Source of the DNA: an uncultured Pelagibacteraceae bacterium
Lineage (GTDB): Bacteria; Pseudomonadota; Alphaproteobacteria; Pelagibacterales; Pelagibacteraceae
DNA length: 55,781 nucleotides
Reading direction: 5' to 3'
NCBI GenBank assembly: GCA_902545825.1
Contig: CACCHS010000003.1
Span: 1 to 55,781 of the forward strand
The first letter of the stretch is position 1; every line of letters begins with the position of its first letter. Position numbers and translations under genes: made by a program. The notes beneath the pieces are model-generated. The model saw nothing but the letters and a program-made list of their open reading frames with translations. It had not been told where the DNA came from and did not search any database. Positions 1-55,781 of the stretch are shown here, piece after piece.

Positions 1-1542
1 TCCACCCTCCCAAATTGGACCTTCTGCCATATAAATATAAGGTTTGTTTAATTCTGGTGGAACGAATAAACCATACTCATAATCACTCAAATTTTTTAAA
101 ATATTCGCAGATAAATTGCTTTTCACATCGCTTATATCATTCGGTGACCAATCAAATTTTGTAATTTGTTCAGGTTTTTTGATCTGTATTTGATATGGAG
201 AAACTATTTCACTGTTAATTTTTGAATTTGGCGCTTTAACATAATTAATATCAAAAATAGGTCTGCCTGTTGATCTTTCCAACATTAATATATTTCCTAC
301 TTTAGTTGCGCTTACAACCGCTTCATAATCTTTATTTTCAATTCTTAATTTTGCTAAGATTGGAGGAAAAGCAACATCTAAATTCCATAAATCGTGAAAT
401 GTTTCTTTAAATCTCCACTTTACTTTTTTTTCAATTAAATCAACTGCTATAATACTGTTGCTGCCTTCGTTAATACCTTGTCTTTTTACACCATATATTT
501 TTGGTCTTGGATTTCCTGTGCCAAAATAAATTATTCCTCTTTTTTCATCTAAAGACATTCCTCCCCAAGGAAGTGCACCCAAATAATTTTTTCTATCAAA
601 TATTTTTATTTCTATTTTTTTTTCACCTGTTTCGGTATCAAAACCGTAGACTACGTTTCTTGAAACAACTATTAAATTATCTTTAAAAATCACTGGTGAA
701 AAAGCTGTCCATGCTTCTACCGAACCATTAATCCCAAAAGAATTTTGGATTTTACCAGATTTTGCTTCAATTTTAAAAATATTTGAACCAATACCAATGT
801 AAAGGTTTTCATTATTATTTAAATCAATCTCAGCAATAAATCCTCTCATACTTGGGTTATGTAACAATTCTTTTTCCCAAAGAACTTGACCATTTTCAGC
901 ACTTAATGCAATTAACCTGAGATCAGCAGATACATAAATAATTTTCCCATTAATATATACTGGTGATGTTTCAACCAATCTTTTCCATTTTGATGGTTTG
1001 CTTTTTACATCTAATGAAACATGCTTCCATGCTAATTGAGGTTTTTTATTGTCATTAATTTCACCAATATTTATTTCATTATAAAATTTTGTACTTGAAT
1101 GATCTTTGTTCTGTCTAAAGTAGTAACTGTATGATTTTGAGTATTCTAAAAAATTTGTATCTGATTTGAATTGTTTATCATTAATAACACCGAGCATTCC
1201 ATTTTTTGCTAAATTTATAACATTCTCGAATAACTCATTTTGTCTAGACTCATAATCATTTGCTTCTCCTAATTCTAAAATATCTTTATCATATCTCCCA
1301 AAATAATGCCTATTAACATCTGATAAGATAGAAAATAATCTCGGCATTTTTTGCAAAATAATACTCTTTGTACTTTTAAGGTAACAAGGTCTTACATTTG
1401 TGTAACCAAAATCTTTATAGCTTTTAATAACCTTATTTAAATTTAAACATTTATTATCGATTACTAAGTAGAATAAGGTCAACAGGAATAAAAGAATTGT
1501 CGAGATAAATATTTTTTTATTATTTTTAAAAAAATCAATCAT
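1..1542 (-). CDS. PQQ-dependent (quinoprotein glucose dehydrogenase-like) beta-propeller dehydrogenase, partial (C-terminus beyond window)
   Basis: Reverse-strand frame open from ATG at 1542 to window edge; one N-terminal TM segment (KKIFISTILLFLLTLFYLVI), then PQQ-propeller motifs (LIALSAENGQVLWEKE, GTGNPRPK, WNLDVAFPPIL). Missing from ORF track because it runs off the edge. Confidence 0.82.
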   Translation of the reverse strand, partial: MIDFFKNNKKIFISTILLFLLTLFYLVIDNKCLNLNKVIKSYKDFGYTNVRPCYLKSTKSIILQKMPRLFSILSDVNRHYFGRYDKDILELGEANDYESRQNELFENVINLAKNGMLGVINDKQFKSDTNFLEYSKSYSYYFRQNKDHSSTKFYNEINIGEINDNKKPQLAWKHVSLDVKSKPSKWKRLVETSPVYINGKIIYVSADLRLIALSAENGQVLWEKELLHNPSMRGFIAEIDLNNNENLYIGIGSNIFKIEAKSGKIQNSFGINGSVEAWTAFSPVIFKDNLIVVSRNVVYGFDTETGEKKIEIKIFDRKNYLGALPWGGMSLDEKRGIIYFGTGNPRPKIYGVKRQGINEGSNSIIAVDLIEKKVKWRFKETFHDLWNLDVAFPPILAKLRIENKDYEAVVSATKVGNILMLERSTGRPIFDINYVKAPNSKINSEIVSPYQIQIKKPEQITKFDWSPNDISDVKSNLSANILKNLSDYEYGLFVPPELNKPYIYMAEGPIWEGG

Positions 1543-1549
1543 TAGAAAA

Positions 1550-2296
1550 TTAATTAATAATATCAATTTTTTTATTATTAACAAATTTTAAAATTTCAGA
1601 GTTGCAAATATCAATTTTATTTTGATCTGTACCTCTTAGAACAAGAGATACACCTAATTTTCCAGCCCTAAAAAATGGATAACTTCCAATTTCAACTTCA
1701 GAATTTTTATTTTGTACTTCCGTTAAGGATTTTGCGATTTCACTTTCTACTGTTCTTAAATTTATTGTGTGGCTTAAAATTGGTTCTCCTCCAGTAATTT
1801 TATTCTGTATTCCACCAAGCATAGCTTTAAGAATTGAGGGGACACCCGGTAAACAAAAAACATTTTCAACATAAAAACCCGGCGCTCCACTAGTTGGGTT
1901 TAGTATTAAATTAGCGTCAACTGGCATCCATGCCATTTTTTGTCTTCCTTCATTAAATTCTCCTGGATTGTAATATTTTTCCAATATACTGAAAGCCTCT
2001 TTGTGTGCGCCATACGAGATATTAAAAGCTTCAGAAATTGACTCTGACGTTATGTCATCGTGAGTTGGTCCAATACCTCCTGATGTAAAAACGTATTTAA
2101 ATTTATTTCTAAAAAGGTTGACTGTTTCAATAATCGTAATTTTTTTATCTGGAATTACTCTTACCTCCTCGACTTTAATTCCCAATGAATTAAGCCATGT
2201 TGCAAGTGTACTTGTATTTGTATCTTTTGTTCTGCCTGATAAAATCTCATTACCAATTATTATTATTCCAGCATTTATATCTTTTTTATTTGTCAT
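1550..2296 (-). CDS. CinA-like / molybdopterin-binding domain protein
   Basis: ITIGNEILSGRTKDTN-type N-terminus and TSGGIGPTHDDIT motif of MoCF/CinA N-terminal domain; no C-terminal deamidase domain. Confidence 0.85.
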   Translation of the reverse strand: MTNKKDINAGIIIIGNEILSGRTKDTNTSTLATWLNSLGIKVEEVRVIPDKKITIIETVNLFRNKFKYVFTSGGIGPTHDDITSESISEAFNISYGAHKEAFSILEKYYNPGEFNEGRQKMAWMPVDANLILNPTSGAPGFYVENVFCLPGVPSILKAMLGGIQNKITGGEPILSHTINLRTVESEIAKSLTEVQNKNSEVEIGSYPFFRAGKLGVSLVLRGTDQNKIDICNSEILKFVNNKKIDIIN

Positions 2297-2318
2297 TTCT
2301 TAATATAAGTAAATTAAT

Positions 2319-3005
2319 ATGAAATTTACCAGTACTTTAATTAAAGGCAAATTAATCAAGCGATATAAAAGATTTTTTGCTGATATAAAAGTAAATAATT
2401 CAACTGTAACAGCACACTGTCCAAATACGGGATCGATGCTAGGATTATTGGATAAAAACAACGAAGCCTGGATTAGTAAAGCAGATGAACCTAATAGAAA
2501 GTTAAAATATACTTTAGAGATGATTAGCTCAAATAAATTATTAATTGGGGTTAATACACATCGTGCTAATCGAATAGTAGAACACGCTTTAAGAAATAGA
2601 TTAATTCAAGAATTTAAATCAATTAAAAATATTAAACCTGAGTTTAAATTTTCTAAAGATACAAGATTTGATTTCCTATGTGATAATAAAATTTTAGAGG
2701 TTAAAAATGTTACTTTTACAAGAGAGAAAAGTTTAGCAGAGTTCCCTGATGCTGTTACTTCAAGAGGAAGTAAACACTTAGTAAAATTGATAGATTCTAT
2801 AAGAAAAAATTATGTACCTTACGTCTTATTTTTAACTCAAATTCAAGGTATAAATAACTTTAGAATAGCTAAAGATATTGATGATAATTACTTTCAAAAT
2901 TATTTAAAAGCTAAAAAAACTGGAGTGAAATTTTTAGCATATAGATGTCATTTAAGTTCTAAAGAAATAAAAATTGAAAAAAAAATTAAAATAATTGATG
3001 AATAA
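2319..3005 (+). CDS. sfsA: SfsA family DNA-binding/sugar fermentation stimulation protein
   Basis: HCPNTGSMLGLL, FPDAVTSRGSKHL motifs, 228 aa. Confidence 0.9.
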   Translation: MKFTSTLIKGKLIKRYKRFFADIKVNNSTVTAHCPNTGSMLGLLDKNNEAWISKADEPNRKLKYTLEMISSNKLLIGVNTHRANRIVEHALRNRLIQEFKSIKNIKPEFKFSKDTRFDFLCDNKILEVKNVTFTREKSLAEFPDAVTSRGSKHLVKLIDSIRKNYVPYVLFLTQIQGINNFRIAKDIDDNYFQNYLKAKKTGVKFLAYRCHLSSKEIKIEKKIKIIDE

Positions 3006-3771
3006 TTATTCTGAAAAATTTGAAAAAATGAGAGTTGCTGGAAAGCTAGCTGCTGAATGTTTAGATATGATTACAGATCATATTAAACCAGGCATAACTA
3101 CAAATAAAATTGATAATTTATGTTACGAGTTTATAAGAGACAATGGAGGATACTCTGCCCCTCTATATTATAGAGGATTTGAAAAATCTTTGTGTACATC
3201 ATTAAATCACGTTATCTGCCATGGTATTCCTTCAGATAGAGAGCTTGAAGAAAACGATATCTTAAATATTGATGTTACAACGATAGTAGATGGTTATCAT
3301 GGGGATACTAGCAGGATGTTTACTGTTGGTGAAATTTCTATAAAAGCAAAAAATTTAATTGATGCCACTTATAACTCACTAATGAATGCAACAAAAATTC
3401 TTAAGCCAGGTATAAAATTAGGAGACATTGGATACGAAATCCAGTCCTATGTTGAGGCTAAAGGCTTTAGTGTTGTGAGAGATTTTTGTGGACACGGAAT
3501 TAGTAATATATTTCACGAACCACCAAATGTTCTGCATTATGGAAAAAAAAATACTGGAAATGAATTACAACCTGGAATGACTTTTACAATTGAGCCTATG
3601 ATAAATTCAGGAAAATATGATGCCAAAGTTCTTAAAGACGGATGGACAGCTGTTACAAAAGATAAATCTTTATCTGCACAATTTGAGCATACAGTAGGAA
3701 TAACCGAAAATGGTTATGAAATTTTCACAGAATCTGTTAAAGGTTATAAAAAGCCCCCATATAATAAATGA
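2995..3771 (+). CDS. map: Type I methionine aminopeptidase
   Basis: NHVICHGIPSDR, DGYHGDTSRMF, GHGISNIFHEPPNV, FTIEPM motifs. Confidence 0.95.
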   Translation: MMNNYSEKFEKMRVAGKLAAECLDMITDHIKPGITTNKIDNLCYEFIRDNGGYSAPLYYRGFEKSLCTSLNHVICHGIPSDRELEENDILNIDVTTIVDGYHGDTSRMFTVGEISIKAKNLIDATYNSLMNATKILKPGIKLGDIGYEIQSYVEAKGFSVVRDFCGHGISNIFHEPPNVLHYGKKNTGNELQPGMTFTIEPMINSGKYDAKVLKDGWTAVTKDKSLSAQFEHTVGITENGYEIFTESVKGYKKPPYNK

Positions 3772-5060
3772 TATCAAGATATTCAAGAAAAGAGTTAGTA
3801 AATATTTGGTCTGAGGAAAACAAATATAAAATTTGGTTAGATGTTGAAATTGCTGCGGCGCAGGCAATGGAAAAACATAAAATAATTCCTAAAGGTGTTT
3901 CATCAGTTGTTAAAAGAAAAGGAAAAATTAATGTTAAAAGGATTCATCAAATTGAATCAAAGGTCAAACATGATGTAATCGCATTTTTGACATCAATTAC
4001 AGAAAAGGCTGGTTACAATGCTCGATACTTGCATCAAGGTATGACTTCGTCTGATGTATTAGATACTAGTTTCAACATTCAATTAGTTCAATCTGGAAAA
4101 ATATTATTAAGTGATATTGATAGAATTTTATCTGTCCTTAAAAAAAAAGCGCTTAAATACAAATTTACTCCATGCATAGGGAGAAGTCACGGTATACATG
4201 CTGAACCGATTACTTTTGGTTTGAAGTTAGCTTCTTATTATGAGGAGTTCAAAAGAAATAAAAAACGTCTACAAAGCGCAATTCATGAAGTCTCTACATG
4301 TGCAATCTCAGGTGCTGTTGGAACATTTGCCAATATTGATCCTAGGGTTGAGGTTTATGTCTCCAAAAAACTAAAACTAAGACCTGAACCAATTTCAACA
4401 CAAGTTATTCCAAGGGATCGACATGCATATTATTTTTCGATACTAGGTATAATTGCTGGATCTATTGAGAGAATTGCTACCGAAATAAGACATTTACAAA
4501 GATCTGAAGTTTACGAACTGCAAGAATATTTTTCAAAAGATCAAAAAGGTTCTTCTGCTATGCCTCATAAAAAAAATCCAATCTTGAGCGAAAATTTAAC
4601 TGGTCTTGCAAGAATAGTTCGTAGTCATGTAACTCCTGCACTAGAAAATATTGCGCTTTGGCATGAAAGAGACATCTCTCACTCAAGTGTTGAAAGAAGC
4701 ATTGGTCCAGACTCAAATATAACTCTGGATTTTGCATTAGTTAGATTGGCAAATCTTTTGGGCAATATGATTGTGTATCCAAAAAAAATGATAAAAAATT
4801 TAAATTTGACAAATGGTGTTGTTTTTTCACAAGAAGTAATGCTTGAACTTACAAAGGTTGGTTTTACAAGAGAAAAAGCTTATAGCATGGTTCAAAAGCA
4901 TGCAAAAATAAGTATCTCTAAGAATATAAACTTAATTGATTTATTGAAAAAAGATAGATTAATTTACTCAAAAATATCAAATAAAAAAATGGATAGTATT
5001 TTTAAATATTCAAAACATCTGAAAAATATAAACTATATTTTTAAAAGAGTTTTTAAATAA
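3768..5060 (+). CDS. purB: Adenylosuccinate lyase
   Basis: Signature SSAMPHKKNPI; TSSDVLDTS; pur gene context. Confidence 0.95.
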   Translation: MISRYSRKELVNIWSEENKYKIWLDVEIAAAQAMEKHKIIPKGVSSVVKRKGKINVKRIHQIESKVKHDVIAFLTSITEKAGYNARYLHQGMTSSDVLDTSFNIQLVQSGKILLSDIDRILSVLKKKALKYKFTPCIGRSHGIHAEPITFGLKLASYYEEFKRNKKRLQSAIHEVSTCAISGAVGTFANIDPRVEVYVSKKLKLRPEPISTQVIPRDRHAYYFSILGIIAGSIERIATEIRHLQRSEVYELQEYFSKDQKGSSAMPHKKNPILSENLTGLARIVRSHVTPALENIALWHERDISHSSVERSIGPDSNITLDFALVRLANLLGNMIVYPKKMIKNLNLTNGVVFSQEVMLELTKVGFTREKAYSMVQKHAKISISKNINLIDLLKKDRLIYSKISNKKMDSIFKYSKHLKNINYIFKRVFK

Positions 5061-5842
5061 TGAAAAAAGGTAAAAAATTATATGAAGGAAAAGCTAAAAT
5101 AATTTATGCCTGTGCTGAAAAAAATTTAGTCATTCAACATTTTAAAGATGATGCAACAGCATTTAATAATCAGAAAAAATCTGTCATTGAAGGCAAAGGT
5201 ATTTTGAATAATAGAATTTCTGAGCATATACTCACTTGCTTAAGTCAAGCTGGTATTAAAAATCATTTGGTTAAACGTATCAATATGAGAGAACAATTGA
5301 TTAAATACGTAAGTATAATTCCAATAGAGTTTATAGTAAGAAATATTGCAACAGGTTCACTGACTAAGAGGCTTGGGATCGAGGAAGGGACCGTTTTAGA
5401 TAACCCCTTAATAGAGTATTGTTTAAAAGATGATAAATTGGGTGATCCACTGATATCAAAGGAACATATTTTAACTTTCAAGTGGGCCACCAAAAAAGAA
5501 ATTGAAAAAATTGATAAGCAATTAAATAGAATTAATGATTTTCTTGTTGGAATGTTTAGAGGAGTGGGAATTAAGTTGGTAGATTTTAAAGTTGAATTTG
5601 GAAGATTAAAAAATAGTAATGAAGTTATTTTGGCAGACGAAATAAGTCCTGATACATGTAGGCTCTGGGATATGAATACCGATAAAAAATTAGATAAAGA
5701 TAGATTTAGAAATAATTTAGGTAATTTAGTTGAAGCTTATCAAGATGTGGCAAGAAGACTTGGTATTCTTCATGAGCAATCAAATATAAGACCAATAAAG
5801 TTTCCAAGACCAAAAGCTGTAAAACTAAAAAAAAATAAATGA
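5060..5842 (+). CDS. purC: Phosphoribosylaminoimidazole-succinocarboxamide synthase
   Basis: LYEGKAKIIY, EFIVRNIATGSL, DEISPDTCRLWD motifs. Confidence 0.96.
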   Translation: MKKGKKLYEGKAKIIYACAEKNLVIQHFKDDATAFNNQKKSVIEGKGILNNRISEHILTCLSQAGIKNHLVKRINMREQLIKYVSIIPIEFIVRNIATGSLTKRLGIEEGTVLDNPLIEYCLKDDKLGDPLISKEHILTFKWATKKEIEKIDKQLNRINDFLVGMFRGVGIKLVDFKVEFGRLKNSNEVILADEISPDTCRLWDMNTDKKLDKDRFRNNLGNLVEAYQDVARRLGILHEQSNIRPIKFPRPKAVKLKKNK

Positions 5843-6072
5843 AAATTAAAGTCGTTGTAACTTTAAAAAATGGAGTTTTAGACCCTCAAGGTAAAGCGAT
5901 ACAACAAACCCTCAATGGTATGGGATATTCAAATGTTCAAGGTGTAAGACAGGGAAAATTCTTTGATTTAGAAATTGCAGAAAATGATGAGGCTAAAGCT
6001 AAAGCTGTAGCTGAAGAAATGTGCAAAAAATTATTAGCAAACCTAGTAATCGAGGATTTTAAAATTTTATAA
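5839..6072 (+). CDS. purS: FGAM synthase subunit PurS
   Basis: 77 aa; VTLKNGVLDPQGKAI, VRQGKFFDLEI; between purC and purQ. Confidence 0.95.
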   Translation: MKIKVVVTLKNGVLDPQGKAIQQTLNGMGYSNVQGVRQGKFFDLEIAENDEAKAKAVAEEMCKKLLANLVIEDFKIL

Positions 6073-6078
6073 ATAGTA

Positions 6079-6765
6079 ATGAAATCTTCAGTAATTATAT
6101 TTCCTGGCTCTAATTGTGATAGAGACATGGATGTAGCCCTAAAAAAATTTGGTTTTAAAAATACGATGGTATGGCACAACGATGATAAACTTCCAAAAAG
6201 CGATTTAATAGTTCTTCCAGGAGGCTTTTCATATGGTGATTATTTAAGGTGCGGGAGCATAGCTGGTAAAAGTAAAATTATTAATTCTGTCATTGATTTT
6301 GCAAAAACAGGTGGATTAGTTTTGGGAATTTGTAATGGCTTTCAAATATTAACTGAAACTGGACTATTGCCTGGTGTCCTTCTACAAAATAAGAATATTG
6401 AGTTTATTTGTAAAAATGTATTCGTTAAAATAAATGATAAGAATAATAAATATTTCAATAAAATTAATAAAGAAATTCTTGAACTTCATATCGCTCACAA
6501 TGAAGGAAACTACTTTTGTTCAGACGATGAGTTAAAGGAAATTGAAAATAATAATCAAATTGCTGCTTACTATTGTGATGAAAAAGGTAATTGTGATAAC
6601 GACTCAAATCCAAATGGAGCGCTTAAAAATATAGCGGGAATATTAAATAAAGAAAAAAATATTTTAGGAATGATGCCTCATCCTGAAAGAATGATTGATA
6701 AATATCTTTCTGGTGAAGATGGGTCAATTTTTTTTAAAAACTTACTTAAAAATTTAAAGATATGA
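6079..6765 (+). CDS. purQ: FGAM synthase glutaminase subunit PurQ
   Basis: FPGSNCDRD, LPGGFSYGDYLRCG, GICNGFQIL, MMPHPER. Confidence 0.96.
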   Translation: MKSSVIIFPGSNCDRDMDVALKKFGFKNTMVWHNDDKLPKSDLIVLPGGFSYGDYLRCGSIAGKSKIINSVIDFAKTGGLVLGICNGFQILTETGLLPGVLLQNKNIEFICKNVFVKINDKNNKYFNKINKEILELHIAHNEGNYFCSDDELKEIENNNQIAAYYCDEKGNCDNDSNPNGALKNIAGILNKEKNILGMMPHPERMIDKYLSGEDGSIFFKNLLKNLKI

Positions 6766-8954
6766 CTGTTAACGAAAAAGTTGCAATCGATCACGGATTA
6801 AAAAAGGATGAATACAAAAAAATTTGCGATCTTCTTAAAAGAACACCAAACATAACTGAATTAGCAATCTTTTCAGCAATGTGGAATGAACATTGTTCAT
6901 ACAAATCATCAAGAAAACATCTTAAAAACTTACATACAAAAGGAAAAAAAGTTATTCAAGGGCCAGGTGAAAACGCTGGTGTAATAGATATTGGTGATGA
7001 TGATGCAATAGTATTTAAGATAGAAAGTCATAATCATCCATCATTTATTGAACCATATCAAGGTGCTGCTACAGGTGTTGGAGGTATTATGAGAGATGTT
7101 TTCACTATGGGAGCAAGACCTATTGCAAATCTAAATTCAATCCATTTTGGCTCACCTCAACACAAAAAAACAAAAAATTTACTGAGAGGAGTTGTAAAAG
7201 GTATTGGTGGCTATGGTAATTGTATAGGGGTACCAACAATTGCTGGCCAAACGAATTTTGATGATTCGTATAACGGAAATATTTTAGTAAATGCAATGAC
7301 TCTTGGTCTTGTAAATAAAAAAAAAATTTTTTACTCAAAAGCAGCAGGAATTAATAAACCAGTTATTTATGTTGGATCAAAAACTGGAAGAGACGGTATA
7401 CACGGTGCAAGTATGGCATCTGCAGTTTTTGATGACAAAATAGAGGAAAAAAAACCAACTGTTCAAGTTGGTGATCCCTTTACTGAAAAACTTTTATTGG
7501 AAGCATGTCTTGAATTGATGGCAGACGACTCGATAATTTCAATTCAAGACATGGGTGCAGCTGGATTGACATCCTCAAGCGTAGAAATGGCATCAAAAGG
7601 AAAACTTGGTATAGAACTAAACTTAAATAAGGTTCCATGCAGAGAAGAAAAGATGAGTCCATATGAAATCATGTTATCAGAAAGTCAAGAAAGAATGCTT
7701 ATAGTTTTGGAAAGTGGTAAAGAAGAAAAGGCTAAAAAAATTTTTGATAAGTGGGACCTTGATTTTGCAATTATAGGAAAAACTACAAACTCAAAAAAAA
7801 TTGAATTATATTTTGATGAGGAAAAAGTCTGTGACATACCTATAGACTTTTTAGCTGAAAATGCTCCTGTATATGATAGAAAGTGGAAAAAAATTAAACT
7901 CCCTCAAAGTATTAAATTTAAAAAACAAGAGTTTAAATCTTTAAAGATTGAAAATTGTTTGAAAAAATTATTATCACATCAAAATATATGTGACAAACAA
8001 TGGATTTGGGATCAATATGATCATACAGTAATGGGAGATACTATTCAAAAACCAGGGGGAGACTCCGGCGTTGTAAGAATTCATGGAACGTCTAAGGCAG
8101 TAGCCGCATCCGTAGACTCATCAGCTTTATATTGTTTTGCCCACCCTTTATCTGGAGGAAAACAGATTGTATGTGAAAGTTGGAGAAATTTAATTTCTGT
8201 CGGTGCAGAGCCAATCGCAATTACAAATTGTTTAAATTTTGGAAATCCAGAAAAAGAAAAAAATATGGGAGAATTTGTTGAGTGTGTTCAGGGCATATCT
8301 GAAGCTTGTAAATATTTGGATTTCCCAGTTGTTTCTGGAAATGTGTCTTTTTATAATGAAACCAAAGATAAAGGCATTAAACCAACACCATCTATTGGAG
8401 GAGTGGGTATTATAAAAGATTATAAGAATATGATTTCAATGGATTTAAAAAATAGCGGAAACATAGTTTTGGTAATTGGAAAAACTATTGGACATTTAGA
8501 ACAAAGTATATTCGCAAGGGAAATTTTGTCTGAAAAAAAAGGACCCCCACCCGAAGTAAATCTATTTAATGAAAAAAATAACGGTTTAACAGTCTTAAAA
8601 ATGATGAATGAGAAACTAGTAGAGTCATGTCATGATATTTCATTAGGAGGAATATTAGTTGCAATTTCTAAAATGTGTATAAAAAGTAAAAAAGGTTTTA
8701 AGCTTAACCAGCTTAAAGGTTTGGTTAATAAATTTGAGTATTTTTTTGGAGAAGACCAGGCCAGGTATTTAATAGAGATTCGTAAAGAAAATTTATCAAA
8801 GGCAGACAAAATTTTAAAAGGTAATTCTGTGCATTATGATGAGTTAGGATCCGTAATTGATAAGAATATTGAATTTTCTGATGAGATTAAATTGTCAATT
8901 GACGATTTAGAAAAGAGCTATAAAAACTGGCTAAGAAAGTATATGGTAAATTAA
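6762..8954 (+). CDS. purL: FGAM synthase subunit PurL (small-type)
   Basis: 730 aa; MWNEHCSYKSS, KIESHNHPSFIEPYQGAATGVGG, SVGAEPIAITNCLNFGNPE. Confidence 0.96.
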   Translation: MTVNEKVAIDHGLKKDEYKKICDLLKRTPNITELAIFSAMWNEHCSYKSSRKHLKNLHTKGKKVIQGPGENAGVIDIGDDDAIVFKIESHNHPSFIEPYQGAATGVGGIMRDVFTMGARPIANLNSIHFGSPQHKKTKNLLRGVVKGIGGYGNCIGVPTIAGQTNFDDSYNGNILVNAMTLGLVNKKKIFYSKAAGINKPVIYVGSKTGRDGIHGASMASAVFDDKIEEKKPTVQVGDPFTEKLLLEACLELMADDSIISIQDMGAAGLTSSSVEMASKGKLGIELNLNKVPCREEKMSPYEIMLSESQERMLIVLESGKEEKAKKIFDKWDLDFAIIGKTTNSKKIELYFDEEKVCDIPIDFLAENAPVYDRKWKKIKLPQSIKFKKQEFKSLKIENCLKKLLSHQNICDKQWIWDQYDHTVMGDTIQKPGGDSGVVRIHGTSKAVAASVDSSALYCFAHPLSGGKQIVCESWRNLISVGAEPIAITNCLNFGNPEKEKNMGEFVECVQGISEACKYLDFPVVSGNVSFYNETKDKGIKPTPSIGGVGIIKDYKNMISMDLKNSGNIVLVIGKTIGHLEQSIFAREILSEKKGPPPEVNLFNEKNNGLTVLKMMNEKLVESCHDISLGGILVAISKMCIKSKKGFKLNQLKGLVNKFEYFFGEDQARYLIEIRKENLSKADKILKGNSVHYDELGSVIDKNIEFSDEIKLSIDDLEKSYKNWLRKYMVN

Positions 8955-9199
8955 TGGCAATGCAGTTAAAAGAAATTGAAGTTTTAATAAAAGAATCTTT
9001 TCCTGATGCAATCATAGAAATTCAAGATCTAGCTGGTGATGGTAACCATTACTCAGCAACTGTAATTTCGTCAAAATTTGTAGGAAAAACTAAAATTCAA
9101 CAACATAAAATGGTATATGACTCATTAAGAGGTAAAATGGGTAATGAGTTACATGCTCTAGCTTTAAAAACTAAGGAGAAAGATGGATCAGCAAGTTAA
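8954..9199 (+). CDS. bolA: BolA family protein
   Basis: 81 aa; GDGNHYSATVISSKFVGKTKIQQHKMVYDSL; adjacent to monothiol glutaredoxin. Confidence 0.9.
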   Translation: MAMQLKEIEVLIKESFPDAIIEIQDLAGDGNHYSATVISSKFVGKTKIQQHKMVYDSLRGKMGNELHALALKTKEKDGSAS

Positions 9200-9509
9200 A
9201 GAAAAAATTGAAAATGAAATATCAAATAACCAAGTTTGTTTATTTATGAAAGGTACACCAGAGGTACCTGAATGTGGTTTCTCTATGGCTGTTGTAAATA
9301 TTTTAAAATTACTAGAGGTAAATTATAAAGGAGTGAATGTTTTAGCAGATCAATCTATTCGTGAAGGAATAAAAATATATAGTGAATGGCCAACTATACC
9401 ACAATTGTATGTAAATAAAGAATTTATTGGTGGTTGTGATATTGTAAAAGAAATGTTCGAGTCTGGAGAATTAAAAAGTCTTTTTAAATCAAAAAATTTA
9501 ATTAAATGA
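9183..9509 (+). CDS. grxD: Monothiol glutaredoxin (Grx4/GrxD family)
   Basis: MKGTPEVPECGFS active site, WPTIPQLYVNKEFIGGCDI. Confidence 0.95.
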   Translation: MDQQVKEKIENEISNNQVCLFMKGTPEVPECGFSMAVVNILKLLEVNYKGVNVLADQSIREGIKIYSEWPTIPQLYVNKEFIGGCDIVKEMFESGELKSLFKSKNLIK

Positions 9510-9769
9510 GACAATACATATACAAAACTATAATAGCTGTAGTAGCTTTAATTATAGTTTTTGAGTTTACCATCGGAAAAACAATTAACAAATTTAATCA
9601 AAAAGCTGAAATAATTTTTACTAAAGAAGGAAGAAAAAATATGGTTAATTCCGTCAAAATTGAAATGCAAAAAGCAATTGATAAAGAAAATTATTTAACT
9701 GAGGATGAAAGAGTATTGATAAATAGGTTTATTTCAAAAATTAGAAATGAACTTAAATCAGTTAAATGA
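9506..9769 (+). CDS. Hypothetical single-TM protein
   Basis: 87 aa, N-terminal TM (IIAVVALIIVFEF); overlaps grxD and the next ORF by 4 bp. Confidence 0.7.
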   Translation: MRQYIYKTIIAVVALIIVFEFTIGKTINKFNQKAEIIFTKEGRKNMVNSVKIEMQKAIDKENYLTEDERVLINRFISKIRNELKSVK

Positions 9770-10464
9770 TTAATATAGTAAAAAAAGTATATAAAAAAAT
9801 TCATATAATTCAAAATATCTTTATTAAAAATAAATTTTTAATTAATAAAAAAAGTTATGCTATGGAGGGTGAGGATTTAGAAATAGTAAAAATATTAAAA
9901 AATATCAAAGATGGTTTTTATATTGATGCTGGTGGCTATCATCCATTAGATAGAAATAATACTTATCTTTTATATAAAAAAAATTGGAGAGGAATTAATA
10001 TTGATTTAAGTGAATTTTCGATAGATTTATTTAATTTTATAAGACCTGAAGATATAAACATAAATGTAGCTGTCAAAAATAGTGATGACAAAGCTATATT
10101 TTATTATCAAAAAAAACTAAGTCAATTAACAACAATTAAGAAGGAAATTGCTAAACAAAGGATGCAAGGCCATATAAAAGAAATGGAAATTAAATCTAAT
10201 AAACTAACAACTATTATAAACAATACTAAATATAAAAACAGAAAAATTGATTTTTTAAATATAGATTTAGAAGGCGCAGATTTTGAAGCACTCCAATCTT
10301 TAGATTTTAATATTTATAGGCCAAAACTAATTTGTGTTGAAATTTATGATGAGGATATTGAAAAATCTAATATAAATCTTTTTCTCAAAGATTTAGAATA
10401 TACAAGAAAATGGTCAGCTACATTTAGTCATTTGTACACCGATAATTTAATTGATTTTAACTAA
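9766..10464 (+). CDS. FkbM family methyltransferase
   Basis: FYIDAGGYHPLDRNNTYLLYKKNWRGINID and KIDFLNIDLEGADFEAL motifs. Confidence 0.8.
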   Translation: MINIVKKVYKKIHIIQNIFIKNKFLINKKSYAMEGEDLEIVKILKNIKDGFYIDAGGYHPLDRNNTYLLYKKNWRGINIDLSEFSIDLFNFIRPEDININVAVKNSDDKAIFYYQKKLSQLTTIKKEIAKQRMQGHIKEMEIKSNKLTTIINNTKYKNRKIDFLNIDLEGADFEALQSLDFNIYRPKLICVEIYDEDIEKSNINLFLKDLEYTRKWSATFSHLYTDNLIDFN

Positions 10465-10465
10465 G

Positions 10466-12049
10466 CTAAGTACATTCCAGCAATTTACCAGTAATAAATT
10501 TTTTTTTATGAAAAAGAAGTTTAAAACCAGTTTCAGATACAGTTTTACACTTATATGGCATACTTTTTTTTAAATTCCTCACATGTTGAACAGCTAAAAA
10601 TGGTCTTTTGTAATTAGTATCGATCAATTGCCATTGAGCAAAACAATTAAACTTATTCTTATCAAGAAAAGGTTTCACAGAATGAAGTGGACTAACTAGT
10701 ATACACTTCGCATCATTATCAATAACAGATATTTTTTTTGCCAGCTCTTTTCCACTAATACCTTGATACTCTAGCTCAAATTTCGAAGTTAAATCAAGAG
10801 CTCTGGATGGAAGATTAAACCATACATACTGATATGGATGAATCTTAATATTTTCAAATATAAAAATTGATATTGATACAAAACACAAGGTATAAAAAAA
10901 ATTTTTTGAAAAACTATAAAGAGAAACTACTCCTATTATAAAAAATAAAGGTATTAAAAACATTATATGTCTTAGTTCATCGTAAAGAGTGACATTTCTA
11001 AAAATTAAAATAAGAGGAATTAAAATTGATGTTGCTAAAATTGTTCCAAAAAAAACATTTTTTTTATCACTGGTAAATATTTTTTTTTCGGTAAATGGAA
11101 TTAAAAAAATTCCAAGTAAAATTAAAAAAGGTAATTTTACTGATAGCCAAATAGGTATGTATGTTGGGGGTAAATCTTTTGCATACATGCAGGTGCCAAG
11201 AGTATTTGTACAAACATCGTTATAAAACCTGCCCATTTCTTGAATTGCTGTAATCAGCAACAAGGGGTTTAACCAATACAAAGGATAAAAAATATAAATA
11301 AATAAAAGTACAAAGAAAATAAAAATTAAAATTTTGAAATAAAATTGTTTTAAAAATTTTATAAAATTTATATTTGTTGTAGTTAAATATATTATTAAAC
11401 TAATTAGATATTGAGCCAATATCAATATTCCAGTTACTCTTATTGAAAGTAGAAATGCAGTAGATATCGCTAAAAATATAATACTCTTGGTAGCGATATT
11501 ATTTTTTTCTATTAAGTTTTCAAAAACATTAAAGCTTATGTAAGTGCAAAAAATCCAAGCTGACATGAAAGGTATATCTTTTGGACTAAAAAGTGATTGA
11601 CCAAACAAATATGGATATAGAAGATATATTAAGACCCCAAAATAACAAAAATCATCATTATTAATAATTTTTTTTAGTATTAAATAAAGACAAATACCAG
11701 AGCCAAAAAAAAATAAAAATACAACCAAATGTTTTGAAACTAACTTAGATCCAAAACCATCTATATCTTCATTTTTAATTATTTTTTTTAAAAAAAATTG
11801 AATTGGTTGAGAGATGAATTGAAAACCTATTCCATAATATTTATCTTTATAATTTTCCAAACCTTCATCTAACTTTTCGTTATAAATAATATGATTTTTG
11901 ATATTTTTTGACAGAGCAACGTTGTATTTCCAATTTTCCTCCTCGTGCCATTCATCATGTGAGATACCAACATTTAAAGAGGTAATGCTTCCAACAATCA
12001 AAAATATAAAAAGAAATAAATAGAAAATTCTACTCTTTAAATTTGTCAT
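10466..12049 (-). CDS. Integral membrane glycosyltransferase (GT39/ArnT-PMT-like)
   Basis: 527 aa, many TM segments; N-terminal SHDEWHE acidic loop motif typical of GT-C enzymes. Confidence 0.65.
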   Translation of the reverse strand: MTNLKSRIFYLFLFIFLIVGSITSLNVGISHDEWHEEENWKYNVALSKNIKNHIIYNEKLDEGLENYKDKYYGIGFQFISQPIQFFLKKIIKNEDIDGFGSKLVSKHLVVFLFFFGSGICLYLILKKIINNDDFCYFGVLIYLLYPYLFGQSLFSPKDIPFMSAWIFCTYISFNVFENLIEKNNIATKSIIFLAISTAFLLSIRVTGILILAQYLISLIIYLTTTNINFIKFLKQFYFKILIFIFFVLLFIYIFYPLYWLNPLLLITAIQEMGRFYNDVCTNTLGTCMYAKDLPPTYIPIWLSVKLPFLILLGIFLIPFTEKKIFTSDKKNVFFGTILATSILIPLILIFRNVTLYDELRHIMFLIPLFFIIGVVSLYSFSKNFFYTLCFVSISIFIFENIKIHPYQYVWFNLPSRALDLTSKFELEYQGISGKELAKKISVIDNDAKCILVSPLHSVKPFLDKNKFNCFAQWQLIDTNYKRPFLAVQHVRNLKKSMPYKCKTVSETGFKLLFHKKKFITGKLLECT

Positions 12050-12082
12050 TTAAAAATTTTAGTATTGTAATAAATCTATATT

Positions 12083-12700
12083 TTATCTAGAATAATATTC
12101 AATAACTAGATTTGGTTCCATAACAACCGGATATGGTACTTCTTCGAACTTTGGAACTCTGACGAATTTTAATTTTTTATTTTTTTCATCGACTTGCAAA
12201 TATTCAGGCACTTCTCTTTCTTTATTTGCCAACGCTACATCTATAAAAGCTAATTGTTTTGATTTATCTCTTATCTCAATACTGTCCTCTTCTTTTACCT
12301 GATAGCTAGCGATATTTACTTTTTTTCCATTAACCTTAATATGTCCGTGATTAATCAACTGTCTTGCTGAAAAAATTGTAGTTGCTAATTTTGCTCTGTA
12401 AACTATTGCATCTAATCTTCTTTCCAGAAGACCTATTAAATTCTCAGCTGTATCTCCTTTTTTCTTAATAGCTTTTTTATAAACATTTCTGAATTGTCTT
12501 TCATTCATGTTCCCATAATAAGATTTTAATTTTTGTTTTGCTTGGAGTTGAACGCCGTAATCTGAAGGTTTTGCTGATTTTGTTTGACCGTGTTGTCCCG
12601 GTGGATAACCTCTGGTATTAAAAGGGCTTTTTGGTCTTCCCCATAAATTTACTTTAAGCCTTCTGTCAACTTTATGTTTTGAGTTTAATCTTTTTGTCAT
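12083..12700 (-). CDS. rpsD: 30S ribosomal protein S4
   Basis: [42 protein letters not shown]4 domain. Confidence 0.98.
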
Positions 12701-12728
12701 TTAATTAGTGGCTTTATAAACTTACTCA

Positions 12729-13454
12729 TCATTTTGTCAATCGACCTTTTTTAGCTAAACTTGCAAATACACTCGATAAAATACGTGTTTCTTTATCTGA
12801 AAGTTCCATTCTATAAAAAATGTTTCTTAAATTTTCAAGCATTATAGGTTTTTTTTCTTTTTGTTTAAAAAAATTAATTTCATTTAAATTACTTATACAT
12901 AGATTAATCATTGATTGAATTTCTTTTTTAGAGGCTTTCTTAACCTTTTTTGATTTTTTAAAATGGTTTGATTTAGATTTTAAAAGACTCGATATGAATT
13001 GTGCAATAATAATTACACTATGCGATAAATTTAAAGATTTAAAATTAATATTCGTCGGAATTTGTAAAGTGTAGTTTGCATAACTTATCTCCTTATTTGA
13101 TAGTCCTGATGCTTCTGAACCAAATAAAAATCCAATTTTCTTTCTAAAATCAATTTTTTTTAAATCCTCAAGATTAATATGTTTTACATTTTTATTTCTA
13201 AATCTTGCAGTTGTTGCAATTAATATATCTATACCTCCAAGAGAGCTCTCTAGATTAGTAAATACTTTGCTTTTATTTATTATATCTTTTGCACCTACTG
13301 ATGTTGCTAATATTTTATCATTAGGAAAAATTGGTTTTGGATCAATGATATATAAGTTTTGAAAATTAAAATTCTTTATCGCTCTTGCACAAGCACCAAT
13401 ATTTTCTGAAAGTTGTGGTTTATGCAAAATAAATGTAATTTTGTTCTTATTCAT
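12729..13454 (-). CDS. TrmJ/TrmH-like SpoU family RNA methyltransferase
   Basis: FILHKPQLSENIGACARAIKNF, FLFGSEASGLSNKEI, LNLSHSVIII SPOUT motifs. Confidence 0.88.
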   Translation of the reverse strand: MNKNKITFILHKPQLSENIGACARAIKNFNFQNLYIIDPKPIFPNDKILATSVGAKDIINKSKVFTNLESSLGGIDILIATTARFRNKNVKHINLEDLKKIDFRKKIGFLFGSEASGLSNKEISYANYTLQIPTNINFKSLNLSHSVIIIAQFISSLLKSKSNHFKKSKKVKKASKKEIQSMINLCISNLNEINFFKQKEKKPIMLENLRNIFYRMELSDKETRILSSVFASLAKKGRLTK

Positions 13455-14315
13455 TTATTTGATGCCATGATTTCTATTATAATTGGACAATGTCGAAGGA
13501 TTGATTCCCTTAATGAATTTTTTATCAATATCCCAAATAGAAACCTTTAATGGGTAACATTTTGCAACATCAGATGAATGTTCTGATCCACAGTCTCCTC
13601 CTGGACAAGCAGACAAAACTCCCAATAAATCTGTTTCTGCAAAAAATTCTAAATAATCACCAGGTCTTACAGGACTAGACTTCATAAAATATTGTTTGGT
13701 ATCGTTAGTAAAACCAGTAAGCATAAATACATTTAATACATCGTGTACAATTTTTTCTGCATCGTCTAGTTTGATTTTTTTCTCTTTAACTAAAGCTCTA
13801 GTTAAATTTGAATGACAACAGTAATGATAATCGTTATTTGAAGTTAATTTGTATGTGTAAGGATCACATCTTGTTCCTATAACATCATGAACAGACCCCC
13901 CATCCTTATCATAACCATACCAATCTAATGTGTCCCAAGTGATTGTTGCTAATGATCTGAGATATGGAAAACTACTTAACATTTTATCTCCAACTGAAAT
14001 ATGCGTTCCGTAAAGAGCTCTAGTTTTTCCAGAATAAAACTTTTCTTCCAAATTATCAGCTTGAAATAAATTTAAGTCTCCAACTTGTGGTCCCTCAATA
14101 CTTTCTATTCTAAAAAAATTACCTGATTTAACCTGAAAAGTTTTAGCATCTCTTGGGGGGACTATAACCTCATCAATTTGTTTAATATATTTTCTTGCCT
14201 CGTGTAAAATTTTAAGATTGTCATTTATGCTCTCATTTGGATAGCAAATAACAAGTTCGGCTCCTACCCTGCTTTTAATGTTAGTAGGCTTCTTTGAGAA
14301 CTTCTTAATCTTCAT
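13455..14315 (-). CDS. DUF1989 (urea carboxylase-associated family) protein
   Basis: GDLNLF, CDPYTY, HCCHSNLTRAL, VRPGDYLEFFAETDLLGVLSACPGGDCG. Confidence 0.8.
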   Translation of the reverse strand: MKIKKFSKKPTNIKSRVGAELVICYPNESINDNLKILHEARKYIKQIDEVIVPPRDAKTFQVKSGNFFRIESIEGPQVGDLNLFQADNLEEKFYSGKTRALYGTHISVGDKMLSSFPYLRSLATITWDTLDWYGYDKDGGSVHDVIGTRCDPYTYKLTSNNDYHYCCHSNLTRALVKEKKIKLDDAEKIVHDVLNVFMLTGFTNDTKQYFMKSSPVRPGDYLEFFAETDLLGVLSACPGGDCGSEHSSDVAKCYPLKVSIWDIDKKFIKGINPSTLSNYNRNHGIK

Positions 14316-14323
14316 TATTTAAT

Positions 14324-15424
14324 TTAGTTGATTTTATATATAGCATCAAAATATTCATTAGGAATAAAACATTTTTCATGTAAAATTTTCTTCCAATTTT
14401 TTTTTATTGGATAATTGTCTATAGTATATTTGCTATTTTCAAAATTCGCCCACTGTGTATTTTGACATTTAAAAAATATATTTTTTGACAATCTATCAAA
14501 TTCGTCAAAATAATTCTCTACTTGCTTTTTGTTCATTTCATGAAGACAATCTATAGCAATACTTAAATCGAAAATTTTATTCGGTATATATTTTATTTGG
14601 TCTGGAGTTAAGAATTTAATATCAGCTTTTTCAAATTCATCTTTAATATTTGAGTAATTATTAAAACTTCTAAATTTAAAAATTTTTTTATCTGGAAATG
14701 TTTTTTGAAGATTATATTGAGCGATATATAAAGTAGGCGGTATATCACAAATAGTATATTTTATATCTTTAGTGATTTTTAATAATGATGCGCATGTTCT
14801 TCCAGATCCTGCGCCGATCTCAAGAATATTATGTAATTTATTAATATTTAAATTTTTACTAATAGTGTCCATTTCGATTATACTATTTAAAGATGAAAAA
14901 GAATGTTTTTTTTCATCATAAGTGATGTAAATGGGATTTCCATAATCATCCTCATTAATTTTATCTAAATATTTGTGAAAATTTTTACTTATTAGATAAT
15001 TTAATAAAATTAATGTAAATTTATTATATTTTTTAGATATTTTGTCCTCAACAAAAGTGTATTTTTTGTTTAATTCTGACTCATTTAAATTTATTTTTAT
15101 TTCATAATCGACTATTGGTTTTAATAATTTATAATTCCCCTCACCAAAATAGTGTTTACTTTCAATTGTTTGTTTAAAATTTTCGATACCATAATTTACT
15201 AATAATGAAATATGTTGTTTTGCTAATGCATTCCAGTAAATACTTGAATTTTTAAAATCATTTTGTGAAATAAAATAATCAACCATTAATTTTAGATCAT
15301 TTTCAATTTTCTCTTTTTTTTTTAAGGTAATCCACCATTTTTTAAAATTATCTGAAGTAAGTACTGGGAGTTTGTAAGGTCGAATTTTTCTTATAACTTT
15401 TTTGATAAAATTTCTGATCCTCAT
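14324..15424 (-). CDS. Putative sugar O-methyltransferase
   Basis: NILEIGAGSGRTCASLLK SAM-binding motif, YTICDIPPTLYIAQYNL; resembles the putative sugar O-methyltransferase family. Confidence 0.65.
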   Translation of the reverse strand: MRIRNFIKKVIRKIRPYKLPVLTSDNFKKWWITLKKKEKIENDLKLMVDYFISQNDFKNSSIYWNALAKQHISLLVNYGIENFKQTIESKHYFGEGNYKLLKPIVDYEIKINLNESELNKKYTFVEDKISKKYNKFTLILLNYLISKNFHKYLDKINEDDYGNPIYITYDEKKHSFSSLNSIIEMDTISKNLNINKLHNILEIGAGSGRTCASLLKITKDIKYTICDIPPTLYIAQYNLQKTFPDKKIFKFRSFNNYSNIKDEFEKADIKFLTPDQIKYIPNKIFDLSIAIDCLHEMNKKQVENYFDEFDRLSKNIFFKCQNTQWANFENSKYTIDNYPIKKNWKKILHEKCFIPNEYFDAIYKIN

Positions 15425-17026
15425 TTACTTGCTTGCGGGAGCTTTATCCTTAAATAATTTGAAATCTAAACTGTCAATTAAAGCTTTAAATGATGCATCA
15501 ATAATATTTGGTGACACTCCAATAGTGAACCAATTCTTTCCTTTAGAATCAGTACTTTCGATCGAAACTCTTGTGGTAGCTTCTGTACCTGTGTTTAAAA
15601 TCCTTACCTTATAGTCGACTAATTTTAAATCTTTTAAATATTCAGAATATTTTTCTAACTTAGTAACATTTTTTCTTATAGCATTATCTAGAGCATGAAC
15701 AGGTCCATTACCCTCACCTTCACAGACTATTTTTTCACCATCAACTTCCAATTTTGCTTTTGCTCTAGAGATGATTTTATCTTGATCATTTTTTGATACT
15801 GAGACATCGTATTCTTTAATTGAGATATATCTTGGAATTTCTCCAATTACTCTTCTTGCCAATAACTCAAATGATGCATCAGCTCCATCATAACTGTAAC
15901 CGATGAACTCTCTATCTTTAACCTCTTCTAATAGTTTTTTAACCTTTGGATCATTTTCCTCAATTTCTATTCCAATTGTTTTAAGTCTAGATAAAATATT
16001 TGATTTACCTGATTGATCAGAAACAACTATATTCCTATTGTTACCAACATCCTCTGGATTTATATGCTCATAAGTTTTAGGATCTTTTTGTACTGCTGAG
16101 ACATGCAAGCCACCTTTATGTGAAAATGCTGCAGCTCCAACATATGGTAAATGTTTATTTGGTTTTCTATTTAATATCTCGTCTAGTAACCTTGAACATT
16201 GTGTAATGTGTTTAATATTTTTTTCCTTAATACTTATTTCAAATTTATCTGACAGCTCTTTCTTAAGGTGAAATGTTGGAATAATTGACATTAAGTTAGC
16301 ATTTCCACATCTTTCACCTAATCCATTAATAGTACCTTGTATTTGTCTTGCTCCAGATAAAACGGCTGCTATTGAATTTGCAACAGCATTACCAGTATCA
16401 TTATGTGCATGAATACCTAAATTTTTACCGGGGATATGTTTTGAAACTTCTTTTACTATTTTTGTAACTTCATGAGGAAGTGTACCACCATTAGTATCAC
16501 ATAGAACAATCCATTTCGCACCGTTATCATAGGCAGCTTTAATGCAAGCTAAAGCGTATTTAGAATTTGCTTTGTAGCCATCAAAAAAATGTTCTGCATC
16601 AAACATAAATTCTTTATTATTTTTGACAAAATGTTTTGTTGTTTCTTTGATGTTTTCCAAATTTTCTTCATTAGATATTCCTAATGCAACATCAACATGG
16701 AAATCCCAAGACTTTCCTACTAAACAAACAGACTTAGTATTAGAGTTTAGAATTGCTGACAAACCTAGATCATTTTCGGCACTTCGTCCTGCTTTTTTAG
16801 TCATTCCGAATGCAGTGAAAGTGGAATTTTTTAAATTTAAACCTTTTTGAAAAAATTCTGTATCAGATGGGTTGGCTCCTGGCCAACCTCCCTCTATATA
16901 ATCTACACCCAGATCATCTAAAGCATGTGCAATTTTTGTTTTTTCATCTATTGAAAAATGCACACCTTGGGTTTGAGCTCCATCTCTCAATGTTGTATCA
17001 AATATATATAATCTTTCTTTACTCAT
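15425..17026 (-). CDS. cimA: (R)-citramalate synthase
   Basis: FDTTLRDGAQTQGVHFS, DYIEGGWPGANP, GIHAHNDTGNAVANSI; 533 aa with LeuA-type C-terminal regulatory domain. Confidence 0.9.
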   Translation of the reverse strand: MSKERLYIFDTTLRDGAQTQGVHFSIDEKTKIAHALDDLGVDYIEGGWPGANPSDTEFFQKGLNLKNSTFTAFGMTKKAGRSAENDLGLSAILNSNTKSVCLVGKSWDFHVDVALGISNEENLENIKETTKHFVKNNKEFMFDAEHFFDGYKANSKYALACIKAAYDNGAKWIVLCDTNGGTLPHEVTKIVKEVSKHIPGKNLGIHAHNDTGNAVANSIAAVLSGARQIQGTINGLGERCGNANLMSIIPTFHLKKELSDKFEISIKEKNIKHITQCSRLLDEILNRKPNKHLPYVGAAAFSHKGGLHVSAVQKDPKTYEHINPEDVGNNRNIVVSDQSGKSNILSRLKTIGIEIEENDPKVKKLLEEVKDREFIGYSYDGADASFELLARRVIGEIPRYISIKEYDVSVSKNDQDKIISRAKAKLEVDGEKIVCEGEGNGPVHALDNAIRKNVTKLEKYSEYLKDLKLVDYKVRILNTGTEATTRVSIESTDSKGKNWFTIGVSPNIIDASFKALIDSLDFKLFKDKAPASK

Positions 17027-18384
17027 TTAATTTTCCAGATTGTTTTACCATCTTTATCTTCAATTAAAATACCTTTGTCTAATAGCTCATTTCTAATTTT
17101 ATCTGCTAATTCATAATTTTTTTTATCTCTGGCTTTATTTCTCTCCTCTATTTTCTTTAAAATATCATTTTCAGAAAGTTTTAAATTTTGTTTTTTAAAA
17201 CTATCCCATTCATCTTTTGACTGGTCTAAAAGACCAACAAATTTACATGCAGTTGAAAATATTTCTTTATCTTCCAAAGTTCCATCTTTAGCTTTATCAA
17301 AGAGCTTATGCAGTACAGCTATAAAACCTGGCGTATTTAAATCGTCATATAAAGGTTTTAAATCATTATCCTCTATCAATACCTTTTTATTTACAGGCAC
17401 AAAGCAATTGTACCATTTATCTATAGTTCTATTACATTCATCCATCAGTTTATCATTCCAGTCCAGTGGTTGACTGTAATGAGTGCTCATTAGAGCTAAT
17501 CTTAAAACTTGACCATTATATTTTTTTTTATAATCGCTTATTTTTAAAATATTACCTTGAGACTTAGCCATTTTCTCTTTTGAGATTGTGATAAAATTAT
17601 TGTGCACCCAATAATTTGCAAATTTTTTCGTTTTGTTTGCACAAACAGATTGAGCTATTTCATTCTCATGGTGCGGAAATATTAGGTCTCTTCCACCTCC
17701 ATGAATATCAAATGTATTCCCAAGATATTTTTTTGACATAACAGAACATTCTAAATGCCACCCAGGTCTTCCTTTTCCCCAAGGTGAATTCCATGATGGC
17801 TCATCATCATTTGAAGGCTTCCATAACACAAAATCCTCTGGACTATCCTTATTATCAGATAGTTCTACTCTTGATCCTGCAATTAAATCATCAAGATTTT
17901 TATTTGAGAGTTTTCCATAATCGTCAAAATTTTTAACTTTAAAATAAATATGTTTTTTATTTTCATATGCAAATTTACTTTTAATTAATTCTTGAATCAT
18001 ATTTATCATAGACTCAATATTGTCTGTAGCCTTAGGCTCATACGTTGGAATTTCACAATTTAAATATTTACAATCCTCGTGAAATTTTTTTGTTATATCT
18101 AATGTCAATTCAGAAATTGAAATATTTTTTTCTTTAGAAGATTTAATAATTTTGTCATCAATATCTGTTATATTTCTCACATAGGTTACGGACTTACTTC
18201 CATATTTACATTTGAGAACTTTGAACAATAAATCAAAAACAACTAAAGGTCTTGCATTACCAATATGAGGATCATCATAAACAGTTGGACCACAAACATA
18301 CATGCCAATCTTTTTACTATCAATGGGAACAAATTTTTCTTTTTTTCCTCCAAGGCTATTTGATAAAAAAATATCTTTATTCAT
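17023..18384 (-). CDS. cysS: Cysteinyl-tRNA synthetase
   Basis: MYVCGPTVYDDPHIGNAR, GRPGWHLECSVM, MAKSQGN (KMSKS-like). Confidence 0.96.
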   Translation of the reverse strand: MNKDIFLSNSLGGKKEKFVPIDSKKIGMYVCGPTVYDDPHIGNARPLVVFDLLFKVLKCKYGSKSVTYVRNITDIDDKIIKSSKEKNISISELTLDITKKFHEDCKYLNCEIPTYEPKATDNIESMINMIQELIKSKFAYENKKHIYFKVKNFDDYGKLSNKNLDDLIAGSRVELSDNKDSPEDFVLWKPSNDDEPSWNSPWGKGRPGWHLECSVMSKKYLGNTFDIHGGGRDLIFPHHENEIAQSVCANKTKKFANYWVHNNFITISKEKMAKSQGNILKISDYKKKYNGQVLRLALMSTHYSQPLDWNDKLMDECNRTIDKWYNCFVPVNKKVLIEDNDLKPLYDDLNTPGFIAVLHKLFDKAKDGTLEDKEIFSTACKFVGLLDQSKDEWDSFKKQNLKLSENDILKKIEERNKARDKKNYELADKIRNELLDKGILIEDKDGKTIWKIK

Positions 18385-18429
18385 TATTCTAGGAATATAC
18401 TTAAATATTAGATTTGTGAATCTAATTGA

Positions 18430-19167
18430 TTAGTTGGGAATCTTACAAACTGGAATGGGTTCCATTTTATGTAAGTTAGCTTTTCTTATTTTTAAATATT
18501 TGTCTCTATTTTTAGAGCCTTCGTTATTCATCGCCTCTTCAAGCTCTTTGTATGATAATCCTAATTGACCCTCGTCAGTTCGGCCATCGTCCCATAGTCC
18601 GTCTGTTGGTGGTGCATCTATTATTTCTTTTAAAATTTTAAGTTCTTTACCAAGTTCCCATACTTCTGTTTTATTACAATCAGCTATTGGAGAAATATCA
18701 ACGCCACCGTCTCCATATTTTGTATAAAATCCAACACCAAAATCCTCAACTTTGTTTCCCGTTCCAACCACTATACCCTGATTGGCTGCTGCTACTTGAT
18801 ACAAAGTTGTCATTCTTAATCTTGCTCTTGAATTAGCCATACCGTGTTCACTATCAAATTTAGATAGAGACGTTTTAAAAGTACCAAATAAATTATCTAA
18901 CTCAATTGTATAACCCTCTACATTTGAAAAATTACTTTTTAACCATTCTTGATGTTTTAAACTTAAATTATGTTGTGCACTTTTTTGCTTTATCGGCATA
19001 GATAATACAATGGTCTTCATTCCTGTTAGGGCACATAGAGTACTTGATACAGATGAATCAATACCTCCAGAAATTCCTATAACTAAAGATTTAGCTTTAG
19101 CTGGCATAGAATCTACATACTTTTGTATCCAGTTCTTTATAAAATCTACTTTATTTTTTGGGTCCAT
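18430..19167 (-). CDS. nadE: NAD synthase (ammonia-type)
   Basis: GISGGIDSSVSSTLC, GTGNKVEDFGVGFYTKYGDGGVDISPI; no N-terminal nitrilase domain. Confidence 0.93.
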   Translation of the reverse strand: MDPKNKVDFIKNWIQKYVDSMPAKAKSLVIGISGGIDSSVSSTLCALTGMKTIVLSMPIKQKSAQHNLSLKHQEWLKSNFSNVEGYTIELDNLFGTFKTSLSKFDSEHGMANSRARLRMTTLYQVAAANQGIVVGTGNKVEDFGVGFYTKYGDGGVDISPIADCNKTEVWELGKELKILKEIIDAPPTDGLWDDGRTDEGQLGLSYKELEEAMNNEGSKNRDKYLKIRKANLHKMEPIPVCKIPN

Positions 19168-19206
19168 ATTTCTAGTATATTGAGTCGCCTTAAATAATTA
19201 AAGAGA

Positions 19207-20592
19207 CTAAGATGCCGCTTTAATAATATTTTTTGCGTAATTTGAATTTTTCTTTATTTCATCAGATATTAAAAACGCTAATTCCAGGGATTGATCTGCA
19301 TTCAATCTTGGGTCGCAATGAGTATGATATCTGCTTGATAAATCTTGATCAGAAATATTTTTTGCTCCACCAGTACATTCTGTCACATTTTGTCCAGTCA
19401 TCTCAATATGAAGTCCTCCAGCATAAGACCCTTCGCTTTGATGGACAGCAAAAACATTTTTAACCTCTTTAAGTACATTGTTGAATGGTCTTGTTTTAAA
19501 TCCTGTTGACGACACTAATGTATTGCCATGCATTGGGTCACATGACCAAATTACATTAAGACCCTCTTTTTTAATGCCTCTGATTAGTTTCGGTAGAAAT
19601 TTTTCAACTTTATCGTGTCCAAATCTTGAAATTAAAGTTATTTTTCCTTTTTCATTTTTTGGATTTATTTTTTCACATATTTTTGCAATCTCGTCTGGCT
19701 TTGATGTTGGTCCACATTTGATACCTATTGGATTTTCTATACCTCTACAAAATTCCACATGGCCACCATCAATCTGTCTTGTTCTATCTCCAATCCAAAC
19801 AAAATGAGCTGAAGTGTCATGGTATTCACCAGTGGTTGAGTCTACTCTTGTCATTGCTTCCTCAAATGGTAACAATAAAGCTTCATGAGAAGTCCAAAAG
19901 TTAACAGTTTTTAATCTTCTATTAAAATCTGAATTGATCCCACAAGCATCCATAAACGCTAAGGCATCAGCAATTTTGTCCTCTAGCTCTTTAAACTTTT
20001 TTGCTTGAGGACTTTTCTTTATATAGCCTAAATTCCATAAGTGAACTTTCTTAAGATCAGAAAAGCCACCATGACAAAATGCTCTTATTAAATTTAATGT
20101 GGAAGCAGATTGTGAGTAAGCTTTAAATAATCTTTTTGGGTCAGGCCGTCTAGCTTTCTCTGTAAATTCTATTCCATTGATGTTATCACCCAGATAACTT
20201 GGCAATTCTTTATCACCCTGTTTTTCTGTTGGAGCACTTCTTGGTTTTGAAAATTGGCCTGCAATCCTTCCAAGCTTAACAACAGGTAATGATGCTGAAT
20301 AAGTTAAGACTAATGACATTTGAAGGAATACTTTAAAGTAATCTCTTATTTTATCTGGGTTAAATTCTGCAAAGCTCTCTGCACAATCACCTCCTTGTAA
20401 AAGAAAAGCTTTACCATCAACAACTTCGGCTAACTGATTTTTTAAATGCGTAGTTTCACCTGCAAATACTAATGGGGGAAAGCTCTTAATTTTATTTAAA
20501 ACAATATTAAGATCCTTCTCATCCTCATAACTTGGGATGTGTTTTACGGGATAATTTCTCCAGCTATTTACTTTCCATTTTTTCATAATCAA
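19207..20592 (-). CDS. 3-deoxy-7-phosphoheptulonate synthase, class II
   Basis: LLQGGDCAESF, RIAGQFSKPRS, WSCDPMHGNT, GLHIEMTGQNVTECTGG. Confidence 0.95.
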   Translation of the reverse strand: MIMKKWKVNSWRNYPVKHIPSYEDEKDLNIVLNKIKSFPPLVFAGETTHLKNQLAEVVDGKAFLLQGGDCAESFAEFNPDKIRDYFKVFLQMSLVLTYSASLPVVKLGRIAGQFSKPRSAPTEKQGDKELPSYLGDNINGIEFTEKARRPDPKRLFKAYSQSASTLNLIRAFCHGGFSDLKKVHLWNLGYIKKSPQAKKFKELEDKIADALAFMDACGINSDFNRRLKTVNFWTSHEALLLPFEEAMTRVDSTTGEYHDTSAHFVWIGDRTRQIDGGHVEFCRGIENPIGIKCGPTSKPDEIAKICEKINPKNEKGKITLISRFGHDKVEKFLPKLIRGIKKEGLNVIWSCDPMHGNTLVSSTGFKTRPFNNVLKEVKNVFAVHQSEGSYAGGLHIEMTGQNVTECTGGAKNISDQDLSSRYHTHCDPRLNADQSLELAFLISDEIKKNSNYAKNIIKAAS

Positions 20593-20621
20593 CCTTAGAT
20601 TGTTTTAACAGAGTTTACTGA

Positions 20622-22442
20622 TTATTCAACAGTTACAGATTTTGCTAAATTTCGAGGTTTATCAATATCGTAACCCTTTTTTAATGCAGAATGATATGCA
20701 AGTTTTTGTAATGGAATTGTTATTAAAAAAGGTAAAAGATCGTCATCTGTATTTTCTACTTCTATCTTTTGCCAAATATTTTCAGAAAATATTTCATCTG
20801 TGCTTTTATTGGTAATTAATAATACCTTGGCACCTCTTGCAATCACTTCCTGCATATTTGAAATTGTTTTATTATAGTAATAATCTCTTGGAGCAATAAC
20901 AACTACGGGCATTCCATCCTCTATTAAAGCAAGAGGTCCATGTTTCATTTCTCCTGCTGGATATCCTTCAGCATGTATATATGCCAATTCTTTTAATTTA
21001 AGAGCACCTTCTAAAGCGATTGGAAATGAACTTCCTCTTCCTAAAAACATTGATCCTTTTGCATCAACAAATGAATTGCATGCTGATTGAATTTGATTAT
21101 CAGTATCTAATGTATTTTTTACTAGATCCGCTAAACTTAAAAGAGATTTAATTTTTGTTTGGTACTTATCTTTATCAATACTTCCTCTAACAAAAGCTAT
21201 TTTAATTGAAAATAAATATAAAACTAACATTTGACCAAGGAAAGCTTTTGTGGATGCAACGCCAATTTCTGGGCCACAATGTATAGGAAGTACAAATTTA
21301 GAATCACGAGCAATTGAACTTTCAACAACATTGACAACACTGCAGGTTTTCATTTTGTTTTTATTACATAAATCTAATGCAGCATAGGTATCTGCAGTTT
21401 CACCTGATTGAGATACAAATATGTATAAGGTTTCATTTTTAAATTTATTTTTCCTGTATCTAAATTCAGATGCAATATCTACAGATATATCTAAATCCGT
21501 TAACTGTTCAAACCAATGTTTTGCCATCAAGCAAGAGTGATATGCTGTTCCACATCCAATCAATACGATTGACGATATTTCATTTTGTTTCCAGGGAAAA
21601 TTTAAAAGATTTACATCTTTGTTAATTTTATCAATATATTCATTAATACAATTTTTTATTGTAATTGGTTGTTCCTCAATTTCTTTTGCCATAAAGTGTT
21701 TATAATCTCCTTTATCGTAATCGCCTTCTTCATTTGACAACTCTAGAACACTCTTGTTTACTTTTTTTCCGGTATCATCAAAAAATTCAACACTATTTTT
21801 TTTTAAAATACAAAATTCACCATCGTCAAGATAAGTAATTTTATTTGTCATTGATTTAAGAGCGTAAGAGTCTGATCCTAAATAATTTTCATTTGGTCCA
21901 TAACCTACGGCTAAAGGTGATCCTCTTCTTGCGCCAACAATTAAATCTGGCTGATCTTTAAAAATTATTCCTAAAGCAAAACTCCCATGTAGTTTTTTTA
22001 GCATTTTTAAAATTGAATTTTTTAAATCATTTTCTTTTAAATACTCTGTAATAAGGTGAACAATTACTTCTGTGTCAGTTTGTGATTTAAACTTGTGACC
22101 TTTTTCAACCAGAAATTTTTTTAGCAAAGTTGAGTTTTCAATTATTCCATTATGTACAACAGATACACTTTCAGATGAATGTGGGTGTGCATTCAATGTA
22201 CTAGGAACTCCGTGAGTTGCCCATCTAACATGACCAATTCCAACTGTTCCAAGCATTTTAATTTTAGAAATATTTGTTTCAAGCGCTTTCACTCTACCTT
22301 CACATTTTACCTCATTAATTTTACCATCCAACAAAGTTGCTATTCCAGCAGAGTCGTAACCTCTGTATTCAAGTTTCTTTAAGGAATTTATTATTGATGA
22401 GGAAACTGGTTTAGTACTTGTAATACCAATTATTCCACACAT
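20622..22442 (-). CDS. glmS: Glutamine--fructose-6-phosphate aminotransferase
   Basis: CGIIGI N-terminus, LEYRGYDSAGIA, HVRWATHG, SQSGETADT, C-terminal DKPRNLAKSVTVE. Confidence 0.97.
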   Translation of the reverse strand: MCGIIGITSTKPVSSSIINSLKKLEYRGYDSAGIATLLDGKINEVKCEGRVKALETNISKIKMLGTVGIGHVRWATHGVPSTLNAHPHSSESVSVVHNGIIENSTLLKKFLVEKGHKFKSQTDTEVIVHLITEYLKENDLKNSILKMLKKLHGSFALGIIFKDQPDLIVGARRGSPLAVGYGPNENYLGSDSYALKSMTNKITYLDDGEFCILKKNSVEFFDDTGKKVNKSVLELSNEEGDYDKGDYKHFMAKEIEEQPITIKNCINEYIDKINKDVNLLNFPWKQNEISSIVLIGCGTAYHSCLMAKHWFEQLTDLDISVDIASEFRYRKNKFKNETLYIFVSQSGETADTYAALDLCNKNKMKTCSVVNVVESSIARDSKFVLPIHCGPEIGVASTKAFLGQMLVLYLFSIKIAFVRGSIDKDKYQTKIKSLLSLADLVKNTLDTDNQIQSACNSFVDAKGSMFLGRGSSFPIALEGALKLKELAYIHAEGYPAGEMKHGPLALIEDGMPVVVIAPRDYYYNKTISNMQEVIARGAKVLLITNKSTDEIFSENIWQKIEVENTDDDLLPFLITIPLQKLAYHSALKKGYDIDKPRNLAKSVTVE

Positions 22443-23068
22443 TATTTTTTACTCCTATAATTTTTTTTTTCTTTTTGCGATGATCTTGTTAATGCTAAAG
22501 AATTTTTATTTACATTTTTTGTTATTACTGATCCGGCACCAATTACTGATCCCTTATTTAATACAACAGGTGCTACTAAAGAAGAATTTGATCCAATAAA
22601 AACTTTGTCCTTTATTGTGGTTTTACTTTTTTTTATACCATCATAGTTACAAGTAATTGTTCCAGCACCAATATTCACTGATTTACCCACTGAGGTATCA
22701 CCAACATAAGATAAATGATTTATTTTTGAATTTATACCAACAGTACTTTTTTTTATTTCTACAAAATTTCCAATTTTTGAACCTGATTTTAATGTTGTTC
22801 CTGGCCTTATTCTTGCATAAGGACCAATAGATACATTATTTTCAACTTTTACATTTTCTAAATGTGAGAAAGAACAAATTCTAACATTATTTTTTATAGA
22901 CACTTTTTCCAAAATCACAACGTAAGGTTCAATAATTACATTTTTACCAATCTTTGTATCTTTTGAGAAAAAAATTGTCTCAGGTGAAATCATTTTTACA
23001 CCTTTTTTAAGAAATTTATTTCTTAAACTAATTTGTATTTTTTGATTTGCAGTTAGTTTCATTTGCAT
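22442..23068 (-). CDS. GlmU-like protein, left-handed beta-helix acetyltransferase domain only
   Basis: ISPETIFFSKDTKIGKNVIIEP, RPGTTLKSGSKIGNFVEIKKS, NIGAGTITCNYDG match the GlmU C-terminal domain; no N-terminal nucleotidyltransferase domain; in-frame TAA shortly upstream of the ATG. Confidence 0.85.
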   Translation of the reverse strand: MQMKLTANQKIQISLRNKFLKKGVKMISPETIFFSKDTKIGKNVIIEPYVVILEKVSIKNNVRICSFSHLENVKVENNVSIGPYARIRPGTTLKSGSKIGNFVEIKKSTVGINSKINHLSYVGDTSVGKSVNIGAGTITCNYDGIKKSKTTIKDKVFIGSNSSLVAPVVLNKGSVIGAGSVITKNVNKNSLALTRSSQKEKKNYRSKK

Positions 23069-23133
23069 TTTTGTTTATAGTTAAGTAGAGATTATAATTA
23101 ACTCACAAAATATTTCTTTTTAATACTTTAAAA

Positions 23134-23823
23134 ATGACTCAAAAATTAACTATTTTATTTGATTTAGATGGTACGCTAGTTGATACAGCACCAGATTTAA
23201 TGGCTGCTCATAATCATGTCATGAAAAAATATGGTCATAAAACTAAAACTACTGATGATATAAGAAAACTTGTAGGTAAAGGAGCAGCATCGCTCATTGG
23301 GAGATCGGTCTGGGGACAAGCAAAAAAGGAATTTAGTAAAATAACCAACGAAAAAATCAAGAAAGAAATGGTGACTGAGTTTATAGATTACTATGGGAAA
23401 AATATTGTAGTTGAAAGTAAATTATTTAAGGGAGTTCATAGTTTTCTAGAATGGTGTAAAAAAAATAATATTTCGATGGGTGTTTGTACAAACAAGCAAG
23501 ATTATCTTGCAAAAGATTTGCTTAAAAAAATTAAAATTAATCATTTTTTTGAGTATGTAGCTGGAAGTAATACATTTGATTATTGTAAACCAGATCCAAG
23601 ACACTTAACGGATGTAGTTGAAATCATGCAAGGAGATATCTCAAAAACTATAATGATTGGTGATAGTGAGACTGATGCAGATGCCGCTCATGCTGCAAAG
23701 ATACCATTTATACTTGTAAAAGATGGTTATACCGAAAAAACTACTGATCAAATACATCATAATCATTTAATTAAGGATTTTATAGGAATCGAAAAAATAA
23801 TTTTAAAATATCTATCTCATTAA
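23134..23823 (+). CDS. gph: HAD phosphatase, phosphoglycolate phosphatase-like
   Basis: LFDLDGTLVDTAPDL, GVCTNKQ, KPDPRHL, MIGDSETDADAA. Confidence 0.88.
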   Translation: MTQKLTILFDLDGTLVDTAPDLMAAHNHVMKKYGHKTKTTDDIRKLVGKGAASLIGRSVWGQAKKEFSKITNEKIKKEMVTEFIDYYGKNIVVESKLFKGVHSFLEWCKKNNISMGVCTNKQDYLAKDLLKKIKINHFFEYVAGSNTFDYCKPDPRHLTDVVEIMQGDISKTIMIGDSETDADAAHAAKIPFILVKDGYTEKTTDQIHHNHLIKDFIGIEKIILKYLSH

Positions 23824-23876
23824 TATTGATTAATAATCATCGTGGTTGTATTAAAATCATAACTTAAGGAGAATTT

Positions 23877-25379
23877 TTGATTATTCATAAAGTAAAAGTT
23901 TATCCATCGAAAGTTAAACTTGATAAAAAAAAACAACTTGCATGGAAATTAGCAGAGATAGCAAGTGATAATGCAAAACTAAACAAGAAATCTATAGAGA
24001 TGGTTATTAATCGAATAATTGATAATGCCTCAGTTGCAATTGCTTCATTAAACAGAAAACCAGTAATTTCCTCAAGAGAAATGGCTATGGCTCATTCTAG
24101 AAATAGTGGAGCTACGGTGTTTGGTTTAAGTTCGAATTTAAAATTTGATTGTGAATGGGCTGCATGGACAAATGGTACAGCTGTTAGGGAATTAGATTTT
24201 CACGATACTTTTTTAGCAGCTGACTATAGCCACCCAGGAGATAACATCCCACCATTATTAGCAGTTGCACAACAAAATAAAAAAAGTGGTATGGATTTAT
24301 TAAGAGGAATAATAACTGCATATGAAGTACAAGTGAATTTGGTTAAAGGAATTTGTCTTCATAAACATAAAGTTGATCATATTGCACATTTAGGCCCAAG
24401 TGTTGCTGCCGGTATTGGTTCAATGCTAAAATTAAATACTGAAACAATATATCAATCTATTCAACAAGCTTTACATACAACAATATCAACGCGACAATCT
24501 AGAAAAGGAGAAATCTCTAGTTGGAAAGCATTTGCTCCTGCGCACGCTGGTAAACTAGCAATTGAAGCTGTTGATAGAACTATGAGAGGTGAAGGAGCAC
24601 CAAGTCCAATTTATGAAGGTGAAGATAGCGTAATAGCAAGAATACTTGATGGTAAAAAAGCTTTATACAAAATTCCACTACCAAAAAAAAATGAGGAGAA
24701 GAAAGCTATACTAGAAACATATACAAAGGAATATTCTGCAGAATATCAAGCTCAGGCATTAATTGATATTGCAAAAAAATTAAATAAAAAAATTCCTAAT
24801 TTAAATCAAATAAAAAAAATAGATATTTATACAAGCCATCATACACATTACGTAATTGGTACAGGTGCAAATGATCCACAAAAAATGGATCCAAAATCTA
24901 GTAGGGAGACTTTAGATCACTCAATTATGTACATTTTTGCTGTAGCTTTAGAAGATGCAGACTGGCATCATATTAAATCATATACAAAGTCAAGAGCTGC
25001 AAGAAAAAGTACTATTAAGATTTGGCATTCAATTAAAACTTATGAAGATAAAAAATGGACAAAGAAATATCACGACCCAAACCCTAAAAATAAATCTTTT
25101 GGAGCAAAGGTAATAGTAACATTAAAAAATGGTAAGAGATTATCAGAAGAATTGGATAAAGCGGATGCGCACCCTTACGGTGCAAGACCTTTTAAAAGAG
25201 AAAATTATATTAATAAATTTTTAACCCTTACAGAGAACATTATATCAAAAAATGAAAGTAATAGATTTTTAAAAACAGTTCAAAATTTAAGAAAATTGAA
25301 ATCAGGGCAACTTAATAAACTCAATATTGAAATAAAAAAATCTAAATTAAAGAGAAATTTAAAAAGGGCTATTTTTTAA
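23877..25379 (+). CDS. prpD: 2-methylcitrate dehydratase (MmgE/PrpD family), TTG start
   Basis: [49 protein letters not shown]; directly upstream of prpB and prpC. Confidence 0.93.
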
Positions 25380-26275
25380 TGCACTTTATCAAAAAGAAAA
25401 TTAAAGAAAAAAGAAAAGATTTTGTTAATAAATTAAAAAGTGGAAAAATATTAAGAGTTCCGGGTGCATATAATCCATTAACCGCAAAATTGATTGAGGA
25501 AATTGGTTACGATGCAGTTTACGTTTCTGGTGGAGTAATGTCTAATGATTTGGGCTATCCGGATATTGGATTAACAACACTTGAAGATGTAAGTATTCGT
25601 GCAAAACAAATTGCAAGAGTAACTAATCTTCCAACAATTGTTGACATTGATACAGGTTTTAAATCTTGTAAAAAAACAATACAAACATTCGAAAAATTTG
25701 GTATCACCGCTGTTCATTTAGAAGATCAAATTGAAAGAAAAAGATGTGGCCATCTAGATAATAAAGAACTTATTTCAAAAGAAAAAATGATAAAAAAAAT
25801 CAAAGAATGTACAAAAGCTAAAAAGGACAAGAACTTTAAAATTATTGCTAGATCTGATGCTAAAGGTGTTGAAGGAATAGATAAAATGATAGATCGATGT
25901 AAAGCTTATGTAGACTCTGGAGCTGAAATTATTTTTCCTGAGGCGCTTGCTGATGAAAAAGATTTTGAAAAAGTTAGAAAATCCCTAGATTGCTATCTGT
26001 TGGCTAACATGACGGAATTTGGAAAATCAAAGCTTTTAAGTTACAAAAAATTAGAAAATCTAGGTTACAATATTGTTATTTACCCAGTTACAACTCAAAG
26101 ATTAGCTATGAAAAATGTTGAAGATGGGTTGAGGGACATTTATGTAAATGGACATCAAAATAATATTATTGATAAAATGCAGACCAGAAAACGATTATAT
26201 GAGCTTGTCGATTATGAAAAATATAATAGTTTAGACGAAAAAATTTATAATTTTAACACAGAGGGTCATGAATAA
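25379..26275 (+). CDS. prpB: 2-methylisocitrate lyase
   Basis: VPGAYNPLTAKLIEEIGYDAVYVSGGV, HLEDQIERKRCGHLDNKEL (KKCGH-like). Confidence 0.94.
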   Translation: MHFIKKKIKEKRKDFVNKLKSGKILRVPGAYNPLTAKLIEEIGYDAVYVSGGVMSNDLGYPDIGLTTLEDVSIRAKQIARVTNLPTIVDIDTGFKSCKKTIQTFEKFGITAVHLEDQIERKRCGHLDNKELISKEKMIKKIKECTKAKKDKNFKIIARSDAKGVEGIDKMIDRCKAYVDSGAEIIFPEALADEKDFEKVRKSLDCYLLANMTEFGKSKLLSYKKLENLGYNIVIYPVTTQRLAMKNVEDGLRDIYVNGHQNNIIDKMQTRKRLYELVDYEKYNSLDEKIYNFNTEGHE

Positions 26276-27399
26276 TGAGTGAAGATATAAAAAAAGGTTT
26301 ACTTGGAATAGTTGTTGATGAGACAGAAGTTTCAAAAGTTATGCCAGAAATTAATTCTCTTACTTATAGGGGTTATGCAGCTCAAGACCTATGTGAATAT
26401 TGTAGATTTGAGGAAGTTGCATACTTAATTTTAAATAAAGATCTTCCAAATACTATTCAGCTTAGAAAATTTGAAAAAGAAGAAAAAAATAATAGAGAAT
26501 TATCTAAAGACCTTTATTCAATTTTAAAAAAGATGCCTAAAAAAGCTCATCCAATGGATGTAGCAAGAACAGCTGTTAGTATAATGGGCTTAGAAGACAA
26601 GGAAACGACAGACTCTTCACCAGAGGCAAACATGCGAAAAGCTATTAGAATTTTAGCTAAAACACCTACTGCTTTAGCAGCCTTTTATAGATTGAGAAAA
26701 GGGAAAACGATTATTAAACCAAAAAAAGACCTAAATATTGCTGAAAATTTTTTTTACATGTGCTTTGGTAAAGTACCACAAAAGGAAATTGTCAAAGCTT
26801 TTGATGTTTCTCTAATTTTATACGCAGAACATAGTTTTAATGTATCAACATTCACTGCAAGAACTATTACAAGCAGCTTATCTGATATTCACGGAGCCAT
26901 AACAGGAGCTATAGCGAGTTTAAAAGGACCTCTTCATGGAGGTGCAAATGAAGAAGTAATGCACATGATGAATAAAATTAAGACTCCTGAAAATGCACTT
27001 AAATGGATTAATAACGCTTTAGATAAAAAAGAAGTTGTAATGGGCTTTGGTCATAGAGTTTATAAGTCTGGTGACTCAAGAGTTCCAACGATGAGAAAAT
27101 ATTTTGAAAAAGTTGCTAAAATTAAAAAAGATAAAAAATTTGAAAAAATTTACGACATTGTTGAAAAAGTAATGATTAATAGAAAAAATATACATCCAAA
27201 CGTAGATTATCCAACTGGGCCTACTTATCACTTAATGGGTTTTGATACAGATTTTTTTACACCAATATTTGTAATTTCCAGAATTACAGGTTGGTCAGCA
27301 CACATAATGGAACAACACGCTGCGAATAAACTAATCAGACCTTTAGCTAGTTACAAAGGTAACCAACACAGAAAAGTTGTTCAATTAAATCAGAGATAA
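26275..27399 (+). CDS. prpC: 2-methylcitrate synthase
   Basis: KGLLGIVVDETEVSKV, YRGYAAQDL, GPLHGGANEEVM, GFGHRVYK. Confidence 0.95.
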   Translation: MSEDIKKGLLGIVVDETEVSKVMPEINSLTYRGYAAQDLCEYCRFEEVAYLILNKDLPNTIQLRKFEKEEKNNRELSKDLYSILKKMPKKAHPMDVARTAVSIMGLEDKETTDSSPEANMRKAIRILAKTPTALAAFYRLRKGKTIIKPKKDLNIAENFFYMCFGKVPQKEIVKAFDVSLILYAEHSFNVSTFTARTITSSLSDIHGAITGAIASLKGPLHGGANEEVMHMMNKIKTPENALKWINNALDKKEVVMGFGHRVYKSGDSRVPTMRKYFEKVAKIKKDKKFEKIYDIVEKVMINRKNIHPNVDYPTGPTYHLMGFDTDFFTPIFVISRITGWSAHIMEQHAANKLIRPLASYKGNQHRKVVQLNQR

Positions 27400-28416
27400 T
27401 TAACTAAACGCTTCTGTCCAGTTTCCTCTAGTCGATGCTTTTGAATATTCTGTTGCTCTTCCTTCAAAGAAGTTCATATGTTCAACAGCATTCAACATGG
27501 TATCTAACCAAGTTAGAGGATTTTTATCAACTTTATAAATTGGTTCAAGACCAAGCTGGGTTAATCTTCTGTTACCGATAAACCTTATATAGTCTTTTAC
27601 TTCCTGAGCAGTCAAACCTTGCATTGGACCCATTTCAAAAGCTAGATCAATAAAAGCGTCTTCATGCTCGATAATTGTTCTACACGCTTCATAAAGCTCT
27701 TTTTTAAGTTTAGGAGTCCAAACTTCTGGATTCTCTTTAATAAACTCTTTGAAAATTCTAATCATAGAGTTGCAATGTAAAGTTTCGTCACGAACAGACC
27801 AAGTTACGATTTGCCCCATACCTTTCATTTTATTAAATCTTGGAAAATTTAATAAAATTGCAAAACTTGCAAATAACTGAAGTCCTTCCGTAAATGCACT
27901 AAAAACTGCAACAGTCTTTGCTATATCCTCTTTTGAGTTTACATTAAAGTTTTGCATATAGTCATATTTATCTTTCATCTCTTTGTACTTCATGAAAGCT
28001 GAATACTCAGATTCTGGCATTCCAATAGTGTCTAGCAAATGTGAATATGCTGCGATGTGGACTGTTTCCATTGCTGCAAAAGCCGTCATCATCATTAAAA
28101 CTTCTGTTGGTTTAAATACAGTTGTATAGTGTCTTAAATAACAATTATTTACTTCTACATCTGCTTGTGTAAAAAATCTAAAAATTTGTGTTAATAGATT
28201 TTTTTCAGCTTGCGTCAGATTTTTTTGCCAATCTCTAACATCATCACCTAAAGGAACCTCTTCAGGAAGCCAATGAATTCTTTGTTGGGTTAACCATGCA
28301 TCGTAGCACCATGGATATCTGAAAGGCTTGTAAACTGGGTTTTCGACTAATAAACCCATTTTATTTGGTTGAATAATTTCTTTTTTCTCTTGTTTTATTA
28401 CTGACATGATAAACAC
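27400..28416 (-). CDS. nrdB: Class I ribonucleotide reductase beta subunit
   Basis: AMETVHIAAYSHLL (ExxHxxxY with candidate radical Tyr), AFTEGLQ, RDETLHC metal ligands; true start may be an internal Met (MSVIKQ). Confidence 0.94.
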   Translation of the reverse strand: MFIMSVIKQEKKEIIQPNKMGLLVENPVYKPFRYPWCYDAWLTQQRIHWLPEEVPLGDDVRDWQKNLTQAEKNLLTQIFRFFTQADVEVNNCYLRHYTTVFKPTEVLMMMTAFAAMETVHIAAYSHLLDTIGMPESEYSAFMKYKEMKDKYDYMQNFNVNSKEDIAKTVAVFSAFTEGLQLFASFAILLNFPRFNKMKGMGQIVTWSVRDETLHCNSMIRIFKEFIKENPEVWTPKLKKELYEACRTIIEHEDAFIDLAFEMGPMQGLTAQEVKDYIRFIGNRRLTQLGLEPIYKVDKNPLTWLDTMLNAVEHMNFFEGRATEYSKASTRGNWTEAFS

Positions 28417-30341
28417 TCCTCGTATTCTGGTTGGTTGTCTTGTTGTTTTTTTGATTTATAAACGTTTGCTGTAATGTCTGTTGAATTTGCATCATTAACA
28501 TTTTCAGCTCGTTGAATTGATTTCGACCTACAGTAATACAAGCTTTTCAAGCCTTTTTTCCATGCTTGAAAGTGTATTTGATGTAATTCTTTTTTATGTA
28601 CATCTGCAGGTAAAAATATATTTATTGATTGTGCTTGAGAAATGTGTGGGGTTCTATCAGCACTCAATTCTATAATCCATTTTTGATCAAGTTCAAAAGC
28701 AGTTTTAAATACATCTTTTTCATTTTGAGTTAAAAAATCTAAATGAGAAACTGAACCTTGATTTGTAGTTATACTTGACCAAACCTCGTCGTTATTTTTT
28801 CCGTATTTTTCTAGTAATTGTTTAAGGTGTCTATTTCTTACATTAAAAGAGCCTGAAAGTGTTTTGTGTGTATAGCTGTTAGCGGCTATAGGCTCAACAC
28901 CTGGAGAAGTTCCACCACAAATTATTGAGATTGATGCGGTAGGAGCTATAGCAGTTTTATTTGAAAACCTTTCATTAATTCCATACTCGGCAGCATCTGG
29001 ACATGGTCCTCTCTCCTCGGCTAAATCTTTAGATGCTTTATCAACATATTTATGTATATGTTCGAATATTTTTTTATTCCATGCTTTACTCATAACCGAC
29101 TCTAATGGAATCATTTTTTTCTGAAAGAATGAATGTAAACCCATAACACCTAAACCAACGCTTCTTTCTTTTATTGCTGAATATGTTGCATCACTAAATT
29201 GTTCTGGAGCATTTTCAATAAAATCAGTTAATACATTATCTAAAAACCTCATTACATCACCAATAAAGTTTTCATCATCTTTCCATTCATCATACTTTTC
29301 AACATTTAAAGACGATAAACAACATACTGCTGTTCTATCTCTTCCATCTTTATCAATACCAGTTGGTAAAGTAATCTCACTACATAAATTAGATGTCTTA
29401 ACTGTAAGACCAGCAAGTTTGTGGTGTTGTGGTATCATTCTATTTACTGTATCTATGTAAATGATGTAAGGTTCGCCTGTTTCTATTCTTGCAGTTAAAA
29501 GCCTAATCCATAAATTTCTAGCTGAAACAGTTGCTTGAACTGCTCCATCCTTCGGACTTTTTAGAGCCCATTGCTCATCTAGTTCAACAGCTCTCATAAA
29601 AGCGTCTGATACCAAAACCCCATGATGTAAATTTAAAGCTTTTCTGTTTGGATCTCCACCAGTTGGTCTTCTCATTTCTATAAATTCTTCTATCTCTGGA
29701 TGATCGATTGGTAGATAGCAAGCAGCAGAACCTCTTCTTAAAGATCCTTGACTGATTGCCATAGTTAAAGAGTCCATAACTTTTATAAAAGGTATAATTC
29801 CAGAAGTTTTTCCAACTCTTCCAATTTTTTCTCCTATTGACCTAAGATTGCCCCAGTAACTTCCAATACCTCCGCCTCTTGCAGCTAACCAAACATTCTC
29901 ACTCCATAGGTCTAAAATTCCATTTAAACTATCACCAGCCTCATTTAAGAAACATGAAATTGGAAGTCCTCTCTTAGTTCCGCCATTCGATAAAACTGGT
30001 GTTGCTGGCATGAACCAGAGATTGCTTATGTAATTATAGATTCTTTGTGCATGTAAATTGTCATCAGCATAATGACTAGCAACTCTCGCAAAAAGATCTT
30101 GGAAAGACTCGTTCTCACCAAGGTATCTATCGCTTAGTGTCGCTCTACCGAAATCAGTCAAATTATTATCTCTACTTCTATCGATCTTTATTGTTATACC
30201 TCTGGAATTTTGGAATAACTCTGTATTCGTGTTTAACGAGAATAGGTCTGGTCTTTTATCTTTGGTTAAATCTTGTAATTTTTCGGTATTTTTGTATTCA
30301 GAGACAGCTTTCTTGATTGCCTGAGACACTAATTTATTCAT
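28398..30341 (-). CDS. nrdA: Class I ribonucleotide reductase alpha subunit
   Basis: RGLPISCFLNE, SNLCSEITLPT, C-terminal ECLSCQ redox pair. Confidence 0.95.
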   Translation of the reverse strand: MNKLVSQAIKKAVSEYKNTEKLQDLTKDKRPDLFSLNTNTELFQNSRGITIKIDRSRDNNLTDFGRATLSDRYLGENESFQDLFARVASHYADDNLHAQRIYNYISNLWFMPATPVLSNGGTKRGLPISCFLNEAGDSLNGILDLWSENVWLAARGGGIGSYWGNLRSIGEKIGRVGKTSGIIPFIKVMDSLTMAISQGSLRRGSAACYLPIDHPEIEEFIEMRRPTGGDPNRKALNLHHGVLVSDAFMRAVELDEQWALKSPKDGAVQATVSARNLWIRLLTARIETGEPYIIYIDTVNRMIPQHHKLAGLTVKTSNLCSEITLPTGIDKDGRDRTAVCCLSSLNVEKYDEWKDDENFIGDVMRFLDNVLTDFIENAPEQFSDATYSAIKERSVGLGVMGLHSFFQKKMIPLESVMSKAWNKKIFEHIHKYVDKASKDLAEERGPCPDAAEYGINERFSNKTAIAPTASISIICGGTSPGVEPIAANSYTHKTLSGSFNVRNRHLKQLLEKYGKNNDEVWSSITTNQGSVSHLDFLTQNEKDVFKTAFELDQKWIIELSADRTPHISQAQSINIFLPADVHKKELHQIHFQAWKKGLKSLYYCRSKSIQRAENVNDANSTDITANVYKSKKQQDNQPEYEECLSCQ

Positions 30342-30364
30342 AATTCCCTTATATTTATGTTAAA

Positions 30365-30411
30365 CAACTATATGTTGTATGTAGATTTGTTTAATATACT
30401 ATATAAATTAA
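30365..30411. promoter_or_regulatory. Candidate tandem NrdR boxes upstream of nrdA
   Basis: caaCTATATgTtGTaT (30365-30380) and AtACTATATAaAtTaa (30396-30411) resemble the NrdR consensus as I remember it (ACACWATATATWGTGT); shared CTATAT cores are 31 bp apart, the usual tandem spacing. Confidence 0.55.
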
Positions 30412-30485
30412 AAATCAACAGAACATATATAGAACATAAGAATTTTTTTGCAACCAAAAAATAAAAAAAATATAGAAATATCAAT

Positions 30486-31940
30486 ATGGACAATCTTGTA
30501 AAAATAGATCCTTTTGGTTTTAGGGAATATGACGCACGATGGCTTTACCCAGAAAACATAAATCTTGGGGGAATCGTTAATTTAGGAAAAGGTCTTGGAA
30601 GTCAAATAATTCATCACACAAGAAAGAATAATCCAAGAGTTGTAGTGGGTCATGATTATAGATCCTATAGTGAAGAGATAAAAGAAAATTTAAAAAAAGG
30701 TTTAATCTCTACAGGATGTTTCGTAGAGGACTTGGGTTTGTCTCTTTCACCAATGGTTTATTTCGCGCAATTTAATTTAGATAGTGATGCTGTTGCAATG
30801 GTAACAGCAAGTCATAATGAGAATGGTTGGACAGGTGTAAAAATGGGTATCAAAAAAGGCTTAACTCATGCGCCTGAAGAAATGAAAGAACTTAAAGAAA
30901 TCACATTAAAAAGTAAATTTTTAGAAGGAAAAGGAAAGGAAAAGAAAATAGAAAATTTTCAAGATGTTTATAAAAATGATCTAATTAAAAAAAATAAGCT
31001 AAATAAAAAAATAAAAGTAATAGCAGCTTGTGGTAACGGTACAGCTGGTATATTTGCTCCAGATATTTTAAGAGGAATTGGCTGTGAGGTTGTAGAATTG
31101 GATTGTAAATTAGATTGGACATTTCCAAAGTATAATCCAAATCCTGAAGACATGGAAATGTTGCATGCTATAAGTAAAGCTGTAATAGATAATAATGCTG
31201 ACATAGGTTTTGGTTTTGATGGTGATGGCGATAGATGTGGTGTAATAGACAATAAAGGTAAAGAAATTTTTTCAGACAAAATTGGATTACTGATTGCTAG
31301 AAATTTATCAAAAGATCATAAAAAATCTAAATTTGTGGTTGACGTAAAATCAACTGGTTTGTTTAACACTGACAAAATACTAGCTTCAAATAATTGTGAA
31401 ACTATTTATTGGAAAACGGGTCATTCTCATATTAAAAGAAAAGTAAATACCGAAAACGCTTTGGCCGGGTTTGAGAAAAGTGGCCACTTTTTTTTTAATC
31501 AACCTTTAGGCTACGGTTATGATGATGGAATAAATTCTGCAATTCAAGTTTGTCATCTATTAGATAATGAAAATAAAAATATGAGTGAGATAATCAAATC
31601 AATACCAAATACATTTCAATCACCAACTATGGCACCTTTTTGTAAAGATGATGAAAAATATAATGTCGTTGATGAAATAGTGAAACAAATAACGGAAATT
31701 AAAAACAAAAAAATTAAAATTGATAGTCAAGAGATCAAAGATATACTTACTGTAAATGGAATTAGGTTTTCTTTTGAAGATGGTTCTTGGGGTTTAATAA
31801 GGGCTTCCTCTAATAAGCCATCTTTAGTTGTTGTCACAGAAAGTCCATCATCCGAGGAGAGAAAGAAAAAAATTTTTGATTTTATTGATGGCTTGCTTCA
31901 AAAAACTGGCAAAATTGGTGAATACGACCAAAAGATTTAA
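30486..31940 (+). CDS. Phosphomannomutase/phosphoglucomutase
   Basis: REYDARW N-terminus, TASHNENGWTGVKMG, GFDGDGDRCGVID, FEKSGHFFFNQ. Confidence 0.9.
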   Translation: MDNLVKIDPFGFREYDARWLYPENINLGGIVNLGKGLGSQIIHHTRKNNPRVVVGHDYRSYSEEIKENLKKGLISTGCFVEDLGLSLSPMVYFAQFNLDSDAVAMVTASHNENGWTGVKMGIKKGLTHAPEEMKELKEITLKSKFLEGKGKEKKIENFQDVYKNDLIKKNKLNKKIKVIAACGNGTAGIFAPDILRGIGCEVVELDCKLDWTFPKYNPNPEDMEMLHAISKAVIDNNADIGFGFDGDGDRCGVIDNKGKEIFSDKIGLLIARNLSKDHKKSKFVVDVKSTGLFNTDKILASNNCETIYWKTGHSHIKRKVNTENALAGFEKSGHFFFNQPLGYGYDDGINSAIQVCHLLDNENKNMSEIIKSIPNTFQSPTMAPFCKDDEKYNVVDEIVKQITEIKNKKIKIDSQEIKDILTVNGIRFSFEDGSWGLIRASSNKPSLVVVTESPSSEERKKKIFDFIDGLLQKTGKIGEYDQKI

Positions 31941-31948
31941 TAAGTTTA

Positions 31949-32101
31949 ATGTCAAAATTTAAGAGTTTACTTTTAAAATTAAAAAAAAATAAGTATTCAA
32001 AATTTTTTATTTTTAGTGGTTTTATTTTTTTCTTCGTTAAAGGATTAATTTGGTTAATCGTTATATTTTTTGCATACACTGGATTAGAAAATTTTTTTTA
32101 A
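31949..32101 (+). CDS. Hypothetical 50-aa single-TM protein
   Basis: Manual translation MSKFKSLLLKLKKNKYSKFFIFSGFIFFFVKGLIWLIVIFFAYTGLENFF*; basic N-terminus then TM; below the ORF-track length cutoff. Confidence 0.55.
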   Translation: MSKFKSLLLKLKKNKYSKFFIFSGFIFFFVKGLIWLIVIFFAYTGLENFF

Positions 32102-32490
32102 AAAAGGACGTATATCAGAATAAATAATTGAAGAAAATTTATCAAAACTGATAATGCGTGCGAATATTTAAATTTTTTTTCTTGATTACTGTCCTTAAAT
32201 TTATTGATTAATGGCATTAATATAAAATTTGAAATTATAAATAATAAAGAAATTACAAGAATTAAAAAGAAATCAGTCGTTATTTGTTGAATGAGATAAA
32301 AGCATATAACGCATGTTAAGCTTAATGCTAAATTTGTTAGATAATAATATGGAAATATTTTTCTTATAAATTTTCTTGAGGCATTTTCGTCTAAGACTGT
32401 GAAAGTAATAGGCGCAACAATAAATGAGAAAAATAGCATGATACCGAGAATTCCAGACGCCAAATAATAAGGTATATTGTCAATAATCAT
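32098..32490 (-). CDS. DUF4149-like membrane protein
   Basis: 130 aa, four predicted TM segments, ILGIMLFFSFIVAPITFTVLDENASRKFIRKIFPYYY. Confidence 0.7.
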   Translation of the reverse strand: MIIDNIPYYLASGILGIMLFFSFIVAPITFTVLDENASRKFIRKIFPYYYLTNLALSLTCVICFYLIQQITTDFFLILVISLLFIISNFILMPLINKFKDSNQEKKFKYSHALSVLINFLQLFILIYVLF

Positions 32491-32807
32491 TAAATAACAA
32501 CTTCAAAACCTTCAAAGTTAGGAGCTCCGATATAAAGATCTTTATGTTGACCAGCATTTTTATGTGCCAATCTAAAAGCCTCTGATTTGGTCCAATTTAT
32601 AAAATGTTCTTTAGTTTCCCAAATACTGTGAGAAGCATACAATGTGTGATTTTCAAACTTATTACCTTTTATTAAATTAAAATTTTTAAAGCCAGGAACT
32701 CCTTTAAGGTGAGTATCTCTATCACTCCAAACTTTCTCAAAGTTTTCTTCTTTTCCCAAAACAATTTTAAATCTATTCATTGCTATAAACATGCTTATTA
32801 CTAGCAT
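32490..32807 (-). CDS. Antibiotic biosynthesis monooxygenase / heme-degrading-like (ABM fold) protein
   Basis: RFKIVLGKEENFEKVWSDRDTHLKGVPGFKNFNLIKG, WETKEHFINWTKSEAFRLAH; true start probably at MFIAMN or MNRF. Confidence 0.75.
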   Translation of the reverse strand: MLVISMFIAMNRFKIVLGKEENFEKVWSDRDTHLKGVPGFKNFNLIKGNKFENHTLYASHSIWETKEHFINWTKSEAFRLAHKNAGQHKDLYIGAPNFEGFEVVI

Positions 32808-32888
32808 CCGAAACTAAAAGTTTTTTTTCTAATTTGTCGCATCATAAAATTAAAAAATTTGACTATTTAAAACATAGAAAGGAAATTT

Positions 32889-33095
32889 ATGAAAAAATTA
32901 ATAATTATATTATCTTTAATTTGTTTTACAGGGTCTGCATTTGCAGGATCTTGTCCGATGATGGCAAAACAAATTGATGAAAAAATTGCAGAAGCGCAAA
33001 AACTTAGAGATGAAGGTATGAAAGCTCATGACTCTGGTAACCATGGAAAGTCTGAAGAATTATTAAATAGTGCTTTAGAGCTTTTTAAAGGTTAA
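32889..33095 (+). CDS. Small exported protein with signal peptide
   Basis: 68 aa; MKKLIIILSLICFTGSAFAG signal peptide, then SCPMMAKQIDEKIAEAQKLRDEGMKAHDSGNHGKSEELLNSALELF. Confidence 0.75.
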   Translation: MKKLIIILSLICFTGSAFAGSCPMMAKQIDEKIAEAQKLRDEGMKAHDSGNHGKSEELLNSALELFKG

Positions 33096-33125
33096 TGAAT
33101 TGAAAAAGGGGATAATATAATTTAT

Positions 33126-33608
33126 ATGTCCCCTTATTCTAAAATGAAAATTTCTGAAAATAAAAAAGCTCCAAACTTTAAGCTTCCCTCTACAAATGGT
33201 TCAATATTTGAATTAAGTAAGATTAAAAATAAAAATATAATTTTATATTTTTATCCTAAAGATGATACTCCTGGATGTACTTTAGAGTCTCGAGACTTTA
33301 GTAAACTTAATGGTTTAATATTAAAAAATAATACGGTCGTTTATGGTATATCGGCTGATAATATAGAAACCCATTTAAAATTTAAAAAAAAATATAAACT
33401 TAAATTTGATTTATTATCTGATGAAAAAAAAAAAGTATTAAAAAAATATGGTGTGTGGGGTAAAAAAAAATTTCTTGGAAAAGAATATATGGGTATTATT
33501 AGAACTACTATAATTATAAAAGCTAATGGAAAAGTTCACAAAGTTTGGCATAATGTTCGAGTTAAAGATCATGCTAAAGAAGTTTTTGAGGAAATTAAAA
33601 ATATTTAA
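33126..33608 (+). CDS. bcp: Thioredoxin-dependent peroxiredoxin, BCP/PrxQ
   Basis: YFYPKDDTPGCTLESRDF, GISADNIETHLKF. Confidence 0.93.
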   Translation: MSPYSKMKISENKKAPNFKLPSTNGSIFELSKIKNKNIILYFYPKDDTPGCTLESRDFSKLNGLILKNNTVVYGISADNIETHLKFKKKYKLKFDLLSDEKKKVLKKYGVWGKKKFLGKEYMGIIRTTIIIKANGKVHKVWHNVRVKDHAKEVFEEIKNI

Positions 33609-33616
33609 TTTTACAA

Positions 33617-34063
33617 ATGAAAAAAGATAGATCCAAACCACTTATGCTATATGTGGCTGAAAAGATCTACACTAGTGTAACTAAAATAAAAAAAGATAAT
33701 CCTGGTATCACTATAATAGAAGCAATTGAAATGTTTTCAACTTCGAAAGAATATATCGAGATAAAATGTGGAAATTTTCATAACCAATTGTTTGATGACA
33801 TAAAAGAAAATAATTACGTTAATAAAGAAACAAAACTAAAAATTCCAGAGGAAACAATAAATCTGTTAAAAGTTCAAAAAGACTCAGTAATGGAAAAACT
33901 TAATTTTTCAAATAATACATATTTTGCAAAAAGTTCATTTCCTTTGTCGAATACTCAAAATTCTTTTGATCTGTTATGGCGTATGTGTGAAAGTTATGAG
34001 CTATGGTGTAAAGAAGTAGACAAAAAAGATCTGATTAAACTAAATATAACTGCTGAAAATTAA
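33617..34063 (+). CDS. Hypothetical protein
   Basis: 148 aa ORF filling the gap between bcp and a convergent gene; no family recognised. Confidence 0.65.
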   Translation: MKKDRSKPLMLYVAEKIYTSVTKIKKDNPGITIIEAIEMFSTSKEYIEIKCGNFHNQLFDDIKENNYVNKETKLKIPEETINLLKVQKDSVMEKLNFSNNTYFAKSSFPLSNTQNSFDLLWRMCESYELWCKEVDKKDLIKLNITAEN

Positions 34064-34066
34064 TTC

Positions 34067-34900
34067 TTAAAGGTTCAAAAATCTATATATAAAAATTGTT
34101 CCAATAATATAAAGAAATATCCCAAAAAATCTTTGAACTTTTATTTTATCCATAGAATGAACTGTATTAGCTCCTACTCTAGCCATAATAGTTGTAATTG
34201 GAACAAAAATTAGAAAAGCTGGAATGTTTATAAAACCGATACTGAATGGAAGATTTGTTCTCAATAAAGTTCCTGATGTAAAAAATCCAATCGCTCCAAA
34301 TAAAGAAATTATAAATCCTATTGATGCCGCGGTGCCAATAGCCTTTTTAATAGAATAGCCAAAATACTTTAGTATTGGCACATTAATCATTGCCCCAGTA
34401 ATTCCCATTGGTGCAGAAACAAATCCGGAAAATAAACCTAATATTATTTTAGATAATATATTAAATTTTGCTTTAAACTTTTTTGAGTTTTCTTGAATTA
34501 ATAGTAAGTAGGCCCCAAAAAAATACACAATAACTGAAAAAAGTAGAACCAAGGTTTTTGTATTTAAAAATGAGGCTAATAATGTTCCAAATATAACCCC
34601 TATACCTACAAATAAGCCAAATGTTTTTAATAAATTAAAATCTACTGCTCTATGTTTTCTATGTGTCATAACAGAAGCTGATGACGTCATAATAGTTATT
34701 GAAAATGCAGTACCAACAGATAAATGCATTATGTATTGTTTATCGATAATTAATGTATCAAAAATAAAAAAAAGAAAAGGTACAGATATTAACCCTCCCC
34801 CTATTCCAAATAATCCAGCACAGAAACCAACTGGAATTGCAGCAATAATCATCAAAAGGATGAAAAAAATATAATTATTGGATGAAATTATATCAATCAA
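34067..34900 (-). CDS. TauE/SafE family membrane permease (paralog A)
   Basis: GFCAGLFGIGGGLISVPFLFF, second half GFVSAPMGITGAMINVPIL; TauE/SafE repeats. Confidence 0.85.
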   Translation of the reverse strand: MIDIISSNNYIFFILLMIIAAIPVGFCAGLFGIGGGLISVPFLFFIFDTLIIDKQYIMHLSVGTAFSITIMTSSASVMTHRKHRAVDFNLLKTFGLFVGIGVIFGTLLASFLNTKTLVLLFSVIVYFFGAYLLLIQENSKKFKAKFNILSKIILGLFSGFVSAPMGITGAMINVPILKYFGYSIKKAIGTAASIGFIISLFGAIGFFTSGTLLRTNLPFSIGFINIPAFLIFVPITTIMARVGANTVHSMDKIKVQRFFGIFLYIIGTIFIYRFLNL

Positions 34901-34930
34901 AAGGACCTACAAATATTTTGGTCTTTAAGA

Positions 34931-36235
34931 TTATAAATATTTTTTAAGTTTATCTGAAACATTAATTTTTTTATTGTTAACGTAATTTTCGTGATTTTGT
35001 TCAATATCTTTCAGTTCATATAGATAGTTCACCATAATTCCAAATGATCTTTGAAATCCAACTTCTGAAACGTTAGCATTAATATTTATATCATCTATTA
35101 TTGCTCCATTACCTAGGTGAAATCTACTTACGTCATTAATAGGAAAGCCTTTTTTGTTTTTTTCATTTGTTAGATAGTGCATTACTAATTTAATCATTGA
35201 CTCTTTATTCCCCAAAATTCTAGTATCACCAATTTTTAAATCTGCTGATTTAAGAAAATTGATACTCTCTGGAGGAAAACCAGTAATTATTTTAATTTTT
35301 TCATCTTCTAAATATGAGAACCAGTCTCTAAAGCCAGGTATTGGTGATAAGGTTCCAAAGTTTTTAATGTGCGGAAGTTCTTCCTGAATTTCATAAACAA
35401 CTCTCTTAATTAAAAAATTCCCAAGTGTAACTCTTGATAAACCCTCTTGACAATTGCTAATAGAGTAAAAGGTTGCAGTATCATTTTTTTTATTTCCTGC
35501 AGTTGTTGGTTTAAGTAATTCTTGTATTGACTTGCCTAAGCCTTTTGTTAAAGCTACCTGCACAAATATAATTGGTTCATCATCGAGTGCTGGATGAAAA
35601 TAGGAAAAAAATCTTCTATCCTCACCCAATCTTATTTTAAGATCATTCATATCTTTAATATGATGAACTCTCTCATACTTAATAATTTTTTCTAATATTG
35701 CAGCTTTTGTTTCCCAAGTTATTTTTTCTAACTTTAAAAAACCTGGATTAAACCATGATTTAAATAAATGCCTTAAATCATTATCTAATGGGGTAAGCTC
35801 TTGATTATCTTTAAGAAAACTTATTAGATCCTCTCTTATACTTAAAATCACAGGTGTTCCATTAGGCGCCATATTCATTCTTGTAAATAATTCTCTTCTT
35901 TGACCTTCAGCAATTCTAAATAACTCAAATAAATTTTTATCGTCTTGTTTTTTCTTATATATATCTATAGCTGCCTCTACCTTACTATGACTTGGTTTAT
36001 ATTTTTCGTTAATCTTTTTAAAAAATAACAATTTATTTTCATGAGACAAAGTTTGATATAAATCTGTTACGTCTCTTGCAACTGTAATACCAAATGCAGC
36101 TCCTTTATTTGAAAGCAAATCATCGCAAAGTGTAATTATAGTTTCGACATCATTTTTTTTTACAACTGTGCTTTTTTTAAATAATTTTTTTCCAGCGTCA
36201 GCAATTGATGAAATTATATCTTTTAAATTAAACAT
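34931..36235 (-). CDS. Malonyl-CoA decarboxylase
   Basis: EPIIFVQVALTKGL, FYSISNCQEGLSRVTLGNFLIKRVV, FGTLSPIPGFRDWF; 434 aa. Confidence 0.9.
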   Translation of the reverse strand: MFNLKDIISSIADAGKKLFKKSTVVKKNDVETIITLCDDLLSNKGAAFGITVARDVTDLYQTLSHENKLLFFKKINEKYKPSHSKVEAAIDIYKKKQDDKNLFELFRIAEGQRRELFTRMNMAPNGTPVILSIREDLISFLKDNQELTPLDNDLRHLFKSWFNPGFLKLEKITWETKAAILEKIIKYERVHHIKDMNDLKIRLGEDRRFFSYFHPALDDEPIIFVQVALTKGLGKSIQELLKPTTAGNKKNDTATFYSISNCQEGLSRVTLGNFLIKRVVYEIQEELPHIKNFGTLSPIPGFRDWFSYLEDEKIKIITGFPPESINFLKSADLKIGDTRILGNKESMIKLVMHYLTNEKNKKGFPINDVSRFHLGNGAIIDDININANVSEVGFQRSFGIMVNYLYELKDIEQNHENYVNNKKINVSDKLKKYL

Positions 36236-36254
36236 TTTATTATCTATATATTAA

Positions 36255-37091
36255 TTAACTTATATTTAAATATTCAATAAATGATCTTACTGAAACAGCT
36301 ATTAGAAATGTTCCAAAAATCTTACTTAATAATTTTTTATCTATTCTATAGACAGCTTTAGCACCTAAACGTGCCATTATCATTGTCACAGGAACAAATA
36401 CCAAAAAACCTAACAAGTTTATATAGCCAAAACTAAAAGGCGTCGTTACATTATTAACAATTTTTCCTCCAGTAATCATTGTAATTGTACCACTTACAGC
36501 GATTAAAAATCCTACTGCAGCTGCAGTTCCAATAGATTTTCGGATATCGTAACCAAAAGTTCTCATAAAAGGAACCATTAAAGAACCGCCTCCAATTCCT
36601 AATGGAACAGATATAAAGCCAATTATTACACCAGATATTTTTTTTACAAAGTCTGATATGGTTTTTGGATTATCAACCAACTTTTCTCTTAAAAAAATAA
36701 AAAATAGTCCAACCATAAAAGCAAAAATTGAGAAAAATAAAACTAAAGCAGGTGTTTTCATATTTACAGCCAAAAAAGTTCCAGCAATTACACCTGCAAC
36801 TATAAATAAACCAAAAGACTTAACCATTTTAAAATCAACGGCATCATATTCCATATGAGTTTTGGTAGAAATAATTGAAGTTGGAATTATTATTGCTAAC
36901 GAAGTTCCAACTGATAAATGCATTCTTGTAACAATATCGAAATCCAAAACTGTAAAAGCATAATACAAAGCTGGAACCATAATTATTCCACCACCCACAC
37001 CTAAAAGTCCAGCCATAAAACCAGCGATAGCTGCTGCTAATGCAAGAACTGATAATAAATTAATTATCTCATTTAAATTTAAAGCTTCCAT
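36255..37091 (-). CDS. TauE/SafE family membrane permease (paralog B)
   Basis: GFMAGLLGVGGGIIMVPALYY, GFISVPLGIGGGSLMVPFM; clearly similar to 34067-34900. Confidence 0.87.
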   Translation of the reverse strand: MEALNLNEIINLLSVLALAAAIAGFMAGLLGVGGGIIMVPALYYAFTVLDFDIVTRMHLSVGTSLAIIIPTSIISTKTHMEYDAVDFKMVKSFGLFIVAGVIAGTFLAVNMKTPALVLFFSIFAFMVGLFFIFLREKLVDNPKTISDFVKKISGVIIGFISVPLGIGGGSLMVPFMRTFGYDIRKSIGTAAAVGFLIAVSGTITMITGGKIVNNVTTPFSFGYINLLGFLVFVPVTMIMARLGAKAVYRIDKKLLSKIFGTFLIAVSVRSFIEYLNIS

Positions 37092-38095
37092 TAAGTATTT
37101 GCCTGATTAGCCTTTTCGTTATTTTGTACAATTGTCATTATGTGTTTAGATTTTTGGAAATCAGAGTCTCTTGCCATCATATTATCACTTAAATACTTCT
37201 TCCATTCTTTAGAACCAGGTTGACCAAAATAAAGTCCTACAGTATGTCTCATGACCTGGTTTACTTTTGTTCCAAGTTTAATTTCTTCCTCCAGATATTT
37301 TAGAATTTGTTTTACAATTTTCTCGCGTGATGAAATATTTGAGTTTTTAAAAATAACATTTTCAATATCTTTAAGGAAATAAGGATTTTGATAAATTGCT
37401 CTACCAATCATTACACCATCACAAAAATTTAAATGTTTTTGTATTTGATCGGTGTCAGTAATTCCACCATTAATAATAATTTCTAGATCAGGATTTGATT
37501 TTTTAATATCATAAACCATCTGATAATTTAGTTTAGGAATATTTAAATTTTGTTTTGGTGTTAAGCCTTTTAGTATTGCTTTTCTTGCATGAAGAATAAT
37601 TGTTTTACAGCCTGAGCTCTTCATTTTATTAATAAACATATTTAGATAGTCAAATTCTTCAGTATCATCAAAGCCTATTCTAGTTTTTGCAGTCACTGGA
37701 ATATTGCAAGAGTTTTTCATTTCCGCTAAACACTCGGATACAAGATCTGGTTCTTTCATTAAACAAGCTCCGAAGGAATTTTTTTGAACCTTTTTACTTG
37801 GACAGCCTAAATTAATATTCACTTCGTCATAACCATAATCCTCTGCTATCTTTGCTACCTCTGCTAATTCCTTTTTGTCAGAACCTCCAACTTGTAAAGC
37901 TAATGGTTTCTCTAAATTATTGAATTTTAAAAGTTTATGTTTATCTCCACGTAAAACAGCTTTGGTTACAACCATCTCTGTATACAGCATCACATTTTTA
38001 CTAATTAATCTTAAAAAGTAACGATCATGGCGATCGGTGCAGTCCATCATAGGTGCTACCGAAACTTTTCTATTTATTTTTTTTTTAGTATCCAA
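37091..38095 (-). CDS. dusA: tRNA-dihydrouridine synthase DusA
   Basis: VAPMMDCTDRHDRYFLRL, EVNINLGCPSKKVQ, TAKTRIGFD, INGGI. Confidence 0.92.
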   Translation of the reverse strand: MDTKKKINRKVSVAPMMDCTDRHDRYFLRLISKNVMLYTEMVVTKAVLRGDKHKLLKFNNLEKPLALQVGGSDKKELAEVAKIAEDYGYDEVNINLGCPSKKVQKNSFGACLMKEPDLVSECLAEMKNSCNIPVTAKTRIGFDDTEEFDYLNMFINKMKSSGCKTIILHARKAILKGLTPKQNLNIPKLNYQMVYDIKKSNPDLEIIINGGITDTDQIQKHLNFCDGVMIGRAIYQNPYFLKDIENVIFKNSNISSREKIVKQILKYLEEEIKLGTKVNQVMRHTVGLYFGQPGSKEWKKYLSDNMMARDSDFQKSKHIMTIVQNNEKANQANT

Positions 38096-39416
38096 GTGCT
38101 TTACCCATAATTTTATCAGGTAACCAAGTAACGATCTCAGGAAATATACATAAAATTACTATAGCTAAAGCCATTATTATCATAAATGGTATAGATCCTT
38201 TTAAAATTTCTGACAAACTAACGTCTGGAGTAATTCCTTTTATAATATAAAGATTTAAACCTACGGGTGGCGTTATTAAACCAATTTCCATATTTATGGT
38301 AAATACTATTGCAAACCAATAAGGATCAAAACCTAATGTTGTAATCACAGGTAATAATATTGCTGAAGTCATAACAATGACTGCAACTGGAGGCAAAAAG
38401 AAACCTGCTATTAAAAGAAATATATTTATTAAAATGAATACTACCCATTTGTTAGAGCTTAAATCAACCATACTCTGCGCTAAAGATTGAGTTACATAAA
38501 GTTGTGATAGAGTAAATGCAAAAAGATAAGAGGCAGCAATAATGAACATTATCATTACGCTTTCCTTCATTGAAACTTTAACTATGTTCCAAATCTTTTT
38601 TGGCTGATAAATTTTATAAACAACAGCAATTAATACAAAAACTAAAAATGCTCCTACACCAGATGCCTCCGATGGTGTTGCCACTCCTCCATAAAGAACA
38701 TACAAAACACCCGCTATGATCGCTAAGAAAGGAAGAATTCTTGGTAATACTTCAAGTTTTTCTTTTAAGGTTGGCTTTACTCTATTTCTTAATGCTTTTG
38801 CTGCATCTTTATCAATAAAATAACTATGAATTAACGCCCATATAGCAAACATACCTGCCAACATAAATCCTGGAATAAGACCACATAAAAACAATCTACC
38901 AATAGATGTACCAGTTGCAATTCCGTAAACAATTAAAACAATGCTTGGAGGAATTAAAACTCCTAAAGTTCCACCTGCTGCTATTGTTCCCGTTGCAATT
39001 TGATCTGAATATCCTCTTTTTCTCATTTCTGGTATTCCCATTGTTCCAATCGCTGCACAAGTTGCGGGGCTTGATCCACTTAAAGCTGCAAAAATTGAAC
39101 AAGCTCCAATATTAGAAATTACTAATCCTCCTGGTACTCTCCAGAGCCACCTATCTAATCCTGTATATAAATCTTTTCCAGCTGGAGAATTTGCTACAGC
39201 CATTCCCATCAAAATGAACATTGGTATAGAAAGCAAAACAAATGAGTTAAGTCCTGCAAAAAATGTTTCAGCAAAAACATCGAGCATTTGAAAACCTTCG
39301 AATGATACTAACAATGCAATCGAAACAAAACTCAAACCAAAAGCAATTGGAATCCCAGAAAAAAGTACCAATAAAGTAAAAACTGCAACAATTAAAGCTA
39401 TTATCAATGGATCCAT
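38085..39416 (-). CDS. dctM: TRAP transporter large permease DctM
   Basis: 443 aa polytopic; GIPIAFGLSFV, SIPMFILMGMAV, LSGSSPATCAAIGTMGIPEM, GGTLGVLIPPSI. Confidence 0.93.
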   Translation of the reverse strand: MDPLIIALIVAVFTLLVLFSGIPIAFGLSFVSIALLVSFEGFQMLDVFAETFFAGLNSFVLLSIPMFILMGMAVANSPAGKDLYTGLDRWLWRVPGGLVISNIGACSIFAALSGSSPATCAAIGTMGIPEMRKRGYSDQIATGTIAAGGTLGVLIPPSIVLIVYGIATGTSIGRLFLCGLIPGFMLAGMFAIWALIHSYFIDKDAAKALRNRVKPTLKEKLEVLPRILPFLAIIAGVLYVLYGGVATPSEASGVGAFLVFVLIAVVYKIYQPKKIWNIVKVSMKESVMIMFIIAASYLFAFTLSQLYVTQSLAQSMVDLSSNKWVVFILINIFLLIAGFFLPPVAVIVMTSAILLPVITTLGFDPYWFAIVFTINMEIGLITPPVGLNLYIIKGITPDVSLSEILKGSIPFMIIMALAIVILCIFPEIVTWLPDKIMGKALGY

Positions 39417-39911
39417 TTAATTATAATCCTCATCATCAATTAATTTAATAATTTCTGCTATGTACTGTAATATCATCAATAAAGCACCTAGCATCATTGA
39501 TGAGTATGGTATCCATAATGGTGGATCCCAAACTGTACCTGTAGAGTAATTTTTGGTAAATGCCTCCTCTACCATTAAAAATCCAAAATAAAATAAAATT
39601 AAGAAAAATAACAAACTTATAGAAGATGTAAAAATCTTTAATCTAATAATATTTTTCTTTGATAAAAAATCGTAAATCCATTCCATACTAACATGAGCTT
39701 TCTCACTAAGTACATAAACACTTCCTATAAAAGTTGAGGCAACTAATAACATAGTGACAAGTTCTGTTTGCCATGTGATTGCTCTTTGAAAAAAATATCT
39801 TTCAAAAACAAGCTCAACTATTACCAAGATTGATAAGAGTAATGCTAATACAGCAAAAGCACCACATGCTTTAGCTATTAAGTCACAAAACTGAAGATAT
39901 TTTTTTTTCAT
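39417..39911 (-). CDS. dctQ: TRAP transporter small permease DctQ
   Basis: 164 aa, four TM, WQTELVTMLLVASTFIGSVYVLSEKAHVSMEWIYD; between dctM and dctP. Confidence 0.9.
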   Translation of the reverse strand: MKKKYLQFCDLIAKACGAFAVLALLLSILVIVELVFERYFFQRAITWQTELVTMLLVASTFIGSVYVLSEKAHVSMEWIYDFLSKKNIIRLKIFTSSISLLFFLILFYFGFLMVEEAFTKNYSTGTVWDPPLWIPYSSMMLGALLMILQYIAEIIKLIDDEDYN

Positions 39912-39913
39912 AA

Positions 39914-39949
39914 AAAAACCCCTATCTAAATGGTTAAATAGGGGTTTTT
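39914..39949 (-). terminator. Stem-loop / attenuator between dctP and dctQ
   Basis: AAAAACCCCTAT(39914-39925)/ATAGGGGTTTTT(39938-39949): 12-bp perfect stem, 12-nt loop; minus strand continues into a T-run just before the dctQ ATG. Confidence 0.75.
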
Positions 39950-39959
39950 ATATATTATT

Positions 39960-40970
39960 TTATTTAACTGATAAAGCCATTTCCATTAGCTTGTCGCCAC
40001 CTGGAACTTTGTCAGCAAATGCTTTGTGTGAAGATTGCTTAGCAATCTCTACCCATGCAGCATGGTCTTTTGCATCCATATATACTAACTTAACACCTGC
40101 AGCTTTATAAGCCTCTTCAAACTTTTTATCTAAGTTTTCTACCTGTGCTGTCATATATTTTTCAGCTTTTTTTCCAGCTTTCATCAAAGCCTTTTGTTGC
40201 TTTGAGCTTAAAGCATCAAAAGATTTTTTTGACATAAGGATTGGTTCATACATAAACCATAAACCAAATTTTCCTGGAGGAGTTGCACATGAAACTTGCT
40301 CATAAATTTTATAACTTACAAAACTTCCTGAACTTGTGTTAGCTCCAGTTAATACACCTGTTTGAAGGCCAGTATAAATTTCAGATGAAGGCATACTTTG
40401 AATACCTGCCCCTGCTGCTTCTAACATTTGGTTAAATGCTTTTCCTGCAGCTCTCATCACTTGTCCTTTGGCATCACTAGGATTTTTTATACATTTAGTT
40501 TTTGAAGCAAAACCACCGCCTAACCAAGCATCAGATAAAACAACCACACCAGCATCATTTATGATTTTTTTAATTTCAGTCATCATTGGACCTTTATTAA
40601 ATCTTAATGCATGCTTATGGTTTTTAACTGTTCCTGGCATTAAAGTAGCATCAAATTCTGGATGGAATTTTGATGCGTAAGCTAATGGGAATGCAGAAAT
40701 ATCCAATTGACCAGTAGTCATTGGCTTCCATTGTTCTTTTGGTTTGTATAATGATTTAGCTGGATAAATTCTTATATCTATTCCAACGTTTGCTTTTTTG
40801 ACTTCGTCTGCAATGATTTGAACCATTTCATGACGAGGGTCATATGATCCATCAGCTCTTGGAGTACCTGGCCATTGGTGACTAGCTTTTAAAGTTACAG
40901 CAAAAGCAGAACCAATAGTAGTGAAAACAAAAACTAATGAAGTTAAAAATAATGATACTTTTTTAAACAT
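39960..40970 (-). CDS. dctP: TRAP transporter substrate-binding protein DctP
   Basis: Signal peptide (MFKKVSLFLTSLVFVFTTIGSAFA), LKASHQWPG, PAKSLYKPKEQWKPMTTGQLDIS. Confidence 0.92.
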   Translation of the reverse strand: MFKKVSLFLTSLVFVFTTIGSAFAVTLKASHQWPGTPRADGSYDPRHEMVQIIADEVKKANVGIDIRIYPAKSLYKPKEQWKPMTTGQLDISAFPLAYASKFHPEFDATLMPGTVKNHKHALRFNKGPMMTEIKKIINDAGVVVLSDAWLGGGFASKTKCIKNPSDAKGQVMRAAGKAFNQMLEAAGAGIQSMPSSEIYTGLQTGVLTGANTSSGSFVSYKIYEQVSCATPPGKFGLWFMYEPILMSKKSFDALSSKQQKALMKAGKKAEKYMTAQVENLDKKFEEAYKAAGVKLVYMDAKDHAAWVEIAKQSSHKAFADKVPGGDKLMEMALSVK

Positions 40971-41055
40971 TATTATCTCCTCTATTATTATTTAATTAAT
41001 GCATTAAAATGAAGATATTGATAAGAGTCAAGGCTACAAAGTAAGCACATATGTT

Positions 41056-42201
41056 ATGGATGGACCTTTAAAAAACCTTATAGTTATAGATTTAACAAGA
41101 GTATTGGTTGGACCTTATTGCACAATGATATTGTCAGACTTAGGGGCAAGAGTTATTAAAATTGAGGCTCCTGAGATTGGAGATGACTCAAGAAAATTTG
41201 GACCATTTGTTAAAGATTATTCTGCATACTTTATGTCGTTAAACAGAGGTAAAGAAAGTATAGCTTTAAATTTAAAAAATGAAGATGATAAAAAAATTTT
41301 TGAAAAAATTTTAGCAAAAGCAGATATCCTTGTTGAAAATTTTAAACCAGGAACCTTGGAAAAATGGGGGTATGGTTGGAAAGATGTGAGCAAAAAATAT
41401 CCAAATTTAATTTATGCATCAGCATCTGGATTTGGTCAAACTGGTCCCTTAAAGGAATTGCCTGCTTATGATATGGTTGTACAAGGAATGGGTGGCTTAA
41501 TGAGTGTTACAGGTCAGCCAAACTCCGAACCCACAAGAGTTGGAACCTCTATAGGAGATATAACAGCTGGCTTATTTACAGCTATCGGAATTAATGCGGC
41601 TCTTTATGATAGACAAAAAACTGGTAAAGGAATGTTTATTGATGTTTCAATGTTAGATTGTCAAATTGCAATTTTAGAAAATGCTATAGCAAGATATTTA
41701 TCAAACAATGAAATTCCAAAACCATTAGGATCTAGGCACCCTTCTATTGCTCCATTTGAAGCTTTTAAAACTAAAGATAGTTATATAATTATAGCTGCTG
41801 GAAATGATAAATTGTTCGAAAAATTATGTAATGTTTTAAATATTTCAGAAATATCAAAAGATGAAAAATTTAATTCAAATTCATCACGATCTAAAAATAT
41901 TGATCTGCTAAAAAAAATACTTGAAGAAAAACTTATAAATAAAAAAACATCTGAATGGGTTAAAGAAATGGAGAAAGATAAAATTCCTTGTGGACCTATT
42001 TACAATATTAAAGAAGCGGTTGAGAATCCTCAAATTGAATCAAGAAATATGATTGTTAAAGCATTTCACAAAGTTGTTGGTGACTTTAAATTAGCAGGAA
42101 ATCCAATTAAAATGTCAACTTATAAGGACGAGACAACTAGAGGTGACATTCCAGATTTAGACGAACATAGAGAAAAAATTATTAAAGAATTTGTTAAATA
42201 A
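41056..42201 (+). CDS. CaiB/BaiF family (type III) CoA-transferase
   Basis: VIDLTRVLVGPYCTMILSDLGARVIKIE, FKPGTLEKWGYGW, SGFGQTGP, AYDMVVQGMGGLMSVTG. Confidence 0.93.
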   Translation: MDGPLKNLIVIDLTRVLVGPYCTMILSDLGARVIKIEAPEIGDDSRKFGPFVKDYSAYFMSLNRGKESIALNLKNEDDKKIFEKILAKADILVENFKPGTLEKWGYGWKDVSKKYPNLIYASASGFGQTGPLKELPAYDMVVQGMGGLMSVTGQPNSEPTRVGTSIGDITAGLFTAIGINAALYDRQKTGKGMFIDVSMLDCQIAILENAIARYLSNNEIPKPLGSRHPSIAPFEAFKTKDSYIIIAAGNDKLFEKLCNVLNISEISKDEKFNSNSSRSKNIDLLKKILEEKLINKKTSEWVKEMEKDKIPCGPIYNIKEAVENPQIESRNMIVKAFHKVVGDFKLAGNPIKMSTYKDETTRGDIPDLDEHREKIIKEFVK

Positions 42202-42202
42202 T

Positions 42203-42736
42203 TTAAGAATTATTTTCTGTATCTTGAGAACTTTGGTCTTGCGTTTGTTCCTCAGCCTCAGAAACTTGATCTAAAGAGACATCATCATTTTCAGTATTAT
42301 CAGCTTGAGCTGCATCAACATTCACTTCAGTTTTGGCTCCACCTGATATCTCTACTAAATCGTCTTTTGTTACTTGAATTTTTTCTGGAATTTTTCTGGC
42401 TCTTTTAGATGGCAGTATTGGTGCACCACTTTTTGAAATTTCACCTTTATAAAGATTTTCAAAATCGTCCCCTACTTCTTCATCCTCTAATGAAGTATCA
42501 TCTAATTGCTCTACATGTTTTCTGAGTTTGTATACAGCACTGTCTTTTAAGTCTGAAACTTTTACATTCTCTTTAGCAATTTCTCTTAGTGAAATTACAG
42601 TATTTTTATCATTATCAATACTTACAGTTGGTTCTACACCTGAATTAAGTTGGGTTGTTCTCTCTTTTGCAACTAATACTAATTCGTAGGGACTTTCTAC
42701 TTTATCTATACAATCTTCTACTGTTACTCTAGCCAT
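42203..42736 (-). CDS. rpoZ: RNA polymerase omega subunit with long acidic C-terminal extension
   Basis: [30 protein letters not shown] and [16 protein letters not shown]-rich tail to 177 aa. Confidence 0.88.
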
Positions 42737-42779
42737 GCGAGGTATTTATACTCAAGAATTCGATAAATCAAGATGTTTA

Positions 42780-43988
42780 TTATTTTAATTTCACTGGATT
42801 TAGTTTGTTTTTAACTAAAAAAAGTAAAACTAAAGATAGGGAAATATAAACACCAGAAATTACTGCTATTCCCTCAATTGAAAATCCTTTATCAATTAAA
42901 AAACCAAACAAAGCAGTTCCAAAAGCAGTCGCAAAAACCATTAAAGCAGTTGTTAAAGCTTTAATTGACCCAATATACTTCACTCCATATATTTCAGCCC
43001 ATGTAGAAGATCCTAAAACGTTTGCTAATCCATTTGTAATTCCAATTAGTCCAAGGAAAACAAAAGATGTCAACGGATGATTAAAAAATATAATTACAAA
43101 GATTGACAATAAGAGAGGTAAATTCATAAATATCAATATTTTTCTACTTGTAAATTTATCAATTAAAAAGCCAGCAATAAAAAGTGTGATTACGGACAGA
43201 ACCGAGTAAACCATAAATGATTGTGCTATTACATATGGACCCCAAGCTTTGGACGAGAGAATAAAAGATTGATAAACAAATGTTCCTGTTGCAATCCAAG
43301 GCATAGCGAGCATGTTTGCGCATAAAATATAAAACCTATAATCTTTTAATACCTCTGTTCTTTTCCAATTTTTAATTTCATTACTATTCAGATTTTCTTT
43401 ATCAGGTTCTCTAGAGTCAAAATTAAGGTTTCTAATTAAAGAAAAAGACATTACTGGTAAAAACAAAATTATTATAATTGATGTGTATATCCAAATATTC
43501 CTCCAATCATAAATTGTTAGAAGATAAACAATTAAAACAGGTAAGATAAATTCAGCAGTTGAAAGCCCAAACCACCCCGTGCTTAAAGCTTTGCCCCTCG
43601 ATTTTGTAAAATATCTAGAAATTGTTGTAGTAGCGGTATGAGACATCATTCCTTGACCAGAAAATCTCATTAAAAAAATTGCTATAAACAAGATACTGAT
43701 GGATGAAATTTTTGAGAAGAAAAAACATGAAAAAGATAGTGCTATAATTACAAGAAAAGCAAATTTAAAAATATTTATATCGTCAATTTTTTTTCCAACC
43801 CAAATTAAAATAAAACTACTTAGAAGTGTTGCAGATGCATAAATTGAGCCAAATTGTCCATGAGTTATAGAAAGTGCATCACGTATACTAGAATTAAATA
43901 ATCCAAGAAAAAAACTCTGTCCAAAACTAGAAAAAAATGTAAAGATAAATCCAAATAGTATTACTTTTAAACTTAAACTTTTAAACAT
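42780..43988 (-). CDS. Major facilitator superfamily transporter
   Basis: 402 aa, about 12 TM; internal AGFLIDKFTSRKILIF and SRGKALSTGWFGLS loops. Confidence 0.85.
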   Translation of the reverse strand: MFKSLSLKVILFGFIFTFFSSFGQSFFLGLFNSSIRDALSITHGQFGSIYASATLLSSFILIWVGKKIDDINIFKFAFLVIIALSFSCFFFSKISSISILFIAIFLMRFSGQGMMSHTATTTISRYFTKSRGKALSTGWFGLSTAEFILPVLIVYLLTIYDWRNIWIYTSIIIILFLPVMSFSLIRNLNFDSREPDKENLNSNEIKNWKRTEVLKDYRFYILCANMLAMPWIATGTFVYQSFILSSKAWGPYVIAQSFMVYSVLSVITLFIAGFLIDKFTSRKILIFMNLPLLLSIFVIIFFNHPLTSFVFLGLIGITNGLANVLGSSTWAEIYGVKYIGSIKALTTALMVFATAFGTALFGFLIDKGFSIEGIAVISGVYISLSLVLLFLVKNKLNPVKLK

Positions 43989-43999
43989 ATAAATAAGAT

Positions 44000-44869
44000 A
44001 TGAGTTGTAATGTTGCTTTCATAGGTCTAGGTGTCATGGGTTATCCAATGGCAGGTTATATATCAAAAGGTGGACACAATGTAACTGTTTTTAATAGAAC
44101 TAAGTCAAAAGCAGAAAAATGGATTAAGGATCATAATGGTAAAATGGCAGAAACACCTGCTGAAGCAGCAAAAGATGCTGAATACATTTTTACATGTGTT
44201 GGAAATGACAATGATTTACGTGAAGTAACGTTTGGTGATAATGGTGCTTTTAAAACAATTAAAAAAGGTTCAATCTATATTGATAACACCACAGCCTCAG
44301 CAACAATTGCTAGAGAAATTTATGATCACGCAAAAAAAAATGGATTTGGCGCATTAGATGCTCCTGTATCTGGGGGACAAGCTGGTGCTGAAAACGGTGC
44401 GCTAACTGTTATGATTGGTGGCAATCAAGCTGACTTTGATAAAGCAAAAGATAAAATTGATTGTTACAGTAAAAAAATGAAATTACTTGGCAAAGCCGGA
44501 AGTGGACAACTTGCTAAAATGGTTAATCAAATTTGCATAGCAGGATTAGTTCAGGGTTTATCTGAAGGAATAAATTTTGGAATGAAAGCTGGATTGAATA
44601 TGGAGGATGTTATTGAAGTCATTTCAAAAGGTGCCGCTCAATCTTGGCAAATGGAAAATAGATACAAAACAATGATTGATGATAAATTTGATTTTGGTTT
44701 TGCTGTTGATTGGATGAGAAAAGATTTAAAAATAGCAATGGAAGAGGCAAAGAAGAATGGTTCATTATTACCTGTTACAGAGCTTGTTGATAAATATTAT
44801 GCTGAAGTTCAAGAAATGAATGGTAATCGTTGGGACACATCTAGCTTAATCAAAAGGTTTAGAAAGTAA
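44000..44869 (+). CDS. 3-hydroxyisobutyrate dehydrogenase-family NAD(P) oxidoreductase
   Basis: VAFIGLGVMGYPMAGYI, DAPVSGGQAGAENGALTVMIGG, GSGQLAKMVNQ. Confidence 0.9.
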   Translation: MSCNVAFIGLGVMGYPMAGYISKGGHNVTVFNRTKSKAEKWIKDHNGKMAETPAEAAKDAEYIFTCVGNDNDLREVTFGDNGAFKTIKKGSIYIDNTTASATIAREIYDHAKKNGFGALDAPVSGGQAGAENGALTVMIGGNQADFDKAKDKIDCYSKKMKLLGKAGSGQLAKMVNQICIAGLVQGLSEGINFGMKAGLNMEDVIEVISKGAAQSWQMENRYKTMIDDKFDFGFAVDWMRKDLKIAMEEAKKNGSLLPVTELVDKYYAEVQEMNGNRWDTSSLIKRFRK

Positions 44870-44875
44870 AAAGGT

Positions 44876-45475
44876 ATGCAGCCAGCATACTATGATAATT
44901 TAGAAGAAATCCAGAATAAGTATTGGTCTATGCTAGAGGATGCTGTGACTAACAGAGCATCATCTTTTAGAATTCCTGTCTTTATTTGTTCACATCAAGA
45001 TGAAGTTGAAGGAAGAATAGTTGTTTTAAGAAAATCTGACAAAAAAAATAATTTATTGCAGTTCCATACAGATCTTCGATCTCCAAAAATAGAAATACTT
45101 AAAAAAAATAACAAAGCATCATTGCTTTTTTACGATAAAGAAGAAAAAATACAATTAAGAGTAAAAGCAATTTGTGAAATTAATAATCAAAACTCAATAA
45201 CCAAAGAATCTTGGAAAAAAACACAGCATATTAGTAGAAGGTGCTATCTTACTGACAGTGCACCAGGAACAATCTCAAATAACCCAACATCTGGAATGAT
45301 ATCTCAATTAGAAAATTTTGATTATACAAAGAAGCAAAGTGAAGATGGATATAAAAATTTTACTGTAATTAAATGTAAAATTAAGTCTGTTGAATGGTTA
45401 TATCTTGCGGCCAAAGGACATCGTAGGGCAAAATTTGATTTCGAAAATAATAAAGAAGTGTGGTTAGTACCATAA
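44876..45475 (+). CDS. Pyridoxamine 5'-phosphate oxidase-family protein
   Basis: RIVVLRKSDKKNNLLQFHTDLRSPKIEIL, WKKTQHISRRCYLTDSAPG, EWLYLAAKGHRRAKFDF. Confidence 0.8.
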   Translation: MQPAYYDNLEEIQNKYWSMLEDAVTNRASSFRIPVFICSHQDEVEGRIVVLRKSDKKNNLLQFHTDLRSPKIEILKKNNKASLLFYDKEEKIQLRVKAICEINNQNSITKESWKKTQHISRRCYLTDSAPGTISNNPTSGMISQLENFDYTKKQSEDGYKNFTVIKCKIKSVEWLYLAAKGHRRAKFDFENNKEVWLVP

Positions 45476-45864
45476 TGAAAAAATATAAAGCAATGGTCTT
45501 GTCCTGTATTGACCCAAGATTTCAACCAAAAGTTTTTAATTACTTAAAGAAAAAAAATTTGACAGGAAAATATAGCTCCTTCACCATAGCTGGAGGATCA
45601 ATAGGAGTGACAGCAAAAAAATTTAAAAAATGGCATTCTACTTTTTGGGAAAATTTAGCAACTTCAATTAAATTACATAAAATTAGTAATTTAATTGTTA
45701 TTAACCATAACGATTGTGGTGCAGCTAAAATTGTTAATGGTAATAATAAATTTAGTACATCTATAGAAAATAAAATCCACAATCAATCATTTAAAATCAT
45801 TAAAAAAAAACTCAAAAAAAAACACCCTAGCATTAAAGTTAGCTTCAAAATAATGAAAATATAA
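45475..45864 (+). CDS. Short beta-carbonic-anhydrase-like protein
   Basis: SCIDPRF (CxDxR) and INHNDCGA (HxxC) zinc-site motifs; about 130 aa; track ORF starts at 45460 but MKKYKAM at 45475 abuts the upstream stop. Confidence 0.72.
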   Translation: MKKYKAMVLSCIDPRFQPKVFNYLKKKNLTGKYSSFTIAGGSIGVTAKKFKKWHSTFWENLATSIKLHKISNLIVINHNDCGAAKIVNGNNKFSTSIENKIHNQSFKIIKKKLKKKHPSIKVSFKIMKI

Positions 45865-45866
45865 AC

Positions 45867-46715
45867 CTATATTCTAAATAATATTAGTTTTTTTAATGTA
45901 TTGAGCACAAACAATAAAAGCGTATATAGTTTATAGAAGATTTTGTATTTAACAAAATATTGTAATTTTTTTCCTGTTCTTTCAGATTTTTCTAGAAATT
46001 TCATATCTTCGTAAGAATGTTTAATCACCTCTCTGCTTAATTTGTAATTATTACCTTTTCTCACAAATACCATATTGTGATAAAATGAAATATTTGTAAT
46101 TTTTCCATCATATTTTTTTTCAATATAAAAAGGATTCGCAATTTCTTGATAATTTAAACTATCTGTTAATTGTTTAAAAAAATTCATGTGCGAATTCGAA
46201 TATTTTAAATCAAATGGGTTTCCACCAAAAAAATGATTATAGCTAGTCTGTATATCCTCAATAATATAAAGACCATTTTCTTTTAAAGAAGGAAATAGTA
46301 ATTCAAAACTTTTCTTAACATCTTTTGCTAAGTGACTCCCATCATCTATTATAATGTCAAATTCAGTATATTCCTTTATTATTTCATCAATAAATTTTTT
46401 ATCGCTTTGTGATCCTTGATGAACAAATATATTTTTTCTATTTAGTTTTTTCTTTTCTAAATTAATTTTATGAATATCAATACCAATTATTTTTGAGTTC
46501 TTAAAATAATCCGACCACATTAAGAGTGATTTACCGTCAGCGATACCTATTTCAAGTATTGTAAGATTTTTATTTTGAAGTTTATTAAAATAATTCTCAT
46601 AGATCTCTAAATAGCCATGATCAATTTTATCTGTTTGGTATAGGTGACCAATTTTTTTTAAATCACTGTGTTCAGACATTAAAATTAAAATATAGACTCT
46701 GAATATTTTTTCCAA
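45867..46715 (-). CDS. SAM-dependent methyltransferase
   Basis: LTILEIGIADGKSLLMWSDYFKNSKIIGIDI, FDIIIDDGSHLAKDVKKSFELLFPSLKENGLYIIEDIQTSY. Confidence 0.78.
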   Translation of the reverse strand: MEKIFRVYILILMSEHSDLKKIGHLYQTDKIDHGYLEIYENYFNKLQNKNLTILEIGIADGKSLLMWSDYFKNSKIIGIDIHKINLEKKKLNRKNIFVHQGSQSDKKFIDEIIKEYTEFDIIIDDGSHLAKDVKKSFELLFPSLKENGLYIIEDIQTSYNHFFGGNPFDLKYSNSHMNFFKQLTDSLNYQEIANPFYIEKKYDGKITNISFYHNMVFVRKGNNYKLSREVIKHSYEDMKFLEKSERTGKKLQYFVKYKIFYKLYTLLLFVLNTLKKLILFRI

Positions 46716-47197
46716 TTATCTTGATAATGTTTAGTATTTTCCCAAACTGCTTTTTTTTCTTCGTCTGTTACTTCCCTTATCACTTTGCCAGGGGATCCAA
46801 CAACTAAAGAGTTGTCAGGTATTACTTTGTTTTCAGTGATTAATGCTTTAGCCCCAATAATACAATTTTTTCCAATCTTTGCTTTATTTAGAATTACGGC
46901 ACCAATACCGATTAAACTATTGTCACCTATTGTACAACCGTGAAGCATAACTAAATGACCAACTGTAACATCTTTTCCAACTTTTAGAGGGCAACCTGGA
47001 TCTGTATGCAAAACACATCCATCTTGTACGTTTGATCCTTCACCTATATGAATGTTTTCTATATCTCCTCTAAGGGTTGCATTAAACCATATGCTTGTAT
47101 TTATTTCTAAAGTAACATCACCAATAACAACAGCATTTGGTGCTACCCAATTTTCGCCAGAGTTTTTTGGTTTTTTATCTTTTAAATCATAAAACAT
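46685..47197 (-). CDS. Gamma-carbonic anhydrase-like / left-handed beta-helix protein
   Basis: Hexapeptide repeats; NVQDGCVLHTDPGCPLKVGKDVTVGHLVMLHGCTIGDNSLIGIGAVIL contains the three His of gamma-CA proteins. Confidence 0.87.
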   Translation of the reverse strand: MFYDLKDKKPKNSGENWVAPNAVVIGDVTLEINTSIWFNATLRGDIENIHIGEGSNVQDGCVLHTDPGCPLKVGKDVTVGHLVMLHGCTIGDNSLIGIGAVILNKAKIGKNCIIGAKALITENKVIPDNSLVVGSPGKVIREVTDEEKKAVWENTKHYQDNWKKYSESIF

Positions 47198-47217
47198 AAA
47201 TTATATAGTAACTTATC

Positions 47218-47772
47218 ATGGCTCTTACAAAAACTCCAATATGTGATTTTGGAAAAAAAGCACTAGAATTTAAACTTAAATCCACTGAAAACAAAATACT
47301 TTCTTTAAAAGATATTCAAGGTGAAAAAGGAACATTGATTATGTTTATTTGTAATCATTGTCCATATGTAAAAGCAATTATAAAAGATTTGGTTAATGAC
47401 TGTAATGAACTAAAAAACTTTGGAATTAATTCGGTTGCAATTTGCTCCAATGACGTAAAAAATTATCCAGAAGATTCATTTGAAAAAATGATTGAATTTG
47501 CAAAAGAAAATAGTTTTAATTTTCCATATCTTCATGATGATACTCAAAATGTAGCAAAAAAATATGGTGCCGTATGTACCCCTGATTTTTTTGCTTATAA
47601 TAGTAAATTAGAACTTCAATACAGGGGAAGAATTAGAGAATTAAAAGATTTAAAACCAGTGAGGGATGGTAATGGTGATTTATACAATGCACTTAAACAA
47701 ATCTCAGAAACAGGCAATGGTCCTCAAAATCAAATTCCGAGTATGGGCTGCAATATAAAGTGGAAAAAATAA
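47218..47772 (+). CDS. Thioredoxin-like (AhpC/TSA redoxin) family protein
   Basis: LIMFICNHCPYVKAI (CxxC), YGAVCTPDFFAYNSKLELQYRGRI. Confidence 0.85.
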   Translation: MALTKTPICDFGKKALEFKLKSTENKILSLKDIQGEKGTLIMFICNHCPYVKAIIKDLVNDCNELKNFGINSVAICSNDVKNYPEDSFEKMIEFAKENSFNFPYLHDDTQNVAKKYGAVCTPDFFAYNSKLELQYRGRIRELKDLKPVRDGNGDLYNALKQISETGNGPQNQIPSMGCNIKWKK

Positions 47773-47773
47773 A

Positions 47774-48856
47774 ATGTTTTTAGTTTTAACAAGGAATTTT
47801 CCTCCTAAGGTTGGTGGAATGCAGAATTTAATGTGGGGTCTTACTACTTCATTATCAAAACTTGATATGGTTAAAGTTTTTGCTGATTACCATGAAAATT
47901 CAAATATATTTGATGAAAAGGTCTCTTTCTCAATTGAAAGAGTAAAAGGACCAAAGATAATCAGAAAATTTAGAAAATCATTTTTAATTAATGATTTTTT
48001 AACAAAAAATAAGAAAGTAAGATGTATTATAGCTGATCACTGGAAGAGCTTAGAAAATATAAAAACTGAAGTAAAAAAAATTTGTTTAATACATTCAAAA
48101 GAAATTAACCATAACAAAGGGTCTTGGTTAAATAAAAGAGTTCTAAATATTTTAAATAATGTTGATTATGTAATAGCTAATTCAAATTTTACAAAAAATT
48201 TAGCTATTGAGTTAGGTGTAAAATCAGAAAAAATAATGATAATAAATCCAGGCATTGAGCCTGTAGATAATATTCCTGAAAAAAATTTAAAAGAAGCAGA
48301 AGATATATTTGGTGAAAAAAAAAATAGATTAATTACAGTTTCTCGCTTTGATAAAAGAAAAAATCACGAAAAGATCATCATGGCATTAAGAAATTTAAAA
48401 GAAATATATCCTGATATAATTTACGTTTGTATAGGATATGGTGATGAAGAAGAAAATGTAAAAAAATTAGTTGATCAATTGGGATTATCAAAACAAGTAA
48501 TCTTTATGAAAAATATCTCTAATGACTTGAAAAATGCGCTTGTTTCATCTTCAAATATTTTTGTTATGCCATCAATAGTTGATAAAAAATCTGTTGAAGG
48601 TTTTGGGATTGCTTTTGTAGAGGCTGCGCAGTTTGGTGTCCCATCTCTAGGTGGCAAAGATGGCGGAGCATCTGATGCAATTATCCATGAAAAAACTGGT
48701 TTAATTTGTGATGGGAATAGTTTAGATGAAATTTACTCCTCTATAGATAAACTTCTTAAAGATAGAAAATATAAAGATTTTGGAAAATTAGCCAAAGAAA
48801 ATTCTAAAAAATTTCACTGGGACAACATTATTGAAGATTATAAAAGAATCTTATAA
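47774..48856 (+). CDS. Glycosyltransferase family 4
   Basis: TRNFPPKVGGMQNLMW, INPGIEPV, TVSRFDKRKNHEKII, EGFGIAFVEAAQFGVPSLGGKDGGASDAI. Confidence 0.9.
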   Translation: MFLVLTRNFPPKVGGMQNLMWGLTTSLSKLDMVKVFADYHENSNIFDEKVSFSIERVKGPKIIRKFRKSFLINDFLTKNKKVRCIIADHWKSLENIKTEVKKICLIHSKEINHNKGSWLNKRVLNILNNVDYVIANSNFTKNLAIELGVKSEKIMIINPGIEPVDNIPEKNLKEAEDIFGEKKNRLITVSRFDKRKNHEKIIMALRNLKEIYPDIIYVCIGYGDEEENVKKLVDQLGLSKQVIFMKNISNDLKNALVSSSNIFVMPSIVDKKSVEGFGIAFVEAAQFGVPSLGGKDGGASDAIIHEKTGLICDGNSLDEIYSSIDKLLKDRKYKDFGKLAKENSKKFHWDNIIEDYKRIL

Positions 48857-48865
48857 ATTGTAAGT

Positions 48866-49282
48866 GTGATTGAAAAATTTAACAATATTTTTTATTTAAT
48901 AATCTTTTTAGTACATTTTTTGGGTGTTGGTGTTTACGCATTTCAAACAATTGTAGGAACAAAAAGTTTTATGGAAAAATTTAGCATCGATCCAACTGGT
49001 GCTATTATGATAAGATTAGCAGGTGGTTTTATGTTGGCGGTTTTTTTAATGTCAATTTATATCGGTTTTATAAGACCTGCCGGATTAGAAGGTACATGGG
49101 CTTTCTTTAATTTAGTTTTTGCAAACAATTTGTGTATTTTTTTATGTAATTTTTACTCTGTAAAAATTAATAAAACGGGTGTTAATGAAAAAACAGGTAA
49201 TGAACCTGTAATAGCGCCACTTGTATTCACAATTTTGAGTGCTTTACTTTGTTATGGTTTAGCAAATAAAATTTATTATTAA
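48866..49282 (+). CDS. Hypothetical membrane protein (GTG start)
   Basis: 138 aa, about four TM segments; no family assigned. Confidence 0.65.
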   Translation: MIEKFNNIFYLIIFLVHFLGVGVYAFQTIVGTKSFMEKFSIDPTGAIMIRLAGGFMLAVFLMSIYIGFIRPAGLEGTWAFFNLVFANNLCIFLCNFYSVKINKTGVNEKTGNEPVIAPLVFTILSALLCYGLANKIYY

Positions 49283-50217
49283 ATTTTTTCCTGAAGTCTT
49301 TCAAAAACTTTTTCAGGACTTAACTTACTTAAATCATTTACCTGGATAGCTTTAAAATTTTCTCTTTCGATACTAACTTTGAATGCAGTTGTATGAGGTC
49401 CAAATAAACTAATACCTTTTGCGTTTAAATGAGCTGCCATATGTGCTGGACCAGTATCATTTGCTACTACAAAACAACTTTCTTTTATCAAAGATGACAA
49501 CTGAGAAATATTTATAGGCTTTCCATTATCTAAAATGCAATCGGCATTAATTTGTTTAGCTTGCTCAATCTCATTAGGACCAGGTGCAACAATAATTTTA
49601 TAGGTGTTATTTAAATTAGTTTTAATTAAATCAATTAACTCATTATAATACGGCCACTTTTTTTGAGTTAGATGTGGAGAGCAAAATGGAAATAACAAAA
49701 TATATTTATCTAAATTAAATTCTGACTTCAATTTTGAAATATTTTCACAACTCCATGAAAAATCAGGTCTCAGTGTATGTTGAGTCTTTAGTCCAGAAAT
49801 TTTAAGTTGATGTGTGAATCTATCTAAAACTGGATTTTTATCAAATTCCTCTTTAGATTTATCCTTTGGTATTGTTGTTTCAGATGATGACCAAACATTA
49901 AAATTTGATTGAGGAAATAAAATTTTTTTATAAAAATTTGTTCTTGATGAATTTTGTAAATCATAAACTTTTGAGAAATTATATTTTTTTATCTTTTTCA
50001 TTAAAAGATAAAGGTAGATCAAATTAAATCTAGATGCTCTTTTATCTAAAATTACATCTGTTAAATATGGATTTTTTTTAAATAAGTCAAAATATGGTTT
50101 GGTTGTTAATAAATAAATTTTATCCTCTTTATGATTTTCAAATATATCTTGAATTACCCCACTTGCTTGCGCTATATCACCTAAAGAACCATGTTTGATT
50201 ACTAAAATATTAGACAT
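49279..50217 (-). CDS. Glycosyltransferase family 9 (heptosyltransferase-like)
   Basis: ILVIKHGSLGDIAQA N-terminus, VVANDTGPAHMAAHLNAKGISLFGPH. Confidence 0.88.
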   Translation of the reverse strand: MSNILVIKHGSLGDIAQASGVIQDIFENHKEDKIYLLTTKPYFDLFKKNPYLTDVILDKRASRFNLIYLYLLMKKIKKYNFSKVYDLQNSSRTNFYKKILFPQSNFNVWSSSETTIPKDKSKEEFDKNPVLDRFTHQLKISGLKTQHTLRPDFSWSCENISKLKSEFNLDKYILLFPFCSPHLTQKKWPYYNELIDLIKTNLNNTYKIIVAPGPNEIEQAKQINADCILDNGKPINISQLSSLIKESCFVVANDTGPAHMAAHLNAKGISLFGPHTTAFKVSIERENFKAIQVNDLSKLSPEKVFERLQEKI

Positions 50218-50249
50218 ATTTTTAACAATTTAACATAGAATAATGTTTT

Positions 50250-50639
50250 ATGAATAAAATACTAGTTGAAGTATCTGTGGGTGAGCTATTAGATAAATTA
50301 TCCATATTAGAAATTAAAAAAATTAGAATCAAAGATCCTAGTAAGCTTAATTTTATAAATGAAGAATATGACATTTTAAAGAATCAGTTTGAAAAGAATG
50401 TAAAAATTGACAATAAATTAAACGATCTTTTTAAGGAGCTGAAGGACATAAATAATAAATTGTGGGACATAGAAAATGAAAAAAGACTATGTGAAAAAAA
50501 TTCTGATTTTGGTGATGTTTTTATAAAGACTTCGAGAGATATACATTTTTTAAACGACAAAAGGGGAAATATTAAATTGGAAATCAATAATCATACTGGG
50601 TCAAAAATTAAGGAAATTAAAGAGTATACTGGATATTAA
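50250..50639 (+). CDS. DUF6165-like small protein
   Basis: KILVEVSVGELLDKLSILEIKKIRI; pairs with a glycan gene; family name from memory. Confidence 0.6.
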   Translation: MNKILVEVSVGELLDKLSILEIKKIRIKDPSKLNFINEEYDILKNQFEKNVKIDNKLNDLFKELKDINNKLWDIENEKRLCEKNSDFGDVFIKTSRDIHFLNDKRGNIKLEINNHTGSKIKEIKEYTGY

Positions 50640-51307
50640 AAACTATATTTTTTCTCTAAAAATTTAATTAAGTTGTGAATTAAAAAAGTCAAAAATAAAT
50701 ATATTCCACCAGCTACAATAAAAACTTCAATCGGCTTAAAGGTTGTTGAGATAATATATTTTGCTACACCGGTTAGATCCATTAGTGTAACTGTGCTAGC
50801 TAAAGATGTTCCTTTTAACATTAAAATTATTTCATTTCCATATGCAGGTAATGATTGTCTAATCGCAATTGGTATTTGAATTTTAAAAAAAATAATTTTT
50901 GATTGAATCCCTAAACTTTTACCTGCCTCTATTAAACCTGGTTTAATTGTCTCAAATGCAGATCGTAAAATTTCAGATGTATATGCCCCTGTGTTTAAAG
51001 AAAAAGCTATAATTGCACACCAATAAGGTTCTTTTAAAAATATCCATAAAAATGATGATCTTATAAATTCTAATTGTCCTAATCCGAAATAAATTATAAA
51101 TATTTGAACCAATAACGGTGTACCCCTAAAAAAATAAGAATATCCATAAGCAAATTTATTAATAATAGGATTTTTGTTGATTCTCATAATAGAAAACAAA
51201 ATTCCTAAAATTAAACCAACAACTAAAGAAACAGATAAAAGTTTCAAAGTTATTAGAGTTGCATTAAGTAACTTTGGGAAACTACTTATCATTAAATCAA
51301 AATCCAT
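50636..51307 (-). CDS. PAAT-family ABC transporter permease (HisM/OccM-like)
   Basis: YFFRGTPLLVQIFIIYFGLGQ, NTGAYTSEILRSAFETIKPGLIEAGKSLGI. Confidence 0.9.
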   Translation of the reverse strand: MDFDLMISSFPKLLNATLITLKLLSVSLVVGLILGILFSIMRINKNPIINKFAYGYSYFFRGTPLLVQIFIIYFGLGQLEFIRSSFLWIFLKEPYWCAIIAFSLNTGAYTSEILRSAFETIKPGLIEAGKSLGIQSKIIFFKIQIPIAIRQSLPAYGNEIILMLKGTSLASTVTLMDLTGVAKYIISTTFKPIEVFIVAGGIYLFLTFLIHNLIKFLEKKYSF

Positions 51308-51999
51308 TAATATCCTTTGCTATATTTAATTTCCAATCGGTTGATAAATTTCATGCTTAAGTAAGTTAATAGTAAGTATAAGACTGCGGCAAATGAATAG
51401 AAAAATAATGGATCTCTTGTAGATCCTGCAGCAATGTATGATTGTCTCATAATTTCAACTAGTCCTGTTACAGATATTAATGATGTATCTTTAAGTGTTA
51501 TTTGCCAAACATTACTTAAATTAGGGATAGCTAATCGTAACATTTGAGGCATGATTACTTTAAAAAAGTGAATTGGCTTCTTTAAACCTAAAACCTTTGA
51601 AGCTTCAAACTGACCTTTATCAATTGATTGAATAGCCCCTCTGAAAACTTCAGTTGAATATGCTCCAGAAATTATACCTATTGCAAATGATCCTGTGATA
51701 AATGCATTAATTTCTATATACTCATTGTAACCAAAAATAGATGCAACATACATCACTGCACCACTACCGCCAAAAAAGAAAAGATAAATTACTAATAATT
51801 CAGGAACACCTCTGATTACAGTTGTATAACAATTAGCAATAAGATTGAAAAATTTATTGTTTGATAACTTTAAAGGAGTAAAAATTAATGCAAAAAGAAA
51901 GCCAATAAACATTGCTGTTATTGAAACAGCAAGAGTCATCAAAGTAGCAATGAATAACTCATCACCCCAACCAGTTTTTCCAAATGCTAGAAGTTCCAT
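51307..51999 (-). CDS. PAAT-family ABC transporter permease (HisQ/OccQ-like)
   Basis: YTTVIRGVPELLVIYLFFFGG, GAYSTEVFRGAIQSIDKGQFEASKVLGL. Confidence 0.9.
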   Translation of the reverse strand: MELLAFGKTGWGDELFIATLMTLAVSITAMFIGFLFALIFTPLKLSNNKFFNLIANCYTTVIRGVPELLVIYLFFFGGSGAVMYVASIFGYNEYIEINAFITGSFAIGIISGAYSTEVFRGAIQSIDKGQFEASKVLGLKKPIHFFKVIMPQMLRLAIPNLSNVWQITLKDTSLISVTGLVEIMRQSYIAAGSTRDPLFFYSFAAVLYLLLTYLSMKFINRLEIKYSKGY

Positions 52000-52005
52000 A
52001 AAGAC

Positions 52006-52030
52006 TGGCGACTATATATCATAGTCGCCA
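52006..52030 (-). other. Intercistronic stem-loop between binding-protein and permease genes
   Basis: TGGCGACTAT-ATATC-ATAGTCGCCA: 10-bp perfect stem, 5-nt loop; little T-run before the permease ATG, so more like an mRNA-stabilising hairpin than a strong terminator. Confidence 0.75.
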
Positions 52031-52043
52031 AATCTAAAATTAA

Positions 52044-52871
52044 TTACATAGATGCGTCGAAGCCAAACCATTTAGTAGCAATTCTACTAATGTCTCCATT
52101 TTTTCTCGCTTTATCTATGGCTTTGTTAAATGCTTTTAAAAGCTCAGTGTCATCTTTTCTTATTCCAACACCTACGCCATTTCCAAATGCACCACCAGAA
52201 AATGTTGGTCCAACAAGTACCACTGGTTTACCTGATTTTTCTGCATAGTCTGTGAATGCTACTGCTGCAGCTAATGCAACATCACATCGACCAGAAGTTA
52301 AATCTAAGTTTACTTCATCTTGTGTCTTATATGTTCTTACGTTTATTTTACCTACATCACCAGACTCTAAAAAGTTTTGGTGAATTGTAGCAGTTTGTGT
52401 ACAGACTGTTTTTCCAGCTAATGCAGAAGTCAAAGTTTTAAGATCTTTTTTTACTGCACCTGTTTTTTTTGTAAGATTGATTCCTTCAGAAGTACTTATT
52501 CCTTCAAGATCTGAGCCTTTCATTACAGCAAGTGAAGCTACTTCATCAGCATAGCCTTGTGAAAAACTAATTGCTTTTTGTCTTTCTGCAGTTATAGACA
52601 TTCCAGCCATTATTGCATCGAATTTTCTCATTATAAGAGCTGGTATCATTCCATCCCAGTCCTGCTCAACGATTTCACATTGTTGTCCAATGTATCTACA
52701 AAGTGTCCAAGCTAATTCTACTTCAAAACCAATTAATTTGCCTGAGGCATCTTTTGAATTCCATGGTGGATATGCACCTTCTGTTCCTATTCTTATTTTA
52801 TCAGCATTGGCAGATATTGTTAAAAATAGACTTATCAATAACCCTAAGCTGAATTTTTTAATTATACTCAT
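52044..52871 (-). CDS. PAAT-family amino acid/opine-type periplasmic binding protein
   Basis: Signal peptide, KIRIGTEGAYPPWNSKDASGKLIGFEVELAWTLC, DWDGMIPALIMRKFDAIMAGMSIT. Confidence 0.9.
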   Translation of the reverse strand: MSIIKKFSLGLLISLFLTISANADKIRIGTEGAYPPWNSKDASGKLIGFEVELAWTLCRYIGQQCEIVEQDWDGMIPALIMRKFDAIMAGMSITAERQKAISFSQGYADEVASLAVMKGSDLEGISTSEGINLTKKTGAVKKDLKTLTSALAGKTVCTQTATIHQNFLESGDVGKINVRTYKTQDEVNLDLTSGRCDVALAAAVAFTDYAEKSGKPVVLVGPTFSGGAFGNGVGVGIRKDDTELLKAFNKAIDKARKNGDISRIATKWFGFDASM

Positions 52872-52928
52872 TTAACCTCCAAATTTATATTCAAAAGTAT
52901 TTCACAAAATTTAAAATTTAAAAAGAAA

Positions 52929-53972
52929 TTATTTATTTATTGAAGATGCAAAATTCCAAGAACAATCAAAGCTTGGTATATAGATTCTATCTAAGGATGT
53001 ATTACCAAAGCTTTTTTGAAACAAATTTAACCATTTTTCTACTTGCTTAGGTTTTTTATCTTGGCTGCCAACTTGTGCTGTAATTGTTCCATCAGATTTT
53101 AAAATTCTTTTTAGAGATTTTATGTTTTTTGCTGCAAGGTCTATACAATATTGATCATCATTCAAATCAACAAAGATTTTATCATACTTATTGTCCTCGA
53201 CTTTTTTAATACTCTCAAAAGCGTCACCCCAAACACACTTAACAGAATTTTTAGTTGTGGCTTTTTCCCCAATTTTAGATAAATGTTTTTCACAAACTTT
53301 TACAACCTCTGGATCAAGCTCATACCAATCAATTAAGTTAAAACCTTTTGAAATTAATTCTCTTGCTACACCACCATCTCCACCACCAATAATTGCTGAT
53401 TTATCTTTGTTTGGATTAAGTTTAATACCAGAATTTACGAAAGTTGAACTATATAGGTGCTCGTCTTTTTCAGCCACTTGTAATTCATTGTCAATAAACA
53501 AGGATTTACCAAACTGTTCTAATTCTAAGATTTCAATATGTTGTCCTACTTTTGAGGTAAAATCCTCTAATACATTTTTAACCATATAATATTTTCTTAA
53601 TCCTGGTGAACTATAAATATCATCATAATAACTTACAGTATCTCTATTAAACTCTTTTTTTACGATACGTTTATGTTTAATTTCTTTTTTTAATATATCT
53701 AATGCAACGATTGGATTTACTTTTCCACAAGTAAAAAAATCGAAGCTAATTATCCCTTTTTCTGGAAAAGTATGGAAACTAATATGACTTTCCGCAAGTA
53801 ATGCTACTAAGGTAAATCCTTGTGGTTCAAATTTAAATTTTGAAATTTCTAAAACGGTTACCTTTGCTTTTTTTGCAATTTTATAAACAAGTTTTTCAAA
53901 AAATTTTGGTTCATACTCTTTTTCAGTACCAATTATATCAAGAGTTATATGCTCACCTACTTTTTTACTCAT
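52929..53972 (-). CDS. speD-speE: Fused S-adenosylmethionine decarboxylase (SpeD)-spermidine synthase-like (SpeE) protein
   Basis: N-terminal SpeD motif LLAESHISFHTFPEKGIISFDFFTCG (processing Ser, His, Cys); C-terminal spermidine synthase domain (FGKSLFIDNELQVAEKDEHLYSS, AIIGGGDGGVARELI); one continuous 347-aa ORF. Confidence 0.92.
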   Translation of the reverse strand: MSKKVGEHITLDIIGTEKEYEPKFFEKLVYKIAKKAKVTVLEISKFKFEPQGFTLVALLAESHISFHTFPEKGIISFDFFTCGKVNPIVALDILKKEIKHKRIVKKEFNRDTVSYYDDIYSSPGLRKYYMVKNVLEDFTSKVGQHIEILELEQFGKSLFIDNELQVAEKDEHLYSSTFVNSGIKLNPNKDKSAIIGGGDGGVARELISKGFNLIDWYELDPEVVKVCEKHLSKIGEKATTKNSVKCVWGDAFESIKKVEDNKYDKIFVDLNDDQYCIDLAAKNIKSLKRILKSDGTITAQVGSQDKKPKQVEKWLNLFQKSFGNTSLDRIYIPSFDCSWNFASSINK

Positions 53973-53983
53973 AATAAAACACT

Positions 53984-54643
53984 TTAATTTTTTTTATAAT
54001 TTTTAGTCTTTTCTAAAATTTTATTCATTTCTTCAAATGAAAGAATCTTAGGATTACCTAACTTTATTGTATTTATATATTGATGACAAATATTTTCTAT
54101 TTCTTCTGCCAGTTCAAATGCTTGATCCAAATTTTTTCCAAATGCAACCTGGCCGTGGTTTGACATTAAACATCCTTTTCTTTCATTCAAAGCTTGAATT
54201 ATATTTTTTGAGAGTTGCTTAGTACCAAAAGTTGCATAATCTGCACACTTAATGTCGTTACCCCCAGCCAAAGCAACCATATAATGAAATGCAGGAATAT
54301 TTTTTCCATGTGCAGATACTGCAGTAGCAAAAGGAGAGTGAGCGTGTACTATCGCTATAGCATCTGGTTTGTTTATATAAATATCTTGATGAAATTTCCA
54401 CTCTGAGGATGGGTTTAATCCAAGATCTATAATTTTTTGTTCATTTTTCTTTTCATCCATCTCAAGAAAAACAATTTTGTCTTCCTGTAAATCATTATAT
54501 TTTATACCTGAAGGTGTAATGAAGAAACCTTCTTTGCCACTTAAATCTGTTCTAACGGAAACATTTCCTGATCTTAAAGGTGAGAGGTTGGTATCATTTA
54601 GTTTTTTTGCATATTTAATAACCTCTAGTTTTAAATTAGTCAT
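53984..54643 (-). CDS. Class II aldolase/adducin family protein (FucA-like; possible methylthioribulose-1-P aldolase)
   Basis: SPLRSGNVSVR, FITPSGIKY, SSEWKFHQDIY, AIVHAHSPFATAVS, CADYATFGTKQLS, CLMSNHGQVAFG. Confidence 0.85.
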   Translation of the reverse strand: MTNLKLEVIKYAKKLNDTNLSPLRSGNVSVRTDLSGKEGFFITPSGIKYNDLQEDKIVFLEMDEKKNEQKIIDLGLNPSSEWKFHQDIYINKPDAIAIVHAHSPFATAVSAHGKNIPAFHYMVALAGGNDIKCADYATFGTKQLSKNIIQALNERKGCLMSNHGQVAFGKNLDQAFELAEEIENICHQYINTIKLGNPKILSFEEMNKILEKTKNYKKN

Positions 54644-54846
54644 TATTTTTTAAGTTTTTTATTTATCTCATTTTCACAAAAAATTTTGATATCATTAATA
54701 TTTTTATCTTTATTAATTTTTTTTTGCGCAATAATGCAAGCTTTCATTGACTTCTCAAGACTAAATGAGCCGTATTCTATTCTTGAAACGTAAAGCATCA
54801 AGAATGCAATTATTAAAAATAATATAAAATATAAATTTTTTTTCAT
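54643..54846 (-). CDS. Hypothetical small membrane-anchored protein
   Basis: 67 aa; N-terminal TM (LYFILFLIIAFLMLYV); overlaps mtnA and abuts the aldolase gene. Confidence 0.6.
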   Translation of the reverse strand: MKKNLYFILFLIIAFLMLYVSRIEYGSFSLEKSMKACIIAQKKINKDKNINDIKIFCENEINKKLKK

Positions 54847-55781
54847 TTAAATAATTTTTTTAAACCATCTTGAGATGCTTCACAAATTCCTCTTTCTGTA
54901 ATTAAACTTGTTACATATTTCGCGGGGGTTATATCAAAAGCAATATTCATTGCTTTACTTTTTTTTGGATAAATTTGTATTTTTTTAATATTTCCATCTT
55001 TATCTATCCCATCTATAAATGATAACTCATTTGAATTTCTCTCTTCTATAGGAATATCTTTGAAATTTTTAATATTCCAATCAATAGTTGAGCTTGGAAG
55101 TGCTACATAGAAAGGAACATTGTTATCATATGCTGCGAGGGCTTTTAAATAAGTTCCAACTTTATTGCATACATCCCCGTTTGCTAAGGTTCTATCTGTT
55201 CCAACTATACACATATCAACTTCACCCCTTTGCATTAAGATCCCACCTGTATTATCTGCAATGATTGTATTCTTAATGCCCTCCTCATTTAACTCATAAG
55301 AGGTAAGATTTGCACCTTGATTTCTTGGTCTTGTTTCGTCAGCCCAAACGTGAACTGGAATACCTTTTTTGTGAGCATGATAAATTGGTGAAGTCGCTGT
55401 ACCCCAATTTATGGTCGCTAACCACCCAGCATTACAATGAGTTAAAATATTGACCGTATTCTTTTTTTTATTATAAATTTCCTCAATTATTTTCAGACCA
55501 GTTAATCCAATATTTTTGCAAAAATTTATGTCTTCTTCGCAAATTTCATTTGCTTCACTCTTAGCTATTTTCAAAATCTTATCACTATTGACACCTGACA
55601 ATTTACTCATCATTCTTTCAACTGCCCATTTTAAATTAATTGCAGTAGGTCTTGAACTAATTAAATTTTCTGCAGATTTGTTTAAAAATGATTGATCATT
55701 ATTTTCAAGAATTGCTAAGACTAATCCATAAGCTGCTGTAGCTCCTATTAATGGAGCTCCTCTTACCTCCATTACTTTAAT
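54843..55781 (-). CDS. mtnA: S-methyl-5-thioribose-1-phosphate isomerase, partial (N-terminus beyond window)
   Basis: IKVMEVRGAPLIGATAAYGL (frame open to window edge), HCNAGWLATINWGTATSPIY, DETRPRNQGANLTSYEL, IVGTDRTLANGDVCNKVGTY. Confidence 0.94.
   Translation of the reverse strand: MKVMEVRGAPLIGATAAYGLVLAILENNDQSFLNKSAENLISSRPTAINLKWAVERMMSKLSGVNSDKILKIAKSEANEICEEDINFCKNIGLTGLKIIEEIYNKKKNTVNILTHCNAGWLATINWGTATSPIYHAHKKGIPVHVWADETRPRNQGANLTSYELNEEGIKNTIIADNTGGILMQRGEVDMCIVGTDRTLANGDVCNKVGTYLKALAAYDNNVPFYVALPSSTIDWNIKNFKDIPIEERNSNELSFIDGIDKDGNIKKIQIYPKKSKAMNIAFDITPAKYVTSLITERGICEASQDGLKKLFK

Follow-up and report, generated by a model that had tools for sequence, protein, structure and literature searches.

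A SpeD-SpeE fusion gene of Pelagibacteraceae and its conserved gene neighbourhood

Can a single polypeptide of 347 amino acids from an uncultured Pelagibacteraceae bacterium both decarboxylate AdoMet and transfer the resulting aminopropyl group, and what do the genes around it suggest about the fate of its by-product? The window, meaning the whole 55,781-nucleotide stretch of DNA that was analysed, is contig C3, one of 43 contigs in an assembly that totals 864,603 bases and is 71% complete. A preliminary description had proposed that one open reading frame in this window, here called speDE, fuses AdoMet decarboxylase (SpeD) to spermidine synthase (SpeE), and the fusion is borne out by the ORF call and by Pfam matches that fall in one frame. 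We find that the fusion is real but not new: speDE adds one more sequence to a SAR11 fusion that has been characterised before. We put the probability that it encodes the AdoMet decarboxylase-aminopropyltransferase fusion of SAR11 (Pelagibacteraceae) at about 0.95. Domains, conserved residues, the single conserved frame, selection and synteny were computed here, whereas both activities and the product range come from others' data on close orthologues.

One frame, two enzymes

The gene and its parts, all on the minus strand, are as follows.

52929 to 53972, minus strand: speDE fusion ORF, 347 aa, with ATG at 53972 and stop codon at 52929-52931; a single frame in relatives as well
53643 to 53951, minus strand: class 1b AdoMet decarboxylase domain, residues 8-110 (PF02675, AdoMet_dc, E 7e-27)
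53787 to 53789, minus strand: Ser62 codon; Ser62 is where the chain is predicted to cleave itself and the pyruvoyl group to form, and it aligns to S63 of the Thermotoga maritima enzyme
53469 to 53615, minus strand: aminopropyltransferase N-terminal (tetramerisation) domain, residues 120-168 (PF17284, Spermine_synt_N, E 2.9e-7)
52956 to 53462, minus strand: aminopropyltransferase catalytic domain, residues 171-339, with GGGDGG at 196-201 (PF01564, Spermine_synth, E 6.1e-22)
53154 to 53168, minus strand: DSSDP-equivalent loop D269-L-N-D272-D273, from alignments with enzymes of solved structure; both Asp retained, Pro replaced by Asp

The 347 codons contain no internal stop, all three Pfam domains score above cut-off, and the motifs noted earlier (AESHISFHTFPEKG, FFTCG and GGGDGG) are all present. 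The decarboxylase half passes the curated cut-offs for class 1b SpeD (PF02675, 94.3 against 25; TIGR03330, 96.5 against 75.65). The other half has the attributes of a SpeE-type enzyme, namely an N-terminal beta domain followed by a Rossmann domain, a GGG(D/E)G(G/A) motif, the D-x-x-D carboxylates and a matching fold, but it falls short of the spermidine synthase equivalog models (TIGR00417, speE, 96.0 against 249.55; NF002010, 121.7 against 260) and of the curated cut-off of PRK00811. We therefore do not call it a plain spermidine synthase; it is a divergent transferase, in keeping with the wider product range of its orthologues.

The fusion is widespread in the order, with speDE matches in 250 of 297 genomes, most of those listed being full length. 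Within the genus, a first search of relatives recovered it at full length in about 45 genomes, none with an inner stop, and in two closed genomes of the genus identity to the window protein is 75 and 77%, the latter value coming from a genome of 1,456,888 bases (G125). All eight genera of Pelagibacteraceae checked, including that of the window, carry it at full length, as a single polypeptide with the same domain order throughout the family, and identity among the aligned family members spans 60-99%. A scan of named genome contigs kept 80 loci, all from Pelagibacteraceae or Pelagibacterales, with best matches up to 99% identical; one of these contigs, from Ca. Pelagibacter ubique SCGC AAA795-M22, has a match at 90% identity. 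The window is thereby placed in SAR11. Both the SpeD and the SpeE parts are under strong purifying selection: dN/dS is low for each half against five relatives, with similar ratios in the two parts, and in the comparison with the copy at locus L034 dN is 0.016 and dS 1.1.

In its own genome speDE is the sole AdoMet_dc match and the sole Spermine_synth match. Congeneric genomes that lack a speDE match, some of them more than 90% complete, yielded no other AdoMet_dc match either, and these cases reflect either assembly gaps or true loss. In one assembly (G060:C9 12359-13388) speDE is split into two overlapping frames covering residues 4-211 and 205-346, which is probably a frameshift in that assembly. 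The fusion was absent from the genomes listed for the other family of the order (f2), in which two genera are without it. One genus of that family (g3) has instead a stand-alone SpeD-like gene (G074:C3 141975-142289; L155:5940-6320), without a convincing aminopropyltransferase, and this gene is a candidate for a neofunctionalised decarboxylase of the arginine/ornithine type. That speDE might be carried by a phage was also considered and rejected, as the best phage matches are to separate SpeD or SpeE proteins of cyanophages and other phages, none covering 80% of the query.

Active-site residues and predicted processing

The preliminary description had called for alignment of both halves to characterised enzymes, and the residues required of SpeD proved to be retained. 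S62, H67 and C82 align with S63, H68 and C83 of the T. maritima AdoMet decarboxylase, respectively its pyruvoyl-forming Ser, processing His and catalytic Cys, which are essential in that enzyme (PMC10407285), and they are invariant in 17 family members; loss of catalytic residues is thereby ruled out. Two other T. maritima positions differ, with Ser55 corresponding to T54 and Trp70 to F69, and the Aquifex 2iii protein likewise has Thr at the former site. Because the processing residues are intact, the protein is expected to yield a beta chain of 61 aa and a pyruvoyl-bearing alpha chain of 286 aa, the latter carrying the transferase, much as had been anticipated from the sequence.

The claim that the transferase half lacks a DSSDP-type loop is not borne out in that form and is in part a misreading. 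When aligned with solved spermidine and thermospermine synthases (1iy9 from B. subtilis, in which the second carboxylate position is Glu, 3bwb from T. cruzi, 8iyi from K. lactis, 6bq2 from Medicago, and 7xif), the VDLNDDQ segment keeps D269 and D272 on both carboxylate positions of D-x-x-D, and what has changed is the Pro, which is replaced by Asp. This D273 is invariant in the 17 aligned family members and is a genuine family peculiarity. D199, E218, D250, D269, D272 and Q300 are invariant in the same set. Spermine synthases are recognised by an Asp in motif 2, a Gly two residues on and a Glu in motif 3 (PMC11107197), and speDE has this published pattern, with D199-G200-G201 in motif 2 and E218 in motif 3. 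The accompanying suggestion that amine substrate or product may differ was right in outcome, given that the characterised SAR11 orthologues produce not only spermidine but also spermine and thermospermine (PMC11107197).

An AlphaFold model built from the 17 family members has a mean pLDDT of 83 and shows both domains well formed, with a weak linker between them at approximately residues 110-125. Many spermidine synthases superpose on the transferase half of the model, with an rmsd of 2-3 A over about 240 columns. Human spermine synthase is the only full-length structural match among the best hits, but the two superpose loosely (rmsd about 8 A), so how the domains are placed relative to each other is not reliably predicted.

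Taken together with the orthologue data, these features suggest how the window protein would work. The class 1b domain would cleave itself before Ser62, giving a 61-residue beta chain and a pyruvoyl-capped 286-residue alpha chain that includes the whole aminopropyltransferase. The N-terminal domain would then decarboxylate AdoMet, and the C-terminal domain would transfer the aminopropyl group to putrescine to form spermidine and, further, spermine and thermospermine, with release of methylthioadenosine (MTA). The MTA would most likely be disposed of by products of the upstream mtnP, mtnA and aldolase genes.

Neighbouring genes and the fate of methylthioadenosine

The flanking genes in the window are co-directional with speDE.

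53984 to 54643, minus strand: FucA/Ald2-like class II aldolase, directly upstream of speDE across an 11-base gap (profile matches, synteny)
54843 to 55781, minus strand: mtnA, methylthioribose-1-phosphate isomerase, its 5' end cut by the contig end (NF004326, 404 bits; TIGR00512, 372 bits)
52044 to 52871, minus strand: downstream, co-directional substrate-binding protein of a basic-amino-acid-type ABC transporter (TIGR01096, 236 bits, just under cut-off)
50636 to 51999, minus strand: two ArtQ/ArtM-like ABC permeases, co-directional with the binding protein (profile matches, synteny)

Beyond mtnA, relatives carry mtnP, so that the usual order is apt (on the opposite strand), mtnP, mtnA, aldolase and speDE, often followed by the ABC binding protein and two permeases; a relative with the mtnP-mtnA-aldolase-speDE cluster is seen at L032:2194-4986. 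Sixty-one loci have full flanks; of these, 57 contain mtnA, 55 mtnP, 54 the aldolase and 49 the transporter genes. The transporter trio is thus missing from roughly one relative in five, and no ATPase gene was observed next to the binding protein and permeases (50636-52871). Some lineages lack parts of the cluster, with G012 and G120 retaining apt alone upstream of speDE.

When no aldolase gene separates mtnA from speDE, the gap is usually filled by a PRK08324-type bifunctional aldolase/short-chain dehydrogenase gene on the opposite strand. This gene lies divergently beside speDE at L150:7070-9109 and L148:4296-6329, and also at L079, L081, L082, L084, L088, L090, L100 and L101, the small aldolase being absent in several of these cases. 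Possibly, the PRK08324-type enzyme replaces the small aldolase in some lineages.

One MTA is released per aminopropyl product, and the simplest reading of the cluster is hence phosphorolysis by MtnP, isomerisation by MtnA and an aldolase step that splits the product into DHAP and methylthioacetaldehyde, as in the DHAP shunt that has been described in other bacteria (PMC10986504, PMC12632272). The aldolase probably cleaves methylthioribulose-1-phosphate, a substrate suggested by its context. Reading this neighbour as a methylthioribulose dehydratase was rejected, as TIGR03328 (mtnB) scores far under its cut-off, and ARD (mtnD) was not found above cut-off in ten genomes. As judged from gene content, the conserved cluster would imply that MTA is disposed of by a DHAP-shunt-like route and not by oxygen-dependent methionine salvage. 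The neighbourhood is less described than the fusion, which is itself established, and a limited literature search found no paper describing a speDE-linked MTA-salvage cluster in SAR11. The cluster, present in most relatives examined, offers a testable route from MTA to DHAP and a volatile-sulfur precursor in these bacteria.

The genome also contains genes that might supply the amine substrates. On contig C8, a PF02784-family decarboxylase, a deoxyhypusine-synthase homologue (dys2, G000:C8 3624-4667) and agmatinase (speB) stand in a row (G000:C8 2744-5888; L152). The decarboxylase is a homologue of PLP arginine decarboxylase, and a SAR11 homologue acts on arginine (PMC9992855). In all 10 Pelagibacteraceae genomes tested, dys2 scores above cut-off for caldomycin (agmatine-coupling) synthase, an enzyme that joins two agmatines into a product from which a ureohydrolase then yields homospermidine (PMC10981699). 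By this family assignment dys2 is a predicted caldomycin synthase, and, if true, the assignment would rename a gene now taken for homospermidine or deoxyhypusine synthase. It is conceivable that all these genes form one streamlined SAR11 module, in which arginine decarboxylase, dys2 and agmatinase would supply homospermidine and putrescine, SpeDE would aminopropylate them, and the mtnP-mtnA-aldolase genes would remove MTA by DHAP-shunt-like cleavage rather than oxygen-dependent methionine salvage, with the bifunctional aldolase/dehydrogenase substituting in some lineages. We hold this larger scheme tentatively, at slightly under even odds.

Other readings of the locus deserve consideration. 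Because the contig comes from an incomplete assembly of 43 contigs, an assembly or sequencing error could in principle have removed a stop between two adjacent genes. This reading is refuted by the uninterrupted frame in independent assemblies from at least eight genera, among them five single-contig closed genomes with 99-100% completeness, and the full-length, stop-free copies in the congeneric genomes rule it out as well; we consider it scarcely credible. Slightly less improbable, though still very unlikely, is that the decarboxylase half has become an arginine/ornithine decarboxylase, so that the fusion would not be an AdoMet decarboxylase. Among class 1b SpeD homologues the substrate has changed several times, one case being pelagiphage HTVC201P (PMC10407285, PMC9992855), and F69 in place of the T. 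maritima Trp could be taken to favour such a switch here. However, this domain is the only AdoMet_dc match in its genome and is still fused to its obligate partner, its TIGR03330 score (96.5) is above the cut-off of 75.65, and P50 and P70 are invariant across the 17 speDE family members, in keeping with the diagnostic Pro that bona fide AdoMet decarboxylases retain (PMC10407285). Moreover, the orthologues from HTCC1062 and HTCC7211 restore spermidine in a speD mutant (PMC11107197).

The remaining alternative concerns the direction of the reaction rather than the identity of the enzyme. From culture feeding data it has been proposed that SAR11 SpeE acts in reverse (PMC8437039), and in the cell the enzyme might then work mainly backwards, or on other triamines, degrading spermidine and norspermidine for nitrogen. 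However, no aminopropyltransferase is known to be reversible elsewhere, and the HTCC1062 data are unclear (both PMC8437039). Two features favour net synthesis, namely fusion to an active AdoMet decarboxylase and the presence of MTA salvage genes upstream. We regard degradation as the main role as unlikely, and favour the biosynthetic AdoMet decarboxylase-aminopropyltransferase fusion.

Comparison with known fusions and relatives

Doubt about novelty, voiced in the preliminary description, was justified. PMC8437039 credits the fusion event to Green et al. 2011, and SAR11 fusions were tested again in 2024, when Li et al. expressed those of Ca. Pelagibacter ubique HTCC1062 (WP_011282223) and Ca. 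Pelagibacter sp. HTCC7211 (WP_008544956) (PMC11107197). These yield spermidine in an E. coli speD mutant, so their N-terminal decarboxylase is active; in a speE mutant they give spermine and thermospermine, and from diaminopropane they form norspermidine (PMC11107197). They resemble the window protein in genus-level lineage, in having a class 1b AdoMet decarboxylase followed by an aminopropyltransferase, and in being encoded by a single gene; they differ from it in sequence divergence alone, with no functional difference indicated. Membership of the conserved protein family and the shared genus argue that the window protein is orthologous to them.

Other bacterial fusions of AdoMet decarboxylase with spermidine or spermine synthase (Green et al. 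2011, cited by PMC8437039; PMC12803844) have the same architecture, although those of PMC12803844, from delta-proteobacteria and Krumholzibacteria, belong to different phyla from SAR11. The two tested there have an active decarboxylase and make mainly spermine, whereas the SAR11 orthologues form thermospermine as well as spermine. The T. maritima AdoMet decarboxylase (PDB 1tlu/1tmi) shares the class 1b fold with the window protein but is a stand-alone enzyme. Human spermine synthase (PDB 3c6k) has the same two-domain layout, with an AdoMet decarboxylase-like domain before the transferase, but this domain is structural, having lost decarboxylase activity, and in sequence the human enzyme resembles the window protein weakly (residues 129-234, E 1.2e-8). 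Animal spermine synthase has been argued to descend from a bacterial fusion of this kind (PMC12803844).
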